From Thioalkalivibrio sp. K90mix (GTDB lineage Bacteria > Pseudomonadota > Gammaproteobacteria > Ectothiorhodospirales > Ectothiorhodospiraceae): a stretch of 64,000 nucleotides of DNA. The stretch is taken from positions 861,501 through 925,500 of the forward strand of contig NC_013889.1 of assembly GCF_000025545.1 (NCBI RefSeq). The letters run 5' to 3'. The notes beneath the pieces were generated by a model that did not search any database, had not been told where the DNA came from, and saw only the letters and a program-made list of their open reading frames with translations. A program made the translations under genes and the position numbers. Below are positions 1 through 64,000 of the stretch, piece after piece. Numbering within the stretch: the first letter of the stretch is position 1; every line of letters begins with the position of its first letter.

Positions 1-780
1 ATCCTCCAGCCAGCCGAGTACCGCCTGCGGGGCGTGGAATCGCGGTACCCCGGGGGCGTCCGGCGGGCGCTCCACCATCACAACCGGCATACCCCGTTCG
101 CGGGCCGCCTGCAGCTTGGCGGCTGTGGCATCGCCGCCGCTGTCCTTGGTCACCAGCACGTCAATCGTGTTTTCCCGCAAAAGGCGCGCCTCGTCTTCGG
201 CCGTGAACGGACCCCGGGCGTGGATCCAGGTGACCCGCGGCAGCGCCGGCGGCGGTTCGGGCGGGTCGATGGTGCGGATCACGTAGTCCAGTTCGGGCGC
301 GGCCTCGAAGGCCTCCAGGTGCTGGCGGCCGGTGGTCAGCAGCACGCGTCGGCCGAGTTCCGGAAGGGCGCGGGCGGCGGCCGCGAGGTCGGGCACGCGG
401 ATCCAGCGGTCCTCCGGTCCGGCCTCCCACGACGGTCGGGTCAGGCGGGCCAGCGGGATGCCGGTGTTGCGTGCGGCCGTGACGGCGTTGGCCGAGATCT
501 GCCGTGCGAAGGGGTGGGTCGCGTCCACCAGGGCGTCGACCGCGTGTTCGTGCAGCCAGGCGGCAAGGCCCTCGGCGCCGCCGAACCCGCCGGTGCGCCG
601 AGGCAGTCGCGAGGGCGCGGGCCTGCGCGTGCGTCCGGCCAGCGACACGGTGGCGTGCAGCCGCGGGTGGCCGTCCAGCAGCGGTTCCAGCGCCGCGGCC
701 TCGGTGGTGCCGCCCAGCAGCAGGATCTGCCGTGTGCGCGCCGCCCCGGGGCCGGTATCGGAGGATGAACGGGAGCTCAT
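1..780 (-). CDS. cobK: Precorrin-6A reductase CobK (3' end outside window)
   Basis: Reduces the precorrin-6A macrocycle with a nicotinamide cofactor in the cobalamin pathway, in the cytoplasm. The frame is open from an ATG at 780 to the window edge (260 codons, no stop), so the C-terminus is missing but most of a roughly 250-residue family protein is present. Visible family signatures are a Rossmann-like LLLGGTTEA near residues 20-29, VDATHPFA at about 85-92, TTGRQHL near the middle and DVLVTKDSGG towards the end. Its start codon overlaps or nearly touches that of the divergent cobL gene, so the two start head-to-head. The other cob genes next door support the call. Confidence 0.9.
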   Translation of the reverse strand, partial: MSSRSSSDTGPGAARTRQILLLGGTTEAAALEPLLDGHPRLHATVSLAGRTRRPAPSRLPRRTGGFGGAEGLAAWLHEHAVDALVDATHPFARQISANAVTAARNTGIPLARLTRPSWEAGPEDRWIRVPDLAAAARALPELGRRVLLTTGRQHLEAFEAAPELDYVIRTIDPPEPPPALPRVTWIHARGPFTAEDEARLLRENTIDVLVTKDSGGDATAAKLQAARERGMPVVMVERPPDAPGVPRFHAPQAVLGWLED

Positions 781-784
781 GAGG

Positions 785-2020
785 ATGACCAGTCTAGCCA
801 CGAACGAGGAGCGAGCGCCATGGCTGAACATCGTCGGTGTGGGCGCGGAGGGGCTCGCCGGGCTGGCCCCCGATGCCCGCATGGCGCTGGACACGGCGGC
901 GACGGTGATCGGCGGCGCGCGGCATCTGGAGATGCTGCCGGCGCGGCCGGGGCAGGAGCGCCTGGTGTGGCCGTCGCCGCTGGAGACTGCGCTGGACTGG
1001 ATCGAGGCGCGCGCCGGGCAGCCGCTGTGCGTACTCGCCAGCGGCGACCCCTTCTGGTTCGGGGTGGGCGCGACCCTGATGCGGCGTTTTCCGGTCGCGC
1101 AGACCTGCGTCTGGCCGGCGCCCTCGGCGTTCAGTCTGGCTGCTGCGCGCATGGGCTGGCCGCTGCAGCAGACCCGCTGCCTGTCGGTGCACGGCCGGCC
1201 GATGGAGGCGCTGCGGCCCTGGCTGCATGACGGCGCGCGACTGCTGGTCCTGAGCCGCGACGGGGATACCCCGGCGGAACTGGCGCACTGGCTGACCGGG
1301 CTCGGCTTCGGCGATTCCACCCTGACCGTACTGCAGTCCCTGGGTGCGGACCGCGAGGCGGCCGTCCGCGCGCGGGCCGGGGCCTGGCCTGAGGTCGCGA
1401 TCGAGGCGCTGAACACCGTGGCGCTGGAATGCCGGGCCGATCCGGCGGCGCAGGTGCTGGCGGCCAGTGCCGGCCGGCCGGAGGCGCAGTTCGAGCAGGA
1501 CGGTCAGATCACCAAGCGCGAGGTGCGGGCGGTGGCGCTGGCCCTGCTGGCGCCCGGTCGCGGCGAGCGGCTGTGGGACGTGGGCGCCGGCTCCGGTGCC
1601 ATCGGCATCGAGTGGATGCTGGCGGATCCGGCCAACACCGCCGTGGCCATCGAGCCGCGCGCGGAGCGCCTGGAACGCATCGCGCGCAACGCGAGCACGC
1701 TGGGAGTGCCGGCGCTGCGTCCCATCCACGGGCGGGCGCCGGAGGCGCTGGAATACCTGCCGCCACCCGACGCGATCTTCATCGGTGGTGGGCTGACGAC
1801 GCCCGGGCTGGTGGAACACTGCGTGGAGCGTTTGCGCCCGGGGGGGCGGCTGGTCGCCAGCAGCGTGACGGTGGAGGGTGATGCGGTGCTGGCGGCGGCG
1901 CACGAGCGCCACGGCGGCGAGCTCACGCGGATCAACGTCAGTCGCTCGGAGCCGCTGGGCGGCATGGCCGGCTGGAAGCCGCTGCGGCCGGTGACCCTGT
2001 GGTCCCTGCGCCGGGGCTGA
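785..2020 (+). CDS. cobL: Precorrin-6Y C5,15-methyltransferase (decarboxylating) CobL
   Basis: Fused CbiE-CbiT enzyme that methylates precorrin-6Y at C5 and C15 using S-adenosylmethionine and decarboxylates the acetate side chain. The N-terminal tetrapyrrole methylase half begins with [10 protein letters not shown] and contains [10 protein letters not shown]. The C-terminal half is a class I methyltransferase with the SAM loop [13 protein letters not shown]. At 411 residues it matches the usual length of about 400-415. In-frame ATGs lie at 779 and 785; 785 is preferred because GGGAG at 771-775 is then about nine bases upstream. The frame stays open further upstream, but only as antisense of cobK. 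The gene overlaps the next one (cobE) by 22 bases. Confidence 0.92.
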
Positions 2021-2478
2021 GGGAAACGCCGAGCGGGGCGCGTGTCCGGGTGACCCCCGGCGTCGGCTTCGCCTCGGCCTGCACGGCCGGCGAGTTGGAG
2101 GCACTGGTCCGCGAGGTGCTGGCCGAGGCGCACGCCGTGTTGCGGGCGGGGGGCGGCGAGGCGATCGAGACCCGGCAGCTGGCGGCCCCGGGGCACAAGG
2201 GCGACAGCCCGGCGCTGTGGACGGCCGCGCGCGACCTGGAGCTGGAGCCGGTGTTCGCGTCGGCGGCCGCGCTGGCCGCGCGCGACGCTGCCCTGTCCAC
2301 GGACTCCTCGCGCTCGCGTGCCGCCGCCGGGGTCGGTTCGGTGGCGGAGGCGGCGGCGCTGGCGGTGGCCGGCGACGGGGCGCGCCTGCTGCTGCCGCGG
2401 CGGCTCTCGGCACGGGCGAGCTGCGCGGTGGCCGTGCGGACGGTGAACGGGACAGACGGGAATTTCGAGGAGTTTTGA
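1999..2478 (+). CDS. cobE: Cobalamin biosynthesis protein CobE (CbiG C-terminal domain)
   Basis: A 159-residue protein of the CobE/CbiG C-terminal family, which acts in the ring-contraction/lyase stage of B12 synthesis. Family signatures seen are VTPGVGFAS near residue 20, the [11 protein letters not shown] block around 63-73, and the alternating [21 protein letters not shown] segment near the C-terminus. The start is a GTG at 1999 inside the end of cobL, and the stop shares one base with the cobM start (TGATG at 2476-2480). The three genes therefore look translationally coupled. The rest of CbiG is not present here. Confidence 0.85.
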
Positions 2479-3242
2479 TGACGGTTCATTTTGTCGGAGC
2501 GGGGCCCGGTGCGGCCGATCTGCTGACTTTGCGCGGGCGCGATCGTATCGCGGCCTGCCCGGTATGCCTGTATGCCGGTTCGCTGGTGCCGGAGGTGGTG
2601 CTGGAACATGCCCCGGAGGGGGCGCGCGTGGTCAACACCGCGCCACTGACGCTGGACGCGATCATGGAGGAGATCGAACGCGCCCACGCGGCGGGCCAGG
2701 ACGTGGCGCGCCTGCACTCCGGCGATCTTTCGGTCTACAGCGCGCTGGGCGAGCAGATCCGCCGGCTGGAGGCGGCCGGGATCGACTACAGCATCACGCC
2801 TGGAGTGCCGGCGTTCTCTGCCGCCGCGGCGACCCTGGGGCGGGAACTGACGGTGCCGGAGGTGGCGCAGTCGTTGGTGCTGACGCGCACGCCGGGGCGG
2901 GCGTCCTCCATGCCGGAGCGCGAACGGCTGGCGAGCTTTGCCGCCACCGGGGCGACCCTGGCGATCCACCTGTCGCTGCACAATATCGAGACCGTGGTCG
3001 AAGACCTGCGGCCGCACTATGGCTGCGATTGCCCGGTGGCGATCGTGTTTCGCGCCAGCTGGCCGGACGAGACCGTGGTGCGCGGTTCGCTGGGGACTAT
3101 CGCGGAACGGGCGCAGGCCCTGACCACGCGGCGCTCGGCGCTGATCCTGGTGGGGCCGGCGCTGGACCCGGGGGATTTTCGCGACAGTGCGCTGTACGAC
3201 CCGTCGCACGTGCGCCGTTACCGCGGCATGGACGGGGACTAA
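2478..3242 (+). CDS. cobM: Precorrin-4 C11-methyltransferase CobM
   Basis: SAM-dependent methylase that adds the C11 methyl group to precorrin-4. The protein is 254 residues, as usual. The sequence has the uroporphyrin-III methylase family pattern: [18 protein letters not shown] at the N-terminus, [17 protein letters not shown] near the middle (SAM site) and [13 protein letters not shown]. The ATG at 2478 overlaps the cobE stop and has AGGAG-like bases at 2467-2472. Much longer upstream extensions of this frame were rejected because they run through cobE. It is the last gene of the cobL-cobE-cobM unit before a REP-like palindrome and an IS110 element. Confidence 0.94.
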
Positions 3243-3311
3243 GCGGTGGCGCCCCTGATCTTCCGCAGGCAGGGATAACGCCGGTGGGTGTTGTGGGACA
3301 CGGGGCTTTTC

Positions 3312-3325
3312 GCCTGCAAGCAGGC
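3312..3325. repeat. REP-like palindrome, left of the IS110 element
   Basis: A perfect 6-2-6 inverted repeat (GCCTGC-AA-GCAGGC) inside the context TGTGGGAG...CGAAAAGCCCC (minus strand), resembling repetitive extragenic palindromes of Pseudomonas-type genomes. A second, inverted copy lies at 4550-4563 on the other side of the IS110 transposase, with the shared stretch CTGCTTGCAGGCGAA. The pair looks like a two-REP unit split by the element. Confidence 0.6.
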
Positions 3326-4549
3326 TCCCACATCGCCAGGAACCTGTAGATACCGTCTTGCCCTACGGGGTGCAAGGGGTTTCATGGCGGGCTTGATACG
3401 GGGTTTGGGATTTGAGCACACCGAAGGCGATGTGCAGGAGTTTGCGCATAGCCGCCCCGATCGCCGACATCTTGGCCTTGCCGCGTGTCAGCAGACGTTG
3501 ATGCTGGTGTCGCACGTCCGGGTTGTACCGGGTCGCCACCACCGCCGCCATGTAGAGCGCCTTGCGCAGTCGGCTGGAACCGATCTTCGCCAACCGCGAG
3601 GGCCGCCGGACCGTGGTCCCCGATTCTTCCAGGACCGGTGCCAGCCCATGGAACGCCGCCGCTTGTCGAGCGCTCGTGAACGCGCGGCTGCGCAGCGCTG
3701 CGGTCATCGAGGCCGACAGCACGCGGCCGATGCCGGGGATGCTCTCCAGCAAGGTCCGATCCCGCTTCAGGTGGTGATGGGCGTCGAAGTGATCGTCGAT
3801 CTGCTGCTGGAGCCGACGGTGTTCCTCACGCAGGGCCTGCAGGACGTTGTCGATCGACGCCTGAGCGAGGGTGTCCTCACTGAAACGCGCCTTCTCCAGG
3901 CGGTTCTCTTCGCGCCGCATATCCTGTTCCAGAGCCTCCAGGCGGCTGAGCAGGCGCTTGAGTTCCCGCACCTCCGGCGGTTCGGGCTGCCAGCGTCGTG
4001 GTGCGCGTTCGATGCCGTAGCGGGCCAGCATCATGCTGTCCTTGCGGTCGGTCTTGTTGCGCACCCCCATGCCCTTGGCATGCGAACGCACCTGGGCCGG
4101 GTTCAGCACGTGGACCTGCACCCCCTGATCATGAAGCCAGTACGCCAGCGGCTCGTGGTAGATGCCGGTGGCCTCCAGATACACATGGAGCCCCTCGGGG
4201 GTCTCGCCGGTGTTGCGCTCGAGCCAGTGCAGCAGCTCCCGGTACTGGTCTTGGCGGTTCGGGAACACCTTGGGCTTCACCTTGCCCGCCTCCAGATCCC
4301 GGACCCACATGCAGTCGAGCTTGTTCTTGCTAACATCAACGCCAATATGAGCCATCTCGTCCTCTCGCCTTGTCCGTACAGCCTCACCCGTCCGTCACGG
4401 AGGGGGGTCTTGGATACCGTTCAAACTTCGAGATGAGAAAGGACTCGGGGGCCAATCTACAGAACAGGTTCGTGACCTCAGGAGCCTGACGGGTTACCCG
4501 AGCCCAATACGGTTCATGGTAGCGATCCGTGAACCGCAAGACACAAGGA
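3326..4549 (-). mobile_element. IS110-family insertion sequence (ends approximate)
   Basis: A single transposase gene (3363-4355, minus) lies between two REP-like palindromes in opposite orientation. IS110 elements often lack clear terminal inverted repeats and target duplications, so the ends given are only the inner edges of the palindromes. The short stretch GATACCGT occurs near both ends (about 3350 and 4409). About 200 bases upstream of the transposase start hold no gene, as expected for the non-coding end of an IS110 element, which in this group can encode a guide RNA. Confidence 0.55.
3363..4355 (-). CDS. IS110-family transposase (DEDD type)
   Basis: A 330-residue recombinase with an N-terminal RuvC-like DEDD domain: IGVDVSKNKLDC at residues 4-15 carries the first acidic residue, VYLEATGIYH the second, and DRKDSMMLARYG the last pair. 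The C-terminal Transposase_20 half contains the typical IPGIGRVLSASM segment and a conserved serine region, STRL-like in this family. Length and domain order are those of an intact IS110 transposase, with no frameshift or internal stop, so the copy may be active. It sits in the gap between cobM and the convergent cytochrome c' gene and does not interrupt either. Confidence 0.93.
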   Translation of the reverse strand: MAHIGVDVSKNKLDCMWVRDLEAGKVKPKVFPNRQDQYRELLHWLERNTGETPEGLHVYLEATGIYHEPLAYWLHDQGVQVHVLNPAQVRSHAKGMGVRNKTDRKDSMMLARYGIERAPRRWQPEPPEVRELKRLLSRLEALEQDMRREENRLEKARFSEDTLAQASIDNVLQALREEHRRLQQQIDDHFDAHHHLKRDRTLLESIPGIGRVLSASMTAALRSRAFTSARQAAAFHGLAPVLEESGTTVRRPSRLAKIGSSRLRKALYMAAVVATRYNPDVRHQHQRLLTRGKAKMSAIGAAMRKLLHIAFGVLKSQTPYQARHETPCTP

Positions 4550-4563
4550 GTCTGCTTGCAGGC
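4550..4563. repeat. REP-like palindrome, right of the IS110 element
   Basis: GTCTGC-TT-GCAGGC, inverted relative to the copy at 3312-3325 and followed by GAAGGCGG. One base of the stem differs from perfect symmetry. It probably belongs to the same repeat family as the left copy. Confidence 0.55.
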
Positions 4564-4595
4564 GAAGGCGGTTTCTTCCCGATCAGGGTCATGGC

Positions 4596-4621
4596 AAGGG
4601 GCCGCCATGCGGCGGCCCCTT
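4596..4621 (-). terminator. Hairpin downstream of the cytochrome c' gene
   Basis: A perfect 11-bp stem (AAGGGGCCGCC / GGCGGCCCCTT) with a 4-base loop lies 14 bases after the stop of the minus-strand cytochrome c' gene. No run of T follows on either strand, so it may be a weak terminator or an mRNA-stabilising 3' end. Confidence 0.55.
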
Positions 4622-4635
4622 GGTTCCCGGCCGGT

Positions 4636-5196
4636 TTAGCGGCGGCGGTAGTTGTCGTGGCAGGCCAGACAATGGTGGCGCACGCCGTTCAGGGCCTCGG
4701 TGGCGCGAAGCTGGAAGTCTTCGTTCTCCAGGTCGTCGGCCGACTCCACCTTGCGCTGCAGTCGTTCGGCGGCCTCGCGGTAGGCTGCCTTGTACTCGGA
4801 GAACTCCGGGTCCTCCCAGGCCGCGGGCAGGGCCCCGGGTTCGCCGTCCCGCGCTGGTGTCTCGCGTGCGAACCAGGTTTCGATGTCGTCGGCGCGGCGC
4901 GCCAGTTCCTCGGCCAGACCGGGCAGACGTTCGGCGAATGGTGCGTCATAACGCAGGATCTGCTCGATGCTGCGGTAGGTGGCCGAGGTGCCCTGCATGC
5001 TCTGCTGACGGAAGCGCTGGAAGGCCTCGGTCGCATCCACTTTGGCCGGATCGTCCAGGGTCTCGTCATAGTCGCCCCAGGGGCCCGGCATTGTGACAGT
5101 GACCTCCGCGGTGGCCGGGCTGCCGGTGGCAGCCAGCAACAGGATCGCAAAGAGGGTGGTTCTCAACGGGTGGTGGATCGGTTGCATCCAGTTCAT
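4636..5196 (-). CDS. Cytochrome c' family protein (periplasmic)
   Basis: A 186-residue class II cytochrome c. It has a signal peptide (basic N-terminus, hydrophobic stretch, cut near SPATA-E), a largely helical body, and a single C-terminal haem motif CLACH in HHCLACHDNYRRR, the position typical of cytochrome c'. Such proteins bind a five-coordinate haem and are linked to NO or other gas binding in the periplasm. The ATG at 5196 was chosen because GGGAGA lies at the right distance; an ATG at 5214 lacks a ribosome site. The gene begins 21 bases after the porin stop, so it is probably co-transcribed and may also be under the B12 riboswitch upstream. Confidence 0.82.
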   Translation of the reverse strand: MNWMQPIHHPLRTTLFAILLLAATGSPATAEVTVTMPGPWGDYDETLDDPAKVDATEAFQRFRQQSMQGTSATYRSIEQILRYDAPFAERLPGLAEELARRADDIETWFARETPARDGEPGALPAAWEDPEFSEYKAAYREAAERLQRKVESADDLENEDFQLRATEALNGVRHHCLACHDNYRRR

Positions 5197-5217
5197 GTCG
5201 ATTCTCCCGGTCATTTC

Positions 5218-6333
5218 TCAGAAGCGGAACTGGTGCTGCAGGTGCAGCTCCCAGTCCGAGGTGTCGGTGTCGCGGTCCAGCCACATCAGTTGGGTCTTGT
5301 GCCGCTGGCCACGGTGATACCAGTTGAGGCCGGCACCCCATTCACGCTGCCAGCGCTCGTCAGTGCCAAGATCGTCGCCTGCGTCGTGGCGCAATACGGC
5401 GTGGCGCGCGGCGAACTCCAGTCCCTCCACCGGCAGCGACTGCGCCAGTTCCAGTTCGGCCCCCAGGTCGTGGTAGCTCGCGGTGCGGTCGGGGGAGACA
5501 TCGCGGCGGAAGGCCGCCAGCGACAGCGAGGTATGGGCGAACTTGACCACCGCGTCGGCGGTGGCGGTGATCCAGTCGGCGCGTTGGTTGGCCACCGTGT
5601 CTTCGATGCCGCGGCTCCAGTCGCGCAGGTGGTTGCGGCTGGCGGCCTGTACGCCGGCGCCCAGGGCGACGGTGCGCTCCACGGCCTGGCCTAACGTGGT
5701 GTTGTCACGTGGGACTGCGCCGACCGGGGCCCACGCGCCGCGCGCACTGAACAGGTGGCCGGATGTGGAGGGGCGATCGTCGCGCTGATCCAGACGCCCG
5801 CGACCGTCAAACACGCCGATGGCCCATGCCCGGTTGTCGCCGGCGCCGCCCAGCAGGGCGATACCGGTGTCGCGGCCGGCCGGAACCTCGAACTGGTTGC
5901 CGGCGATGCTCAGTTCGGTGAACAGGCGGTTGGGTCCGCCGATATCCCGCGACAGGCCGAAGGGGACCGTAAACTGGCCAGCCCGCAGGCCCAGGTGTTC
6001 ACCCAGTGCGTACTGCAACCAGATGTCGCGCATGGACAGCTCGCCGCTGCTGAAATCCGGCTGCAGGCGGAAGCTCAGATCGGGGTGGAACAGGGTGCCC
6101 GAGGTGTCCAGCCAGGCACGACGGAAGTCGAATTCGCTGCTGGAGCCATCCGGGTCTCGTTCGTAGCTGTAGCGGCCCTGGATCAGCGGATCCAGGGTGA
6201 CCTGCAGGCCGTCTTCCGCGTCGCCGAATTCGAAGCCGGCTTGTGCCGGCGCGATGCCCGCGGCCGTCATCAGGCACAGGGTGGCCAGGGCCGGGACGGC
6301 ATGCTGTCCCGGTCGGAGATGGGTATGGTTCAT
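5218..6333 (-). CDS. Phosphate-selective porin O/P-like outer membrane protein
   Basis: A 371-residue predicted outer membrane beta-barrel. It has a signal peptide ending near APAQA-G, then alternating amphipathic strands and a C-terminal strand ending in HQFRF with terminal phenylalanine, as in barrel proteins. The block FRLQPDFSSGELSMRDIWLQ and AGQFTVPFGLSR is typical of the OprO/OprP family. The start at 6333 follows GGGAGCAACCCAACA; the frame continues upstream only through the riboswitch. The leader carries a cobalamin riboswitch, which normally controls BtuB or cobalt/B12 genes, so this porin may serve uptake linked to corrinoids or cobalt. The substrate itself cannot be read from the sequence. 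Confidence 0.8.
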   Translation of the reverse strand: MNHTHLRPGQHAVPALATLCLMTAAGIAPAQAGFEFGDAEDGLQVTLDPLIQGRYSYERDPDGSSSEFDFRRAWLDTSGTLFHPDLSFRLQPDFSSGELSMRDIWLQYALGEHLGLRAGQFTVPFGLSRDIGGPNRLFTELSIAGNQFEVPAGRDTGIALLGGAGDNRAWAIGVFDGRGRLDQRDDRPSTSGHLFSARGAWAPVGAVPRDNTTLGQAVERTVALGAGVQAASRNHLRDWSRGIEDTVANQRADWITATADAVVKFAHTSLSLAAFRRDVSPDRTASYHDLGAELELAQSLPVEGLEFAARHAVLRHDAGDDLGTDERWQREWGAGLNWYHRGQRHKTQLMWLDRDTDTSDWELHLQHQFRF

Positions 6334-6464
6334 TGTTGGGTTGCTCCCTTGGACGCGCGACCCCGCACGCCGTGGATGAAACGACGCCGGAAGCTGGACA
6401 GGGAGCAGGGGAGGCCGGGCGATGCGAGCACGCCGGTCTGGCCCGCTCGGCCGCCCACCGCGGC

Positions 6465-6680
6465 GTCGGGTGTCGTCCAGGCCGGTCTCCGGACTCGCGA
6501 AGTGGATGCGCGATGCATCCAGGGCGGATCGCCTTCCCGCGGGCATCCCGGGGATGCGCCGCAGTGGCATTGGATCCGCCCGTCTCCGCCTACCGTTGCG
6601 GGGGCAGTGCCGGCCTTGCGAATGTCGATTCGCGCACCGGCTTCCCGATTATCCCCGGCGGCTGAGCGCCGGGGCACCTA
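6465..6680 (-). promoter_or_regulatory. Cobalamin (AdoCbl) riboswitch
   Basis: Read on the minus strand, the leader shows conserved blocks in order: GGTGCC near 6678, GGGAAGCCGGTG near 6645-6635, GCCGGCACTGCCCCCGCAA at 6614-6596, and the B12 box AGTCCGGAGACCGGCC at 6495-6480. These match the cobalamin riboswitch consensus closely. About 130 bases of expression platform, including GC-rich segments able to pair with the ribosome site region, separate it from the porin ATG at 6333. Ligand binding would be expected to switch the porin and cytochrome c' genes off. Confidence 0.92.
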
Positions 6681-6941
6681 GAGAGGGGCGAACCGTAATG
6701 GAGGGAAAAGAGGGGGTCAAGTTTGTCCGGGTATCCCGGGAAACGGTGTAGTGGGGGCGAACCCGGCTCCCCTGGAGGCTGATAATTGATGCAGATCATC
6801 TCCGGGGCGGATTTTGATCGCGACCAGGTTTCCGCGTCTGTAGGGTGGGTTTTAAGTGGTTTGGACCGAGTCTATTTCGGTTCGCGCCGATATCCGCTTC
6901 TCAGATGTCTGTTACTCATCTGTTACTCAAGGGAGACCTGT
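6681..6941. promoter_or_regulatory. Divergent promoter region between riboswitch and ccp
   Basis: About 260 bases with no gene. It should contain the minus-strand promoter for the riboswitch/porin transcript and the plus-strand promoter for the peroxidase. An 11-base tandem repeat (TCTGTTACTCA twice) occupies 6908-6929, just before the peroxidase ribosome site GGGAGA at 6931-6936. A partly conserved FNR-like sequence, TTGAT-N4-ACCAG, lies near 6812; its second half is poor. No reliable -35/-10 pair could be assigned. Confidence 0.4.
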
Positions 6942-7946
6942 ATGAAAACGCTTTCCGGATTCCGCATGACGGCGCTGGCCGCCTGTGCGGCCCTGGCGTT
7001 CGGGGCGGCGGCCCCGGCCGCGGCCGATACTGACTATTCCGAGTACCGCGACGTATTCGAGCCGCTGCCGGCGCTGCCGCCGATCCCGGCGGATAACTCG
7101 ATGACCAAGGAGAAGATCGAGCTGGGCAAGATGCTCTTCTTCGAGCCGCGCATCTCCAGCTCCGGCGTGATCTCCTGCGCGACCTGCCATAACCCGGCGC
7201 TGGGCTGGGCGGACCGCATCCCGCGCGCGGTGGGCCACGACGGCCAGGTGGGCGAACGCAATACCCCGACCGTGCTGAATTCCGGCTTCTTCACCGCCCA
7301 GTTCTGGGATGGTCGCGAGGACGATCTGGAGGGTCAGGCCCTCGGTCCGATCCAGGATGCGATCGAGATGGCGATGCCGCTGGAGGAGGCGATCGCGCGC
7401 CTGGAGGAGTTCAACGAGTACCAGGAGAAGTTCGAGGCGGCCTATCCCGACTATGACGGCGACAACGTGATCAACACCGACCACGTGGCGAAGGCGCTGG
7501 CGACCTTCCAGCGCACGCTGAACACCCCGAACTCGCCGCTGGATCGCTGGCTGGCCGGGGACGAGGGCGCGATGAGCGAGCAGCAGATGCGCGGAATGAA
7601 GCTGTTCGCCGACAACGGTTGTGTGGCTTGCCACAGCGGCCCGGCATTGACCGACAGCAACTTCCACCGCATCCAGGTGCCGGGCTCGGAGGACAAGGGT
7701 CGCTATCTGGTCACGGGCGACGAGGCCGACAAGTTCGCCTTCAAGACCCCGACCCTGCGCAACGTCGCGCTGACCTACCCCTACATGAACAACGGCGAGA
7801 CCGCCACGCTGGACGAAGCGATCCGCATCATGGGGCAGGAGATGCTGGGCATGGAGTTCAGCGATGACGAGGTCGCGGACATCGAGGCCTTCATGCATGC
7901 ACTGACCGGCGAAATGCCGCGCTTCGACATCCCTGCGCTGCCGTAA
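6942..7946 (+). CDS. ccpA: Di-haem cytochrome c peroxidase
   Basis: Periplasmic enzyme that reduces hydrogen peroxide with electrons from cytochromes or other donors. The 334-residue protein has a signal peptide cut near PAAA-D, then two haem c motifs: CATCH at about residues 79-83 and CVACH at about 227-231. The region between them and the PTLRNVALTYPYMNNG block are typical of the CcpA/MauG superfamily; the spacing and length fit the peroxidase rather than MauG, but specificity is not proven. The ATG at 6942 follows GGGAGA at 6931; longer versions starting at 6786 lack a ribosome site and would bury the signal peptide. A strong terminator follows. Confidence 0.88.
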   Translation: MKTLSGFRMTALAACAALAFGAAAPAAADTDYSEYRDVFEPLPALPPIPADNSMTKEKIELGKMLFFEPRISSSGVISCATCHNPALGWADRIPRAVGHDGQVGERNTPTVLNSGFFTAQFWDGREDDLEGQALGPIQDAIEMAMPLEEAIARLEEFNEYQEKFEAAYPDYDGDNVINTDHVAKALATFQRTLNTPNSPLDRWLAGDEGAMSEQQMRGMKLFADNGCVACHSGPALTDSNFHRIQVPGSEDKGRYLVTGDEADKFAFKTPTLRNVALTYPYMNNGETATLDEAIRIMGQEMLGMEFSDDEVADIEAFMHALTGEMPRFDIPALP

Positions 7947-7972
7947 CTGGCCGCACTGGGATCGGGTGTTTC

Positions 7973-8003
7973 AAGCCCCCTCCGGAGACGGAGGGGGCTT
8001 TTT
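7973..8003 (+). terminator. Rho-independent terminator of ccp
   Basis: A 12-bp perfect stem (7973-7984 with 7989-8000), GAGA loop, then a T run. It lies between the peroxidase and the convergent DUF4399 gene and could also limit transcription from the other side. Confidence 0.9.
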
Positions 8004-8014
8004 CGTGGTCAGGA

Positions 8015-8458
8015 CTATTCGACCGTGATGGTGATCTTCTCGGAAACAACTGGTGGGTCGAAGCTGATGTGGCGGTAGTCCATGAACAGCAACTGCAGGG
8101 TGTATTCGCCGGGTTCCAGTTCCAGCTCGCCCTCGGTCTGCCCGCCACCGAAATGGCGCTTGTGGTCGGAGAAGGGCAGCGAGACATCCAGGTCCACCTC
8201 GTCGAGCGGCTTGTTCACCAGCAGGTGGTGGTGGCCGGTGTTGTCCATCTCTACACCGGCCGGGGCGACACCCATGTCTCGCAGGCCCATCTGGACCCGC
8301 ACCGGGCTTTCGAGCGTTTCGCCATCCTGCGGGCTGATGAAATAGACCTTCGCGCCATCCGGCGGTGCAATACGATCGGCGGCCGTGGCGGTGCCGACCA
8401 GGGCAAGGCCTCCCGTCAGCACGAGCAGCGTGGAGAGCCGAGTAAGAGTGGTGTTCAT
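8015..8458 (-). CDS. DUF4399 domain periplasmic protein
   Basis: A 147-residue exported protein of unknown function. A signal peptide (cleavage near TATA-A) precedes a small beta-sandwich-like domain recognisable as DUF4399 from [33 protein letters not shown], the HFGGGQTE segment and [15 protein letters not shown]. The clustered histidines (HHH, and the HKRHFGGG stretch) suggest metal or ligand binding, but this is inference. It is convergent with ccp and divergent from gltX, with 139 bases between the two starts. No operon partner is evident. Confidence 0.8.
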
Positions 8459-8597
8459 GGGTGCTCCTTGGACCCGCGTGCGGGCAGTCGGTTGGCTCGT
8501 TTACGAGTATAGTCGGCGGTCCGCGCGGCAGTACGGTGGCGTTCTGCTACCCTATGCGCCTTCGTTTTCCACCTCCCGATCGAGACGAGTAGCCCGC

Positions 8598-10004
8598 ATG
8601 AGTTTTCGCACCCGTTTTGCCCCCAGTCCAACCGGCTATCTGCATATCGGTGGTGCCCGCACCGCGCTGTTCTCCTGGCTGTATGCGCGTCACCACGGTG
8701 GTGAGTTCGTGCTGCGTATCGAGGATACCGACCTGGAGCGCAGTACCGCGGAGTCGGTGAACGCGATCCTCGAGGGCATGAACTGGTTGGGGCTGACCTA
8801 CGATCACGGGCCGTTCTACCAGACGGAACGCTTCGACCGGTACAAGGAAGTGATCGACCAGTTGATGGCGACGGGCCACGCCTATCGCTGCTACTGCACC
8901 AAGGAAGAGCTGGATGCGATGCGCGAGGAGCAGAAGGCGCGCAAGGAAAAGCCACGCTACGACGGACGCTGCCGCACCCGCACCGAACCGCGCGAGGGGG
9001 TGGAGCCGGTGATCCGTTTTCGCACCCCGGACGAGGGTGTGACGGTTGTCGACGACATGGTGCGCGGCAAGGTCGCCTTCCAGAACCGCGAACTGGACGA
9101 CCTGATCATCGCGCGCTCCGACGGCTCGCCGACCTACAACCTGACGGTCGTGGTCGATGACATGGACATGGGGATCACCCACGTGGTCCGCGGCGATGAC
9201 CACCTGAACAACACCCCGCGCCAGATCAATATCCTGAAGGCGCTGGGTGTCGAGCCGCCACGCTACGGCCACCTGCCGATGATCATGGGCCCGGACGGGG
9301 CCAAGCTGTCCAAGCGCCACGGCGCGGTTTCGGTGATGCAGTACCGCCACGAGGGCTACCTGCCAGAGGCACTGCTGAACTATCTCGTCCGTCTGGGCTG
9401 GGCGCATGGCGATCAGGAGATCTTCTCGGTGGACGAACTGGTGCGCCTGTTCGATATCGAGGACGTGAATCAGTCCGCCTCGGCGATCAACCCGGACAAG
9501 CTGTTGTGGTTGAACCAGCATTACATCAAGACGCTGGACCCGGATCATGTGGCGCTGGAGTTCGGCTGGCACCTGGGTCAGCTGGGCATCGATCCGGCCA
9601 ATGGCCCGGCGATGCGCGACGTGGTGATCGCTCAGCGTGAGCGAGCGCGCACCCTGCGCGAGATGGCCGAGAACAGCGTGTACTTCTACCGCGAGTTCGA
9701 GGACTACGACGAGAAGGCCGCGCGCAAGCAGCTCACCGCCGAGGCCCTCCCGGTGCTGCAGACGCTGCATGACGGTTTCAGTGCGCTGGGTGCCTGGGAG
9801 AAGGAGCCGCTGCACGAGGTCGTGGTGCACACCGGCGAGCGGCTGGATCTCAAGCTGGGCAAGGTCGCGCAGCCGCTGCGTGTGGCCCTGACCGGCAGTA
9901 CGGTATCGCCGCCGATCGACGACACCCTGGTGCTGATTGGGCGTGAGCGATCACTGGCTCGAATCGAGCGGGCGTTGAAGAAAATTTCGGCGGAAGCGGG
10001 TTGA
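8598..10004 (+). CDS. gltX: Glutamyl-tRNA synthetase
   Basis: Class I aminoacyl-tRNA synthetase charging tRNA-Glu in the cytoplasm. The 468-residue sequence opens [21 protein letters not shown] with the HIGH-type motif, contains the [12 protein letters not shown] segment of the discriminating enzyme's insertion, and has the KMSKS-type motif as KLSKRHG at about residue 238. Length is standard. The ATG at 8598 is favoured over the upstream open frame because the conserved N-terminus begins at once. Two tRNA genes follow directly, one of them tRNA-Glu, the substrate of this enzyme. Confidence 0.97.
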
Positions 10005-10046
10005 CACTCCAGGGGGTGCTGGCTACAGTACGCGCTCGCCTGACAC

Positions 10047-10122
10047 GGGGCCATAGCTCAGCTGGGAGAGCGCCTGCATGGCATGCAGGAGGTCGGCGGT
10101 TCGATCCCGCCTGGCTCCACCA
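10047..10122 (+). tRNA. tRNA-Ala (GGC)
   Basis: A 76-base cloverleaf with acceptor stem GGGGCCA/TGGCTCC, D-arm CTCAGCTGGGAGAG, anticodon loop ATGGCAT (anticodon GGC) between CCTGC and GCAGG, the T-arm with GGTTCGATCC, and encoded CCA at 10120-10122. Confidence 0.97.
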
Positions 10123-10147
10123 AATTCGGGTGTAAGCGAGTTCACCG

Positions 10148-10378
10148 ATGCATCGTTTTGGGGTTATATCCATCTGGGTGGGTCTGGTGATCGCAGTGGT
10201 TGGACTGTTCGGCGGTTTCGGGCTGATGTTCACCGGGGAGCAAACCTGGTCCAAGCCCCTGATTGCGGCGGTTCCGATCGGATTTCTTCTGGTGTTTACC
10301 GGTGTTGTAACCACGATCATTTATCGTGAGACCGCCGGAGGTCACAGAAGCGGCCGGCCCCAGGGCCCGCCAAACTAG
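10148..10378 (+). CDS. Small two-helix membrane protein of unknown function
   Basis: A 76-residue predicted inner membrane protein lying between two tRNA genes. Two hydrophobic segments (about residues 5-29 and 38-60) are joined by a short polar loop containing GEQTWSKP, and the tail is basic and glycine/proline-rich (RETAGGHRSGRPQ). The pattern suits a small membrane protein, and codon third positions look coding. The ribosome site before the ATG at 10148 is weak. No family is recognised. Expression could come by read-through from the upstream tRNA-Ala promoter. Confidence 0.6.
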   Translation: MHRFGVISIWVGLVIAVVGLFGGFGLMFTGEQTWSKPLIAAVPIGFLLVFTGVVTTIIYRETAGGHRSGRPQGPPN

Positions 10379-10398
10379 CAACAAGACGTTGCCTCTAC

Positions 10399-10474
10399 GT
10401 CCCCATCGTCTAGAGGCCTAGGACACCGCCCTTTCACGGCGGCGACCGGGGTTCGAATCCCCGTGGGGACGCCA
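10399..10474 (+). tRNA. tRNA-Glu (TTC)
   Basis: A 76-base cloverleaf with acceptor stem GTCCCCA/TGGGGAC, anticodon loop CTTTCAC (anticodon TTC) between CCGCC and GGCGG, T-arm GGTTCGAATCC and encoded CCA at 10472-10474. It lies 395 bases after gltX. Confidence 0.97.
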
Positions 10475-10482
10475 TTATTCCG

Positions 10483-10519
10483 AAAAGGCCCGAACCGAAA
10501 GGTTCGGGCCTTTTCTTTT
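10483..10519 (+). terminator. Rho-independent terminator after tRNA-Glu
   Basis: A 14-bp perfect stem (10483-10496 with 10501-10514), GAAA loop and a T-rich tail. It ends the gltX-tRNA region and faces the convergent large regulator gene. Confidence 0.9.
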
Positions 10520-10554
10520 GTGCAGGACGCTACCCGTGCTGGCCCGGGATCGCT

Positions 10555-13500
10555 TCAGGCGAGCCGCGGGTTCTGCTGCAGCGCCTGCTCGGATGGGTGT
10601 CGTCGGGGGATGATGCAGTGGTTGATGCGCAGGAGTTCGCGTTCGCTCCACTGGCGCCAGACGTCATCGCGAGCAAAGCGGGCATAGTCGAGCAGGGTTA
10701 ATCGTTCGATATTCGGGTTGCCGTGGTCGTGGGCCAGACGGCGTGCCCGCTCCAGCTCCTGCCAACCCTCGTTGTCGGTGCCGTCGCTGTGTTCCAGCAG
10801 CGCATGGGCACGCAGTCGCCGGATTGCGGGCTCGAAGCCGTGGTCGCCTCGTTTCAGGCAGTTGGTCAGTGTAGCGGTGGCGATCTGCAGACGCTCAGAA
10901 GGCTTGGCTCCGGTTGCATGCAGTGCGTCGAGCAGGAAGAGCTGAAAGATGGTGCTGACGCCATCCATGATGTGGCGCAATGCGTCTGCCTGTTCCCGGA
11001 GTGGTGCCACGGCCGAGGTGTCGCCCTGGCGCGCCAGGGCCCAGTGCTGTAGTGCCAGGCCTGAGGCCCGCCAGAGGGGATAGTCATAGTCCTCGGCAAT
11101 CGCGAGCGCGCGGCGGGCGGAGGTCAGGGCTTCGTCAGGGTCGTCGGCGAAGAAGCCAAGCGCTGCCCGGAAGGCGTATACAAAGGCCTCTGTGGGGCGG
11201 TGCTCCAGCGCTGCGGCCTCGGCGCAGGCCGCATCCATTTCCTCCCACGCGCGAGCGTGGTTGCCGAAGAAGAGGAGCGTCCAGGCCATGAAGCCGCGTG
11301 AGCTGATCGCGGGGTTCTCGGTGTGGCGCGCGACCAGGTGCGGGTGGTCGTCTTCGCGGTACAGGGCGAGCGCCTGGGTCTGGTGTTCCAGCGCCAGCGG
11401 TAGCTGGCCACTCCAGAAGTGCGTGTTGCCTTGTACGTAGTGTGCGGCGATTCGTAGCAGGCGGTCGTTCGACTGCTCTGCGACCTGTTCCATGTCGTTG
11501 GCCAGTCGGTGGGCTTCATCAAAGCCGTGCCAGGATCCGGCGCCGTGCCAAAGGCCCCAGAGCACACGGAAGTACTGCACCGCATCTCGCTGAGGCGCGG
11601 TGATGCCCAAGGTGCGTTCGAAGATCGCGTGGACCGTGCGGGAGCCGTACCCCAACAGGGCGAGGTTTGAGGCACCCAGTCCGCCCAGAGCTCGCTGCGT
11701 CTGCGCGTCGCGTTCTTCCGAGGGTTCCCGGTCGCCTAGCTCGCGATCGAGACAGCTGAGGGCATCTTCGAAGTAGTGTGATGCCTCCAGCAGCATGCCC
11801 CGGGCGAACGCCGCCTCTCCCGCCTCGAGCCAGGCGGGCACGGCCTCGTCCACACGTCCGGCGTGATAAAGATGGCTGGCCACCTGGCCCCAGTCGATAT
11901 TGCTCGTGCCTTGATCGTCACGCAGGAGATCCGCCAGGCGGCCGTGAAGACGCGTTCGTTCGGCCACCAGCATGGATTCGTAGGCAGCCTGCTGGAATAG
12001 GGCGTGACGGAAACGGTAGCGCACACCGTCCAGGACGCCGACCGGCTCGACGAACCCGCGGCCCGTGAGGCGGCTGAGCTGGCGGCGGATCGTGTCGGCT
12101 GGCTGCTCCAGGAGGTGACTCAGGATGCGTGTATCAAAATCGCGTCCGATTACGGCGGCGGCGTGGGCCAAATCCCGCGCGGTCCCGGTTTGTTCCAGGC
12201 GTGCCACCAGCAGATTGGCCAGCCCGGGCGGCAAGGTGTCGGGGAGGGTCCCCGTGCGCGCGGCTTCGAGGGTGTAGCGCGTCAGCTCCTCGAGAAAAAG
12301 CGGGACGCCCTCGCCGCGTTCGATGAGTTGCGCGCGCAGGTGTTTCGTCAGGCGATGCCGGGTGTCGCAACGCTCGATGAGTTCATGTGCAGCCTGGTCG
12401 GGCAGGGCGTGCAGTCGCAGATGCTCAAGCGGGACATCGCGCCAGTTGGAGCGAAAGCTCATGCGGGCCGTGAGCAGGGTCAGCAACGGGCGGTCATGCA
12501 GGCGCTGATACAGGCGTCGAAGGAATTCGGCCGTGCCGGAATCCATCCAGTGCAGGTCGTCACAGATCAGCAGGAGGGGGCCTCGGCGGGCTCGGCGCCG
12601 GGCGAGCTCGACGAGGACATCAATGATGTGATCCCGGTCGAGTCCCTGCGCGGCCAGCGCTTCGAGCCCGTTGCTGTCCGGGTGTGTGAGCCAGTGCGCC
12701 AGGGCGTCGGCGATGTCCGCATCGAGTGAGCGAGCGGTGCCGAGGACCCGTGCCAGTCGCCGCTGGCGGCTGGCATTCATGCTGCCGAGTCCAAGCCAGG
12801 TGGCGAACGCCTGACGCACGGGCGCCAACAAGTGCCGCGAGCGGTCCTCGCGGCACTTCAGCAGGAAGCGCGAGCGCGCCTGGCCGCGGATGCGCTCGTC
12901 GAGGTGTCGTGCGAGACGGCTCTTGCCCAGTCCGGCTTCACCCTGGATCAGTACAAAGTGCGGCTTGTGATGTTTGAGTGTCTGGCGCCAGATTTGGTGC
13001 AGGCGCTCAAGCTCCTCTGTGCGTCCCGCCAGGGGGGTGAGGCCACCTCGGGCGTGCTGGGCATCGACACGATCCAGGGGGCCGGGGTCGCCCGTGACGC
13101 GCTGGCTTCCTTCGGGTGCTCCCGTGCCCGCGTGAGGGCTGAAGAGAAAATATCCCGAGACGCGCTGGTGCACGGATGGAGAGACCACGAGCGTTCCCGT
13201 GTCGGTCGAACGCGCCAGAGCCTGCGCGCGCTGGCTGAGCTGGCCAGCGGGGTCGGGGGTGTCCGGGTCGACCCCTGTTACGATGAGGTCGGTATCGACG
13301 CTTATGCGCAGCTGACAGTCGCTTGGTGCTGTCTGCAGGACTTGCCAGGCGGCGTGGACGGCATCGACAGTGGCCTGCTCGCGTCCTGCAGGATAGCCAA
13401 AATAGGCGAGGAGGCCGCAGCCAGGGGCCCGAACGACATGGCCCCGATGGTTCAGCAAGACCAGGTCCAGTTGCTCCAGCGTGTGTTGCATGCGTTCATG

Positions 13501-13956
13501 CTGCAGCTCTACGTCAAGGTCGGAGTCCGCCTGGACAAGGCAGGCCACGACGGTGACCCGGCGGCGCTCGGCACGCAGGGAGGCTGTCTCGGGTGTGGCA
13601 GTCGGAGACACCGTGGCCGGTGCCTTTGGTGTTGGGACCAGGATTTCGTCGCGGGTTCGCACCAGTAACTGACCAGGGCCATCGACCGCCTGGCGCTCCA
13701 GGCGGCCAAAGTGTTCCAGCGCCCGCTCGCGGTTACCCATGCCGGCCAGGGTCAGCATGACCAGACGGTGCAGAGCCTCTTCGTGGGGCTCCATCGCCAC
13801 CAGGCGCTGGAGCTCGGTGAGCAGGGCCTCGGCGTCTGAGGAATGACAGAGAACGTCGAGATTTTCCTCGATCAGAAGGAGCAGCTGGGACCAGTAGTGG
13901 TCGCGCTGTGTCTGTGCCCAGGCGGCGAGCTCGGGGAGATCCTGGAGTGCGCGCAC
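10555..13956 (-). CDS. Large BTAD / cyclase-like / AAA ATPase / TPR regulator, main part after a frameshift
   Basis: An 1133-codon frame starting at an internal GTG. From the N-terminus it has the rest of a bacterial transcriptional activation (BTAD) helical-repeat domain (about 1-105); a class III nucleotide-cyclase-like domain (about 131-270, with GLLAYFGYP and DAVHAAWQ); an AAA/STAND ATPase with Walker A GEAGLGKS at 339-346 and Walker B LLLICDDLHWMD; then a long TPR-like helical tail. The cyclase metal-binding aspartate region reads ACLVQADSD, so catalysis is unlikely. The missing DNA-binding N-terminus lies in the adjoining frame at 14025-14378. The BTAD sequence reads on upstream of 13956 in this frame to about 14077, which shows one disrupted gene of some 1270 codons. 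Confidence 0.8.
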   Translation of the reverse strand: MRALQDLPELAAWAQTQRDHYWSQLLLLIEENLDVLCHSSDAEALLTELQRLVAMEPHEEALHRLVMLTLAGMGNRERALEHFGRLERQAVDGPGQLLVRTRDEILVPTPKAPATVSPTATPETASLRAERRRVTVVACLVQADSDLDVELQHERMQHTLEQLDLVLLNHRGHVVRAPGCGLLAYFGYPAGREQATVDAVHAAWQVLQTAPSDCQLRISVDTDLIVTGVDPDTPDPAGQLSQRAQALARSTDTGTLVVSPSVHQRVSGYFLFSPHAGTGAPEGSQRVTGDPGPLDRVDAQHARGGLTPLAGRTEELERLHQIWRQTLKHHKPHFVLIQGEAGLGKSRLARHLDERIRGQARSRFLLKCREDRSRHLLAPVRQAFATWLGLGSMNASRQRRLARVLGTARSLDADIADALAHWLTHPDSNGLEALAAQGLDRDHIIDVLVELARRRARRGPLLLICDDLHWMDSGTAEFLRRLYQRLHDRPLLTLLTARMSFRSNWRDVPLEHLRLHALPDQAAHELIERCDTRHRLTKHLRAQLIERGEGVPLFLEELTRYTLEAARTGTLPDTLPPGLANLLVARLEQTGTARDLAHAAAVIGRDFDTRILSHLLEQPADTIRRQLSRLTGRGFVEPVGVLDGVRYRFRHALFQQAAYESMLVAERTRLHGRLADLLRDDQGTSNIDWGQVASHLYHAGRVDEAVPAWLEAGEAAFARGMLLEASHYFEDALSCLDRELGDREPSEERDAQTQRALGGLGASNLALLGYGSRTVHAIFERTLGITAPQRDAVQYFRVLWGLWHGAGSWHGFDEAHRLANDMEQVAEQSNDRLLRIAAHYVQGNTHFWSGQLPLALEHQTQALALYREDDHPHLVARHTENPAISSRGFMAWTLLFFGNHARAWEEMDAACAEAAALEHRPTEAFVYAFRAALGFFADDPDEALTSARRALAIAEDYDYPLWRASGLALQHWALARQGDTSAVAPLREQADALRHIMDGVSTIFQLFLLDALHATGAKPSERLQIATATLTNCLKRGDHGFEPAIRRLRAHALLEHSDGTDNEGWQELERARRLAHDHGNPNIERLTLLDYARFARDDVWRQWSERELLRINHCIIPRRHPSEQALQQNPRLA

Positions 13957-14024
13957 GGGATCAAGAAAGGGCCCATGGTAGTGGCGGATGCTCGCGAGGG
14001 TATGTGCGGCCAGTTCGTTGCAGC

Positions 14025-14378
14025 TCAGGTGGCTGCGGTCGGCCCGCAGGCGGTGCAGGGCGAGGAAATCGATCTCGGTGTGCCGGGCTGAAGCTGAAAG
14101 TGGACGTAGCGCGGTGTGGCTTCAAGCAGGGCGGTGGGCAGGTCCGGGAGTTGGCGCCGCAGCTGAAAGAGGCCCTGGCGCAGGTTGACACGTGCGCTGT
14201 CGCTGTCCAGCTCGGGCCAGAACAGGTGCGCCAGCTCCTGGCGTGGAACGCGCCGTGGACATTCGGCCGCCAGGTAGGTCAGCAGCAGCCCCAACTTGGT
14301 GCCGGACAGGGCGGGCACATCTCGTCCCTCGACCCGCACGCCGACTGTGCCGAAGGTCGTGATCTCCAGATGAGCCAA
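14025..14378 (-). pseudogene. N-terminal winged-helix fragment of the BTAD regulator (frameshifted)
   Basis: A 117-codon frame whose first about 100 residues form an OmpR/SARP-type winged helix followed by the start of BTAD: LEITTFGTVGVRVEGRDVPAL, then TYLAAECPRRVPRQELAHLFWPE and ARVNLRQGLFQLRR. The last residues (from about RSISSPC) are out of frame. Near 14070-14080, shifting by one base joins FQLQPG to HTEIDFLALHRLRAD, which is proper BTAD sequence in the frame of the larger part. A single-base deletion in the genome or a sequencing error explains it. No long homopolymer or obvious slip site is present. Confidence 0.75.
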
Positions 14379-14526
14379 CCATCCCCCCTATCGCAAACGC
14401 CGGGTGCATGCCAACAGACGACGTCGCCGCTGTTGCCGGTGCCCGGGTGGTTATTGCGTGTCTTGCCCGCGCTGTCTGGCCGCGAGACGATATCACCTGG
14501 ATTGTAACGGGATTTGAGGGGCCGGG

Positions 14527-15027
14527 TCAGTCGATCCGGATGGTGGTGTATCCCTGCCGCTCATAGCCCATGATGGACAGGAAGGTGTTGCCCACCAGAT
14601 GGACGCCCGGGATCAGGTCCTCCTGGCCCAGATCAAAGCGACGGGTGGCGATGTAGCAGGCCTCCATATGGACGCCATCCAGCTCCTGGATGTCGGCCAG
14701 GCGGTCATGGATGTGGCGTACTGCCGAGACGTCCTCGATCTCCAGGTGGTTGGTGTCGCGCGCGATCAATGCGGCGGCACCGCCGCGAAACGCGAACACC
14801 ATGTTCGGTTCCAGGCCCTGGCGCACCATGTCCTCGTAGGTCTCCTCGATGACGCTCAGCCGGGCAATCAGACGTTCGGGGTCGCCAATGGTGATGTCCC
14901 AGAGGATCTGGCCGTGTTCGGCGCCTGCGAGTGCACGCTCGTCTGAGGGCTTTTCTGCCGCCACCGGACCCGTGAGCAGGAAGGCCAGCAGGACAGGACC
15001 GATCATGCCGATCAGCCGGTATTTCAT
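14527..15027 (-). CDS. DsrE/DsrF-like periplasmic protein
   Basis: A 166-residue exported protein. A signal peptide (LLAFLLTGPVAA-E) precedes a DsrE-like alpha/beta domain recognisable from ILWDITIGDPERLIARLSVIEE, the VFAFRGGAAALIARD strand-helix unit, and GVHMEACYIATRR with one cysteine near the position of the active cysteine in some family members. DsrE-type proteins take part in sulfur transfer; a periplasmic version in a probable sulfur oxidiser could handle reduced sulfur, but that is inference. It is transcribed in the same direction as the photolyase cluster, 138 bases downstream of it, and is probably separate. Confidence 0.75.
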   Translation of the reverse strand: MKYRLIGMIGPVLLAFLLTGPVAAEKPSDERALAGAEHGQILWDITIGDPERLIARLSVIEETYEDMVRQGLEPNMVFAFRGGAAALIARDTNHLEIEDVSAVRHIHDRLADIQELDGVHMEACYIATRRFDLGQEDLIPGVHLVGNTFLSIMGYERQGYTTIRID

Positions 15028-15165
15028 GGCGTACTCCTTGCCGACCCGGAGCCGGTTTCTGGGTGACTATGTCTCAAGTTTAGGGCATGGGGACCCGTGT
15101 GTGCATGAGCCGCCATGCCTTTGCCTGCTCCGAGGGGCGGCCGCGATGGCCGCCCTCGCGTCTCC

Positions 15166-15429
15166 CTAGTGCCCGTGGTAGCCGTTGTGCAGGTACTCGA
15201 CACCATCGAGGTTTTGCACCTGGATCTCGCGTACCGGGATGAAGCGCGCGGAGCCGGGTGCGACGATCTCCTCAGTCACGCGGATGCGGTAGGGGGCTTT
15301 GGAATTCAGGATCTGCCCTACGTAGCGCTTGCCCTCGTGGGTCACGCGTACCGGGGTGGTTTTGTCGTGGCGGCTGAAGTTGTAGCTGACGCCTTTGGGG
15401 TAGTGCAGGTTGCGTTCGGAAAAGGTCAT
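15166..15429 (-). CDS. Unknown 87-residue protein at the end of the photolyase cluster
   Basis: No family was recognised. The product is a short, soluble, mostly beta-looking protein with many aromatic and basic residues: YPKGVSYNFSRHDKT at the N-terminus, a VRVTHEGKRYVGQI strand pair, and a C-terminus ending LHNGYHGH. The ATG at 15429 sits 26 bases after the CPD photolyase stop with AAGGCC/AAGAA-like bases upstream, so it is likely co-transcribed with the photolyases. Its place in a light-responsive repair operon suggests a related role, but the sequence alone does not show one. The frame extends upstream only as an antisense-like shadow inside phrB. Confidence 0.7.
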   Translation of the reverse strand: MTFSERNLHYPKGVSYNFSRHDKTTPVRVTHEGKRYVGQILNSKAPYRIRVTEEIVAPGSARFIPVREIQVQNLDGVEYLHNGYHGH

Positions 15430-15455
15430 GTCTGGGCCTTGCTGGATGATGTTCT

Positions 15456-16865
15456 TTAATTGGGTGAAGTCTTCTTGATGGCCTCGAAGGCCTCGAGTGC
15501 GGCCTGGCGGCTGGCTTTCAGATCGACGATCGGGTCGGGATAGCCCGGGGTGCCGCCGGCGCCCGGGGCGTGAATATACCGTGTTTCGGTCTTCTTGAGC
15601 ACCGGCAGAAAGCTTCGCACGAATCGCCCGTCCGGGTCGTATTGTTCCCCCTGGCGTTGCGGGTTGAAGATCCGGAAATAGGGTGCCGCGTCGGCGCCGC
15701 AACCGCCGGCCCACTGCCAGCCCAGGGTGTTGGAGGCGAGATCGGCGTCGACCAGGGTGTCCCAGAACCATCGGGCGCCGTGTCCCCAGTGCAGGCGCAG
15801 GTTCTTGGTCAGAAACGAGCCCACGACCATGCGCAGGCGGTTGTGCATCCAGCCGGTTTCCCACAGCTGGCGCATCGCTGCGTCCACGATCGGGATGCCG
15901 GTGCGGCCCTGCTGCCACGCGGCGAGGTCGGCCTCCGATTCGCGCCAGGGGAAATCTTCGAAGCGCGGGTTCAGGGGCTGTTCCGTCGTGTGCGGGAAGT
16001 GATAGAGCACATGGTGCGCAAAATCGCGCCAGCCGAGTTCACGCACGAAGGACTCGGGTCCCTTGTGATCCAGGCTGACGCCGGCATCGCGCAGTGCGCG
16101 CAGCACCTGGCGCGGCGAGACCTCGCCAAAATGCAGATGCGGTGACAGCCGCGAGGTGCCGTCCTGGTCGGGACGGTCGCGGCTGTCGGCATAGCCTGCG
16201 ATCGCCTGCTCGAGGAACCGCTCCAGGCGGTCCCGGGCGCCACGCTCGCCGGGCGTCCAGGTGGCGCGCAGGCCGCCGGCCCAGTCGATTGGTGGCAACA
16301 GTTCCAGGTCGTCGAGCATCAAGGAACGCGGTGGTTTCCCGGGCGCCGGCAGGCGGGAAGGGGCGGGGAGCGGGTTCTGTTCGATCCCGCGCTGCAGGCA
16401 GGCGCGCCAGAACGGGGTGAAGACCCTGTACGGGCCGCCCTGGCCGGTCTCGACATCCCAGGGCTCGATCAACAAGGCCGCGTTGAAGCTGCGAACATCC
16501 AGTCCGTCGGCGCGCAGCCCGGCCTTGATGCCCTGGTCACGCAGGACGCGAGCGGGTTCGTAGACGCGGTTCCAGTACACGGCCGTGGCCCCGGTCTCGG
16601 CGACCAGCTCGCGCAGGGTGTCGAGGCTCGGGCCGGCGCGCACCACCAGAGGGCTGCCGGCCTTGTTCAGCGCCTCGTTGAGCGACTGCAGGCTGTGGTG
16701 CAGCCACCAGTTGGAGGCGGCCCCGGGGGGCCACTGCAGGTCCTCGTCCGGGGCATGAATGAAGACCGGGATCACGGCCCCGCCGCGCTCGACGGCGGCA
16801 TGCAGCGCGGGCTGGTCGGCCAGGCGCAGGTCCTGGCGCAGCCAGACGAGGGTGGGTCCGGGCAT
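15456..16865 (-). CDS. phrB: Deoxyribodipyrimidine photolyase (class I CPD type)
   Basis: Light-driven FAD enzyme that splits cyclobutane pyrimidine dimers in DNA. The 469-residue protein has the N-terminal antenna domain ([16 protein letters not shown]) and the C-terminal FAD domain with [47 protein letters not shown], and the diagnostic [25 protein letters not shown] stretch. The ATG at 16865 shares one base with the stop of the upstream FeS-type photolyase gene (TGA at 16867-16865), so translation is likely coupled. Upstream extension of the frame runs into that gene and was rejected. Confidence 0.95.
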   Translation of the reverse strand: [469 protein letters not shown]

Positions 16866-18442
16866 CAGAGTCGCTCCCCCTGGCGCAGCCGTTCGCGGAT
16901 CGCGGCGGCCTGTGTGCGAATGGCCTGAAGGCGTTCGGTGTCCATCTTCTCGACGTGCTTCCACTGCAGCGCGGTGCGCGGATGATTCGCGAAGCGATCG
17001 CGGTGGCGATCGAGGAAGTCCCAGTAGAGGGTTGTGAATGGACAGGCGTCGTCGCCCAGCGCCTCGGTCGGGTGATAGCGACACTGCGTGCAGTAGTTGC
17101 TCATGCGCTGGATGTAGCGCCCGGTGGCGACATAGGGCTTGGAGGCCATGCGGCCGTCATCGGCGTGCTGCGACATGCCGATGACGTTCGGCATCTCCAC
17201 CCATTCCACCGCATCGACGTAGATGCCCAGATACCACCCGTGAATGGCGGCCGGTTGTACCCCCAGCAGCTGCGCGAACAGGCCGGTGACCATCAGGCGC
17301 TGGATGTGGTGGGCATAGCCAAGACGCAGGGTCTGCCCGATGGCTTCGTGCAGGCAGTGCATCTCGGTGTTGGCATCCCAGTACAGCGCCGGCAGGGGCT
17401 CCCCGGCTTCGAGCGCGTTCCACTCGTGCCAGCGCTCGCCGAAATGGAAATACAGGCCGCGCACATACTCGCGCCAGCCCAGGATCTGACGGACAAAGCC
17501 TTCCGCAGCGGCCAGCGGGGTATGGCCACTGTGCCAGGCGCCTTCCGCCGCAGCGATTACCTCGCGCGGGCCGAGCAGGTGCAGATTCAGTGCGGCGGAC
17601 AGGCGGGCGTGGTACAGCCAGGGCTCGCCGCTCCACATCGCGTCCTGGTATTGGCCGAAGTGTGGCAGCCGATGGGCGATGAAATCATCCAGGGCCTCGC
17701 GCGCCTGTGCGGGTGTGACCGGCCAGTCGAAGTCCTCGCAGCGGCCGGGGAGGTCGGGCAGCTGCTCGGCGATGGTCTGGATCACCTTGCGCGTGAGGGC
17801 GTCGGGCGGGAAGGCTTTTGGCGTTGGCAGCCGGCCGGGGCCTTCGCGGCCGAAATGCCGCCGGTTCTCGGCGTCGAAGTTCCACTGGCCGCCGGCGGGT
17901 CCGCCGCCCTCCATCAGTACATCAAGGCGGCGGCGCTGGTCGCGGTAGAAATACTCCATCCGCAGTTGCTTGCGGGCCCCGGCCCACTCGGAGAATGCCT
18001 CGAGCGATACCAGGAACAGCGGGTCGGGCAGGACGGTGAGCGTGACCCCGGCGCTGCGGCAGGCCGCCTCCAGTCCGCGCTGTACGCGGATTTCGCCAGG
18101 TTGCAGGACCTGAACCTCGCACGGACGCAGGCGGCGCAGATCGGCCTCCAGGACGGACTCGAGCGTGTGGTGCCTGTGTTCGCCCAGGGCATGGTAGTGC
18201 AGCGTCCACCCGTCCTCGCGCTGGCGCCGGGCGAAGTGTCGCATCGCCGAGAGGAACAGCACCGTACGGGCGGTGTGTGACCGGACATGCAGCGATTCGC
18301 CCGGCACCTCGGCCATCCACAGGGCGTCACGGGACGGGTGCAAGGCCTCCAGAGCGGGGTGTGGCTGGGCGAGCTGGTCACCTAGGACCACCAGTAATCT
18401 CGTCGGGTGGTCGTTTGCGGTCGGAGGTTGGCCGGAGTCCAC
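16865..18442 (-). CDS. FeS-BCP type photolyase / cryptochrome (prokaryotic 6-4 class)
   Basis: A 525-residue member of the iron-sulfur bacterial cryptochrome/photolyase group, whose studied members repair (6-4) photoproducts. It opens LLVVLGDQLAQPHPAL rather than the classical photolyase N-terminus. The four cluster cysteines are visible: one in TEMHCLHEAIG, then C-x2-C-x12-C in NYCTQCRYHPTEALGDDAC. The FAD region includes RQILGWREYVRGLYF and MNLVIGM-like VEMPNVIGMSQHADDGRMASKPY. The gene begins 18 bases after the stop of the MerR-type regulator and overlaps phrB by one base, giving a cell two lesion-specific repair enzymes in one unit. Confidence 0.92.
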   Translation of the reverse strand: MDSGQPPTANDHPTRLLVVLGDQLAQPHPALEALHPSRDALWMAEVPGESLHVRSHTARTVLFLSAMRHFARRQREDGWTLHYHALGEHRHHTLESVLEADLRRLRPCEVQVLQPGEIRVQRGLEAACRSAGVTLTVLPDPLFLVSLEAFSEWAGARKQLRMEYFYRDQRRRLDVLMEGGGPAGGQWNFDAENRRHFGREGPGRLPTPKAFPPDALTRKVIQTIAEQLPDLPGRCEDFDWPVTPAQAREALDDFIAHRLPHFGQYQDAMWSGEPWLYHARLSAALNLHLLGPREVIAAAEGAWHSGHTPLAAAEGFVRQILGWREYVRGLYFHFGERWHEWNALEAGEPLPALYWDANTEMHCLHEAIGQTLRLGYAHHIQRLMVTGLFAQLLGVQPAAIHGWYLGIYVDAVEWVEMPNVIGMSQHADDGRMASKPYVATGRYIQRMSNYCTQCRYHPTEALGDDACPFTTLYWDFLDRHRDRFANHPRTALQWKHVEKMDTERLQAIRTQAAAIRERLRQGERL

Positions 18443-18460
18443 GAGCCGTGGTGGACCGGC

Positions 18461-19444
18461 TCAGTGAGGCAGCTGCCGGCTGAGGAGTTCGGCCGCTTCG
18501 AGCGGCGCGCCGGGCAGCACTTCGATCTCGCGCTGATGATCCATCTGGGCGAGTTCCAGCGCGGCGGAACCCGCCAGATAGCAGCGCGGACCGGGACGAC
18601 TCAGGATGGCCTCGACGCGCGGCAGTTCGGGCGAACGCATCAGCTGCGAGGATCCATGGATGATCACCGCAGGGGCCGACAGACGCTGCACCAGTGCCTC
18701 TAGGGCCTGGGGGCTGGTGGCGTCGAACAGCGGAAGGGTCTTCAGGCCCCGTCGGGCGCAGGCCAGCTGCAGTAACATCCCGCCCACTTGCTGGTGCCCG
18801 CCCCCCAGTACCAGGCACGGGATCGAGGGGCCCTCGCAGGCCCGGATCGCGGCGCGCAGCTGGTCGGAAAAGGCCGCGGTCGCCCAGGCCGCGAAAACCG
18901 CCAGGCGAACCTCGCCTTCGGGCGAGTGCCGCGATTCCTCGCGCAGACGCCGATAGACGTCGAGAAAGGCGCTTTCGTGCACGCCGTTCCAGCCGTGGCG
19001 CATGACCAGGCGGGCGTAGGTCCTTTCCAGCTGACTAACGTCCAGTTCCGCGGCAGAGGCATAGAGCGCCTCGGCCAGTGGGTCGAGCGTGTGAGGGGCA
19101 ATACCGGGTTTGCTGCTGCCCGTGCGATTGTGGTTGGCGGGCGCTTCGGATTCGGTGTGCGGCGAGGAGGGCAGTTCCACCGTTGCGTTTTCGCTGGCCA
19201 GGACCCGATGGACCTGGGAGACCGGAATCCCTTGGTCGAGCAGCTCCAGTATGCGCTTGATGCGGGCAATGTCGTCTGCGCTGTACAGCCGATGACCCTT
19301 GGGCGTGCGCATCGGGCGAATCAGCCCGTAGCGGCGCTCCCAGGCGCGCAGAGTGACGTCATTGATCCCGGTCTCCGCGCACACGTGGCGGATGGGATAA
19401 AGACCTTCCTGTTCGGATGTGCCCAATTGTGTCGCGCTGGCCAT
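18461..19444 (-). CDS. MerR-family regulator of the LitR/CarH architecture (B12-binding-like domain)
   Basis: A 327-residue regulator with an N-terminal MerR winged helix (YPIRHVCAETGINDVTLRAWERRYGL, HRLYSADDIARIKRI; about residues 16-85), a polar linker, a helical cap region (about 120-200) and a C-terminal Rossmann-like domain with CLVLGGGHQQVGG. That order matches LitR/CarH, which sense light through adenosylcobalamin. However, the usual D-x-H-x-x-G and W...EH signatures are altered: glycine replaces the aspartate and GEVRLAVFAAWA stands where GE...EH is expected. It probably controls its own gene and the photolyases; light sensing is uncertain. The start follows a -10-like TACAAT by six bases without a ribosome site. 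Confidence 0.82.
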   Translation of the reverse strand: MASATQLGTSEQEGLYPIRHVCAETGINDVTLRAWERRYGLIRPMRTPKGHRLYSADDIARIKRILELLDQGIPVSQVHRVLASENATVELPSSPHTESEAPANHNRTGSSKPGIAPHTLDPLAEALYASAAELDVSQLERTYARLVMRHGWNGVHESAFLDVYRRLREESRHSPEGEVRLAVFAAWATAAFSDQLRAAIRACEGPSIPCLVLGGGHQQVGGMLLQLACARRGLKTLPLFDATSPQALEALVQRLSAPAVIIHGSSQLMRSPELPRVEAILSRPGPRCYLAGSAALELAQMDHQREIEVLPGAPLEAAELLSRQLPH

Positions 19445-19452
19445 TGGTTAAT

Positions 19453-19479
19453 TGTACAGCATCTGTACGGATCATGTAC
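19453..19479 (-). promoter_or_regulatory. Three 11-bp direct repeats overlapping the merR/litR promoter
   Basis: TGTAC recurs at 19453, 19464 and 19475, exactly 11 bases apart. Read on the minus strand the repeats are AGTACA, CGTACA and TGTACA with the core GTACA in each. CarH/LitR proteins are known to bind 11-bp direct repeats with a TACA core overlapping their own promoter. Here TACAAT (19456-19451) would be the -10 box inside the proximal repeat and AGTACA (19480-19475) a weak -35 box in the distal repeat, spaced by 18 bases. Confidence 0.75.
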
Positions 19480-19646
19480 TACGTATTCGGGCCGAGCATC
19501 GGCCGTACTGATGGTTGCCGTCAACCCCGAGCTCGACCGCTCCCTCGCGATTGGCCACCAGGCCTTCATGGGGTATCTCCGTTGGAATGAACCCGAACGG
19601 GGTTTAGTCCCCTAATAGGGCAAAGGATCCCATATGGAGGCGAACC

Positions 19647-21554
19647 ATGCCGCAGGACGGACACAGAGCGCGACATCCGGTCATTCGGGCCAGTTCCATG
19701 CTGGGCGTGATTACAGCCCTGTCCTTGGCTGTGGCCATGCCGGTGCAGGCCAATCCCGAAATGGCAGAGAGTATTTCCCCGTACCTCCGGTTGCATGTCG
19801 ACGACCCGGTACAGTGGCGTGCCTGGGATCCTGCGCTGCTGGAGAAAGCCCGTGAGGAACAGCGCCCGCTATTGATCTCGAGTGGGTACTACTCCTGCTA
19901 TTACTGCCATGTCATGCAGGAGGAGAGTTTCCAGGACGATGGCATTGCCGAGCGCCTGAACGAGCATTTCATCCCGGTCAAGGTCGATCGCGAGGTGAAC
20001 GGCGCGCTCGATACCTATCTGCTCGAGTTTCAGCGCGCGACCGCCGGGGCAACCGGCTGGCCGCTGAACGTGGTGGTCACGCCCGAGGGGTACGCGCTCA
20101 CAGGCGTGGTGTATGCCCCGCGTGATCAGTTCGCGGAGTTCCTGGACGGCATTACCGATCGCCTCGCGGCAGACTACGACAGGCTTCTGGAGCTCGCTCG
20201 CCGCGGCAGTGACGAGCTCTCCGAACAACTGCGCAAGGGCGAAGAGCCCATGTCGGACAGTCGGGCGGCGCGTCTGCCGCAGGTCCTCTGGAACGCAATG
20301 GAACGCGAGGCCGATGACCTCCAGGGCGGGTTCGGGAGTTCGACCAAGTTCCCGCATTCGCCGTGGCTGCGCGCGATGCTCGAGGCCGAACAGGCTGGCA
20401 AGGCACCGGACTGGGTCCCGGAATTTCTCGAGATCACGCTGGACGAGATGAGCGGGTCCGGGCTGCGTGACGTCCTGGGTGGCGGGTTCTTTCGTTATTC
20501 CGAATCGCCGGACTGGGACGAGCCGCATTTCGAAGTGATGCTGGAGGACCAGGCCCAGCTGGCATGGATTTACCTCAAGGCGGGCAAGCACTTCGATCGC
20601 GATGACTGGGTCGATATCGGCCTGGAGAACCTCGATTTCGTGAAGCGCGACATGGCCCTGCGCGAGGATGACCTGGGCGAACAGGCCGACGTCGGTCCCG
20701 AGGGCTTTCGTGGATTCGCGGCCAGTCTCTCGGCCATCGACGAGCAGGGGCGCGAGGGCGGTGCGTACCTGTGGCCTGAGGAGGACCTCGACGCTGCGTT
20801 GGCGGAGCACGAGCACCCGGAACTGGTGCGGGCCTATTTCGGGATGGAAGGGCCCTCGGTGTTCGACCTCGGATACCTGCCGCGTGGAGGCGATTCCATC
20901 ACGCAATTGGCCGAGCGCTTCGAGCTCGACGAGGAGGTGGTGCGGGAGCAGGTGGACAGTGGCCGCGAGGCCCTGATCCAGGCTCGCGAGGAGCGCGGTC
21001 TGCCGCGCGACGAAAAGGTCCTGACCGGGGCGCATGGGCTGCTGCTTTCCGCGCTGTCGCTTGCAGCCGACCACGACGAGCGCTTCGAGGAGGCCGGAGA
21101 GGCCGTGCGCTCGTGGTTGCTGGAGGTGGCCGAGTCGCCCGACGACTTGCCGACGCTGATGGGCCTGCCGAGCGACGATGCCGGCGGTGCGACGCTGAAC
21201 GACTACGCCTATGTTGCCCAAGGGCTTCGTGACTGGGATTCGGTACGCGACAGTGGTGATCGCGACGCCGCGATCGCCTTGCTGGAGACGGCCTGGGAGC
21301 GTTTCCGTGATGACGACGGCTTTCGGTCCGAGCCGGAACCCCCGCTGCCCGGGATGATCTCGCAGCGCTTCCATCCGGCGGTGCATCGGCCGTCGCCGAC
21401 CACGCTGATCCTGCGGATGACCGAAGAGTGGCTGGAGCACAGCGAGGCGCTCAGGACGGCCTTCGAGGAATACGACTTGCGCCCGGGGCGCGGAGTCGAA
21501 GGGCAGCCGAAGCATCATGCGCGGCTGATCCTCTGGTTCGAGGAACGCGACTGA
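19647..21554 (+). CDS. DUF255 thioredoxin-fold protein (YyaL / SSP411-like)
   Basis: A 635-residue protein with an apparent signal peptide (LGVITALSLAVAMPVQA-N), followed by a thioredoxin-like DUF255 domain (about 40-170) carrying SGYYSCYYCHVMQEESF with a C-x-x-C redox motif and ATGATGWPLNVVVTPEG. The remainder is a six-hairpin glycosidase-like helical region including GGFGSSTKFPHSPWL and LRDVLGGGFFRYSES. Typical YyaL proteins are cytosolic and about 680-700 residues; this one is exported and shorter. A periplasmic redox or sugar-linked role is possible, function unknown. GGAGG at 19637-19641 sets the ATG at 19647. Confidence 0.82.
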   Translation: MPQDGHRARHPVIRASSMLGVITALSLAVAMPVQANPEMAESISPYLRLHVDDPVQWRAWDPALLEKAREEQRPLLISSGYYSCYYCHVMQEESFQDDGIAERLNEHFIPVKVDREVNGALDTYLLEFQRATAGATGWPLNVVVTPEGYALTGVVYAPRDQFAEFLDGITDRLAADYDRLLELARRGSDELSEQLRKGEEPMSDSRAARLPQVLWNAMEREADDLQGGFGSSTKFPHSPWLRAMLEAEQAGKAPDWVPEFLEITLDEMSGSGLRDVLGGGFFRYSESPDWDEPHFEVMLEDQAQLAWIYLKAGKHFDRDDWVDIGLENLDFVKRDMALREDDLGEQADVGPEGFRGFAASLSAIDEQGREGGAYLWPEEDLDAALAEHEHPELVRAYFGMEGPSVFDLGYLPRGGDSITQLAERFELDEEVVREQVDSGREALIQAREERGLPRDEKVLTGAHGLLLSALSLAADHDERFEEAGEAVRSWLLEVAESPDDLPTLMGLPSDDAGGATLNDYAYVAQGLRDWDSVRDSGDRDAAIALLETAWERFRDDDGFRSEPEPPLPGMISQRFHPAVHRPSPTTLILRMTEEWLEHSEALRTAFEEYDLRPGRGVEGQPKHHARLILWFEERD

Positions 21555-21604
21555 TCGCCAGCGCCCGGCGTGTGTCGCACCTGTCCGGTGCCGTTGAGGC
21601 TGGG

Positions 21605-21875
21605 CGTGGTTCGTCTTTCAGTGTTTACGGTGGCTTCGGTCCGCCGCCTGCCTGCGCTGTCTCGCCAGCGCGCCGCGAGGTACTTTCTTGCTTGCCCAAG
21701 AAAGTACCCAAAGAAGGGCACCCGGATTCCGCCCGGGGACCTTGCTCCAGGGTCCTCGGGACGGCGGCGCTGAAACTCGCTGCGCTACGCTCCGCTCAGA
21801 CAGTCAGCGCCTCTCTTCCGTCCCGAGGACCCTTCCGCAAGGGGCTTCATACGGGGGGATGAAGGTCAAAACAGA
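21605..21875 (+). repeat. Left arm of a large imperfect inverted repeat
   Basis: A non-coding repetitive unit of about 270 bases. It shares with the right arm (22112-22322, opposite orientation) the blocks GTGGCTTCGGTCCGCCGCCTG near 21631, GGCGGCGCTGAAACTCGCTG near 21763, CAGACAGTCAGCGCCTCTCT near 21798 and GATGAAGGTCAA near 21858. The middle block pair can itself form a hairpin. No gene was found in it. Confidence 0.65.
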
Positions 21876-22111
21876 AGGTATCCCCACGCCTGCAGCCAAC
21901 TCCAGCGCCGTAGGGTGCGGTTGACTACAGCGAAACGCACCGTTCCGACGTCGGGGCAACCCTGATGCGATTCGCCGCGCTCATCCGCATCCTACATTGG
22001 GTCTGGCACCCGCTAGCGGGCGCGGCACGCCAAGGCCGAAGGCCGAGCTTGCCCAAGATGTTCGAAGACCTAGCCTCCATCCATAAGCACAAGCGCCAGA
22101 GCAGCTGTTGT
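21876..22111. other. Gene-free spacer between the inverted repeat arms
   Basis: About 235 bases with no convincing gene. It contains a dispersed-repeat-like stretch running from TAGGGTGCGGTTGACTACAG (21910) to CGCATCCTAC (22047) and the small hairpin CCCGCTAGCGGGC near 22009. Nothing else can be assigned. Confidence 0.5.
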
Positions 22112-22322
22112 CTTGACCTTCACCCCCGTTGTCGTCGCGCCGAGTGGAGAGGGTTTTCGCGGGAAGAGAGGCGCTGACTGTCTGAGCGAAGCCGAAGGCG
22201 CAGCGAGTTTCAGCGCCGCCCGCGAAAAGCCTCGGAGCGAGGGAAACCCCGGCCCGCTGTGCGGGCCGGGGTCGCGGCAGGCGGCGGACCGAAGCCACGA
22301 TAAACACCAGAGGACGAACCAG
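22112..22322 (-). repeat. Right arm of a large imperfect inverted repeat
   Basis: An inverted, diverged copy of the unit at 21605-21875. Shared blocks occur in reverse order, for example GGAAGAGAGGCGCTGACTGT near 22165 and GCGGACCGAAGCCAC near 22283. A separate GC-rich hairpin, CCCCGGCCCG-CTGTG-CGGGCCGGGG, lies at about 22247-22271. Confidence 0.65.
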
Positions 22323-22416
22323 GTCCAGCCTTAACGGCGCGAAAGGTGGCCGGGGGGGCTACCTGGGTGTTAGCCCGGCAGGGCGGTCGAAGGGGGGCTC
22401 AGTCGCTCTGTAGTGG

Positions 22417-23612
<1,196 letters not shown>

Positions 23613-23642
23613 TCATTCCACCGATCGAGGTGTCCACCAACA

Positions 23643-24461
23643 TTAGACCAGCACACTCGCTTGGGCGGCGCGTTCTTTTTCGGCCTGGTGCAGGCGCTGC
23701 AGCATGGCCTTGAGCACCTTCGGGTTGCCGGCGACGACATCACCGCGGCGCAGCACATCCGGGTTGCCGGCCCAGTCACTGACCACGCCACCCGCCTCCT
23801 GCACCAGCAGCAGGCCCGCCGCGATATCCCAGGGCTGGAGGCCCATTTCCCAGAAGCCATCGAAACGCCCGCAGGCAACCCAGGCCAGATCCAGCGCGGC
23901 GGAGCCAGGACGGCGCACACCGGCGGTACCCGGCACCAGGTGGCGCAGGCTGCTGAGGTAACGCTCCAGATCCTGGCCTTCGCGGAAGGGGATGCCCGTG
24001 CCCAGCAGGGCGCCGTTGAGGTCCTTGCGGTCGGAGACGCGGATGCGACGGCTGTTGAGAAATGCCCCGGCACCCCGCGTCGCGGTGAACAGCTCTTCCT
24101 TCAGCGGGTCGTAGACCACTGCCTGTTCCAGTCGTCCCTTGTGCTTGAGTGCGATGGAAATGCCGTACTGGGGGATCTCGCGCAGGTAGTTGGTGGTGCC
24201 GTCCAGCGGGTCGATGATCCAGACGTATTCGCCGTCAGCCCCGTCCTGCTGTCCGCCTTCTTCCGCCATGATGGTGTGATCGGGGTAGGCGCGGCGCAGG
24301 GCCTGCACGATCGCCTGCTCGGCGGAGAGGTCGACATCCGACACCCAGTCGTTGCGGGCCTTCTCGCGCGTGTTCATACGATCCGGTCTTCCCCAGGCGC
24401 GGGTGGTGATGCGTCCGGCCTCGCGAGCCGCCGATACCGCCGTGTTCAGCATGGGGTGCAT
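23643..24461 (-). CDS. suhB: Inositol-1-monophosphatase family protein SuhB, C-terminus rewritten by IS3
   Basis: A 272-residue lithium-sensitive phosphatase of the SuhB type, which dephosphorylates inositol phosphates and in E. coli also joins the rRNA antitermination complex. Metal-site motifs are visible: IMAEEGG (about 65-71), IIDPLDGTTNY (about 83-93) and the second AWVACGRFDGFWE and WDIAAGLLLVQEAGG blocks. The ATG at 24461 follows AGGAGA. The last residues VLV and the TAA are encoded by the inverted repeat of the adjacent IS3 element; joining the flanks across one CTC copy gives an original ending QASD-stop. The change is small and the enzyme is probably functional. Confidence 0.93.
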   Translation of the reverse strand: MHPMLNTAVSAAREAGRITTRAWGRPDRMNTREKARNDWVSDVDLSAEQAIVQALRRAYPDHTIMAEEGGQQDGADGEYVWIIDPLDGTTNYLREIPQYGISIALKHKGRLEQAVVYDPLKEELFTATRGAGAFLNSRRIRVSDRKDLNGALLGTGIPFREGQDLERYLSSLRHLVPGTAGVRRPGSAALDLAWVACGRFDGFWEMGLQPWDIAAGLLLVQEAGGVVSDWAGNPDVLRRGDVVAGNPKVLKAMLQRLHQAEKERAAQASVLV

Positions 24462-24610
24462 GGGGTGTCTCCTGGTGTCCTGAGGGGTGTCCAGCGGGCG
24501 CGCGCACGTGCCGCGGAAAGGCCGCGAACAATACACAAGCGGCTCTTTTTTGGGAAGTCGCAGGCACCGGTGTGTACAATCCGACGCCTTGAACGAAGGG
24601 GGTTCCGCAT

Positions 24611-25348
24611 ATGGAGCAATGCCTGGGCCGGGTGCGGGTCGTGCTGGTGGGCACGACGCATCCGGGCAACATCGGCTCCGCTGCACGCGCGATGAAGGCC
24701 ATGGGGATCACCGATCTGGTGCTGGTAGCGCCAGAGCGGTTCCCGCATGCGGATGCCACGGCGCTGGCCTCCGGGGCCGATGACCTGCTGGCGGGGGCAC
24801 GGGTAGTGGACGACCTGGCGGCTGCGGTCTCGGACTGTGTGTGGGTCATTGGCACCAGCGCCCGGTTGCGCACGCACTCGGTGCCCGTGCTGGGTCCGGA
24901 CATCGCGGCCGAACAGGTGCTGACGCAAGCGGCCGAGGGGCCGGTCGCGCTGGTGTTCGGGCGCGAGCACAGCGGGCTGACCAACGCCGAGCTGGATCAC
25001 TGCAACGCCTTTGTACAGATCCCGACTGTCCCGAATTTCAGCTCCCTGAATCTCGCTGGCAGCGTGCAGGTGATGACCTATGCCTTGCGCATGGCCGCCC
25101 TGGCCGGAGAGTCGGCCAGAACGGCAGCCGAACCGGAGGATGCGCGCGACCCGCTGGCGAGCCAGGCGGAGATGGAGGGCCTGTTCAGCCATTTTGAAAA
25201 GGCGCTGACGACCATCGAAGTGCTGGATCCCGAGAACCCGCGTCATCTGATGCGGCGTCTGCGCCACCTCTATATGCGCGCGGGGCTCAGTGCCAGCGAG
25301 GTGCGCATGCTGCGCGGCATATTGACGCACACGGAGCGTGGCCGCTGA
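24611..25348 (+). CDS. trmJ: tRNA (cytidine/uridine-2'-O-)-methyltransferase TrmJ
   Basis: SPOUT-family SAM enzyme that 2'-O-methylates position 32 of certain tRNAs. The 245-residue protein starts VRVVLVGTTHPGNIGSAARAMK and contains LVFGREHSGLTN and the knot motif VPNFSSLNLAGSVQVMTYALR, all diagnostic of TrmJ. A C-terminal helical extension holds the conserved HLMRRLRHLYMRAGL. GGGGG at 24599 precedes the ATG. It is divergent from suhB and lies 57 bases upstream of cysE; the order suhB - trmJ - cysE - iscR is a familiar gammaproteobacterial arrangement. Confidence 0.95.
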   Translation: MEQCLGRVRVVLVGTTHPGNIGSAARAMKAMGITDLVLVAPERFPHADATALASGADDLLAGARVVDDLAAAVSDCVWVIGTSARLRTHSVPVLGPDIAAEQVLTQAAEGPVALVFGREHSGLTNAELDHCNAFVQIPTVPNFSSLNLAGSVQVMTYALRMAALAGESARTAAEPEDARDPLASQAEMEGLFSHFEKALTTIEVLDPENPRHLMRRLRHLYMRAGLSASEVRMLRGILTHTERGR

Positions 25349-25405
25349 GGCGGGCCGCGCGCGGAAGTGATACCTTAGTAAATGACTCAGGAATGAGGCC
25401 GGACC

Positions 25406-26233
25406 ATGTTTGACAGGATGCGCGAGGATATCCGCTGCGTGTTCGCACGCGACCCCGCCGCCCGCAACGCCTTCGAAGTGTTGACGGCGTATCCCGGTCT
25501 GCATGCGCTCTGGTATCACCGGCTGGCGCACTGGCTGTGGAACCATCGTATGCGCTGGCTGGGGCGGGTGATCGCCAACTTCAGCCGCTGGGTAACCGGG
25601 ATCGAGATCCACCCGGGCGCGAAGATCGGGCGGCGCTTCTTTATCGACCACGGCATGGGCGTGGTGATCGGCGAAACTGCTGAGGTCGGCGACGATTGCA
25701 CGATCTACCACCAGGTGACCCTGGGTGGCACCAGTTGGGAGGGCGGCAAGCGCCACCCGACGCTGGGCAACGAGGTGGTCATCGGTGCGGGGGCCAAACT
25801 GCTCGGCCCGATCCACGTGGGTGACCGTGCGCGCATCGGTTCGAATGCCGTGGTGCTGAAGGATGTCCCCGCGGATGCGACCGCGGTGGGAATCCCGGCG
25901 CGGGTCATCGGTCCGCGGCCGGAGCCGGACCCGCGGTTTCAGCAGATGGCCGACCGCATGGGCTTCGACGCCTATGGCGTGGCCCGCGACATGCCCGACC
26001 CGGTGGCCAACGCGATTCACCGGATCGTGCATCGGGTGCACGAACTGGACGAGCGCATGGACAAGGCCTGCCAGGCCCTGAAGCGTGCGGGGATCGACCC
26101 CGGCGAGGTGGTGGGCGATGTGGACTCGAGGCCGATCGAGCCCTGCGATCTGGAGGGGCTGGAGCCGGACGAATGTGAAGTGCCCCGGCCTGCGGAAAGC
26201 CAACAAGAACGTAAACAGCAGGGGAATACTTGA
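25406..26233 (+). CDS. cysE: Serine O-acetyltransferase CysE
   Basis: Transfers acetyl from acetyl-CoA to serine, giving O-acetylserine for cysteine synthesis. The 275-residue protein has an N-terminal helical part and a left-handed beta-helix with hexapeptide repeats: [32 protein letters not shown], then [13 protein letters not shown] and [15 protein letters not shown]. The histidine of FIDHGMG is catalytic in the family. The acidic tail beyond about residue 175 is longer than in the short EpsC-type enzymes. The gene lies directly before the isc operon; the 3' end overlaps an IscR-like operator at 26226-26250. Confidence 0.95.
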
Positions 26234-26250
26234 TCGTTTTGGTCGGGTAT
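26226..26250 (+). promoter_or_regulatory. Type 1 IscR binding site in front of iscR
   Basis: ATACTTGA...GTCGGGTAT spans 25 bases and fits the E. coli type 1 IscR consensus ATASYYGACTRWWWYAGTCRRSTAT at 22 of 25 positions by my count. It covers a candidate -35 box TTGATC (26230-26235) and ends just before a candidate -10 box TAAGCT (26252-26257). This is the layout expected for repression of the isc operon by cluster-bound IscR. Confidence 0.75.
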
Positions 26251-26290
26251 TCTAAGCTGCGCGGCAAATGAGCAGGAAACAAACACAGCC

Positions 26291-26785
26291 ATGAAACTGA
26301 CGACCAAAGGACGCTACGCCGTCACCGCCATGCTGGACGTGGCGATGCACACCGAGAACAGCCCGGTATCGCTGGCCGAGGTGGCGCGACGCCAGAAACT
26401 GTCATTGTCCTATCTGGAGCAGCTGTTTTCCAGGCTGCGTCGGCAAGGCCTGGTGAACAGCAGTCGCGGCCCGGGTGGCGGCTATGCGCTGAGTCGGGAG
26501 CCCGAGGGTATCTCGGTGGCCGATATCATTGTCGCGGTGGACGAGCCGGTGGATGTCACGCGCTGCGGCGGCAAGGCTAACTGCAATTCCGAGTCACGCT
26601 GTCTGACGCACGACCTGTGGACGGATCTCAGCCAGCAGCTCTACGACTTTCTCAGCAGTCGGACGCTGGCGGACGTGCTGGAACGGCATCAGGCGCAGAT
26701 GGCACAGGACGGCGTGAAGAAAGTGGTCATGCACGGCGACGCCCTCAAGGGCGGTGCAACGAAATCGAGCAATGCGACCGCCTGA
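26291..26785 (+). CDS. iscR: Fe-S cluster-sensing transcriptional regulator IscR
   Basis: Rrf2-family regulator that binds a [2Fe-2S] cluster and represses the isc operon when clusters are plentiful. The 164-residue sequence has the winged helix [20 protein letters not shown] with [19 protein letters not shown] and GPGGGYAL, and the cluster ligands C92, C98, C104 and H107 in the spacing of the E. coli protein. It heads the isc operon; 27 bases separate it from iscS. A matching operator lies upstream. Confidence 0.97.
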
Positions 26786-26812
26786 GGCGGTCGCGAAAGG
26801 AGTGAACACGAA

Positions 26813-28036
26813 ATGAGTGACCTGAAACTGCCCATCTACCTGGACTACTCCGCGACCACGCCGGTCGACGAGCGTGTGGCCGAGAAGATGACGGGCTGCC
26901 TGACCAAGGACGGCCTGTTTGGCAACCCGGCTTCGCGCAGCCACAGCTTCGGCTGGGGTGCGGAAAAGGCTGTGGAGAATGCCCGCGAACAGGTTGCCGC
27001 GCTGGTTGGCGCCGACCCGAAGGAGATCATCTGGACCTCCGGCGCCACCGAGTCCGACAACCTGGCGATCAAGGGTGCCGCGCATTTCTACCAGCGCAAG
27101 GGCAAGCACATCATCACGGTCAAGACCGAACACAAGGCCGTGCTGGATACCGCACGCCAGCTGGAGCGCGAAGGCTTCGAGGTCACCTACCTGGGCGTGA
27201 AGGACAACGGCCTGGTGGACATGGATGAGCTGCGGGATGCAATCCGCGATGACACGATTGTCGTCTCCGTGATGCACGTGAACAACGAGATCGGCGTCAT
27301 CCAGGACATCGAGGCAATCGGCAACCTGTGCCGCGAGCGCGGAATCGTGTTCCACGTGGACGCCGCTCAGTCCGCTGGCAAGGTTGCGCTCGATCTGTCC
27401 AAACTCCCGGTCGACCTGATGAGCTTTTCCGCGCACAAGGTCTACGGCCCGAAGGGTATCGGCGCGCTGTATGTGCGCCGCAAGCCGCGGGTGCGCATTG
27501 AGGCGCAGATGCACGGCGGTGGTCACGAGCGCGGCATGCGTTCCGGCACCCTGGCGACTCATCAGATCGTCGGCATGGGCGAGGCCTTCCGCGTCGCCGG
27601 CGAGGAAATGGGCACCGAACTCGAGCGCATCCGCATGCTGCGCGACCGTCTGTGGGCGGGCCTCGATGGTATGGAAGAGGTCTACCTGAACGGCGACGCC
27701 GAGCAGCGGGTCGCACACAACCTGAACGTCTCGTTCAACTTCGTCGAGGGCGAGAGCCTGATCATGGCGCTGCGTGACATCGCCGTGTCCTCCGGTTCCG
27801 CCTGTACCTCGGCGAGCCTCGAGCCGTCCTACGTGCTGCGCGCGCTGGGCCGTGACGACGAGCTGGCGCACAGCTCGATCCGCTTCTCCATCGGTCGCTA
27901 CACGACCGTCGAGGAGGTCGACCATACAGTCGAGATCGTGCGCGCCGCAGTGGCCAAGCTGCGCGAGCTCTCCCCGCTGTGGGAGATGTACCAGGACGGC
28001 ATCGATCTGAGCACCGTCGAGTGGGCGGCCCACTAG
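26813..28036 (+). CDS. iscS: Cysteine desulfurase IscS
   Basis: Pyridoxal-phosphate enzyme that removes sulfur from cysteine and passes it as a persulfide to IscU, ThiI, TusA and others. The 407-residue protein has the class V aminotransferase pattern: [14 protein letters not shown] at the start, [13 protein letters not shown], the cofactor lysine in [14 protein letters not shown] and the mobile-loop cysteine in [17 protein letters not shown]. The C-terminus ends in [16 protein letters not shown], typical of group I IscS. AAAGGAG precedes the ATG at 26813. Confidence 0.97.
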
Positions 28037-28091
28037 GCCACCGGCTCGGCACCACGAACGCAAACGCGTACTACGCAACAGGAGAACGGTC

Positions 28092-28493
28092 ATGGCTTAC
28101 AGTGACAAGGTTCTGGACCACTACGAAAATCCGCGCAACGTCGGCAGCTTCGACAAGAACGACGAGTCCGTCGGCACCGGCATGGTCGGCGCCCCGGCCT
28201 GCGGCGACGTGATGAAGCTGCAGATCAAGGTCAACGACGACGGCGTGATCGAAGACGCCAAGTTCAAGACCTACGGCTGTGGCTCGGCCATCGCCTCCAG
28301 CTCGCTGCTCACCGAGTGGGTGCGTGGCAAGACCCTGGAAGAGGCGAGCCAGATCAAGAACACGCAGATCGCCGAAGAACTGGCCCTGCCGCCGGTGAAG
28401 ATCCACTGCTCCGTGCTGGCCGAGGACGCGATCAAGGCGGCCATCTCCAACTACCAGGAGCGGCATGGTCAGAACGAGCAGAAGACCGCCTGA
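28092..28493 (+). CDS. iscU: Fe-S cluster assembly scaffold IscU
   Basis: Scaffold on which [2Fe-2S] clusters are built from IscS-derived sulfur. The 133-residue protein has the three cluster cysteines in [24 protein letters not shown] and [15 protein letters not shown], plus the LPPVK motif recognised by HscA just before the last cysteine. AGGAGAAC lies at 28080-28086 before the ATG. The gene is 55 bases after iscS and is followed seven bases later by iscA. Confidence 0.97.
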
Positions 28494-28500
28494 GGTGCCT

Positions 28501-28824
28501 ATGGCGATTACACTCACCGAACCGGCGGCCGAGCGCATCCAGAGCTTTCTTGCCCAACGGGGCAAGGGCTTGGGCGTGCGCCTCGGGGTCAGGACGACCG
28601 GCTGCTCGGGCATGGCCTATGTGGTCGAGTTCGCGGACGATATCGAAGACACTGACACGGTGTTCGAGGATCGTGGCGTGAAGCTCGTGGTCAACCCGAA
28701 ATCGCTGGTCTATCTGGATGGCACCGAGCTGGACTTTGGCAAGGAAGGCCTGAACGAGGGTTTCAAGTTCAACAACCCGAACGAGAAGGCCCGGTGTGGC
28801 TGTGGTGAAAGCTTCAGCATCTGA
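28501..28824 (+). CDS. iscA: A-type Fe-S carrier protein IscA
   Basis: A 107-residue carrier that receives clusters from IscU and passes them to apo-proteins. The cysteine triad is present: one in [14 protein letters not shown] and C-G-C in the C-terminal [11 protein letters not shown]. Length and order match IscA rather than ErpA or SufA, as does the position between iscU and hscB. The ATG at 28501 is used; an earlier GTG frame would overlap the iscU end. Confidence 0.95.
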
Positions 28825-28945
28825 GTGATGCTCGCATCCGGGGTGGTGCATGGTGGTTGCCTGGCAACCACTGTCCCACCCCGTTTTGCGTTGGGTGCCC
28901 GCCGCCCCCGTTGCCAGTCTCTCGTTGCGAGGACAGCAGGACGTC

Positions 28946-29470
28946 ATGACCGATCCCTTCGAGCAGTTCGACTTGCCGGTCGCCTTCGAAATCGACCGTC
29001 AGCAGCTGGCCGAGCGCTTCAAGCGCCTGCAGGCGGAGCTGCATCCCGACCGCTTTGTCCGCCAGGGCGACCAGGCGCGGCGCATGGCCGCAGCCATGGC
29101 GGCAGATGTCAACGAGGCCTATGCCATCCTCGACGATGACTACCGCCGTGCGGTGGCATTGCTGGAGCGTGCGGGTGTCACGTTCGATCCCGAACGCGAT
29201 ACCAGCCAGAACATCGAGTTCATCGAGGCCCAGATCGAGTGGCGTGAACGCCTGGAGGAGGCCGAATCCGCCGGCGACCGCGAGGAACTGGACGCGGTGG
29301 GCATGGAGCTGGAAAAGGCCCGCGATGAAGCGCGCTCGAAGGTCGCCGAGGCCCTGGCCGATCCGGCATCGCCCGGGGCACAAGCCAAGGATCGCGTGCT
29401 GGAACTGCGCTTTTTCGACCGCCTGCTGACCGAGCTGAAACGAACCCGACAGAACCTGGCGCGCGGCTAG
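28946..29470 (+). CDS. hscB: Co-chaperone HscB (J-domain protein)
   Basis: J-domain partner of HscA that delivers IscU. The 174-residue protein has FEQFDLPVAFEIDRQQLAERF followed by the HPD motif in LHPDRFV and DVNEAYAILDDDYRRA, then a three-helix C-terminal domain that binds IscU (from about residue 95). The start at 28946 has AGGAC about nine bases upstream; the open frame before it is non-coding leader. The 121-base gap after iscA contains a small inverted repeat (GGGGTGG...CCACCCC near 28841-28880) that may adjust downstream expression. Confidence 0.94.
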   Translation: MTDPFEQFDLPVAFEIDRQQLAERFKRLQAELHPDRFVRQGDQARRMAAAMAADVNEAYAILDDDYRRAVALLERAGVTFDPERDTSQNIEFIEAQIEWRERLEEAESAGDREELDAVGMELEKARDEARSKVAEALADPASPGAQAKDRVLELRFFDRLLTELKRTRQNLARG

Positions 29471-29509
29471 TCCATAACCAGCCGCGGCCTCCAAAGGAGC
29501 CGATTTTCC

Positions 29510-31393
29510 ATGGCGTTACTGCAGATCACCGAACCCGGAGCCGACTCCGCCCCGCACCGGCGGCACCTGGCGGCCGGGATCGACCTGGGCACCACGCATT
29601 CGCTGGTCGCCACCGTGCGCAGTGGCGTGGCCGACACCCTGCCGGACGAGCAGGGCCGCCATATCCTGCCTTCGGTCGTGCACTACGGTGCGGATGCGGT
29701 CAGCGTCGGGTACGAGGCGGCCGAGCATGCGGCGGATGATCCGCACAACACCATTGCCTCGGTCAAGCGCCTGATCGGCCGGGGCGCGGCGGATGTGGCC
29801 ACGCTGTCCGGCGAGTTGCCATTTCGGCTGAAGACCGGGGACTCCAGCGTTCCGCGGATCGAGACGGCCGCCGGGGACAAGACGGCGGTTGAGGTATCGG
29901 CCGACATCCTCAATACCCTGCGCGAACGTGCCGAAGCGACACTCGGTGACGAGCTGGAGGGCGTGGTCATTACCGTGCCCGCGTACTTCGATGACCCCCA
30001 GCGCCAGGCCACGCGCGATGCAGCGCAACTGGCGGGCCTGAACGTCCTGCGCCTGATCAGCGAGCCGACCGCCGCAGCGGTCGCCTACGGGCTGGACCAG
30101 GCCGAAGAGAGCACCATTGCGGTCTATGACCTCGGTGGCGGGACCTTCGATATCTCCATCCTGCAGCTGCGCCGCGGGGTGTTCGAGGTGCTGGCGACCG
30201 GGGGCGATTCGGCTCTCGGCGGCGACGACATTGACCGTGCAATTGCGGACTGGCTGCTGAATCAGGCCGGGATGACCGGCGAAACCGACCCGCAGCGTCT
30301 GCGCCGCGTGCTGTTGTCCGCACGCAAGGCCAAGGAGGCCTTGACCGATGCCGACAGCACCCGGGTCGAGGTCGTGCGCGCCAATGGTTCGAGCTTCACC
30401 GCGGATCTCGACCGCGCGACACTGGTGGACTTGGCCAAGCCCCTGCTGGAGCGCACTATGACGGCCTGCCAGCAGGTGCTGGAGGATGCCGATCTCGCGC
30501 CCGATGCCATCGACGAGGTCGTGCTGGTCGGGGGCTCCACGCGCATGCCGGCGGTTCGTGAGGCGGTGGAGCAGTTCTTTGGTCGTGCGCCGCATGCAGG
30601 GATCGACCCCGATCGCGTGGTCGCCATCGGGGCGGCCCAGCAGGCGGACATCCTGGCGGGCAACAAGCCGGATACCGAGCTCCTGCTGCTGGACGTGATC
30701 CCGCTGTCGCTGGGTCTGGAGACGATGGGCGGGCTGGTCGAGTTCATCATCCCCCGCAACACCACGATCCCGGCCACCCGCGCGCAGGACTTCACCACCT
30801 TCAAGGACGGCCAGACCGCGATGTCGCTGCACGTGGTGCAGGGCGAGCGCGATGTGGTCGATGCCAACCGCTCGCTGGCGCGTTTCACCCTGTCCGGTAT
30901 CCCGCCGATGGTCGCCGGGGCCGCGCGCATCCGCGTGACCTTCCAGGTCGATGCCGATGGGCTGCTGAACGTGACCGCACGCGAGCAGACCCAGGGCGTG
31001 GAGGCGCATATCGAGGTCAAGCCGAGCTACGGCCTGACCGACAGCGAGATCGAGCAGATGCTGCGCGATTCCGCCTCCTCCGCGCGCGAGGACATGGAGG
31101 CGCGGCGCCTGCGCGAGGAGCAGGTCGAGGCGGACCGCGTGCTGGAGGCACTGGATGCCGCGCTGGAGACGGACGGCGATCGTTACCTCGAGGCCGAGGA
31201 GCGCCGGACCATCGAACAGGCGCGCGACGCCCTGCGCGCCGAACGCGAGAAGGGTGCCGATCCCGACGCCATCGAGGCTGCGCGCAAGCGCGTGGAGCAG
31301 GCCTCCGAGGCCTTTGTCGCGCGGCGCATGAATGACAGCATCCGGCGCGCGCTCGCCGGACACAACGTTAGCGAATACGACGCAGGGAACTGA
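29510..31393 (+). CDS. hscA: Fe-S protein maturation chaperone HscA (Hsp70 family)
   Basis: Specialised Hsp70 that uses ATP to drive cluster release from IscU. The 627-residue protein has the actin-like ATPase domain ([47 protein letters not shown]) and a substrate-binding domain beginning [14 protein letters not shown], the Hsp70 hinge region. The lid is shorter and more acidic than in DnaK, as usual for HscA. GGAGCC lies upstream of the ATG at 29510. The fdx start is four bases after its stop. Confidence 0.97.
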
Positions 31394-31397
31394 CCAT

Positions 31398-31736
31398 ATG
31401 CCCCAGGTAATCTTTCTGCCCCACGAGGAAATCTGCCCGGAGGGGGCCTCCATCGAGGCTGAGCCGGGTGTCAGCATCTGCGATCTCGCGCTGAAGAACG
31501 GGATCGAGATCGAACATGCCTGCGAGAAGTCCTGCGCCTGCACGACCTGCCACGTCTACGTGCGCGAGGGCTTCGACAGCCTCGAGGAGCCGACCGAGGA
31601 CGAGGAAGACATGCTCGACAAGGCCTGGGGGCTGGAACCGGATTCCCGGCTCTCCTGTCAGGCGATCGTGGCCGATAACGATCTCGTGGTCGAACTGCCG
31701 AAGTACACGATCAACCAGGTCTCCGAGAACCACTGA
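31398..31736 (+). CDS. fdx: ISC-type [2Fe-2S] ferredoxin Fdx
   Basis: A 112-residue adrenodoxin-like ferredoxin that supplies electrons for cluster assembly. Cluster ligands are seen as C-x5-C-x2-C in ACEKSCACTTCHVYV with the fourth cysteine in RLSCQAIV; the protein is acidic in the EEPTEDEEDMLD stretch that docks IscS. Length agrees with the family (111-113). It starts four bases after hscA and is followed ten bases later by iscX. Confidence 0.96.
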   Translation: MPQVIFLPHEEICPEGASIEAEPGVSICDLALKNGIEIEHACEKSCACTTCHVYVREGFDSLEEPTEDEEDMLDKAWGLEPDSRLSCQAIVADNDLVVELPKYTINQVSENH

Positions 31737-31746
31737 GGACAGCACG

Positions 31747-31950
31747 ATGAAATGGACCGATACGCAGGAAATCGCGATCCAGCTGGCGGATGAACACCCG
31801 GACGTGGACCCGCGCAACGTCAACTTCATGGACCTGCGACAGTGGGTCATGGAGCTGCCGGAGTTCGACGATGACCCGAACCGTTCCGGCGAGCGCATCC
31901 TCGAGGCGATCCAGCTCGCCTGGATGGAAGAGGCCGACGTCGACGACTGA
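31747..31950 (+). CDS. iscX: IscX (YfhJ), IscS-binding acidic protein
   Basis: A 67-residue acidic protein that binds IscS and modulates cluster formation, possibly as an iron-dependent adaptor. The sequence MKWTDTQEIAIQLADEHPDVDP and the LRQWVMELPEF-DDP-RSGERILEAIQLAWMEE pattern are characteristic. It is the last gene of the isc operon and is convergent with an Atm1-type ABC exporter, with only one base between the stops. Confidence 0.95.
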   Translation: MKWTDTQEIAIQLADEHPDVDPRNVNFMDLRQWVMELPEFDDDPNRSGERILEAIQLAWMEEADVDD

Positions 31951-31951
31951 G

Positions 31952-33763
31952 TTACCCGTCGCCTTCGAGGGTGTGCTCGGCCTCTTCCTGCTGATGGTGC
32001 CATAGGCGCGCATAGGCGCCACCCTTTGCCAGCAGCTCGCGATGCGTGCCGCGCTCGACCACCCGGCCGTGCTCCATCACCACGATCTGTTCGGCGTCCA
32101 TCACAGTGGACAGCCGATGGGCAATGACCAGCGTGGTCCGGCGCACCGAGATCTCGTTCAGCGCCCGCAGGATCGCCTTCTCCGATCCTGAATCCAGCGA
32201 CGAAGTCGCCTCGTCGAAGACCAGGATCGGTGGATCCTTCAGCAGCATGCGGGCGATCGCGATCCGCTGTTTTTCCCCGCCGGAGACCTTCAGCCCCCGT
32301 TCCCCCACAATCGTATCCAGCCCGTCCGGCAGCTGCGCGATGAAGTCGTCGAGGTGGGCGAGGCGCACCGCGCGGCGAATGGCTTGCTCGTCCGCGCCTG
32401 GCTGGCCGTAGGCGACGTTGTAGCGGATGCTGTCGTTGAACAGCACGGTATCCTGCGGCACCACGCCGATGGCGCGGCGCAGGCTGGCCTGCGTGACCTC
32501 GCGTATATCCTGACCGTCAATGGTGATGCGCCCGCCGTCCACGTCGTAGAACCGAAACAGCAACCGCGCCAGAGTGGATTTGCCGGCCCCGCTGGGGCCG
32601 ACCACGGCCAGCTTGTGCCCGGCCGGGATCTCCAGCGAGACGTCGTCGAGGATGCGCCGGTTGCCGTGGTAGCCGAAATCCACATGTTCGAAGCGCACCG
32701 TGCCCGCCCGGACTTCGAGATCGGGGGCATCCGGGCGGTCCTCCACCTGCACGGGCTTTTCCAGCAGGCCGAACAAACGCTCGATGTTGGCCAGCGACTG
32801 GCGGATCTCGCGATAGACGAAGCCGAGGAAGTTCAGCGGCATGAACAGCTGAATCATGTAGGCATTGACCATCACCAGATCCCCCAGTGACATCTCGCCG
32901 GCAGCCACCTGACGCGTGGCCAGCAGCATGATCACGGTGATCGCGGCGGCGATGATCAGCGCCTGTCCGGAGTTCAGCAGCACGAGCGTGAGGACGTTCT
33001 TGGTGCGTGCCTGTTCCCAGGCCGCGAGCCCGCGGTCGTAGCGTTCGGCCTCGAAGGACTCGTTGCCGAAGTACTTGACGGTTTCGTAGTTCAGCAGGCT
33101 GTCGATCGCGCGGGTGTTGGACTCGTTGTCGCGCAGGTTGGCCTCGCGCACGAAGCGCGTGCGCCATTCGGTGATCCAGATCGAGAAGGCGATGTAGACC
33201 GCGACGGCCACCAGCACCGTGACCATGAACACCGGCCCCACGGCGATCAGCAGGATCACCGCGACCAGCGCGATCTCGATCAGGGTCGGCAGGATGTTGA
33301 ATACGGTAAAGCGCAGCAGGAAGCTCATGCCGCTGGTGCCGCGCTCGATGTCGCGCGCCAGGCCGCCGGTCTCGCGAGCCAGATGAAAACCCAGTTCCAG
33401 CCGGTGCAGGTGCTGGAAGACGCGCAGCGAGGCGCGGCGCATCGCGCGTTCCGCCACGCGCACGAAGACTGCGTCGCGCAGCTCGCCGAACAGCGTGCTG
33501 CCAAAGCGCAATAGCCCGTAGCCGATCACCAGGGCCACCGGTACGGCGACCAGTGCCTCGGTACCGGCGTCCTCGAAGTGCTCGACGATGTATTTCAGCG
33601 CCAGCGGGATCGCGACCGTGGCCAGCTTGGCCAGCCCCATCAGCACGAGCGCCAGGATCAGCCGCCCGCGAAACTCCGCCAGATAGGGGAGCAGGCTCTT
33701 GAGGATGCGCCAGTTCACCGCCCCGGGGGTTGGGGCGTCCGGATGGCTCGCGTGGCCGCGCAT
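31952..33763 (-). CDS. Atm1/HMT1-type ABC exporter (fused permease-ATPase)
   Basis: A 603-residue half-transporter with about six membrane helices (residues 25-330) followed by an ATPase domain. Seen in order: Walker A GPSGAGKST, signature VSGGEKQRIA, Walker B ILVFDEATSSLD and the H-loop VIAHRLSTV. The permease part (LNYETVKYFGNESFEAERYD, YREIRQSLANIERLF) matches the ABCB7/Atm1 group, which exports glutathione-linked sulfur or metal compounds. Facing the isc operon, it fits a link to Fe-S or metal homeostasis. Its ATG follows the upstream GGDEF gene stop with no base between, so the two are coupled. Confidence 0.9.
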   Translation of the reverse strand: MRGHASHPDAPTPGAVNWRILKSLLPYLAEFRGRLILALVLMGLAKLATVAIPLALKYIVEHFEDAGTEALVAVPVALVIGYGLLRFGSTLFGELRDAVFVRVAERAMRRASLRVFQHLHRLELGFHLARETGGLARDIERGTSGMSFLLRFTVFNILPTLIEIALVAVILLIAVGPVFMVTVLVAVAVYIAFSIWITEWRTRFVREANLRDNESNTRAIDSLLNYETVKYFGNESFEAERYDRGLAAWEQARTKNVLTLVLLNSGQALIIAAAITVIMLLATRQVAAGEMSLGDLVMVNAYMIQLFMPLNFLGFVYREIRQSLANIERLFGLLEKPVQVEDRPDAPDLEVRAGTVRFEHVDFGYHGNRRILDDVSLEIPAGHKLAVVGPSGAGKSTLARLLFRFYDVDGGRITIDGQDIREVTQASLRRAIGVVPQDTVLFNDSIRYNVAYGQPGADEQAIRRAVRLAHLDDFIAQLPDGLDTIVGERGLKVSGGEKQRIAIARMLLKDPPILVFDEATSSLDSGSEKAILRALNEISVRRTTLVIAHRLSTVMDAEQIVVMEHGRVVERGTHRELLAKGGAYARLWHHQQEEAEHTLEGDG

Positions 33764-34762
33764 TCAGGCGTGCTCGACACAGTTGCGGCTGGCGCGTTTG
33801 GCCGCGTAGAGCGCCCGGTCGGCGCGCGCGATCAGGCCCTCGGCCGTATCGCCCGGTTCGAGGGCGGCGACGCCGAAGCTCGCGGTGAGCGGCGGATCGG
33901 TCCCGAAATCGTGCTGCTCGATCGACTGGCGCAGGGTCTCGGCGAGGCTGGAAGCTTGTCCGGCGGTGGTATGGGGACAGAGGATCAGAAATTCCTCGCC
34001 ACCCCATCGCGCCGCCGTATCCGTCTCGCGAAGACGTTCATGCAGCAGTTGTCCAACAGCCCGTAGTACGTGATCACCTTGCGCGTGGCCCTGGTGGTCG
34101 TTAATGGCCTTGAAGTGATCGAGATCCACCATGATGGTGGCCAGCGGGCTCGATTGCCGCCGTGCGCGTTCAAGTTCGTCCTCAAGGGCGTGGTTTCCCT
34201 TCATTCGGTTGTGCAGCCCTGTGAGGGGATCCGTGGTCGCCAGGTGTTCCAGGTGTCGCTGGACGTTTTCCAGGTCCTGCGTGCGGTCGCGGACCATGCG
34301 TTCCAGTACCTGTGCGCGGTCCTCCAGTTCCTTGATGGGATAGGGCTCGCCTTCACCGTGGATGGTGGTCGGGAACGACCCATGCAGGTGAGCCAGGCGC
34401 CAGGCGCTGCCTTCCCGCCGAAAGACCAGCGTGCCACGCAGGTGATGGAGGTGAACGGACTGGTCGTGAATGCGGGTCTTCATGTCAAAGGCGATCATCG
34501 CGAGTGCGACGTCCGGGTGCGGAAAAGTGATGTGTTCCCGATGAATCGCATAGTCGAATGGTTCCGGGGCCTGCTCGATGTCGCGCCGGACGATTCGCAC
34601 GACGTCCTCGGGGGAGAATGCGGCCTCGTCGACCCCGGTGCCAAAACCGCAGACTTCGGCTGAATGGAGCGCCAGTAGCCTGTCAGTATCACGGCGGCGC
34701 AACCAGGTATCGAGGTAGTCGCGCACCGCGGCGTGCACCTGCTCGTGGGCTGGGTCGGGCAT
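33764..34762 (-). CDS. Diguanylate cyclase with an N-terminal SnoaL/NTF2-like domain
   Basis: A 332-residue cytosolic protein. The N-terminal about 145 residues look like an NTF2/SnoaL-type cone fold (VRDYLDTWLRRRDTDRLLALHS, LRGTLVFRREGSAWRLAHLHGSF), a short coiled coil follows (about 150-178), and a GGDEF domain ends the protein with LTGLHNRM, MVDLDHFKAINDHQGHAQGD and the active-site variant WGGEEF. It should make cyclic di-GMP; the NTF2-like domain may sense a small ligand. No allosteric RxxD site just upstream of GGEEF was found. It directly precedes the Atm1-type exporter. The start at 34762 is the ATG nearest the first domain. Confidence 0.85.
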   Translation of the reverse strand: MPDPAHEQVHAAVRDYLDTWLRRRDTDRLLALHSAEVCGFGTGVDEAAFSPEDVVRIVRRDIEQAPEPFDYAIHREHITFPHPDVALAMIAFDMKTRIHDQSVHLHHLRGTLVFRREGSAWRLAHLHGSFPTTIHGEGEPYPIKELEDRAQVLERMVRDRTQDLENVQRHLEHLATTDPLTGLHNRMKGNHALEDELERARRQSSPLATIMVDLDHFKAINDHQGHAQGDHVLRAVGQLLHERLRETDTAARWGGEEFLILCPHTTAGQASSLAETLRQSIEQHDFGTDPPLTASFGVAALEPGDTAEGLIARADRALYAAKRASRNCVEHA

Positions 34763-34970
34763 GGGTTCGGGTCCTGCGGTGGGGAGGCGATTGGCGGGTG
34801 ACGCTCGGCATCCTGCGAGGTGGACGATTGTAATGAATCTACACGCCCGTGCGAGAACGTGACCAGCGTTCGGCGAATTGTCCTTCTCGGTGTGGCTTGC
34901 CCGGTGCCAGGCTTGCAGGCTCCGGGGGGTTTCGGCAGGCTGCGTTATGCATTGAACCTTGGAGTTACCC

Positions 34971-36851
34971 TTGGAACCGACACGTCTCGCCGCCGGGCAC
35001 GCGCAGGGAAGCGCACCGGCCACCGCGCCGCTGGACATCCTGCGCGAGACCTTCGGCTATTCCGATTTTCGCGGCCAGCAGCAGGCGGTCATCGAGCATG
35101 TGACCGCCGGCGGCGATGCCGTAGTGCTGATGCCCACCGGCGGCGGCAAGTCGCTGTGCTACCAGATTCCGGCGCTTGCACGGCCGGGCTGTGCGGTCGT
35201 GATCTCCCCGCTGATTGCGCTGATGCAGGACCAGGTGGCGGCCTTGCGCCAGAACGGGGTGGCCGCGGCCAGCCTGGATTCTGGTCAGAACGCCGAGACC
35301 GCGCGCGGCGTGCTGGCCGCACTCCATGCGGGCGAGCTGGATCTCCTGTACCTGTCCCCGGAACGGCTGTTTGCCTCGGGCATGCTGGAGCGTCTGCAGG
35401 GGATCGAGCTGGCCCTGTTCGCGATCGACGAGGCGCACTGCGTTTCCCAGTGGGGCCACGACTTCCGGCCGGAATACGGCCAGCTCGCGGTGCTGGCCGA
35501 ACACTTCCCGGATGTCCCGCGCATGGCGCTGACCGCCACGGCCGACGGGCCGACCCGCCAGGAGATCCGCGAACGGCTGCGACTGGAACAGGCCCGCGCG
35601 TTCATCAGTTCGTTTGACCGTCCCAATATCCGCTATCGCGTGGCCCAGGCCGATGGCGGGCGCGGGGGTGCCCCGCGCGACCGCCTGCTGCGCTTTATCC
35701 GCGAGGAGCACGCGGGCGAGGCGGGCATCGTCTATTGCCTGTCGCGCAAGAAGGTCGACGCGGTAGCCGAGTGGCTGGCGGAGCAGGGGGTTCCCGCGCT
35801 GCCTTACCACGCGGGCCTTTCTGCTCGGACGCGCGCGGAGAACCAGACCCGCTTCCTGCGTGAGGAAGGCGTGGTCATGGTGGCCACGATCGCGTTCGGC
35901 ATGGGGATCGACAAGCCCAATGTTCGGTTTGTCGCGCATATGAACCTGCCCAAGAGCCTGGAGGGCTACTACCAGGAGACCGGGCGCGCGGGGCGCGACG
36001 GGCTGCCGGCCAATGCCTGGATGGTCTACGGCCTGCAGGACGTGGTTACGCTGCGGCAGATGCTGGAGGGCTCTCAGGCCGGCCCGGAGCGCCAGCGCAT
36101 CGAGCAGCAGAAACTGGACGCGATGCTCGGGTTTTGCGAGATCACGAGCTGCCGCCGTCAGGCCCTCCTGGCGTACTTCGACGAACACATGCCGGAACCC
36201 TGCGGGACCTGCGACAACTGCACGGATCCGCCCGCGACCTGGGATGCCAGTGTGCCGGTGCAGAAGCTTCTGTCCTGCATCTACCGCACCGGTGAGCGTT
36301 TCGGGGCCGGGCATGTGATCGATGTGCTACGAGGTTCGTCGAGCGAGCGCCTGCAGCGGCTGGGGCACGATCGGCTCAGCACCTACGGCATCGGCGCGGA
36401 ACTGGACAAGATGCAGTGGCGTGGGGTGGTGCGCCAGTTGCTGGCCCGAGGCCTGCTGCGGCTGGACGACGAGGGCCATGGAGGGCTCAAACTGGATCCC
36501 TCCTGCCGCGGCGTATTGCGCGGGGAGGAATCCATCCATCTGCGCGAGGAACAGGCGCGCCCGTCACGCACAGCCCGGCCGGCGCGGCGGGATACCGCCC
36601 GCAGTGTGTCGGCCATGGACCCGGAGGACCGGGGTCTTTGGGAGCGCCTGCGAGCCCTGCGCACCGATCTGGCGCGCGAGCAGGGTGTGCCGCCGTATGT
36701 GATTTTCTCCGACGCGACTTTGCTGGAAATGGTCGCCAGCGCCCCGCGTACGCCGGAAGAGATGGCGGGGATTACCGGGGTGGGGCAGCACAAGCTCGAG
36801 CGCTACGGGGATGCCTTTATTCGGGCCATCGAGGGGCATTTCGGGCTATAG
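34971..36851 (+). CDS. recQ: ATP-dependent DNA helicase RecQ
   Basis: 3'-5' helicase in recombination and replication repair. The 626-residue protein has motif 0 and Walker A ([25 protein letters not shown]), [17 protein letters not shown], the helicase C block with [14 protein letters not shown] and [15 protein letters not shown], a zinc-binding RQC part (CRRQALL...CGTCDNC), and a C-terminal HRDC domain ([26 protein letters not shown]). A TTG at 34971 with GGAG six bases upstream is preferred; another TTG at 34959 is in frame. It is divergent from the GGDEF gene. Confidence 0.95.
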
Positions 36852-36929
36852 TGGTGCAAACGCGACGGGGTCTGTCCCATCAAGCAGGGAAAGGCCCGAT
36901 AACAAGACGACAACAGCCGGGGAGACCGC

Positions 36930-37685
36930 GTGAGCCATACCCCTTTTCTGAAGGATTTCTACGAACTCCGGGATGGCCAGTTGGTGGTTACTCCCGAACA
37001 GGGCAGCGACTTCGCCAAGACGCTGGCGGGCGATTTCAACCCGATCCATGACGCCGACAATCGGCGCTTCTGTGTGCCGGGTGATCTGCTGTTTGCCCTG
37101 GTGCTGGATACGTTCGGCGCGAGCGCGAACATGCATTTCCGTTTCACCAGCATGGTGGGCGGGCATGTGCCGTTGATCTTCCCGGACAACCCGGGTGATG
37201 CCTTTGCCATTACGGCGGACGGCGGCAAGAGCGTGATCGAGGTCGAGCGTTCCGGCCGTGTGATCAATGATCCGGATGTGATCGAGTCGCTGATCCGCAG
37301 CTACGTCAGTTTCTCCGGGCAGAACTTCCCGCATGTGCTCGTGCCGCTGATGGAGGAGCACGGGGTGATGGTGAACCCCAAACGCCCGCTGGTGATGTAC
37401 GAGCGCATGGGGTTCCGCTTGCCGGAGCCACTGGCCGCGACGGCGGGTGTTCCCGAGCCGCGGCTCAAGGATGCGGTGATGACCGTCCATGGCAAGCGCG
37501 GGGAAATCCGCCTCGACTACGAGCTGGTGATCGACCAGGCCGTGGTGGCCGAAGGCAGCAAGCATCTGGTGCTGAGCGGGCTGCGGCCGTTTGATGCGGC
37601 GGACGTCGAACAACTGGTGGCCGACTACGAGGGCTGGAAGGCCGCCTACATCGGCGAGGTCCGCGCACGGCGGGTGGTCGGATAA
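36930..37685 (+). CDS. DUF3581 family protein
   Basis: A 251-residue cytosolic protein of the conserved gammaproteobacterial DUF3581 family, function unknown. Recognisable stretches are FLKDFYELRDGQLVVTPEQG, the DFNPIHDADNRRFCVPGDLLFA block and SYVSFSGQNFPHVLVPLMEEHGVMVNPKRPLVMYERMGF. The HD-like arrangement around FNPIHD recalls hot-dog fold dehydratases of the MaoC type, where a similar NPIH motif holds the catalytic histidine, so acyl-thioester chemistry is possible. The start is a GTG at 36930 after GGGGAGA. It is convergent with the DUF2237 gene. Confidence 0.85.
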   Translation: MSHTPFLKDFYELRDGQLVVTPEQGSDFAKTLAGDFNPIHDADNRRFCVPGDLLFALVLDTFGASANMHFRFTSMVGGHVPLIFPDNPGDAFAITADGGKSVIEVERSGRVINDPDVIESLIRSYVSFSGQNFPHVLVPLMEEHGVMVNPKRPLVMYERMGFRLPEPLAATAGVPEPRLKDAVMTVHGKRGEIRLDYELVIDQAVVAEGSKHLVLSGLRPFDAADVEQLVADYEGWKAAYIGEVRARRVVG

Positions 37686-37695
37686 AACAGACCGC

Positions 37696-38076
37696 CTAGT
37701 CGGCGGTGTCGCGCGCGTGTTCGGCCAGGATATCGCGTGGGATGATCGCCAGCGTCTCTTCGTGCGTAGCGCGCAGGAACACCCCGGGCGCACAGCCGGC
37801 CTTGTAGGCCTCCAGCCAGCGCCCGGCACAAAGGCACCAGCGGTCCCCGGCCTTCAGGCCCGGGAATCCGAATGCCGGGTTGGGTGTGCTGAGGTCGTTC
37901 CCTTTCGCGCGCGAGAACTCCAGGAATTCCTCGGTCAGTTCGGCGCAGACGGTGTGAATGCCCTGGTCGTCATGGCCGGTGGCGCAGTCACCATCGCGAT
38001 AGAAACCGGTGACGGGATCGGTGCCACAGGGTTCCAGTGGACGACCAAAGACGTTGCGGGATTCGAAGCGCTGCAT
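37696..38076 (-). CDS. DUF2237 family protein
   Basis: A 126-residue protein of the widespread DUF2237 family. Signatures are NVFGRPLEPCGTDPVTGFYRDG, HTVCAELTEEFLEFSRAKGNDLSTP, the FPGLKAGDRWCLCAGRW stretch and a tail with APGVFLRATHEETL. Several conserved cysteines (in EPCG, TVCA, WCLCA and GCAPG) suggest structural or metal roles. Function is unknown. It ends 10 bases from the convergent DUF3581 gene. Confidence 0.85.
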   Translation of the reverse strand: MQRFESRNVFGRPLEPCGTDPVTGFYRDGDCATGHDDQGIHTVCAELTEEFLEFSRAKGNDLSTPNPAFGFPGLKAGDRWCLCAGRWLEAYKAGCAPGVFLRATHEETLAIIPRDILAEHARDTAD

Positions 38077-38298
38077 CAGTCAGCATCTCCTGTCGAATGA
38101 TCTGCCCTGCAGGATATCGAAGTCGTCAGCGTACCGAGCGGTTCCTGCACGCTTGGTAAGCGATCATCCCGGATTGCATCCTCGGGGCTCTTTACACGGG
38201 TCGAAACGTGAGGTGGTCGGCAGTTTTTCGGGTGGACCGGAACGCCCCGACCTGGCAAACGGACTCACGGGCAGGAACCCACGCAAGGAGTAGGTGAC

Positions 38299-38616
38299 AT
38301 GATGTCGACGAAACGTTGGGTAATGGCGGCGGCACTGGGCGCGTTGTTTGCGGTGGGTACCGCTCAGGCACAACCAGGACCCGGTGGACCGCCGGGTGGT
38401 GCGCCCGGGGCCAGTGGCGATACGCCGGCCGGAGGCAACCCGCCGCCCGGCCATGGTGGGACGCCTCCGGGGCAGCAGCGCGGGGGTGGCAGCCCGGACC
38501 TGCCGGAGCCGCCGCGGACGTCGGGCCCGCCGAGCCCGCCCGAGCCGGGGGATGGCCCGCTGCCGGACCCGTCCGATCTCCCGGAGCCACCGACCCCGCC
38601 CACGCCCGATCTCTGA
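38299..38616 (+). CDS. Secreted proline/glycine-rich protein
   Basis: A 105-residue product with a clear signal peptide (KRWVMAAALGALFAVGTAQA-Q) and a mature part of about 80 residues made almost wholly of Pro, Gly, Asp, Glu, Ser and Thr, for example PPEPGDGPLPDPSDLPEPP. It is probably disordered and located in the periplasm or outside the cell. AAGGAG at 38284-38289 precedes the ATG at 38299 (another ATG at 38302). Low complexity makes homology impossible to judge; the signal peptide and ribosome site argue that it is a real gene. Confidence 0.6.
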   Translation: MMSTKRWVMAAALGALFAVGTAQAQPGPGGPPGGAPGASGDTPAGGNPPPGHGGTPPGQQRGGGSPDLPEPPRTSGPPSPPEPGDGPLPDPSDLPEPPTPPTPDL

Positions 38617-38625
38617 TCGGTCTCT

Positions 38626-39888
38626 CTAACGGCTTCCTGCCCGCCGTGCACGTAGCGCGGCGGGCAGGGCCGGGTTCATCAAGACCGCATAGGCCATGGT
38701 GGCGGCCACCACGCCGACCAGGGGCGGCACGACGGGCGAGTAGTATGCCGACGCCGAGCCGGCGGCGTAGGCCAGCAGCCCCGGCCAGTGAACGCTTGGG
38801 AGCCGGGTCTCGGCCAGTTGTGGATACTGCCCCCGGTGGCGCAGCCAGTAGTCGGCCATGATTACGCCGCCCAGCGGCGGGATGAAGGTCCCCAGCAGGA
38901 TCAGGAATGGCACCAGGTAGTCATACATCCCGGCCACCGCCAGTGCTGTGCCGATGGCCGCCCCGAGTACCGTCACCAGACGCCTGCGTTGCGTGCGCAG
39001 CAGATTGCAGCCGGCCACGCCGAAGTTGTAGATGGTGTTGTCCTGGGTGCTCCAGATGTTCAGCAGCAGCATCAGCAGGGTGAAGGTCACGAACCCCTGC
39101 GCCAGCATCACGTGGACGATGTCCGCCTCGTGATAGATCAGCGCGCCCAGTGCGCCGGTCAGTACCATCAGCCCATTCCCCAGTACGAAGGCCGCCAGGG
39201 TGGCGATTACCGCAATGCGCGGTGTGCGGGCGAAGCGGGTCCAGTTGGTTGCCAGCGTCGCACCGCCCACAAACGTCCCGATCACGATGGTGAGCGCGGC
39301 ACCAAAGCCCATCTCTGTTGCCGGGACCTGTCCCAGCAGACCGCCGGGGCCGCCGACCTCGCCGACGCCAATGAACAGCGTGAACAGGATAAACAGCAGC
39401 ATCACCGGAACGGCAACGCGGGAGAGCCAGTCGAGGCCGCGGTAGCCGATCATCGCGGTGATGCAGAAGGCAAAGCCGAACAGCACCATCAGCCCGACTT
39501 CCATGGCGTCCGGCAGGGCCGTGGTCTCCACCAGGATGATCGCGACGGTCGCGGTACCCCAGGCGTACCAGCCGATCTGGGTGAATGCGAGGATCACGTC
39601 GGAGAGCTTGCTGCCCCATTCGCCGAAGCAGAAGCGCCCCATCAGCACCGTGTGCAGCCCGCTTCGGCAGCCGATGTAGGCGAGGGTGGCGGCATAGGCT
39701 CCGAGCAGGAGATTGCCCAGCGCAATTACCAGCATCAGCTCGCCGAAGCTGAAGGCGGTGCCCAGCGAGCCGCCAGCCCAAAGAGTCGAGGTGAAGAAGG
39801 TGAACCCGAACAGGACCACGGTCATGGACAAGAACCCCTTGCGGGCATGATCCGGTACTTCGCTCAGGGGGTGGTCGTTGTGGTTCAC
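38626..39888 (-). CDS. codB: Cytosine/purine permease, NCS1 family (CodB-like)
   Basis: A 420-residue inner membrane transporter with about 12 helices. The NCS1 pattern is seen in SLGTAFSFGELMLVIALGN, IGCRSGLHTVLMGRFCFGEWGSK, GWYAWGTA and the LNIWSTQDNTIYNFGVAG loop, which in CodB helps form the substrate site; substrates are cytosine or related bases with H+ or Na+. No cytosine deaminase gene is adjacent, so substrate is inferred from family only. It lies 45 bases downstream of a flavodoxin-fold oxidoreductase gene on the same strand. Confidence 0.88.
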   Translation of the reverse strand: MNHNDHPLSEVPDHARKGFLSMTVVLFGFTFFTSTLWAGGSLGTAFSFGELMLVIALGNLLLGAYAATLAYIGCRSGLHTVLMGRFCFGEWGSKLSDVILAFTQIGWYAWGTATVAIILVETTALPDAMEVGLMVLFGFAFCITAMIGYRGLDWLSRVAVPVMLLFILFTLFIGVGEVGGPGGLLGQVPATEMGFGAALTIVIGTFVGGATLATNWTRFARTPRIAVIATLAAFVLGNGLMVLTGALGALIYHEADIVHVMLAQGFVTFTLLMLLLNIWSTQDNTIYNFGVAGCNLLRTQRRRLVTVLGAAIGTALAVAGMYDYLVPFLILLGTFIPPLGGVIMADYWLRHRGQYPQLAETRLPSVHWPGLLAYAAGSASAYYSPVVPPLVGVVAATMAYAVLMNPALPAALRARRAGSR

Positions 39889-39933
39889 ACGGGGCCGCCG
39901 GCTGGGAGTCCGGGGAGTGTACCGGTGCTGGGC

Positions 39934-40512
39934 CTACTTCGCTTCGGCGCCCAGGGCGCGCATCTTCTCCAGCCAGCGTGTGCGCGAGGCGTCGTCACCC
40001 CCGGATTGCCCGATCAGGGTGTGGCGCACAGGGCCCAAACCGCAGAAGCGGAAGACGTTGCGTTCCAGGCTCTTCAGACTGTGCGCGCGATAGAACCAGC
40101 GGTAGATCGGGGCCGGCATGCCCATGGTGACGACGATACGTACCGAGCGGCCCTTGAGGCGGGTATGGCGCAACTGATTCATGTCGCCGTCGCCCACAAA
40201 GGATGGCCGAAAGACCTGCTCCAGAAAGCCTTTGACCAGCGCGGGCATGTCGCCCATCCACAGGGGGTAGATCAGCATCAGGTGGTTGGCGACCTCGATC
40301 AGCTCCTGTGCTTCGAGGATCGCCGGGGGTACGGTCTCGTCCAGAAACTCGGCCTGGCTGCGCAGCAATGGGAAGTCCCGCTGGGCAATCGGGAACGTGT
40401 CCACTGCGAGACCTGCACGCTCGGCGCCCTCGCGGTAGGCGTCGGCCAGCGCATGGTCGAAGTGGCCTTCGGCCGGGTCCGGGTGGCCCTGCAGGATCAG
40501 GATGCGTGTCAT
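39934..40512 (-). CDS. NAD(P)H:quinone oxidoreductase-like flavodoxin-fold protein
   Basis: A 192-residue FMN-binding protein of the NQO/KefF-like group. MTRILILQGHPDPAEGHFDHALADAY gives the flavin phosphate loop, and HLMLIYPLWMGDMPALVKGFLEQVFRPSF is the family's central signature; VVTMGMPAPIYRWFYRAHSLKSL follows. Such enzymes perform two-electron reduction of quinones or regulate K+ efflux systems; no kef gene is nearby. The ATG at 40512 is chosen because the flavodoxin fold begins immediately; the upstream extension is not conserved-looking. Likely an operon with codB. Confidence 0.85.
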   Translation of the reverse strand: MTRILILQGHPDPAEGHFDHALADAYREGAERAGLAVDTFPIAQRDFPLLRSQAEFLDETVPPAILEAQELIEVANHLMLIYPLWMGDMPALVKGFLEQVFRPSFVGDGDMNQLRHTRLKGRSVRIVVTMGMPAPIYRWFYRAHSLKSLERNVFRFCGLGPVRHTLIGQSGGDDASRTRWLEKMRALGAEAK

Positions 40513-40684
40513 CGGCCAGCCTCCGACTGCTCGGGAACAAAGCACTTGAATACGAGCGTAGCCCATCACTGCAGCCGTCTGGTTTTACTGGCAGTAGCAG
40601 CGGCGGATCGGTGCACATCGATTCGAGTTTGCCCTACGATATTTCGGGTGCTGCAGTGCAGTGCAGTAACGGAGACGGGTTGAA

Positions 40685-41632
40685 ATGGCTTTTGATCCGG
40701 TAGTTCTGTTCTTCCTGCTCGGGGCGATTGCCGGGCTGGCCAAGTCGGACCTCAAGATCCCGATGGCGATCTACGAGGCACTGTCGATTTACCTCCTGCT
40801 GGCCATCGGCTTGCATGGTGGCGTGAAGCTGGCGGAAAGCGAGCTGGTGCCGCTCATCCTGCCTGGCCTTGCGGTGCTGATGGTCGGGGCCCTGATCCCG
40901 CTGCTGGCGTTCCCGGTGCTGCGCTGGCTGGGGCATATGCCGCGCGCGGATTCGGCCTCCATCGCCGCGCACTACGGGTCGGTCAGTGTGGTGACGTTCT
41001 CGGTGGCGGTGGCCTTTCTCGCGGCCCGAGGGATCGACTACGAGGGCCACATGGTGGTCTTCCTGGTGCTGCTGGAGATGCCGGCACTGGTGATCGGCAT
41101 CCTGCTGGCGCGCATGGGCACGAAGGGACCGGTGCAATGGGGCAAGACCATGCACGAGGTCTTTTTCGGCAAGAGCATCTTCCTGCTCGCCGGTGGGCTG
41201 GTGATCGGATTCGTGGCCGGTCCCGAACTGATGGACCCACTGGAGCCGATGTTCTTCGATCTGTTCAAGGGCGTGCTGGCCCTGTTCCTGCTGGAGATGG
41301 GGCTGGTCGCCTCGAGCCGGATCGCCGAGGTGCGCCAGTACGGGCTGTTCCTGGTAGTGTTCGCGATCGTGATGCCGGTGGTCTCGGCGATCCTCGGGAT
41401 CCTGCTGGGCTGGGGCCTGGGCATGAGCCTGGGCGGTACGCTGCTGCTGGCTACCCTGTACGCGAGTGCGTCCTACATCGCCGCACCCGCGGCCATGCGG
41501 ATCGCGGTCCCCAAGGCCAACCCCGCGCTGTCGATCGGGGCCTCGCTGGGGGTTACCTTCCCGTTCAATATTTTCCTGGGCGTCCCGCTGTATTTCTGGA
41601 TGACCCAGTGGCTCTACTCGTTGGGAGGCTAG
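40685..41632 (+). CDS. sbtA: Sodium-dependent bicarbonate transporter SbtA
   Basis: A 315-residue inner membrane protein with about ten helices, homologous to cyanobacterial SbtA (DUF897), a high-affinity Na+/HCO3- symporter. Visible family features are DPVVLFFLLGAIAGLAKSDLKIP at the start with the inverted-repeat architecture, AIGLHGGVKLA, the ADSASIAAHYGSVSVVTF substrate-site stretch in the first half and TLYASASYIAAPAAMRIAVPKANP in the second. GGAGACGGGTTGAA precedes the ATG. It lies five bases upstream of sbtB. With the carboxysome operon 14 kb away, it supplies the inorganic carbon uptake part of a CO2-concentrating mechanism. Confidence 0.92.
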   Translation: MAFDPVVLFFLLGAIAGLAKSDLKIPMAIYEALSIYLLLAIGLHGGVKLAESELVPLILPGLAVLMVGALIPLLAFPVLRWLGHMPRADSASIAAHYGSVSVVTFSVAVAFLAARGIDYEGHMVVFLVLLEMPALVIGILLARMGTKGPVQWGKTMHEVFFGKSIFLLAGGLVIGFVAGPELMDPLEPMFFDLFKGVLALFLLEMGLVASSRIAEVRQYGLFLVVFAIVMPVVSAILGILLGWGLGMSLGGTLLLATLYASASYIAAPAAMRIAVPKANPALSIGASLGVTFPFNIFLGVPLYFWMTQWLYSLGG

Positions 41633-41636
41633 GGCA

Positions 41637-41927
41637 ATGCAATCGGACGAGATGTTGCTGTTGACGGTGGTGGCCGAGGCCATCCTCGAGGACATCCTGA
41701 TCGACGAGGTTCGCCGCCAGGGCGCGGCCGGCTACACCGTGTCCGACACCCGTGGCTGGGGCAAGCATGGCAAGCGCCGGGGCAACTGGCGCCAGGGCGG
41801 GAACATCAAGCTGGAGGTGGTCGGTTCCCCGGACCTGTGCGACCGCATTGCCAGACAGTTCAAGGAGCAGTACGAGGCGGACTATGGCCTGTTGATGTTC
41901 ACCTCTCCGGTCACGCTCAAGAACTGA
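41637..41927 (+). CDS. sbtB: PII-like regulator SbtB
   Basis: A 96-residue GlnB-fold protein paired with SbtA. In cyanobacteria SbtB trimers bind adenine nucleotides including cAMP and AMP and block SbtA. The core beta-alpha-beta repeats are visible, with the T-loop region at about residues 33-55 (YTVSDTRGWGKHGKRRGNW) and IKLEVVGSPDLCDRIARQF. The C-terminal redox CxxC extension of some cyanobacterial forms is absent. The stop overlaps by 11 bases with the convergent thpR gene. Confidence 0.88.
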   Translation: MQSDEMLLLTVVAEAILEDILIDEVRRQGAAGYTVSDTRGWGKHGKRRGNWRQGGNIKLEVVGSPDLCDRIARQFKEQYEADYGLLMFTSPVTLKN

Positions 41928-42438
41928 ACCGAACCCGCGCGAGAACCTGGTAGAGGCCGGGGTTGCCATCCTGGCCGGATTCGATCAGCGCGACCTCCGC
42001 CGCGTTCCAGTGGATCGGGTGTTCGGGCCGGTCGCTTTCGGGCGGACGCGCGAAGCGGCGCAGGGTGACGTGCGGCAGGAACGGGTGATCCTCCGGCGTG
42101 ACGCCACAGGCCCGGGCGAGGTCGCGCGCCCGGGCCGCGAGCGTGTCGAGCGCGGCCGGTGTCTCGGAGGGCCCGATCCAGCTGACGCGCGCCCGCTCGA
42201 AATGCCCCAGCCGGTCCAGCGTGAGCGGGAAGGCCTCCTGCTCCAGCATGCCGATCTCCCGGGCGATGCAGTCGACCTGGGTGGCGGGGATGGTGCCGGC
42301 AAAGGCCAGGGTCAGATGCAGATGGGCCTTGGGTATGGGCCGGCCGGGGCCGCCCAGGCGTTTCGCCTCTTCATCCAGCATCTCCCGCGTGGCTTCGTCA
42401 GGCCAAAGCGCAATGAACACGCGGCGCCGGTTGCTCAA
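41917..42438 (-). CDS. thpR: RNA 2',3'-cyclic phosphodiesterase ThpR (2H family)
   Basis: A 2H phosphoesterase that opens 2',3'-cyclic phosphates and can ligate tRNA halves in vitro. Both catalytic H-x-T-x motifs are seen: HLHLTLAF in the first half and LPHVTLRRF in the second. The TTG start at 42438 has GAGGAGAG nine bases upstream and gives 173 residues beginning LSNRRRVFIALWPDE, typical for the family. An ATG at 42507 is possible but would overlap the 3' end of the sigma-54 regulator gene by 40 bases. Confidence 0.87.
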   Translation of the reverse strand: MSNRRRVFIALWPDEATREMLDEEAKRLGGPGRPIPKAHLHLTLAFAGTIPATQVDCIAREIGMLEQEAFPLTLDRLGHFERARVSWIGPSETPAALDTLAARARDLARACGVTPEDHPFLPHVTLRRFARPPESDRPEHPIHWNAAEVALIESGQDGNPGLYQVLARVRFSS

Positions 42439-42467
42439 AGCGTCTCTCCTCGAGCCGGTCAGGCGGC

Positions 42468-43781
42468 TCAGGGGCGGGGCAGGTTCTCGCGCTGGCGCCG
42501 TTCCCACAGGGTCTTGCGGCTGATACCCAGGGCACGGGCGAGCTCGGTCTCGGTCATCTGATCCTGATTCTGCTGCACGAAGCGGCGGAAGTAGTCATTG
42601 AGGCTCGATCCTTCAGGGGGCGTGTCGCCATTGCCCGCAGCCGGGGCCAGCCCCAGGTGGTCCGGTTCGATCCGGCCGTCCGGGCTCAGCACCCAGCCGC
42701 GCTCCAGGGCATTGGCCAGTTCGCGCACGTTGCCTGGCCAGTCGTGGGTCTCGAGGGATTTCTGCGCGGCTGGGGTAAGTTCGGCGGGTGGTCCGCCGTT
42801 CCCTGCCAGATCGGCGAGGAAATGCCGGGCCAGTGCCGGGATATCCTCGCGCCGCTCGCGCAGCGGCGGGATCGACAGCTCCAGTACGCGCAAGCGGTAG
42901 TACAGGTCGGCACGAAAGGCCTGCTCGCCGATCATCGCCTCCAGGTCGCGATGCGTGGCCGCCAGCAGGCGGACATCGACCTTCAGGTTTTCGTTGGCGC
43001 CCACCGGGCGGATCTCGCCGTCCTGCAGCACGCGCAGCAGCCGCGCCTGCGCGGCCGGGGCCAGTTCGCCGATCTCGTCCAGGAACAGCGTGCCGCCGTG
43101 AGCGGCCTGGATCAGGCCGGTGCGCGCCTTGACGGCGCCGGTATAGGCGCCTTGGGCATGGCCGAACAGCTCGGCCTCGACCAGACCTTCGGGGATGGTT
43201 GCGCAGTTGACCGCAATAAACGGCCCGGTTGCGCGCGAGCTGAGCCGATGCAGGGCCCGTGCCGCCAGCTCCTTGCCGGTGCCCGACTCGCCACGCAGCA
43301 GTACGGTGGACTGGGTGGTCGCGACCCGGTGGATCTGATCGCGCAGGCGCTGCATGGCCACGCTGTCGCCTATCAGGCCCAGGCCATCAGCGTCGGGATC
43401 GCGGTCGTTCCCCGCCGTTGTTGCGGCGGGGGTCCCGGCCCGCAGTGCGGCGCGAAGAGTGAGCAACAGGGCATCGTGATCGAATGGCTTGGCGATATAG
43501 TCAGCCGCGCCTTCCTTCATCGCGGTGACGGCCGATGGGACCGAGGCGTAACTGGTCATGATCACGGTGGGCGTATGACCGGCCTCGGCCAGTAGTTCGA
43601 TGCCCTCGCCGTCGGGCAGGCGCAGATCCACCAGCATCAGATCCGGCAATTCCTCCCGCAGGGCGGCACGGGCGCTGGCGAGGTCTTCGGCCAGACGTAC
43701 CTGGAAACCGTGATGCTCCAGGAACCGGCGCACGGCACGGCGGATCGGGGCTTCGTCGTCAACCAGAAGGATGCGCGTCAT
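42468..43781 (-). CDS. Sigma-54-dependent response regulator, NtrC/CbrB type
   Basis: A 437-residue response regulator: receiver domain (about 1-120) with the phosphoacceptor D52 in LMLVDLRLPDG and K in YIAKPF; AAA+ sigma-54 activator domain with Walker A GESGTGKE, the sigma-54 contact loop GAYTGA and Walker B GGTLFLDEIGEL; and a Fis-type helix-turn-helix (MTETELARALGISRKTLWERR). The start overlaps the kinase stop by four bases (ATGA at 43781-43778), so the two are one signalling pair. Targets are unknown; in pseudomonads the comparable CbrAB pair controls carbon/nitrogen use. Confidence 0.92.
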   Translation of the reverse strand: MTRILLVDDEAPIRRAVRRFLEHHGFQVRLAEDLASARAALREELPDLMLVDLRLPDGEGIELLAEAGHTPTVIMTSYASVPSAVTAMKEGAADYIAKPFDHDALLLTLRAALRAGTPAATTAGNDRDPDADGLGLIGDSVAMQRLRDQIHRVATTQSTVLLRGESGTGKELAARALHRLSSRATGPFIAVNCATIPEGLVEAELFGHAQGAYTGAVKARTGLIQAAHGGTLFLDEIGELAPAAQARLLRVLQDGEIRPVGANENLKVDVRLLAATHRDLEAMIGEQAFRADLYYRLRVLELSIPPLRERREDIPALARHFLADLAGNGGPPAELTPAAQKSLETHDWPGNVRELANALERGWVLSPDGRIEPDHLGLAPAAGNGDTPPEGSSLNDYFRRFVQQNQDQMTETELARALGISRKTLWERRQRENLPRP

Positions 43782-46723
43782 GCGTGGTCGCCATCGGGTT
43801 TGTGTCGCGGCAGGATCAGGATAAAGCGCGCCCCGCCCTCCGGGCGGTTCGCGGCCATCAGGGTACCACCGTGGTCGCGCACAATGCTGTAGGCCACTGG
43901 CAGACCGAGTCCGGTGCCGTGGCCCGCGGGCTTGGTGGTAAAGAACGGCTCGAACAGCCGCTCCAGGCTGGATTCCTCGATCCCTGGCCCGCGGTCGTCG
44001 ATGATCAGGTGGATATTGCGACCGCGAGCGCTCGCGCTGATCGATACCGTCGCATTCTCGGGCGAGGCCTGTTCGGCGTTGGTCAGCAGGTTGATGAATA
44101 CCTGCAGCAGGGTCGCGTGCGAGCCGCGCAGGTAGTGGCCTTCGAGGCCGTCCAGATCAAAGCGCAGGTCCTTGCGTCCGGCCAGGCGGGTGAGGCGGAT
44201 CGCCTCTTGGACGATGGCATCCAGCGCGATGGTCTCGAAATGCCCGGCGGAGGGACCCTCGTCGGCATGGGCGAAGGTGACCAGTGACTGCACGATGGCG
44301 TTGATCCGGCGTGTCTGCGCGAGGATGTCCTCGGCGGTGCCCCTCACCTCCTCGGGGTCTTGCTCCAGTGGGAGGTTTTGCGCCAGCGAGGCGATGCCGG
44401 TCAGGGGGTTGCCGATCTCGTGTGCGACCCCGGCCGCGAAGCGTCCGATCGAGGCGAGGCGGTCGCCGTGGGCGATCTCGGATTCCAGCTGGGCGCGTTC
44501 GGTGATGTCCTCGATCAGGACGATGCGGCCCTCCAGCCGGCCATGTTCGTCCTGGAGTGCGGATTTGTGGAGATTCAGCCGACGGTTGCCATCGGGCAGG
44601 TCGACATTGAGTTTGTACCACTGGCGATCCGGGCTTTCGATAAAGGCGGTCAGCAGCCCCGCCCAGGGGCTTTCGAGCTGCTGCAGATTGCATCCGACGG
44701 CCTGTTCGGTGCTGATCGCGGTGAGTTTGGCCAGGGCCTGGTTCCAGCCGGTGATCTCGCCGGTGGTGCCAAGGCTTGCGACCCCCAGCGGCAGTTCGTG
44801 CAGGATTTGCCGGTGGAAGCGGCGCAGGGCGTCCAGCTCGGCCGCCAGACCCGACAGGGGCAGGGCTCGGGTCTCGAGCTGCTCCTCCACCCGGCGCAGG
44901 CTTTCGCTCAGGGTGTGGCGCCCGGCGGCGTCGAGACGCAGGTGCTGGTCCACAATCATGCGGGCGAGCACCGGGCCCAGCAGGCCTGACAGGTTGCGCT
45001 CGATGCGCTCGCGCAGTGTGCGCAGGTCGCCGCGCGAGCGGGTGTGGCGCGGCAGGCCGAGGTCGTCTAGTGCACGCTGGACCTCGTGACGGGCGGCGCT
45101 GGCACCGAGCGTGGCGGCCAGTGCGGTCTCCATCTCGGTGACATCGCCGGCCAGCGGCAGGCCGCCGCCGGTCCCGGCCGATTCGTTGGGGCAGCAGGCG
45201 CGCCCGGCCTCGGTCTCCTCGCGGTTGGGGCGGGTCAGCAGTGATCCGAGCACAAACAGCACGGCATTGATGCCAAGGCTGCACATCAGGGCAAAGGTCC
45301 ATGGGTCCAGGGCCTCGGCCCGAAGCATTGCCTGTGGGTCCGGGTAGCCAGCAATGATCCCTGCCTTGGCCATCAGCGGCAGCACCAGCGTCAACAGCCA
45401 GCCGGTGATGCCCGCGCCCAGCCCCAGCAGGAAGCCGACGCGGTTGGCCTGTTTCCACAGCATCAGCCCGATCAGCCCCGGCAGCAGCTGGGCCACGGCC
45501 GCGAACGAAATCAGGCCCAGCTGGGCCAGGCCCTCGACCACCTGCAGCAAGCCGTAGAACGCATAACCCAGACCGATGATGAACACGATCCACAGGCGGC
45601 GCCCCCACAGGAGCCGGGAATAGAGGTTGGCGGCGGCGCTGTCCTCGTCGTGCAGGCGCGTCAGTGGCGAGAGGTAGTTGGTCCCCATGTGGGCCAGGGC
45701 CAGCGTGGTCACGATCATCATCGCGCTGGCGGCGGAGAGCCCGCCAATGAACACCAGCAGGGCCAGCGACGGCGAGTCGAGCATACCGGCGATACCGATC
45801 GCGTAGTAGTTGGTGTCGATGCCGAGGCCCGCCGCCTCGCCGGCCCAGTAGAGCACCGGCATCGGCAGGTTCAGCAAGAGCAGGAAGGCGGGAAAGGCCC
45901 AGGCGGCCCGGTTGAGCGCCGCCGGGTTGATGTTCTCGGTAAAGAGCATGTGGAACTGGCGCGGCAGCAGGAAGGCGGCGGCAAACGCCAGGATCATCAT
46001 CGCGAACCAGCCGCCCTCGCGCACCGGCGCATACAGCGCATCCACGGCCTCTGGGTTCTCGGTCAGCCAGGTGTCCAGGCCGGAGAACCCGCCGAAGACT
46101 GCGTAAAGAGCGACTGCAGTGATGCCGAGGATCGCCAGCAGCTTCACGATGGACTCGAACGCGATGGCCAGTACCAGTCCGGCGTGTTTCTCGCGCGGAG
46201 CGATATGGCGGGCACCGAACAGGATCGCGAACAACGCGATGGTGGCGCTGAAGGTCAGGGCCAGCAGGTGCGGCGGCGTCTCGGCCGTCAGCACGCCCGC
46301 GGATTCGGCGACCGCCTTGATCTGCAGTGCAATGTACGGGAGTACCCCGGACAGCATGAACAGCGCGACGATCGGCCCGGTCCAGCGGCTGCGATAGCGA
46401 AACGCAAACAGGTCCGCCAGCGAGGTGAGTTGCTGCTCGCGGGTCAGGCGCAGGATCGGGCGCAGCAGCCACGGGGTGGCGGCGAAGGCGAGCGTCACAC
46501 CCAGGTAGATCGTCAGGTACAGGTAGCCATGGTCCGCGAGAAAGCCGAGGTTGCCGTAGAAGGTCCAGGATGTCGCATAGACGCCGAGCGACAGGCTGAA
46601 CACCCAGCTATTAGCTGCGATACGCCCGATGCGCGGGACCCGGTCGGCCAGGAAGGCGATCCCGAAAAGCAGGGCCAGGTAGGCAACGCCGACTGCATAG
46701 ATCAGGCCCAGGCTAAGGGTCAC
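43778..46723 (-). CDS. Solute symporter-histidine kinase hybrid sensor, CbrA-like
   Basis: A 981-residue inner membrane sensor. The first about 500 residues form a Na+/solute symporter (SSS) domain with about 13 helices (SLGVYATSWTFYGNLGFLADHGY, FAFRYRSRWTGPI). A linker and PAS domain follow, then HisKA with the phosphoacceptor about H768 in GVAHEIGNPLTG and an HATPase (LLTNAEQAS, DRGPGIEESSLERLFEPFFTTK, GTGLGLPVAYSIV). No C-terminal receiver is present. The GTG at 46723 with GGAGG five bases upstream is preferred over the in-frame TTG at 46738. It overlaps the end of a 57-residue membrane protein gene by 11 bases and the response-regulator start by four. Confidence 0.9.
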   Translation of the reverse strand: MTLSLGLIYAVGVAYLALLFGIAFLADRVPRIGRIAANSWVFSLSLGVYATSWTFYGNLGFLADHGYLYLTIYLGVTLAFAATPWLLRPILRLTREQQLTSLADLFAFRYRSRWTGPIVALFMLSGVLPYIALQIKAVAESAGVLTAETPPHLLALTFSATIALFAILFGARHIAPREKHAGLVLAIAFESIVKLLAILGITAVALYAVFGGFSGLDTWLTENPEAVDALYAPVREGGWFAMMILAFAAAFLLPRQFHMLFTENINPAALNRAAWAFPAFLLLLNLPMPVLYWAGEAAGLGIDTNYYAIGIAGMLDSPSLALLVFIGGLSAASAMMIVTTLALAHMGTNYLSPLTRLHDEDSAAANLYSRLLWGRRLWIVFIIGLGYAFYGLLQVVEGLAQLGLISFAAVAQLLPGLIGLMLWKQANRVGFLLGLGAGITGWLLTLVLPLMAKAGIIAGYPDPQAMLRAEALDPWTFALMCSLGINAVLFVLGSLLTRPNREETEAGRACCPNESAGTGGGLPLAGDVTEMETALAATLGASAARHEVQRALDDLGLPRHTRSRGDLRTLRERIERNLSGLLGPVLARMIVDQHLRLDAAGRHTLSESLRRVEEQLETRALPLSGLAAELDALRRFHRQILHELPLGVASLGTTGEITGWNQALAKLTAISTEQAVGCNLQQLESPWAGLLTAFIESPDRQWYKLNVDLPDGNRRLNLHKSALQDEHGRLEGRIVLIEDITERAQLESEIAHGDRLASIGRFAAGVAHEIGNPLTGIASLAQNLPLEQDPEEVRGTAEDILAQTRRINAIVQSLVTFAHADEGPSAGHFETIALDAIVQEAIRLTRLAGRKDLRFDLDGLEGHYLRGSHATLLQVFINLLTNAEQASPENATVSISASARGRNIHLIIDDRGPGIEESSLERLFEPFFTTKPAGHGTGLGLPVAYSIVRDHGGTLMAANRPEGGARFILILPRHKPDGDHA

Positions 46724-46886
46724 GGCGGCCTCCGGCAAAGGCGACGGCGACCAGGACGATGAATGCGGCCCAGCCGGCGAACGGCCACCACCAGGCCGGC
46801 GTCAGGTGCGCGACCCAGATCACCAGCGGGCTGAGGAACAGCAGTGCCCCAAGCAGGGCGATCAGGATCGCGCGTGAGGCACCCAC
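46713..46886 (-). CDS. 57-residue two-helix membrane protein coupled to the symporter-kinase (CbrX-like)
   Basis: Too small for most gene calls. A GTG at 46886 is preceded by CCGGAGGCGC, a strong ribosome site, and opens a frame of 57 codons ending in TAG at 46715-46713. The product has two hydrophobic helices (about residues 5-22 and 29-49) separated by VAHLTPAWWW, and a basic end GGRRDP. The stop lies inside the kinase gene, 11 bases past its GTG start, the layout of translational coupling. In pseudomonads a small ORF called cbrX overlaps cbrA in the same way; orthology here is inferred from position and topology only. Confidence 0.72.
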   Translation of the reverse strand: MGASRAILIALLGALLFLSPLVIWVAHLTPAWWWPFAGWAAFIVLVAVAFAGGRRDP

Positions 46887-46978
46887 TGTCAGCGCCTCCG
46901 GGGGGTGTGAAGCCGCGCGCCGCTGGTCACATGGGGTGGCGCGGTTGCTGTAATGGGGGCGGGCAGCATGGCGGCAGT

Positions 46979-47920
46979 CTACCCTGCGTGATCGCGGGTG
47001 GGCACTTCCGTGGCAAGTGGCAGGCGCGTGGCCAGAGGGTGTCCGGCCAGTTGATCCAGGGCCTCGGCCAGTTGTGTGGCCGGGTGGTCGGGTCGATCGC
47101 GATCGCTGGGCGGCAGTCCGATGCAGTCCAGAACGGAGGCGACCTGGGCACGGGCTTTGTCCTCGTGCAGTTCCTTGGCGCCCGTTGCCTTCGAAAGTTT
47201 GTGGCCGCGTCCGGCGACCACCACGGGGTGATGCGCGTAGCGCGGCAGGTGGGCGTCCAGAGAGCGGTAGAGCTGCATCTGACGCGGGGTCGACCCGAGG
47301 AGGTCGACCCCGCGCACGACGTCGGTTACGCCCAGTTCGATATCATCCACGACCGTGGCCAGCTGGTAGGCAAACAGGCCATCGGCGCGGCGGATCACGA
47401 AGTCGCTGCCCAGGGTCTCCAGGTCGAAGGCGACGGAGCCCAGGAAACGATCCTCCACGAGCCAGTGCGGCTGCAAGGCACGGGCGCGAATGGCGCGTGG
47501 TGGGCGCCCGGCGGGCGGGCCATGGCGGCAGGTGCCGGGGTAGATTGGGCCTTCCCAGCCCGGTTTGCCGTTATGGGCAAGGTCGCGCCGGGTGCAGGAA
47601 CAGCCAAAGGCAAGGTCCCGCTCCAGCAAATGCTCGAGCGCGGCCTGGTATGTCGCGGTGCGATTGCTCTGGCGGGTGACCGGGCCGTCCCAGTACAGGG
47701 CGAAGGTCTCGAGTGCTGAAAGGATCGCGGATTCCGCCCCCGGCTGTACGCGCGGGCTGTCGACGTCGTCGATACGCAGATGCCAGCGGCCATGGTGGCT
47801 GCGGGCATCCAGCCACGAGATGACGGCGGCGAACAGGGAACCCGCATGCAGCGGGCCGGAGGGGGTGGGGGCAAAGCGCCCCACATAGGGGGTGCCTTGA
47901 TTCGGGCTGGCGGTCGTCAT
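46979..47920 (-). CDS. gluQ: Glutamyl-Q tRNA(Asp) synthetase GluQRS
   Basis: A truncated GluRS-like enzyme that attaches glutamate to queuosine at position 34 of tRNA-Asp. The 313-residue protein has YVGRFAPTPSGPLHAGSLFAA (HIGH-type motif HAGS), zinc ligands in FGCSCTRRDL and YPGTCRHG, VVRGVDLLGSTPRQMQL and the KLSK signature; it lacks the anticodon-binding C-terminal domain of GltX. It normally follows dksA in one operon; here a MITE-like element separates the two. Confidence 0.95.
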   Translation of the reverse strand: MTTASPNQGTPYVGRFAPTPSGPLHAGSLFAAVISWLDARSHHGRWHLRIDDVDSPRVQPGAESAILSALETFALYWDGPVTRQSNRTATYQAALEHLLERDLAFGCSCTRRDLAHNGKPGWEGPIYPGTCRHGPPAGRPPRAIRARALQPHWLVEDRFLGSVAFDLETLGSDFVIRRADGLFAYQLATVVDDIELGVTDVVRGVDLLGSTPRQMQLYRSLDAHLPRYAHHPVVVAGRGHKLSKATGAKELHEDKARAQVASVLDCIGLPPSDRDRPDHPATQLAEALDQLAGHPLATRLPLATEVPTRDHAG

Positions 47921-47950
47921 GGCACCGCCATCCTGCCGCCGGATGACCTG

Positions 47951-48238
47951 CTAGGGAGACGCTGATTGAATCGCACGTCCGCGTTGGTGCCCCCTGTTTT
48001 CCGAGACAAGGCGCGTCGTGTAGCGGGTAGTGGTTCTACCCGCAAGCGGCGCAACGCAGGATCGGGGAACAGGGGGCACCAACCCCACAAGCCATTGAAA
48101 GCAGGGGCTCGGCCGCTTTTGCGCGGGAACTGCGTTGCGGTTCCCTTGTGCAGAATGACTGCACGGCAGTCACCGCGCCTTGTTCCCACGCAAAAGCGAC
48201 TCGAGCGCGGACGTGCGATTAAATCAGCGTCTCCCTAG
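47951..48238. mobile_element. MITE-like element between dksA and gluQRS
   Basis: A 288-base non-coding element. The outer inverted repeats of about 33 bases (47951-47983 and 48206-48238) match except for one base and both end in CTAG, which could be target duplication or part of the repeat. Inside are a second inverted pair (TTGGTGCCCCCTGTT near 47984, its complement near 48070) and further hairpins (AGCGGGTAG...CTACCCGC near 48017-48043). No coding frame is credible. Its right end supplies the TAG stop of dksA. Confidence 0.85.
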
Positions 48239-48687
48239 GCCATCTGCTTTTCCTTGATTTCCGCCAGCTGCTTGCAGTCGATGCACATCGTGGCGGTCGG
48301 GCGTGCCTCGAGGCGGCGGATGCCGATCTCGACGCCGCAGGTCTCGCAGTAGCCGTAGTCCCCGGTGTCAATCTTGCGCAGCGCCTCGTCGATCTTCTTC
48401 GACAGCTTGCGCTCGCGATCGCGGGCACGCAGTTCCAGGCCGAACTCTTCTTCCTGGGTGGCGCGGTCGGCCGGGTCCGCGAAATTCGCGGCGTCCTGGC
48501 GCATGTGGCCCACGGTACGATCGACCTCTTCGGCCAGCTCCTGGCGCCATGCCCGCAGCAGGCTGCGGAAATGATCGAGCTGTTCCGGATTCATGTACTC
48601 TTCGCCGGACTTCGGCTCGTAGGGCGCGATACCTCCGGCAACCATGTGCTTGGTGGAGGGTTGGTCCTGTTTCTTGTCGGCAGCCAT
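48235..48687 (-). CDS. dksA: RNA polymerase-binding transcription factor DksA
   Basis: Zinc-finger coiled-coil protein that enters the RNA polymerase secondary channel and, with ppGpp, alters rRNA and amino acid promoter activity. The 150-residue protein has the coiled coil with NFADPADRATQEEEF (acidic tip DPADRA) and the four-cysteine zinc finger C-x2-C-x17-C-x2-C in GYCETCGVEIG...MCIDC. The ATG at 48687 follows GGAGAATG. The coding end KEKQMA-stop reaches into the CTAG of the MITE; E. coli DksA ends EKQMAG, so the insertion may have removed a last codon. Confidence 0.95.
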   Translation of the reverse strand: MAADKKQDQPSTKHMVAGGIAPYEPKSGEEYMNPEQLDHFRSLLRAWRQELAEEVDRTVGHMRQDAANFADPADRATQEEEFGLELRARDRERKLSKKIDEALRKIDTGDYGYCETCGVEIGIRRLEARPTATMCIDCKQLAEIKEKQMA

Positions 48688-48823
48688 GCGGGCATTCTCC
48701 GGCTGGAAAAATGAGGCGCACTTAGTACCAGAGACGGTGCGGGCGGGCAAGTCCCGTGCCAGGGTTTTTGTGTGTGTCCAAGCGTGAATGCCCATTTATC
48801 AGACTGATATCAAAGGAACTCGG

Positions 48824-49588
48824 ATGCAGGAACTGAAGGCCTTGATCTTCGATGTCGACGGCACACTGGCCGATACCGAGCGTGACGGCCACCGCGTGGC
48901 CTTCAACAAGGCGTTTGCCGAGGCCGGGCTGGACTGGGAGTGGAGCGTCGAGCGCTACGGACAGCTGCTGCGCGTCACGGGTGGCAAGGAACGCATCCGC
49001 CAGTACCTCTCGGAGGAGCACCCGGAGATCCTGGCCGAGCCCGGCATCGATCAGCGCATCCGCGATCTGCATGCGGCCAAGACACGGCACTACGTGGCGC
49101 TACTGGAGACGGGTGCGATACCGCTGCGTCCAGGCGTCGAGCGCCTGCTCGACGAAGCGGCGGCCACGGGCCTGCGCCTGGCGATTGCCACCACCACGAC
49201 ACCCGAGAACGTCACTGCGCTGCTGGTGGCGACGCTGGGCGAAGAGGGCCCGTACCGATTCGAGGTGATCTCGGCTGGTGACGTCGTCCCGGAGAAGAAA
49301 CCCGCCCCGGATATCTTCCAGCACGCGATGGAGGCGATGAATCTCGGTCCCGAGGAGTGCCTGGCCCTTGAGGACTCGGACAACGGCGTACGCTCGGCGC
49401 GGGGCGCGGGCCTGAAGGTCGTGGTGACCACGAACGACTACACCCGCCGGCAGGATTTTGCCGGTGCGCTGGCGGTACTCGACGGGTTCGGCGAGCCAGA
49501 TCAGCCCGCAACCGTTCTGGAGGGTCCGGCGTTGCCGGGGTCTTGCGTGGACGTGACGGCCTTGCGCGCGTGGTGGGCGGCGGCCTGA
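48824..49588 (+). CDS. cbbY: HAD-family phosphatase CbbY (xylulose-1,5-bisphosphate phosphatase type)
   Basis: A 254-residue HAD hydrolase: catalytic aspartates in IFDVDGTLADTERDGH, threonine motif IATTTTPEN, lysine in PEKKPAPDIF and acidic pair in LALEDSDNGVRSA. The DVDGTLADTE-DGHR start and the GGKERIRQYL stretch match CbbY of autotrophs, which degrades xylulose-1,5-bisphosphate, a tight inhibitor of RuBisCO. The ATG at 48824 has AAAGGAAC upstream; an earlier ATG at 48788 lacks one. It is 6.9 kb from cbbL and not in the carboxysome operon, but fits the autotrophic context. Confidence 0.9.
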   Translation: MQELKALIFDVDGTLADTERDGHRVAFNKAFAEAGLDWEWSVERYGQLLRVTGGKERIRQYLSEEHPEILAEPGIDQRIRDLHAAKTRHYVALLETGAIPLRPGVERLLDEAAATGLRLAIATTTTPENVTALLVATLGEEGPYRFEVISAGDVVPEKKPAPDIFQHAMEAMNLGPEECLALEDSDNGVRSARGAGLKVVVTTNDYTRRQDFAGALAVLDGFGEPDQPATVLEGPALPGSCVDVTALRAWWAAA

Positions 49589-49704
49589 GGGGCTGCCAAC
49601 ACCGTATCCGTGCTGATGGGCGGCTCAATGACCTGGAATCCCCGGAACCCGCCGGCCGCATGACGAGTCCACCGACTTGTACGGACGCAACAGGAGTTCG
49701 CGGG

Positions 49705-50379
49705 ATGAGCAAGACGATATTGATGGTGGTGACCAGTCACGGCGAGATCGGCGATGGCCACGCGACGGGCGTGTGGTTCGACGAGTTCTCGGTGCCGTAT
49801 GACCGCTTCCGCAAGGCCGGTTTCGAGATCAAGGTGGCCAGCCCCAGGGGCGGGCCCGTGCCGCTGGACCCCAAGAGCCTGGAGTCGAATCATCCCGGCC
49901 CGGCCGCGGTCGCCGCGCAGGAGGCCCTGGACGACACGATCCATCTCGATGAAGGCATGCACCATGATGCGTACGCGGCGATCTTCTTCCCCGGCGGGCA
50001 CGGGACGATGTTCGATCTCCCGGAAAACCCGCATGTGCAGCGCCTGGTGGCCGAGTTTCTGGAAAACGACAAGGTCGTGGGCGCGGTGTGTCACGGGCCG
50101 GCCTGCCTGGTCGGCGCGATGCTGAAGGACGGCAGCCCGGCGGTGAAGGGTCGTAAGGTGGCCGCGTTCACCAATAGTGAGGAGAAGGCGGTACAGCTCG
50201 ACCAGGCCGTGCCGTTTCTGCTTCAGGACCGCCTGGCCGAACTGGGCGGGGAGGTCGAGACTGCCGAGGACTGGGCCGACCATGTCGTGGTCGATGGCAA
50301 GCTGGTGACGGGGCAGAACCCGCAGTCCAGCAAGAGCGTGGCCGACGCGATCGTGCGCCTTCTGCGCGAAGCCGGCTGA
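49705..50379 (+). CDS. DJ-1/PfpI superfamily protein (Hsp31-like class I amidotransferase fold)
   Basis: A 224-residue protein close to the Hsp31/YedU-type glyoxalase III and chaperone group. TILMVVTSHGEIGDGHATGVWFDEF gives the N-terminal strand with the usual conserved acidic residue, PGGHGTMFDLPEN the oxyanion loop, and AVCHGPACLVGA the nucleophilic cysteine elbow. Members detoxify glyoxals or protect proteins. The ATG at 49705 follows AGGAG; upstream open frame was rejected as it overlaps cbbY. A good terminator follows. Confidence 0.88.
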   Translation: MSKTILMVVTSHGEIGDGHATGVWFDEFSVPYDRFRKAGFEIKVASPRGGPVPLDPKSLESNHPGPAAVAAQEALDDTIHLDEGMHHDAYAAIFFPGGHGTMFDLPENPHVQRLVAEFLENDKVVGAVCHGPACLVGAMLKDGSPAVKGRKVAAFTNSEEKAVQLDQAVPFLLQDRLAELGGEVETAEDWADHVVVDGKLVTGQNPQSSKSVADAIVRLLREAG

Positions 50380-50400
50380 CTGGGTGCCGACGACAGGCGA

Positions 50401-50428
50401 CCGGGGTCTTCTGGGCCCCGGTTTTTTT
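50401..50428 (+). terminator. Rho-independent terminator of the DJ-1/PfpI gene
   Basis: A CCGGGG/CCCCGG stem (50401-50406 with 50416-50421) and seven T residues, 21 bases after the stop codon. Confidence 0.85.
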
Positions 50429-50482
50429 GCTGAATGCGTGAACGAGGTTCAAATCTTGGTTCCAATTCGGTAGGCTGCGCCG

Positions 50483-51217
50483 ATGGGTACCGAGAACCGA
50501 AAGCAGCGCGAGCGCGAGGCGCGTGAGACCCTCTTTGTCGAAAAGGCCCACGAGCTGATCCGCTCGGAGGGCCTTCTGGCGTTGCAGATGTCGCGTCTGG
50601 CGGCCGCGTGCGAGTACGCGACCGGCACGCTGTACCAGCATTTCAACTCCAAGGAGGACCTGCTGGCGGCCGTCGCCACCCGGACGACGCGCCAGCGTGC
50701 CGAGGTTTTTCGGCGGATTCCGCGGCTGCCTTTGGGAACGCGTTCACGAATGCTGGCCATGGTGCTGGCCGATATCGATTTCGCGCAGGTGAATCCGGAT
50801 TACTATCGCCTGACTCAGTTCGTGACGACAGAGGTGGTCTGGGCGAGTACGTCGGAGGCGCGCCGGGAGGAGTTGCTGGAGGCCGCGCAGCCCATAAGCG
50901 AGGCGGTGACCGTGATTGTTTCCGAGGCTCGGGCCAACCAGGACCTTCCATTGGCCCAGGAACTGGGCGAGGAAGAGATGGGGCTGGGCCCGTGGGCGCT
51001 CAATACCGGAATGCAGACTCTTGCCAATGCCCAGGGGTTGCTGGATGCCTACGACATCCACCGCCCGTATGAACACTTGATTCGCCACACCCATGCACTG
51101 CTGACCGGCTGGCGCTGGGAACCGCGGATCGATCCGGACGAACCCTCGGTCGTGCGCGCCGAGACGGAGCGGGTGCGCGCGGTCCTGCGCGAGCACATTC
51201 CCGAGGCAACTTCATGA
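50483..51217 (+). CDS. TetR-family repressor of the RND pump operon
   Basis: A 244-residue regulator. The N-terminal helix-turn-helix (residues about 15-62) reads EKAHELIRSEGLLALQMSRLAAACEYATGTLYQHFNSKEDLLAAV, standard for TetR. The C-terminal half is a variable helical ligand-binding domain. The stop overlaps the adaptor gene start (ATGA at 51214-51217), so it is the first gene of the efflux operon and probably represses it. Its inducer is unknown. Confidence 0.88.
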   Translation: MGTENRKQREREARETLFVEKAHELIRSEGLLALQMSRLAAACEYATGTLYQHFNSKEDLLAAVATRTTRQRAEVFRRIPRLPLGTRSRMLAMVLADIDFAQVNPDYYRLTQFVTTEVVWASTSEARREELLEAAQPISEAVTVIVSEARANQDLPLAQELGEEEMGLGPWALNTGMQTLANAQGLLDAYDIHRPYEHLIRHTHALLTGWRWEPRIDPDEPSVVRAETERVRAVLREHIPEATS

Positions 51218-52326
51218 GCAAGCGATTCTTTCTGATGCTGCTGGGCGTAGCCCTGGTCCTGGGTGGCATCTTCGGTTTCAAGGCCTTCGTGGATCAGCAG
51301 ATCGCGGAGTTCTTTGACGAAATGCCGGAGCCGACCGCGACCATCAATGCGGCGACCGTGAAAACCGATCGCTGGGCCCCGCAGCTGCGCGCGGTGGGGG
51401 ATCTGGAGGCGGTGCAGGGCGCCACGCTGAGTTTCGAGGCGCAGGGCATTGTCGATCGCATCCACTTCGCCAACGGGGCCTTCGCCGAGGCGGGCGAGAC
51501 GCTGGTCGAGCTCGACACCGAGCTGGACGAGGCGGAGCTGGAAAGCCTGCGCGCCGAGGCGCAGTTGTCCGCACGCGAGCTGGAACGGGCGCGGGGCCTG
51601 GTGCAGCGCAACGATATCTCCGACTCGGAGTTCCAGCGCCGTGCCACCGAGGCGCAACAGGCGCAGGCGGCGGTCAATGCGCAGGAGGCGCGGATTCGTC
51701 AGAAGCGTCTGCGGGCGCCCTTTGACGGGCAACTGGGTATTCGCCAGGTGAACGAGGGCCAGTTTGTCGGCCCGGGCGACCCGATCGTGGTGCTGGAGTC
51801 CCTGGACCCACTTTATGTGAACTTCACGCTGCCCGAACGCCGGCTGGCGAATGTCGAACTGGGGCAGTCGGTCGAGGTCACCGTCGATGCCTATGGCGAG
51901 ACCTTCGAGGGGCAGATTACCGCGATCGAGCCACGTGTCCGAGCTGCTTCAAGGATGTTCCGCGTGCAGGCAATGATCACCAACGAGGACCATCGCCTGC
52001 GCCCCGGCCAGTTCGCCCGGGTCACGCTGCAGCGTGGCGAGCCGGAGGAAGGCCTGGTCGTCCCGCAGACGGCGGTTCGCTTTGCGCCCTGGGGCAACTC
52101 GGTGTTCGTGATCTACGAGGACGATGACGGCGACAAGCGCGTGGAACAGCGCCTGGTGGAGATCGGCGAACGGCGCGGTGACCTGGTGCGCATCGTAGAT
52201 GGTCTGGAAGAGGGTGACGAGATCGCCGTCAGCGGGCTGCTGAAGCTGCAGAACGATACCCCCGTGAAGATCACGGAGGATGCCCAGCCGGATGCCGAAC
52301 GCGATCCGCGGCCGGCGAATCGCTGA
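51214..52326 (+). CDS. RND efflux periplasmic adaptor (membrane fusion protein)
   Basis: A 370-residue adaptor linking the inner membrane pump to an outer membrane channel. An N-terminal membrane anchor (FFLMLLGVALVLGGIFGF) is followed by a lipoyl-like half-motif, a short coiled-coil hairpin (ESLRAEAQLSARELERARGLVQRN), the second lipoyl half with RLRAPFDGQLGIRQVNEGQFVGPGD, and a beta-barrel domain (FRVQAMITNEDHRLRPGQFARV). It lacks the lipoprotein cysteine of AcrA. It begins within the tetR stop and ends 14 bases before the pump gene. No outer membrane channel gene is in the operon. Confidence 0.92.
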   Translation: MSKRFFLMLLGVALVLGGIFGFKAFVDQQIAEFFDEMPEPTATINAATVKTDRWAPQLRAVGDLEAVQGATLSFEAQGIVDRIHFANGAFAEAGETLVELDTELDEAELESLRAEAQLSARELERARGLVQRNDISDSEFQRRATEAQQAQAAVNAQEARIRQKRLRAPFDGQLGIRQVNEGQFVGPGDPIVVLESLDPLYVNFTLPERRLANVELGQSVEVTVDAYGETFEGQITAIEPRVRAASRMFRVQAMITNEDHRLRPGQFARVTLQRGEPEEGLVVPQTAVRFAPWGNSVFVIYEDDDGDKRVEQRLVEIGERRGDLVRIVDGLEEGDEIAVSGLLKLQNDTPVKITEDAQPDAERDPRPANR

Positions 52327-52340
52327 GCGAGCCCGCGACG

Positions 52341-55300
52341 ATGCGCTTTACCGATGTCTTTATCCAGAAGCCCGTGCTGGCCACTGTGGTCAGCCTGTTC
52401 ATCCTGCTGTTCGGGGTGCGCGCGGTATTCGACCTGAACGTGCGCCAGTTCCCCGAGGTGCAGAACGCCGTCGTCACGGTCAGCACCGCCTATATCGGAG
52501 CAGATGCGGACCTGGTGCAGGGATTCATTACCACGCCGATGGAGCGCGAGATCGCCGAGGCAGAGGGGATCGACTACATCGTCTCCAACAGCCTGCCGGG
52601 GATGAGCACGGTGCAGGCGTTCCTGGAGCTCGATTACGACCCGAACCAGGCCCTGACACAGATCTCCGCCCAGGTGGACAAGATTCGCAGCGACCTGCCG
52701 TCCGAGGCGGAGGATCCGGTGGTGGATCTCTCCGTGGGTCAGGACGTGGCGGCAATGTACATGTCGTTCTATTCCGAGCGGCTCTCCAACAACCAGACCA
52801 CCGACTACCTGATCCGAGAGGTGCAGCCCGAGCTGGCGACCGTCAACGGTGTGCAGCGGGCCGAAATCCTCGGTGACCAGAGCTTTGCGATGCGCGCTTG
52901 GCTGGATGCCGACCGCATGGCGGCCTATGGCGTGACCGGACGCGACGTGCGCTCCGCACTGGAGGGCAACAACGTCCTCTCCGCGGTGGGGCAGACCAAG
53001 GGCTCGATGGTGAGCCTGGATCTGACTGCGGATACCGATCTGCAGACCCCGGAGGCCTTCGAGGAGCTGATCCTGTTCGAGCAGGATGGCGACCTGGTGC
53101 GCCTGGGCGACATTGCCGAGGTGGAGCTGGGGTCAGAGAACTACGATACCTCGGTGCGCTTCAACGGTCAGGCGGCGACCTTCATCGGCATCGAGCTGGC
53201 GCCGGATGCCAATGCTCTGGAAGTGATCGCGGATGTACGCGAGATCTTCGAGCAGCGCATCGAGCCGCGCTTGCCCTCGGGGCTGGAGGGCGAGATCGTT
53301 TATGACTCCACCGAGTACATCGAGAGCGCGATCGACGAGGTACTGACGACCATCGTGCTGGCGCTGCTGATCGTACTGGTGGTGATCTATCTGTTGCTGG
53401 GGTCGTGGCGCAGCGTGTTGATCCCGGCGGTGGCGGTGCCGCTGTCCCTGATCGGGACCTTCATGCTGATGCTGTTGATGGGGTTCTCGCTGAACCTGCT
53501 GACGCTGCTGGCGATGGTGCTGGCGATCGGCATCGTGGTCGATGACGCGATCATCATGCTGGAGAACATCTCGCGGCATATCGAGGAGGGCATGTCGCGT
53601 ATGGATGCGGCGATCCAGGGGGCGCGCGAACTCGCCTGGCCGATTGTCGCGATGTCGACCACGCTGGTGGCGGTCTTCCTGCCGCTGGGGTTCATCGGCG
53701 GCCTGACCGGCACGCTCTTCATCGAGTTCGCATTTACCCTCGCGGCGACGGTCGTGATCTCGGGGATTGTCGCGATCACGCTCTCGCCAATGATGTGTTC
53801 GAAGATCCTGCGCGATGGTTCGGTCGAGCGACGCGGGCGCATCGAGTCGTGGCTGGACGCTCGCTTCGACAGCCTGCGCGAGCGCTATCGCCGACGCCTG
53901 CACGGGGCACTGAATGACCGCTTCACGGTCGCCGTATTCGGTGCCATCGTGCTGGTTTCCTGTTACTTCCTGTTTGTGACCTCCCAGACGGAGCTGGAGC
54001 CCCAGGAGGACCAGGGCTTCGCCTTCTCGATCATGGAAGGCGATGCCTACATGGGGATCGACTATCTGGAGCGCAACACCGCGCTGACGGACGGCTTCTT
54101 CGACCGCATCCCCGAGCTCGACAATATCTTTATCGTGAACGGCTTTGGCGGCGGGCCCGGCATGGCCGGGGCGACCAACCAGGCCCTGGGCGGTTTTGTG
54201 ATGGCGCCCTGGGATCAGCGTGAACGAACGACTGCCAAGATCCTGGAAGAGGACCTTCAGCCGGCGCTGGAAGGGTTGCCAGGGCTGGAGGTGTTCGCGA
54301 TCCAGCCTCCCCAGCTGCCGACCCCGGGGCAGGGCGCGCCGGTGAGTGTCGTGTTCGGCTCGACCAGCTCGTTCGAGGAACTGAACGAACTGAGCCAGGA
54401 GATCAAGGATCGTGCGATGGCCACGGGTCGGTTCATCTTTCTGGATACCGATCTCAACTTCGACCAGCCACGGGTGGATCTGAAGATCGACCGCGAGCGT
54501 GCCTCGCAGCTCGGGATCGACATGGCGACGCTGAATGCCGACCTGGCGACGTATCTGTCCGGCGGGTTCGCCGGGCGGTTTGCGATGGAGAACCGCAGTT
54601 ATCGCGTCATCCCGCAGGTTCAGCGCTCCGATCGTCTGACGCCGGAGCAACTCGAAGAGCTGTACACGCGCACCGCGGACGGCGAGCCGGTGCCGCTGTC
54701 CAGTATCGTGACGCTGGAGGAGACCGTCACGCCGCGCCAGCTCAACCGCTTCCAGCAGCTGAATGCAGTGACGCTGCAGGGGGTGCCGCGCCCGGGCGTG
54801 ACGCTAGGCGAGGCCCTGGACATCATCGACCGGATTGCTGCCGAGGTGCTGCCGCCGGATGTGAACGTGGACTATGCCGGCGAGTCGCGCCAGTTGAAGG
54901 CCGAGGGCGGGGATCTGGTCGTCACGTTCTTCTTCGCGCTGGTGGTGATCTTCCTGGTGCTGGCCGCGCAGTTCGAGTCGTTCCGTGACCCGTTGATCAT
55001 TCTGACCACGGTGCCGATGTCGATTGCCGGTGCCCTGATCTTCATCAGCCTGGGCGTGACCTCCCTGAACATCTATACACAGGTGGGTCTGCTGACCCTG
55101 ATCGGGCTAATCGCCAAGCACGGCATCCTGATCGTGGAGTTCGCGAACCAGTTGCAGCGTCAGGGGCGCCCCTTGCGCGATGCGATCGAGGAGGCGGCCA
55201 GCCTGCGTCTGCGGCCCATCCTGATGACGACCACGGCCACCGTGGTGGCGATGGTGCCGCTGCTGATGGCCACCGGTGCCGGGGCGGGTTCGCGCTTCGC

Positions 55301-55442
55301 GATGGGCCTGGTGATTGCTGCGGGCATGGCGATCGGCACGTTGTTCACGCTGTTCGTGGTTCCGGCCATCTACACCTATGTCGCGCGCGATCACTACGCC
55401 GACACGCTGGAGGCGCAGGAGCCCGACGCAGGTCCCGCCTGA
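52341..55442 (+). CDS. RND multidrug efflux permease (HAE1 family)
   Basis: A 1033-residue proton-driven efflux pump subunit with 12 membrane helices and two large periplasmic loops. Typical stretches are RFTDVFIQKPVLATVVSLFI at the start, FPEVQNAVVTVSTAYIGADADLV, the TM4 region GIVVDDAIIMLENISRHIEEG with the proton-relay aspartates, and AKHGILIVEFANQLQRQG in TM10. The length matches AcrB/MexB-type pumps. Substrates cannot be predicted from sequence alone. A GC hairpin lies about 15 bases after the stop. Confidence 0.94.
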   Translation: MRFTDVFIQKPVLATVVSLFILLFGVRAVFDLNVRQFPEVQNAVVTVSTAYIGADADLVQGFITTPMEREIAEAEGIDYIVSNSLPGMSTVQAFLELDYDPNQALTQISAQVDKIRSDLPSEAEDPVVDLSVGQDVAAMYMSFYSERLSNNQTTDYLIREVQPELATVNGVQRAEILGDQSFAMRAWLDADRMAAYGVTGRDVRSALEGNNVLSAVGQTKGSMVSLDLTADTDLQTPEAFEELILFEQDGDLVRLGDIAEVELGSENYDTSVRFNGQAATFIGIELAPDANALEVIADVREIFEQRIEPRLPSGLEGEIVYDSTEYIESAIDEVLTTIVLALLIVLVVIYLLLGSWRSVLIPAVAVPLSLIGTFMLMLLMGFSLNLLTLLAMVLAIGIVVDDAIIMLENISRHIEEGMSRMDAAIQGARELAWPIVAMSTTLVAVFLPLGFIGGLTGTLFIEFAFTLAATVVISGIVAITLSPMMCSKILRDGSVERRGRIESWLDARFDSLRERYRRRLHGALNDRFTVAVFGAIVLVSCYFLFVTSQTELEPQEDQGFAFSIMEGDAYMGIDYLERNTALTDGFFDRIPELDNIFIVNGFGGGPGMAGATNQALGGFVMAPWDQRERTTAKILEEDLQPALEGLPGLEVFAIQPPQLPTPGQGAPVSVVFGSTSSFEELNELSQEIKDRAMATGRFIFLDTDLNFDQPRVDLKIDRERASQLGIDMATLNADLATYLSGGFAGRFAMENRSYRVIPQVQRSDRLTPEQLEELYTRTADGEPVPLSSIVTLEETVTPRQLNRFQQLNAVTLQGVPRPGVTLGEALDIIDRIAAEVLPPDVNVDYAGESRQLKAEGGDLVVTFFFALVVIFLVLAAQFESFRDPLIILTTVPMSIAGALIFISLGVTSLNIYTQVGLLTLIGLIAKHGILIVEFANQLQRQGRPLRDAIEEAASLRLRPILMTTTATVVAMVPLLMATGAGAGSRFAMGLVIAAGMAIGTLFTLFVVPAIYTYVARDHYADTLEAQEPDAGPA

Positions 55443-55456
55443 CCTTCGCTGCGGTC

Positions 55457-55471
55457 CCCCCGCATCGGGGG
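55457..55471 (+). terminator. Hairpin after the RND operon
   Basis: CCCCCG-CAT-CGGGGG, 14 bases after the pump stop, without a T tract. It is probably a weak terminator or transcript end. Confidence 0.4.
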
Positions 55472-55742
55472 CAAGGGCTCCGATCACGGTGTGGCCTAAA
55501 AGGCATGCATTGACTGCGGTCATGGACTACAATCAGCGACCGCATTCCCGGCTGAGGCTGCCGGGCAGGCGCCGGGCGCTGATGCGAACAGAACCCCCAT
55601 GCCGCTGCGCGGAACTCTGCGGAGCGGCCCTTCTATAAACGAAAGTCTATTGGTCGTATCTAGATTATTTATTTGTTATTAGCAGTGCGCCTTCCTAATC
55701 TAGGCGACCGTCACGATTAACCAACGCGTAGGAGAAAGCCAC
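55472..55742 (+). promoter_or_regulatory. Carboxysome operon promoter/operator region
   Basis: No gene here. After a GC-rich part, the sequence turns AT-rich at 55630-55700. A candidate promoter is TTGGTC (55650-55655) with TGTTAT (55674-55679), 18 bases apart. The palindrome ATTAG-N12-CTAAT (55678-55699) lies just downstream and has the A/T-flanked dyad form bound by LysR-type proteins such as CbbR; a second AT-rich dyad, TCTAGA, is at 55659-55664. No cbbR gene is in the window. AGGAGA at 55731-55736 is the cbbL ribosome site. Confidence 0.5.
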
Positions 55743-57164
55743 ATGGCCGCCAAGAAGTACTCCGCGGGCGTCAAGGATTACCGCGAAACCTACTGGATGC
55801 CGGAATACATGCCGCTGGATACCGATCTGCTGGCATGTTTCAAGATCACCCCGCAGCCGGGCATCGACCGCGAAGAAGCCGCGGCCGCTGTGGCCGCCGA
55901 GTCCTCCACCGGTACCTGGACCACGGTGTGGACCGACCTCCTGACGGACATGGACTACTACAAGGGCCGTGCCTACTCCATCGAGGACGTGCCGGGTGAC
56001 GACGAGTCCTTCTACGCGTTCATCGCCTACCCGATCGACCTGTTCGAAGAAGGCTCGATGGTGAACGTGTTCACCTCGCTGGTCGGTAACGTGTTCGGCT
56101 TCAAGGCCATCCGTGCCCTGCGTCTGGAAGACGTGCGCTTCCCGATGGCCTACGTGAAGACCTGCGGTGGCCCGCCTTCCGGTATCCAGGTCGAGCGCGA
56201 CAAGCTGAACAAGTACGGCCGTCCGATGCTGGGTTGCACCATCAAGCCGAAGCTGGGTCTGTCCGCGAAGAACTACGGCCGTGCCGTGTACGAGTGCCTG
56301 CGTGGCGGCCTCGACTTCACCAAGGACGACGAGAACATCAACTCGCAGCCGTTCATGCGCTGGCGTGATCGCTTCGAGTTCGTGCAGGAAGCGACCGAAA
56401 AGGCCGAAGCCGAAACCGGCGAGCGCAAGGGTCACTACCTGAACGTTACCGCGCCGACCCCGGAAGAGATGTACAAGCGTGCCGAGTTCGCCAAGGAAAT
56501 TGGTGCGCCGATCATCATGCACGACTACATCACTGGCGGCTTCTGTGCCAACACGGGTCTGGCCAACTGGTGCCGCGACAACGGCGTGCTGCTGCACATT
56601 CACCGTGCGATGCACGCGGTGCTCGACCGTCATCCGAAGCACGGTATCCACTTCCGTGTGCTGGCGAAGATTCTGCGCCTGTCCGGTGGTGACCACCTGC
56701 ACACCGGCACCGTGGTCGGCAAGCTGGAAGGCGACCGTGCCGCGACCCTGGGCTGGATCGACCTGCTGCGTGAATCCTTCATTCCGGAAGACCGCTCGCG
56801 CGGCATCTTCTTCGATCAGGATTGGGGTTCCATGCCGGGCGTGTTTGCCGTGGCCTCTGGTGGTATCCACGTCTGGCACATGCCGGCCCTGGTCTCCATC
56901 TTCGGCGACGACTCCGTGCTCCAGTTCGGCGGCGGTACGCTGGGCCATCCGTGGGGCAACGCCCCGGGTGCGGCAGCCAACCGTGTGGCGCTGGAAGCCT
57001 GTGTCCAGGCGCGTAACGAAGGTCGGGACATCGAGAAGGAAGGCAAGGACATCCTGACTCAGGCGGCGCAGCACAGCCCCGAACTGAAGATCGCCATGGA
57101 AACGTGGAAAGAGATCAAGTTCGAGTTCGACACCGTCGACAAGCTGGATACCCAGCACAAGTGA
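55743..57164 (+). CDS. cbbL: RuBisCO large subunit, form IA (carboxysomal)
   Basis: Catalytic subunit that carboxylates ribulose-1,5-bisphosphate. The 473-residue protein begins [21 protein letters not shown], typical of form IA, and has the active-site lysine block [17 protein letters not shown] (the carbamylated lysine is in this stretch), [18 protein letters not shown] and the loop-6 region FHRTGTV-like [14 protein letters not shown]. Its position at the head of a cso operon makes it the carboxysome-packaged form. It is expected to assemble as L8S8 with CbbS and to be captured by CsoS2. Confidence 0.98.
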
Positions 57165-57172
57165 TCGTCCGA

Positions 57173-57202
57173 GCACGGGCGGCGCTAGGGCGCCGTTCGT
57201 GC
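57173..57202 (+). other. Stem-loop in the cbbL-cbbS spacer
   Basis: A 13-bp stem (57173-57185 with 57190-57202) closed by TAGG, with two G-T pairs that would be G-U in RNA. It starts eight bases after the cbbL stop and has no T tract, so it is more likely an mRNA-processing or stability element than a terminator. Confidence 0.7.
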
Positions 57203-57233
57203 CCAGAAAGAACCAGAGCACAGGATTACCGAC

Positions 57234-57566
57234 ATGTCTGATATCCAGAACTTCAAGCAGTCGCAGAAGTACGAGACCTTCTCCTATCTGCCGGAGATGA
57301 ATGCCGACCAGGTGCGCAAGCAGATCGAATACTGCCTCGCGCAGGGCTGGAACCCGGCGATCGAGTACAGCGAAAAAGAAAACGCCATGGCCCACTACTG
57401 GTACATGTGGAAGCTGCCGTTCTTCGGCGAGCAGTCCGTCGAGGCGGTGCTGCAGGAGATCGAAGAATGCCGTCGTGCCAACCCGGGCATGATGGTGCGC
57501 TTCATTGCGTACGATAACTACGCCCAGAGTCAGGGCATGGCCTTCGTGGTCGACCGCGGTCGCTAG
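57234..57566 (+). CDS. cbbS: RuBisCO small subunit, form IA
   Basis: A 110-residue small subunit completing the L8S8 enzyme. The sequence [35 protein letters not shown] and [12 protein letters not shown], then [22 protein letters not shown], match carboxysomal CbbS. ACAGGA precedes the ATG at 57234. It follows cbbL by 69 bases that hold a stem-loop and precedes csoS2 by 92 bases that hold another. Confidence 0.97.
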
Positions 57567-57584
57567 GACCCCGGTTCGGTGGAG

Positions 57585-57607
57585 GCCGGGTGTCTGTGGC
57601 ACCCGGC
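57585..57607 (+). other. Stem-loop in the cbbS-csoS2 spacer
   Basis: A perfect 8-bp stem GCCGGGTG/CACCCGGC with a 7-base loop, 18 bases after the cbbS stop. No T run follows closely. It may protect the abundant cbbLS transcript or attenuate read-through into the shell genes. Confidence 0.65.
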
Positions 57608-57658
57608 CCGTCCATCAAGCGTTATTACCGTTGCTGCCGCCAACTGTAAGGAAGTGCC

Positions 57659-60600
57659 ATGAGTAATCCGACATCCGCGTCTGAAGGTCTCTCGGGTCGA
57701 GAACTCGCCCGGGAACGGCGCAAGGCCATGTCTCATAATGGCAAGGCTGCCGTGAAGCCGACCGGCCAAACCAAGGGAACGTCGCGTTCTGCCGCGGCCG
57801 CGCAAAAGGCGCGCCAGGCTCAGCGTGTTTCCGAACCGGCCCCCCAGGCGCGGGAGCCGGAGTCGCACTCTAGCGAATCTCAGCCGTCGACCTCGTTCGA
57901 GGTCGGCAGCAGCGCACCTGCGCGCCGCCCGGAACCGGGCGCCCACGCCGGTGCCTCGAACGGCCGCCAGGCCGCTCTTGAGCGCCGCCAGAAGATGGCG
58001 CGCCAGGGCAAGAAGGCCGTCGGTCGTTCCAATACCCGTGCGCGGGCCCTGGGCGGGTTGGCCCGTGGAGGTTCCGACCGCTCGCGTCAGCTCGAAGCGT
58101 TGTCGCAGAACCAGGGTATGGAGATCGACTGTTCCAACATGAGCGGGCGCGAAATCTGCCGCCTGCGCCGTCAGGCACTGGCGACCGACGGCAAAAAGGC
58201 CATGGCCGCCGAGCCGCGCCGTGAAGACCTGCTGAAAGGCGAGGGTTCCTTCGCGCCGTCCGCGCAGGAAGAGAAAAAGGGCTGTGGTTGTGGTTGCAAG
58301 GACGAGACGTCCGGGCGCGACGACACCTATAGCGCGGCCAGCGCCGAGAGCGACACCGTCGTGGAAAGCGGCCTCGACCAGCTGTGCGACAAGGTCGAGT
58401 CCGGTGGCGAGTCCGCGGGTCCGCATCCGATGATCTCCGAGGTCCGCGCGATCTGCATGGCCCGCCGCGAGGCGATGGCTCAGAACGGCAAGCGTGCGAC
58501 CAAGCGCCGCTTCAACGGCTCCAAGGGTCGCGGTGCCATGCCGCAGGAAGGCTCGTGGAAGGCCGCGAAGCGCAAGGGTATGTCCACTCGCGAGGTGGCA
58601 CGCCAGCGTCGTGAAGAGCTGTGCACCATCGGGCGAGGTTCGTCCGATCCGGGTCGCCCCTGTGGTCGTCCCCGTGGTCAGACGAGCGAAGCACCGCCGA
58701 AGGTAGAAGAGGGCACCACCCTCGCCGGTGGCCACATCAGCGGCACGCAGGTCGAGGCGACGCGCAGCGTCACCGGCGCCGAAGCGGGCAGCTGCTCGAA
58801 TATTACCGGGACCGAGTACCTGGGTCTCGAGCACTACGAGCGCTACTGCCATGTGCGCCCGAGTGCCAATCCGGCCAAGGTGGGACACTCCCATACCAGC
58901 CGCGGCCAGGAAGTCAGCGGTACCGAGGTCGGGCGCTCTGTGCGCGTGACCGGGGACGAATCTGGGTCCTGCGAGGCGATCACCGGTACCGAGTACCTGA
59001 GCAGCGAGCAGTACGAAGGCTTCTGCGGGACGGGCGCGCCGTCAAGCAAGCCCCGGACCAGCGTAATGGTGACGCGCCACGGCGAGGGTGTCTCCGGCAC
59101 CAGTGTCGGCCGTAGCCCGCGTGTCACCGGGGACGAATCGGGCTCCTGCCGAGACATCACCGGCACCGAGTACCTGAACACGCAGGCAAGCGAGGTTCCG
59201 TGCAACACGGGAAAGTCCAACGGAGCGCCGATGAAGGTCGGCGTCATGCATACGCTTCGCGGTCGTGAACTGACCGGGACCGAAGTCGGGCGCTCCTCGC
59301 GAGTCACGGGTGATGAATACGGCAGCTGCAAGCCGGTCACCGGGACCGAATACATTGGTACGGAACAGTTCAAGGGCATGTGCGGTACCCGCCCGGAGCC
59401 GACGCCGGCCAAGGTGCAGGAGCTGCACACGATGGAAGACCAGAGCGTAACGGGTACGGCTGTGGGCCGAAGCCCGAAGGTGACCGGCGACGAATCCGGC
59501 TCTTGCCGCCCGCTGACCGGGACGCCGTACTACAACCAGGCCGACTTCGGTGATGTGTGTGATCGCCCGGCGGCTGGTGGTGTGCCCAAGGTGGGGGTGA
59601 TGCATACCCTTCGGGGCCGTGAAGTGTCTGGCACTCAGGTAGACCACTCGATCCATGTAACGGGTGATGAGTACGGCGGTTGCAAGCCGATCACCGGTAC
59701 GGAATATGCCGGCTCCGAGCACTACGACGCCTTTTGCGGCGGCCGTCGTCCGGAAGCCGCACCGGAGAAGGTGACGGTGGGTCGGACGTGGAACCAGCAG
59801 ATGGTGTCCGGGACGGCAGTTGGGCGCTCAGCCCGCGTGACCGGGGACGAATACGGGGCCTGCAAGCCCGTGAGCGGCACCGCGTACATTGGACCGGATC
59901 AGTACGAGACATTCTGCGACACGTCCGACAGTCAGGCGGCGGAAGTCCGCGTAGCCGAACGGCATTCGACGCCCGCGCATGAGGTGTCGGGCTCCCAGCC
60001 GGGCTACGACGAGCGGGTAACCGGTACCGAGCGTGGAGCGTGCCAGGATGTTTCCGGGGCCCCGTATGTCGGTGCCAACGAGTTTGTTCAGACCTGCGCC
60101 AGTGTGGCCGGGAGGCTGCATCCGCGTCTGCGTCCGGACGGTATGCAGGGTCCGGCACCCGCGCAGCCGGCAGCCCCGGCCCGCCCGATGCCCAACGCGG
60201 GGTTCAGTGTCAATACGCCCGCACGGAGTGCGGCGGAGCGCCGCGAACGTATCACTGGAACCGCTTATGGCAGCAGCAGCAGCCTGACCGGTTCGATCAA
60301 CAAGGCGATGGGTCTGGTATCTGGGACCGAGGAATTTCGCTACAACCGTGGCCAGCAGGAAGTAGCGGCGGCACCGGTGGAAGAAGGCCAAAAGGTCGGT
60401 GCCGAGCGGGTGACGGTCAACGGCAGCAGTAACGGCGTCTCCATCACGGGAGATGACTGGCAACGGGGTGACCGTGTGACCGGGACCGAAGGGTTCTCGA
60501 CGCGCCGCAATGCGACGCAAAAGGGCAACCCGCGGGGCGAAGGCCGGAGCGCCTATGCCAATCGCGAGCTGGAACGCAAGGAAGTGCCGATGAGCAAGAT

Positions 60601-60667
60601 CACCGGTTCCTCCGGGAACAGTGGCAGCGGTTCGCTGGTGACCTTGTCCGGCGGTGCCCGCGGCTAA
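57659..60667 (+). CDS. csoS2: Carboxysome assembly scaffold CsoS2
   Basis: A 1002-residue disordered scaffold that captures RuBisCO and ties it to the shell. Five N-terminal RuBisCO-binding type repeats are seen (about residues 9-33, 98-122, 160-183, 258-283, 307-328), each with an R-x2-R-R...GK pattern, for example RELARERRKAMSHNGKAAV. Eight middle repeats follow (about 355-815) with SGT...VTGDE-G-C...TGTEY units and paired cysteines. The C-terminal shell-anchoring part ends SKITGSSGN...SGGARG, as in Halothiobacillus. It is longer than the Halothiobacillus protein (869). An unusual GCGCGC cysteine cluster lies at 208-213. Confidence 0.96.
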   Translation: MSNPTSASEGLSGRELARERRKAMSHNGKAAVKPTGQTKGTSRSAAAAQKARQAQRVSEPAPQAREPESHSSESQPSTSFEVGSSAPARRPEPGAHAGASNGRQAALERRQKMARQGKKAVGRSNTRARALGGLARGGSDRSRQLEALSQNQGMEIDCSNMSGREICRLRRQALATDGKKAMAAEPRREDLLKGEGSFAPSAQEEKKGCGCGCKDETSGRDDTYSAASAESDTVVESGLDQLCDKVESGGESAGPHPMISEVRAICMARREAMAQNGKRATKRRFNGSKGRGAMPQEGSWKAAKRKGMSTREVARQRREELCTIGRGSSDPGRPCGRPRGQTSEAPPKVEEGTTLAGGHISGTQVEATRSVTGAEAGSCSNITGTEYLGLEHYERYCHVRPSANPAKVGHSHTSRGQEVSGTEVGRSVRVTGDESGSCEAITGTEYLSSEQYEGFCGTGAPSSKPRTSVMVTRHGEGVSGTSVGRSPRVTGDESGSCRDITGTEYLNTQASEVPCNTGKSNGAPMKVGVMHTLRGRELTGTEVGRSSRVTGDEYGSCKPVTGTEYIGTEQFKGMCGTRPEPTPAKVQELHTMEDQSVTGTAVGRSPKVTGDESGSCRPLTGTPYYNQADFGDVCDRPAAGGVPKVGVMHTLRGREVSGTQVDHSIHVTGDEYGGCKPITGTEYAGSEHYDAFCGGRRPEAAPEKVTVGRTWNQQMVSGTAVGRSARVTGDEYGACKPVSGTAYIGPDQYETFCDTSDSQAAEVRVAERHSTPAHEVSGSQPGYDERVTGTERGACQDVSGAPYVGANEFVQTCASVAGRLHPRLRPDGMQGPAPAQPAAPARPMPNAGFSVNTPARSAAERRERITGTAYGSSSSLTGSINKAMGLVSGTEEFRYNRGQQEVAAAPVEEGQKVGAERVTVNGSSNGVSITGDDWQRGDRVTGTEGFSTRRNATQKGNPRGEGRSAYANRELERKEVPMSKITGSSGNSGSGSLVTLSGGARG

Positions 60668-60696
60668 GCGGCGAATAAGGAGGCAATACGACCACG

Positions 60697-62265
60697 ATGG
60701 TGCGCCGAGGCCGCCGCAAGACTTCGCCCTTTGGCACGCGTTACGCGACGCCACGGGGAAGTGCCGTCCGGTCGCCGGTAGCACAAGGTGCCACTTCGGT
60801 GGCTGCGCAACCTTTGGTGAGCGCGGTGCCGCCGAAGGCGCAGGCGCCGCTGGATGTGCCTTCTGTGTTGAAGCCCGGGCATCCCCTGGCGGATGTTGCC
60901 GACAACGAACGGCTGTATGCGTTTGAAAGCGGCTTTCGCGATCGGTTCGCGAATCTGGTGCCGGTACTGAAAGAGGTCCATGCGCTGCAACACGAGCGGG
61001 ACTTCGAGGAAAAGGCGCAACGGATTGTGGAGGATAACCTCGGCTATCGGTTGCCGGAACGCGTCCTGGAGGATGCGTGGATCAATGATCTGGACACGCG
61101 CGAACTGTACCTGCACGGGACGTTCGAGCTGTTCGATCAGCTGGTCAATGAATACTGGGCGGGTCGGGATGACCTGGTGGACGAGGCGGAACGCGCGATC
61201 GCGTATTTCCTCGACTGCGACTTCCACGAAGTGGACATCTCGCCCTGTTCGGATGGACGGCTGTTGAGCCTGCGGCGTTTTATCCTGCGCCTGCCGGATC
61301 TGGCGGTTCGAGTGAAGAGTTATGCCGGGGCGCAGTTCGACATCGAAGAGGATGTCCGCCACTGGACGAAACGCGAGCTGTTGCGCTTTCGTGAAGGACG
61401 GCCGACCACGGCGGATGTGCCGAGTCGCTACCTGAAGATCGCGGCGTATCACTACAGCAGTGCGGACCCGCATCACCAGGGGTGTGCGGCGCACGGCAAC
61501 AGCGAACGGGATGCGGCGGATGCCGCGCTGCGGCAGCTGCGGGCGTTTCGTCAGGCGATCGAGAATACCTACTGTTGTGGGGCCTCGGTCGACACGCTGC
61601 TGATTGGCGTGGACACGGATACGGATGCCGTGAAGATCCATATCCCCGACGCCGATACGCGGATGAGTCTGTACCGCTTCGTGGATAGCGCGAAGGTGTA
61701 TCGGGAGACGCAGGAGCTGGACGGCCGTGAGGCGGAATTGCGCGTGTATCAGTCGATCCAGGACGCGATCCACCAGCAGGGCTGGGGACACGGCAACGGG
61801 GCGCCGCACGAGGGGATGCTTCGGCTGATCTCGCGGCTGCTGCTGAACAATATTTCGCAGCTCGATTACGTGGCGCGCTACCACAACGGGCATTACGCCG
61901 ATGTGGGGCACCGCGAGCGGGTGATCATCGTCGGCCAGGAAGTCGAGGAGATGCAGGTACGCAATTTTGCCTACTTCGCGCACCTGGAAACGATGGAAGA
62001 AGGCGCCCACGGGATGGACGTGGGGGTGAACAAGATTTTTCGGCAGCTGAATGTCGAGCGGGGCCTGCCGGTACCGGTGGTGATCCATTACCGCTACGAC
62101 CGCAAGGTGCCGGGGTCGCGCGAGCGGGTTGAAGCCCGTTGCCGGCGGATTCGCGACCAGATCATGGCGCGCTACCGCGAACTGGCCGAAAAAGGCCTGA
62201 TCGGGTGCCACATGGTGATTCGCGACAAGCGCAGCGGCAGCCAGTTGGAACCGCTCGCCGGTTGA
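60697..62265 (+). CDS. csoSCA: Carboxysomal carbonic anhydrase CsoSCA
   Basis: Epsilon/beta-like zinc carbonic anhydrase (also called CsoS3) that converts bicarbonate to CO2 inside the carboxysome. The 522-residue protein has a basic disordered N-terminus that in the family binds RuBisCO, a helical domain, the catalytic domain with likely zinc ligands in the CDFHEVDISPCSDGRL and HHQGCAAHGN blocks, and a C-terminal half with a degenerate duplicate active site. GGAGG at 60678-60682 is the probable ribosome site. It lies 29 bases after csoS2. Confidence 0.96.
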   Translation: MVRRGRRKTSPFGTRYATPRGSAVRSPVAQGATSVAAQPLVSAVPPKAQAPLDVPSVLKPGHPLADVADNERLYAFESGFRDRFANLVPVLKEVHALQHERDFEEKAQRIVEDNLGYRLPERVLEDAWINDLDTRELYLHGTFELFDQLVNEYWAGRDDLVDEAERAIAYFLDCDFHEVDISPCSDGRLLSLRRFILRLPDLAVRVKSYAGAQFDIEEDVRHWTKRELLRFREGRPTTADVPSRYLKIAAYHYSSADPHHQGCAAHGNSERDAADAALRQLRAFRQAIENTYCCGASVDTLLIGVDTDTDAVKIHIPDADTRMSLYRFVDSAKVYRETQELDGREAELRVYQSIQDAIHQQGWGHGNGAPHEGMLRLISRLLLNNISQLDYVARYHNGHYADVGHRERVIIVGQEVEEMQVRNFAYFAHLETMEEGAHGMDVGVNKIFRQLNVERGLPVPVVIHYRYDRKVPGSRERVEARCRRIRDQIMARYRELAEKGLIGCHMVIRDKRSGSQLEPLAG

Positions 62266-62281
62266 GCTAACGGGACACGGA

Positions 62282-62533
62282 ATGAAGATCTGCAAGGTAG
62301 AGAAGACGCTGGTTTCGACCAACCGGATCCGGGATCTGGGTCACCGTCCCTTGCTGGTGGTCCAGGAGAAGGCCGGCGGGCCGCGCACGGTCGCGGTGGA
62401 CGCGGTCGGTTGTGTCCCCGGGGACTGGGTGATCGTGGTCGGCTCGTCCGCGGCGCGCGAGGCGGCCGGCAGCAAGGAATACCCCAGTGACGCGACGATC
62501 GTAGGGATCATCGATTACTGGGAGGAGCAGTAG
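62282..62533 (+). CDS. csoS4A: Carboxysome shell vertex protein CsoS4A
   Basis: An 83-residue pentameric bacterial microcompartment vertex protein of the EutN/CcmL fold that caps the icosahedral corners. It starts MKICKVEKTLVSTNRIRDLGHRPLLVVQEK and contains DAVGCVPGDWVIVVGSSAAREAAGSKEYPSDATIVGIID, all typical of CsoS4A. The paralogue csoS4B starts four bases later. Confidence 0.96.
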   Translation: MKICKVEKTLVSTNRIRDLGHRPLLVVQEKAGGPRTVAVDAVGCVPGDWVIVVGSSAAREAAGSKEYPSDATIVGIIDYWEEQ

Positions 62534-62537
62534 CTCC

Positions 62538-62870
62538 ATGGAAATTATGCAGGTGCAGGACGAACTGGTGGTGACCCGTCGGGTGGACGGCCTCCAGACC
62601 ATGTCACTGCGCGTGCTGGTGGATCAAAAGGGTGCGCTCAGCGTCGCCGTGGATCCAGTGGGTGCACACCCGGGCAACTGGGTGTTCACGATCTCTGGAT
62701 CGGCCGCGCGCTACGCGCTCGATGACCCCAAGGTGACAACCGATCTGACGATCGGCGGCATCATCGACCACTGGGACGATGGTGGCAGGAAGGCGGAAGG
62801 GTCGACGAACAAGGCTGGACAAGACCAGACCGATGCACAGCGCTCTGCTAGTGCCCACAAGGCGGCTTGA
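62538..62870 (+). CDS. csoS4B: Carboxysome shell vertex protein CsoS4B
   Basis: Second pentameric vertex protein. The core (about residues 1-80) begins MEIMQVQDELVVTRRVDGLQTMSLRVLVD and has DPVGAHPGNWVFTISGSAARYAL and TIGGIIDHWDD. A polar tail of about 30 residues (GGRKAEGSTNKAGQDQTDAQ...) extends beyond the usual end of about 81-83 residues and is probably disordered. The gene is four bases after csoS4A and 44 bases before the first csoS1. Confidence 0.95.
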   Translation: MEIMQVQDELVVTRRVDGLQTMSLRVLVDQKGALSVAVDPVGAHPGNWVFTISGSAARYALDDPKVTTDLTIGGIIDHWDDGGRKAEGSTNKAGQDQTDAQRSASAHKAA

Positions 62871-62914
62871 GCGTCATTTTAATTGGAAAAACTGTAACTC
62901 CAGGAGAAAGAGAA

Positions 62915-63214
62915 ATGGCAACTGAACGTTTTGGTGTGGCGCTGGGCATGATCGAGACCCGTGGTCTGGTGCCGGCGATTGAAGCCGCTGACGCGATGAC
63001 CAAGGCCTCGGAAGTGCGCCTGATCGGTCGTCAGTTCGTCGGTGGCGGTTACGTGACCGTTCTGGTGCGTGGCGAGACCGGTGCCGTGAACGCTGCCGTG
63101 CGTGCCGGTGCGGATTCCTGCGAGCGTGTGGGCGACGGCCTGGTGGCTGCGCACATCATTGCCCGCGTGCATTCCGAAGTGGAAAGCATCCTGCCCGAGC
63201 AGGTTGAAAAGTAA
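62915..63214 (+). CDS. csoS1: Carboxysome shell hexamer protein CsoS1, first copy
   Basis: A 99-residue BMC-domain protein whose hexamers tile the shell facets, with a small central pore for bicarbonate and metabolites. It begins MATERFGVALGMIETRGLVPAIEAADAMTKASEVRL and has the pore-loop region RQFVGGGYVTVLVRG. GGAGAAAGAG precedes the ATG at 62915; a longer frame from 62867 has no ribosome site. It is almost identical to the next two copies apart from the first few and last residues. Which copy is A, B or C cannot be assigned. Confidence 0.97.
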   Translation: MATERFGVALGMIETRGLVPAIEAADAMTKASEVRLIGRQFVGGGYVTVLVRGETGAVNAAVRAGADSCERVGDGLVAAHIIARVHSEVESILPEQVEK

Positions 63215-63245
63215 TTCATCAGTAACGCTTGATAGGAGTTGAGTA

Positions 63246-63539
63246 ATGGCTAGCGAAAACTTTGGTGTGGCCCTCGGCATGATCGAGACCCGTGGTCTGG
63301 TGCCGGCGATTGAAGCCGCTGACGCGATGACCAAGGCCTCGGAAGTGCGCCTGATCGGTCGTCAGTTCGTCGGTGGCGGTTACGTGACCGTTCTGGTGCG
63401 TGGCGAGACCGGCGCCGTGAACGCTGCGGTGCGTGCCGGTGCGGATTCCTGCGAGCGTGTGGGTGACGGCCTGGTGGCTGCGCACATCATCGCCCGTGTG
63501 CATTCCGAGGTGGAAAACATCCTCCCGGAAAAGCCGTAA
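63246..63539 (+). CDS. csoS1: Carboxysome shell hexamer protein CsoS1, second copy
   Basis: A 97-residue BMC-domain paralogue. It differs from the first copy only at the N-terminus (MASENFGV) and the C-terminus (EVENILPEKP). The coding sequence between is nearly identical at the DNA level, including synonymous positions, which points to recent duplication or gene conversion. TAGGAG precedes the ATG at 63246. Confidence 0.97.
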   Translation: MASENFGVALGMIETRGLVPAIEAADAMTKASEVRLIGRQFVGGGYVTVLVRGETGAVNAAVRAGADSCERVGDGLVAAHIIARVHSEVENILPEKP

Positions 63540-63607
63540 GTCCCTACGGCGGATCAACGCCGCCGTGGCCGAGCGGCCCGGCGGCCCGTTTGTAAAAGAG
63601 GTTAGCA

Positions 63608-63922
63608 ATGGCGAGCGAAATTTCTGGTGTGGCCCTCGGCATGATCGAGACCCGTGGTCTGGTGCCGGCAATTGAAGCGGCGGATGCGATGACCAAGGCC
63701 TCGGAAGTGCGCCTGATCGGTCGTCAGTTCGTCGGTGGTGGTTACGTGACCGTGCTGGTCCGTGGCGAGACCGGTGCCGTGAATGCGGCGGTGCGTGCCG
63801 GTGCGGATTCCTGCGAGCGTGTGGGTGACGGTCTGGTCGCTGCGCATATCATTGCCCGTGTCCACTCCGAAGTGGAAAGCATCCTGCCGAAGGCCCCGAC
63901 CGCCGACGGCTCGGCCAGCTGA
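63608..63922 (+). CDS. csoS1: Carboxysome shell hexamer protein CsoS1, third copy (longer tail)
   Basis: A 104-residue BMC-domain paralogue with start MASEISGV and a longer tail, ESILPKAPTADGSAS, resembling the CsoS1B type that carries a C-terminal extension. The core is the same as the other two copies at protein level, with a few more synonymous changes. AGAGG precedes the ATG. A GC-rich inverted repeat lies in the 68-base spacer before it. Confidence 0.96.
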   Translation: MASEISGVALGMIETRGLVPAIEAADAMTKASEVRLIGRQFVGGGYVTVLVRGETGAVNAAVRAGADSCERVGDGLVAAHIIARVHSEVESILPKAPTADGSAS

Positions 63923-63932
63923 GGCAACCTCG

Positions 63933-64000
63933 ATGGCGGATCCGCGGATCGTGGGTTACCTGAACCGTGCGGTGGCGCATGAGCTGTCCGCGGTTCAGCA
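63933..64000 (+). CDS. Carboxysome-associated bacterioferritin-like protein (3' end outside window)
   Basis: Only the first 22 codons are present: MADPRIVGYLNRAVAHELSAVQ. The HELSAVQ stretch fits the first helix of a bacterioferritin/ferritin-like four-helix bundle, with its metal-site glutamate, and many cso operons carry such a gene directly after csoS1. The ATG at 63933 is 10 bases after the csoS1 stop. The call rests on little sequence plus position. Confidence 0.65.
   Translation, partial: MADPRIVGYLNRAVAHELSAVQ

Follow-up and report, generated by a model that had tools for sequence, protein, structure and literature searches.

A cobalamin riboswitch predicted to control a porin and a cytochrome c' in Thioalkalivibrio

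Background

Among the closest described relatives of the locus reported here is the btuB riboswitch, known from E. coli and present in the K90mix btuB leader. It is an RF00174 element with a B12 box, in which an L5-L13 kissing loop, an established feature of riboswitches of this class (PMC9600662), and a block of ribosome binding govern an outer-membrane transport gene. The leader studied here has the same features, the kissing loop and the block of ribosome binding being predicted, but its target is a passive porin of the PF07396 family and not a TonB-dependent receptor, and the gene that comes next encodes a cytochrome c' instead of a cob or btu function. In Novosphingobium, an adenosylcobalamin riboswitch precedes a TonB receptor predicted to serve for cobalt and associated with NiCoT and CobW (PMC7689651). 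In contrast, the present porin has neither plug nor TonB dependence and its operon includes no inner-membrane cobalt transporter. According to the 2021 review, no cobalt-specific outer-membrane receptor has been confirmed (PMC7689651).

In the iron regulons of Geobacter and Desulfuromonas, a porin and a c-type cytochrome are each under control of the metal-starvation type: FUR regulates psp, a porin weakly similar to PF07396, and the cytochrome c gene genX (PMC545781). There, the signal is iron, the regulator is a protein repressor, the cytochrome belongs to PF00034 and the two genes do not form one operon, whereas B12 and an RNA are involved here. The phosphate porins OprP and OprO share the Pfam family PF07396 with the porin described below, which differs from them in being net acidic, in its predicted regulation by B12 and not by phosphate, and in having no significant sequence match to solved porin structures. 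As to Thioalkalivibrio itself, a genus of sulfur bacteria from soda lakes, passages of two transcriptome papers report induction of the B12 pathway in strain ARh2 under arsenite (PMC6620896) and in the cold in two strains, one of which is AL2 (PMC8092127); these main-text passages make no mention of the present porin or cytochrome c' as B12-linked.

Features of the locus

The window, which is the whole stretch of 64,000 nucleotides of Thioalkalivibrio sp. K90mix that was analysed, was scanned with Rfam. The minus-strand leader in which a first-pass annotation had recognised the main cobalamin riboswitch blocks proved to be a full RF00174 element, with a score of 93.3 bits (E 6.7e-22) against a gathering score of 31.5. 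Its B12 box lies where it had been placed, at 6495-6480 (-), and reads AGTCCGGAGACCGGCC, while L5 reads CCACU (6567-6563, (-)). The riboswitch is an ordinary RF00174 member and not a new riboswitch, and its aptamer core is largely invariant across ten leaders. It is one of three cobalamin riboswitches in the K90mix genome, the second heading btuB-adenosyltransferase-cobN-cobO-cobB-cobA and further cob genes, and the third cobD/cobC/cobQ-type genes, with a divergent btu ABC transporter alongside. The candidate promoter upstream keeps the pattern TTG..-N17-TA...T in 10/10 aligned orthologous leaders, 12-13 nt before the aptamer, with a diverging spacer. A generic promoter scan of the window did not list it because its -10 element matches at only 3 of 6 positions. 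All features are collected in Table 1.

The assignment of the first gene to the O/P porin family was borne out by Pfam (57.4 bits against a cut-off of 20.9, residues 62-251), and the protein is, judging by this profile, an ordinary PF07396 member. Its 5' limit had to be moved: the annotation had followed a 450-aa open reading frame from ATG 6570, inside the aptamer, which we rejected in favour of ATG 6333, 142 nt past the aptamer. The latter is likely the real start because it is preceded by a Shine-Dalgarno sequence, opens a signal peptide and is the point from which orthologs are conserved. With a pI of 5.2 for the mature protein and only 2 Lys, the barrel is net acidic, so that the family name gives no grounds for assuming anion or phosphate selectivity. 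A 16-strand barrel is what the family would predict; the AlphaFold2 model of the porin had a pLDDT of 29.6 and was discarded.

The cytochrome c' gene begins 21 bases past the porin stop, as previously noted, and its product scores 49.2 bits with PF01322, of which it appears by profile to be an ordinary member. The haem motif CLACH lies near the C-terminus. In the alignment to PDB 1e83, the residue facing the distal Leu16 is an invariant Met, which would be compatible with either a free haem site or a Met ligand. The hairpin past the cytochrome c' stop is likely a 3'-end structure between two convergent operons; since it has no U-tract, we do not claim termination there.

Table 1. Coordinates of the features of the porin-cytochrome c' operon in the window
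Feature	Position	Strand	Evidence or remark
Candidate sigma-70 promoter TTGACC-N17-TACGGT	6692..6720	(-)	12 nt before conserved AGGTGCC opening the aptamer
Cobalamin riboswitch aptamer (RF00174)	6476..6682	(-)	cmscan 93.3 bits, E 6.7e-22
5' arm common to P13 and anti-P13 helix, CGACGCCG	6461..6468	(-)	Predicted to pair with 6389-6382
P13 hairpin GCCGC-GGUGG-GCGGC	6450..6464	(-)	Sequence; directly 3' of aptamer; 91% of cells paired
Anti-Shine-Dalgarno GCUCCCU	6400..6406	(-)	Predicted Shine-Dalgarno partner; not conserved in G025, G004
3' arm of anti-P13 helix, CGGCGUCG	6382..6389	(-)	About 70 nt downstream of 5' arm
Shine-Dalgarno AGGGAGC of porin	6343..6349	(-)	GGGAG in 10/10 leaders
Outer-membrane porin, 371 aa, PF07396 (Porin_O_P)	5218..6333	(-)	Pfam; signal peptide; C-terminal Phe
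Cytochrome c' (class II cytochrome c), 186 aa	4636..5196	(-)	Pfam, PF01322 49.2 bits (cut-off 26.5)
11-bp perfect GC hairpin past cytochrome c' stop	4596..4621	(-)	Sequence; no U-tract

Expression platform

The loop of P13, L13, reads GGUGG and is complementary to L5 in 7/10 leaders, which predicts a kissing loop; in the 3 others it reads GGCGG, with one A-C mismatch to L5. For the alternative anti-P13 helix, all cells (100%) are paired over nine distinct leaders. In G025 and G004, a C-to-U change in the shared 5' arm is matched by a G-to-A change in both alternative partners, the P13 pair passing from C-G to U-A (n=1). This compensatory double change would support the switching helices but, as a single evolutionary event, it suggests them without proving them. 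The controls on pair counts, made on nine related leaders, are not strong when taken alone.

Next, the window leader was folded with and without P13 imposed. The mean probability that the Shine-Dalgarno sequence pairs with the distal upstream anti-Shine-Dalgarno was 0.97 when P13 was forced versus 0.02 when it was not, and the resulting loss of Shine-Dalgarno accessibility was equalled by 0/100 shuffles. All six other leaders tested shifted in the same way (6/6), with 0 to 10 of 100 shuffles equalling their change in accessibility and the weakest shift in G013. The anti-Shine-Dalgarno is conserved in 8/10 leaders; it is gone from those of G025 and G004, for which folding gives no definite switch. 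The best reading of these models is a translational OFF switch in 8/10 leaders, in two of which (G021 and G022) it is only partial. P13 would be the ligand-bound form by analogy with the known mechanism of the class. Such a modelled switch predicts that the porin and the cytochrome c' are made when B12 is low. It agrees with the earlier description of the porin as B12-repressed, which holds as a predicted repression. An intrinsic terminator was considered as expression platform and rejected, none being found on this strand. In the leaders of G009 and G002 (L013/L014), 52 nt are inserted between expression platform and Shine-Dalgarno sequence, and this insert forms a long, near-perfect hairpin.

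Conservation of the operon

We searched related genomes for the same combination and recovered riboswitch, porin and cytochrome c', in this order, in 11/11 Thioalkalivibrio genomes with the porin. The riboswitch lies about 130-180 nt upstream of the porin and an intact cytochrome c' gene behind it in all of them. The aligned porin orthologs are 79-98% identical, with a 100% identical one in G026. Orthologs of the cytochrome c' occur only where the porin occurs (40 genomes searched), with only a few weak matches below 30 bits elsewhere. The B12 link of the cytochrome c', already pointed out from the sequence, is thus real as genetics, through the shared operon and the strict co-occurrence with the porin; its role is one that we infer. 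Nine close matches in public genomes all belong to Thioalkalivibrio. T. thiocyanoxidans ARh2 and T. versutus AL2 are among them, and both carry the riboswitch-porin-cytochrome module. No close porin was found outside the genus among 276 genomes of the class. No riboswitch was detected in the examined flanks of 7 distant porin homologs.

With the conserved promoter and the coherent expression platform, the recurrence in 11/11 genomes extends the proposed riboswitch control of the two genes beyond a single genome. The novelty lies in the pair of targets, porin and cytochrome c', the riboswitch class being a known one; the pair has so far been seen in one genus. Our literature search, with limited coverage of subscription journals, retrieved no report of such a pair as a riboswitch target and no earlier description of a cytochrome c' among the predicted B12-riboswitch targets.

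Genomic neighbourhood

The genes cobL-E-M had been located just past the IS110 element, and their position is right, but they are convergent with the porin operon and form the end of the btuB-cob cluster, itself headed by a separate riboswitch. A single operon joining the porin to cobL-E-M was rejected on this orientation. The IS110-type transposase (window 3363-4355) lies between the convergent cytochrome c' and cobM genes. In relatives without the insertion sequence, about 60 bp separate these two genes (e.g. L054), which indicates a recent insertion. A divergent di-haem peroxidase gene adjoins the module. Strains that lack the module still have this gene next to their cob genes, and it is therefore no part of the module.

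G001 and G011 lack the cobA-to-porin segment and retain btuB, cobN, cobB and the peroxidase gene. The CobN-like protein of the btuB operon (G000 C1, L004:4251-8837, upstream of the window) appears to have a signal peptide, a stretch rich in His and a membrane anchor at its C-terminus, and persists in strains without CobL (G001, G011). It may have a role in uptake rather than in corrin metallation.

Co-occurrence with B12 synthesis and cobalt transport

Presence of the module was compared with that of CobL in 23 congeners: 9 have both, 11 have neither, 1 (G007) has CobL alone and 2 (G025 and G027) the module alone. The module is thus present in 9/10 CobL-bearing congeners. The Fisher test gave p 0.0006, a value that overstates the association because related strains share ancestry. 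Since the module abuts cobM, a single deletion may explain the joint loss in G001 and G011. The pattern supports a link to de novo synthesis and falls short of proof, given the proximity of the genes and the relatedness of the strains.

We also examined the distribution of cobalt transporters. A strong CbiM match was absent from 11/11 module-bearing genomes and was found in three congeners without the module (G010, G012 and G016) and in two relatives of the same family (G032 and G317). It was likewise absent from G001, G011 and G023, which have neither module nor CobL. CbtA was absent from all genomes searched, and a NicO-type transporter protein was present in all of them. The K90mix genome itself shows only a weak CbiM match, no CbtA and one NicO protein away from the operon, which consists of the porin and cytochrome c' genes only and encodes no CbiMNQO, CbtA or NicO transporter.

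Possible function

We give a probability of about 0.5 to the reading in which a B12-repressed two-gene operon brings a cobalt source through the outer membrane. Transcription would start just before the aptamer. When adenosylcobalamin is scarce, CGACGCCG would pair with CGGCGUCG, the anti-Shine-Dalgarno would be trapped in a long hairpin and the porin would be translated. When adenosylcobalamin is bound, L5 would kiss L13, P13 would form and the freed anti-Shine-Dalgarno would take the Shine-Dalgarno sequence, stopping translation of the porin; synthesis of the cytochrome c' would follow through coupling or polarity. At low B12, the porin would widen the passive entry of cobalt, as an ion or a small complex. 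The periplasmic cytochrome c' might conceivably assist, for instance by keeping cobalt reduced or by preventing oxidants or NO from disturbing uptake or corrin chemistry. Its function is the least certain part, control of the cobalt redox state and a guard against oxidants or NO being both possible. A more specific proposal, a dedicated TonB-independent outer-membrane route for cobalt with a periplasmic haem protein acting on the redox state of the metal under direct B12 feedback, is tentative and less likely than not.

Ordinary passive porins have a size limit below complete corrinoids, and corrinoid entry is already covered in the same genome by btuB under its own riboswitch; cobalt is thus favoured over complete corrinoids as the substrate. 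The cobalt route fits best with the presence of btuB, the missing strong CbiM in genomes with the module, the module in 9/10 CobL-bearing congeners and the FUR iron precedent; it is weakened by the three phyletic exceptions (G007, G025 and G027) and by the physical linkage. Also counting against it are the lack of a strong CbiM in G001, G011 and G023, the NicO-type transporters in all genomes and the missing anti-Shine-Dalgarno of G025 and G004. Two of the phyletic exceptions, G025 and G027, would fit a porin that admits corrinoid precursors or small building blocks (e.g. dimethylbenzimidazole, incomplete corrinoids) for salvage and not cobalt: they keep the module without CobL, G025 with cobB and cobO, and the operon adjoins corrinoid genes. 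However, other salvage-type strains (G001, G011 and G023) have btuB and not the module, and the porin size limit and the presence of btuB speak against complete corrinoids, so that we consider salvage rather improbable.

The cytochrome c' could also point to a module for redox or NO/oxidant protection, induced at low B12, whose porin admits some other solute, cobalt being uninvolved. NO and CO are ligands of cytochrome c' proteins, which are tied to nitrosative stress, and the divergent di-haem peroxidase gene lies next door. The rise of B12 genes under arsenite and cold in Thioalkalivibrio is read as oxidative-stress protection in passages of the two transcriptome papers (PMC6620896, PMC8092127). 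Protection is nevertheless unlikely: the peroxidase gene also accompanies the cob genes where the module is lacking, a B12-responsive RNA would be an odd sensor, and the family showed no further target of this kind. That the riboswitch is a relic or a chance placement from rearrangement of the cob cluster, no longer controlling the porin, is very improbable. It does lie near other B12 genes, which are often deleted or moved in the genus, but orthologs with as little as 79% protein identity still share the promoter, aptamer and switch helices, a compensatory change affects both alternative helices, and 8/10 leaders have the anti-Shine-Dalgarno. With the cobalt reading, the porin becomes a candidate for the passage of cobalt across the outer membrane that can be tested in culturable strains, for which regulation of B12 genes is already documented in transcriptomes. 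The cytochrome c' joins the predicted B12-riboswitch targets.

Other riboswitch targets in the family

The targets of cobalamin riboswitches that could be identified in the family comprise btuB, cob genes, cobW together with cobN, CbiM-type cobalt transport, a BluB-like nitroreductase, ribonucleotide reductases and TonB receptors. This range of targets favours the cobalt reading. In G032, a cobalamin riboswitch (L062) lies before a His-rich BBP2-type porin. We rejected this porin as a second case, as a transposase gene lies in between and 13 relatives have no riboswitch in the flanks examined. In G005, a fourth cobalamin riboswitch (L080, C4:284507-284743) heads a TonB-dependent receptor gene followed by that of a PepSY_TM protein, again an outer-membrane gene with a possible redox partner.
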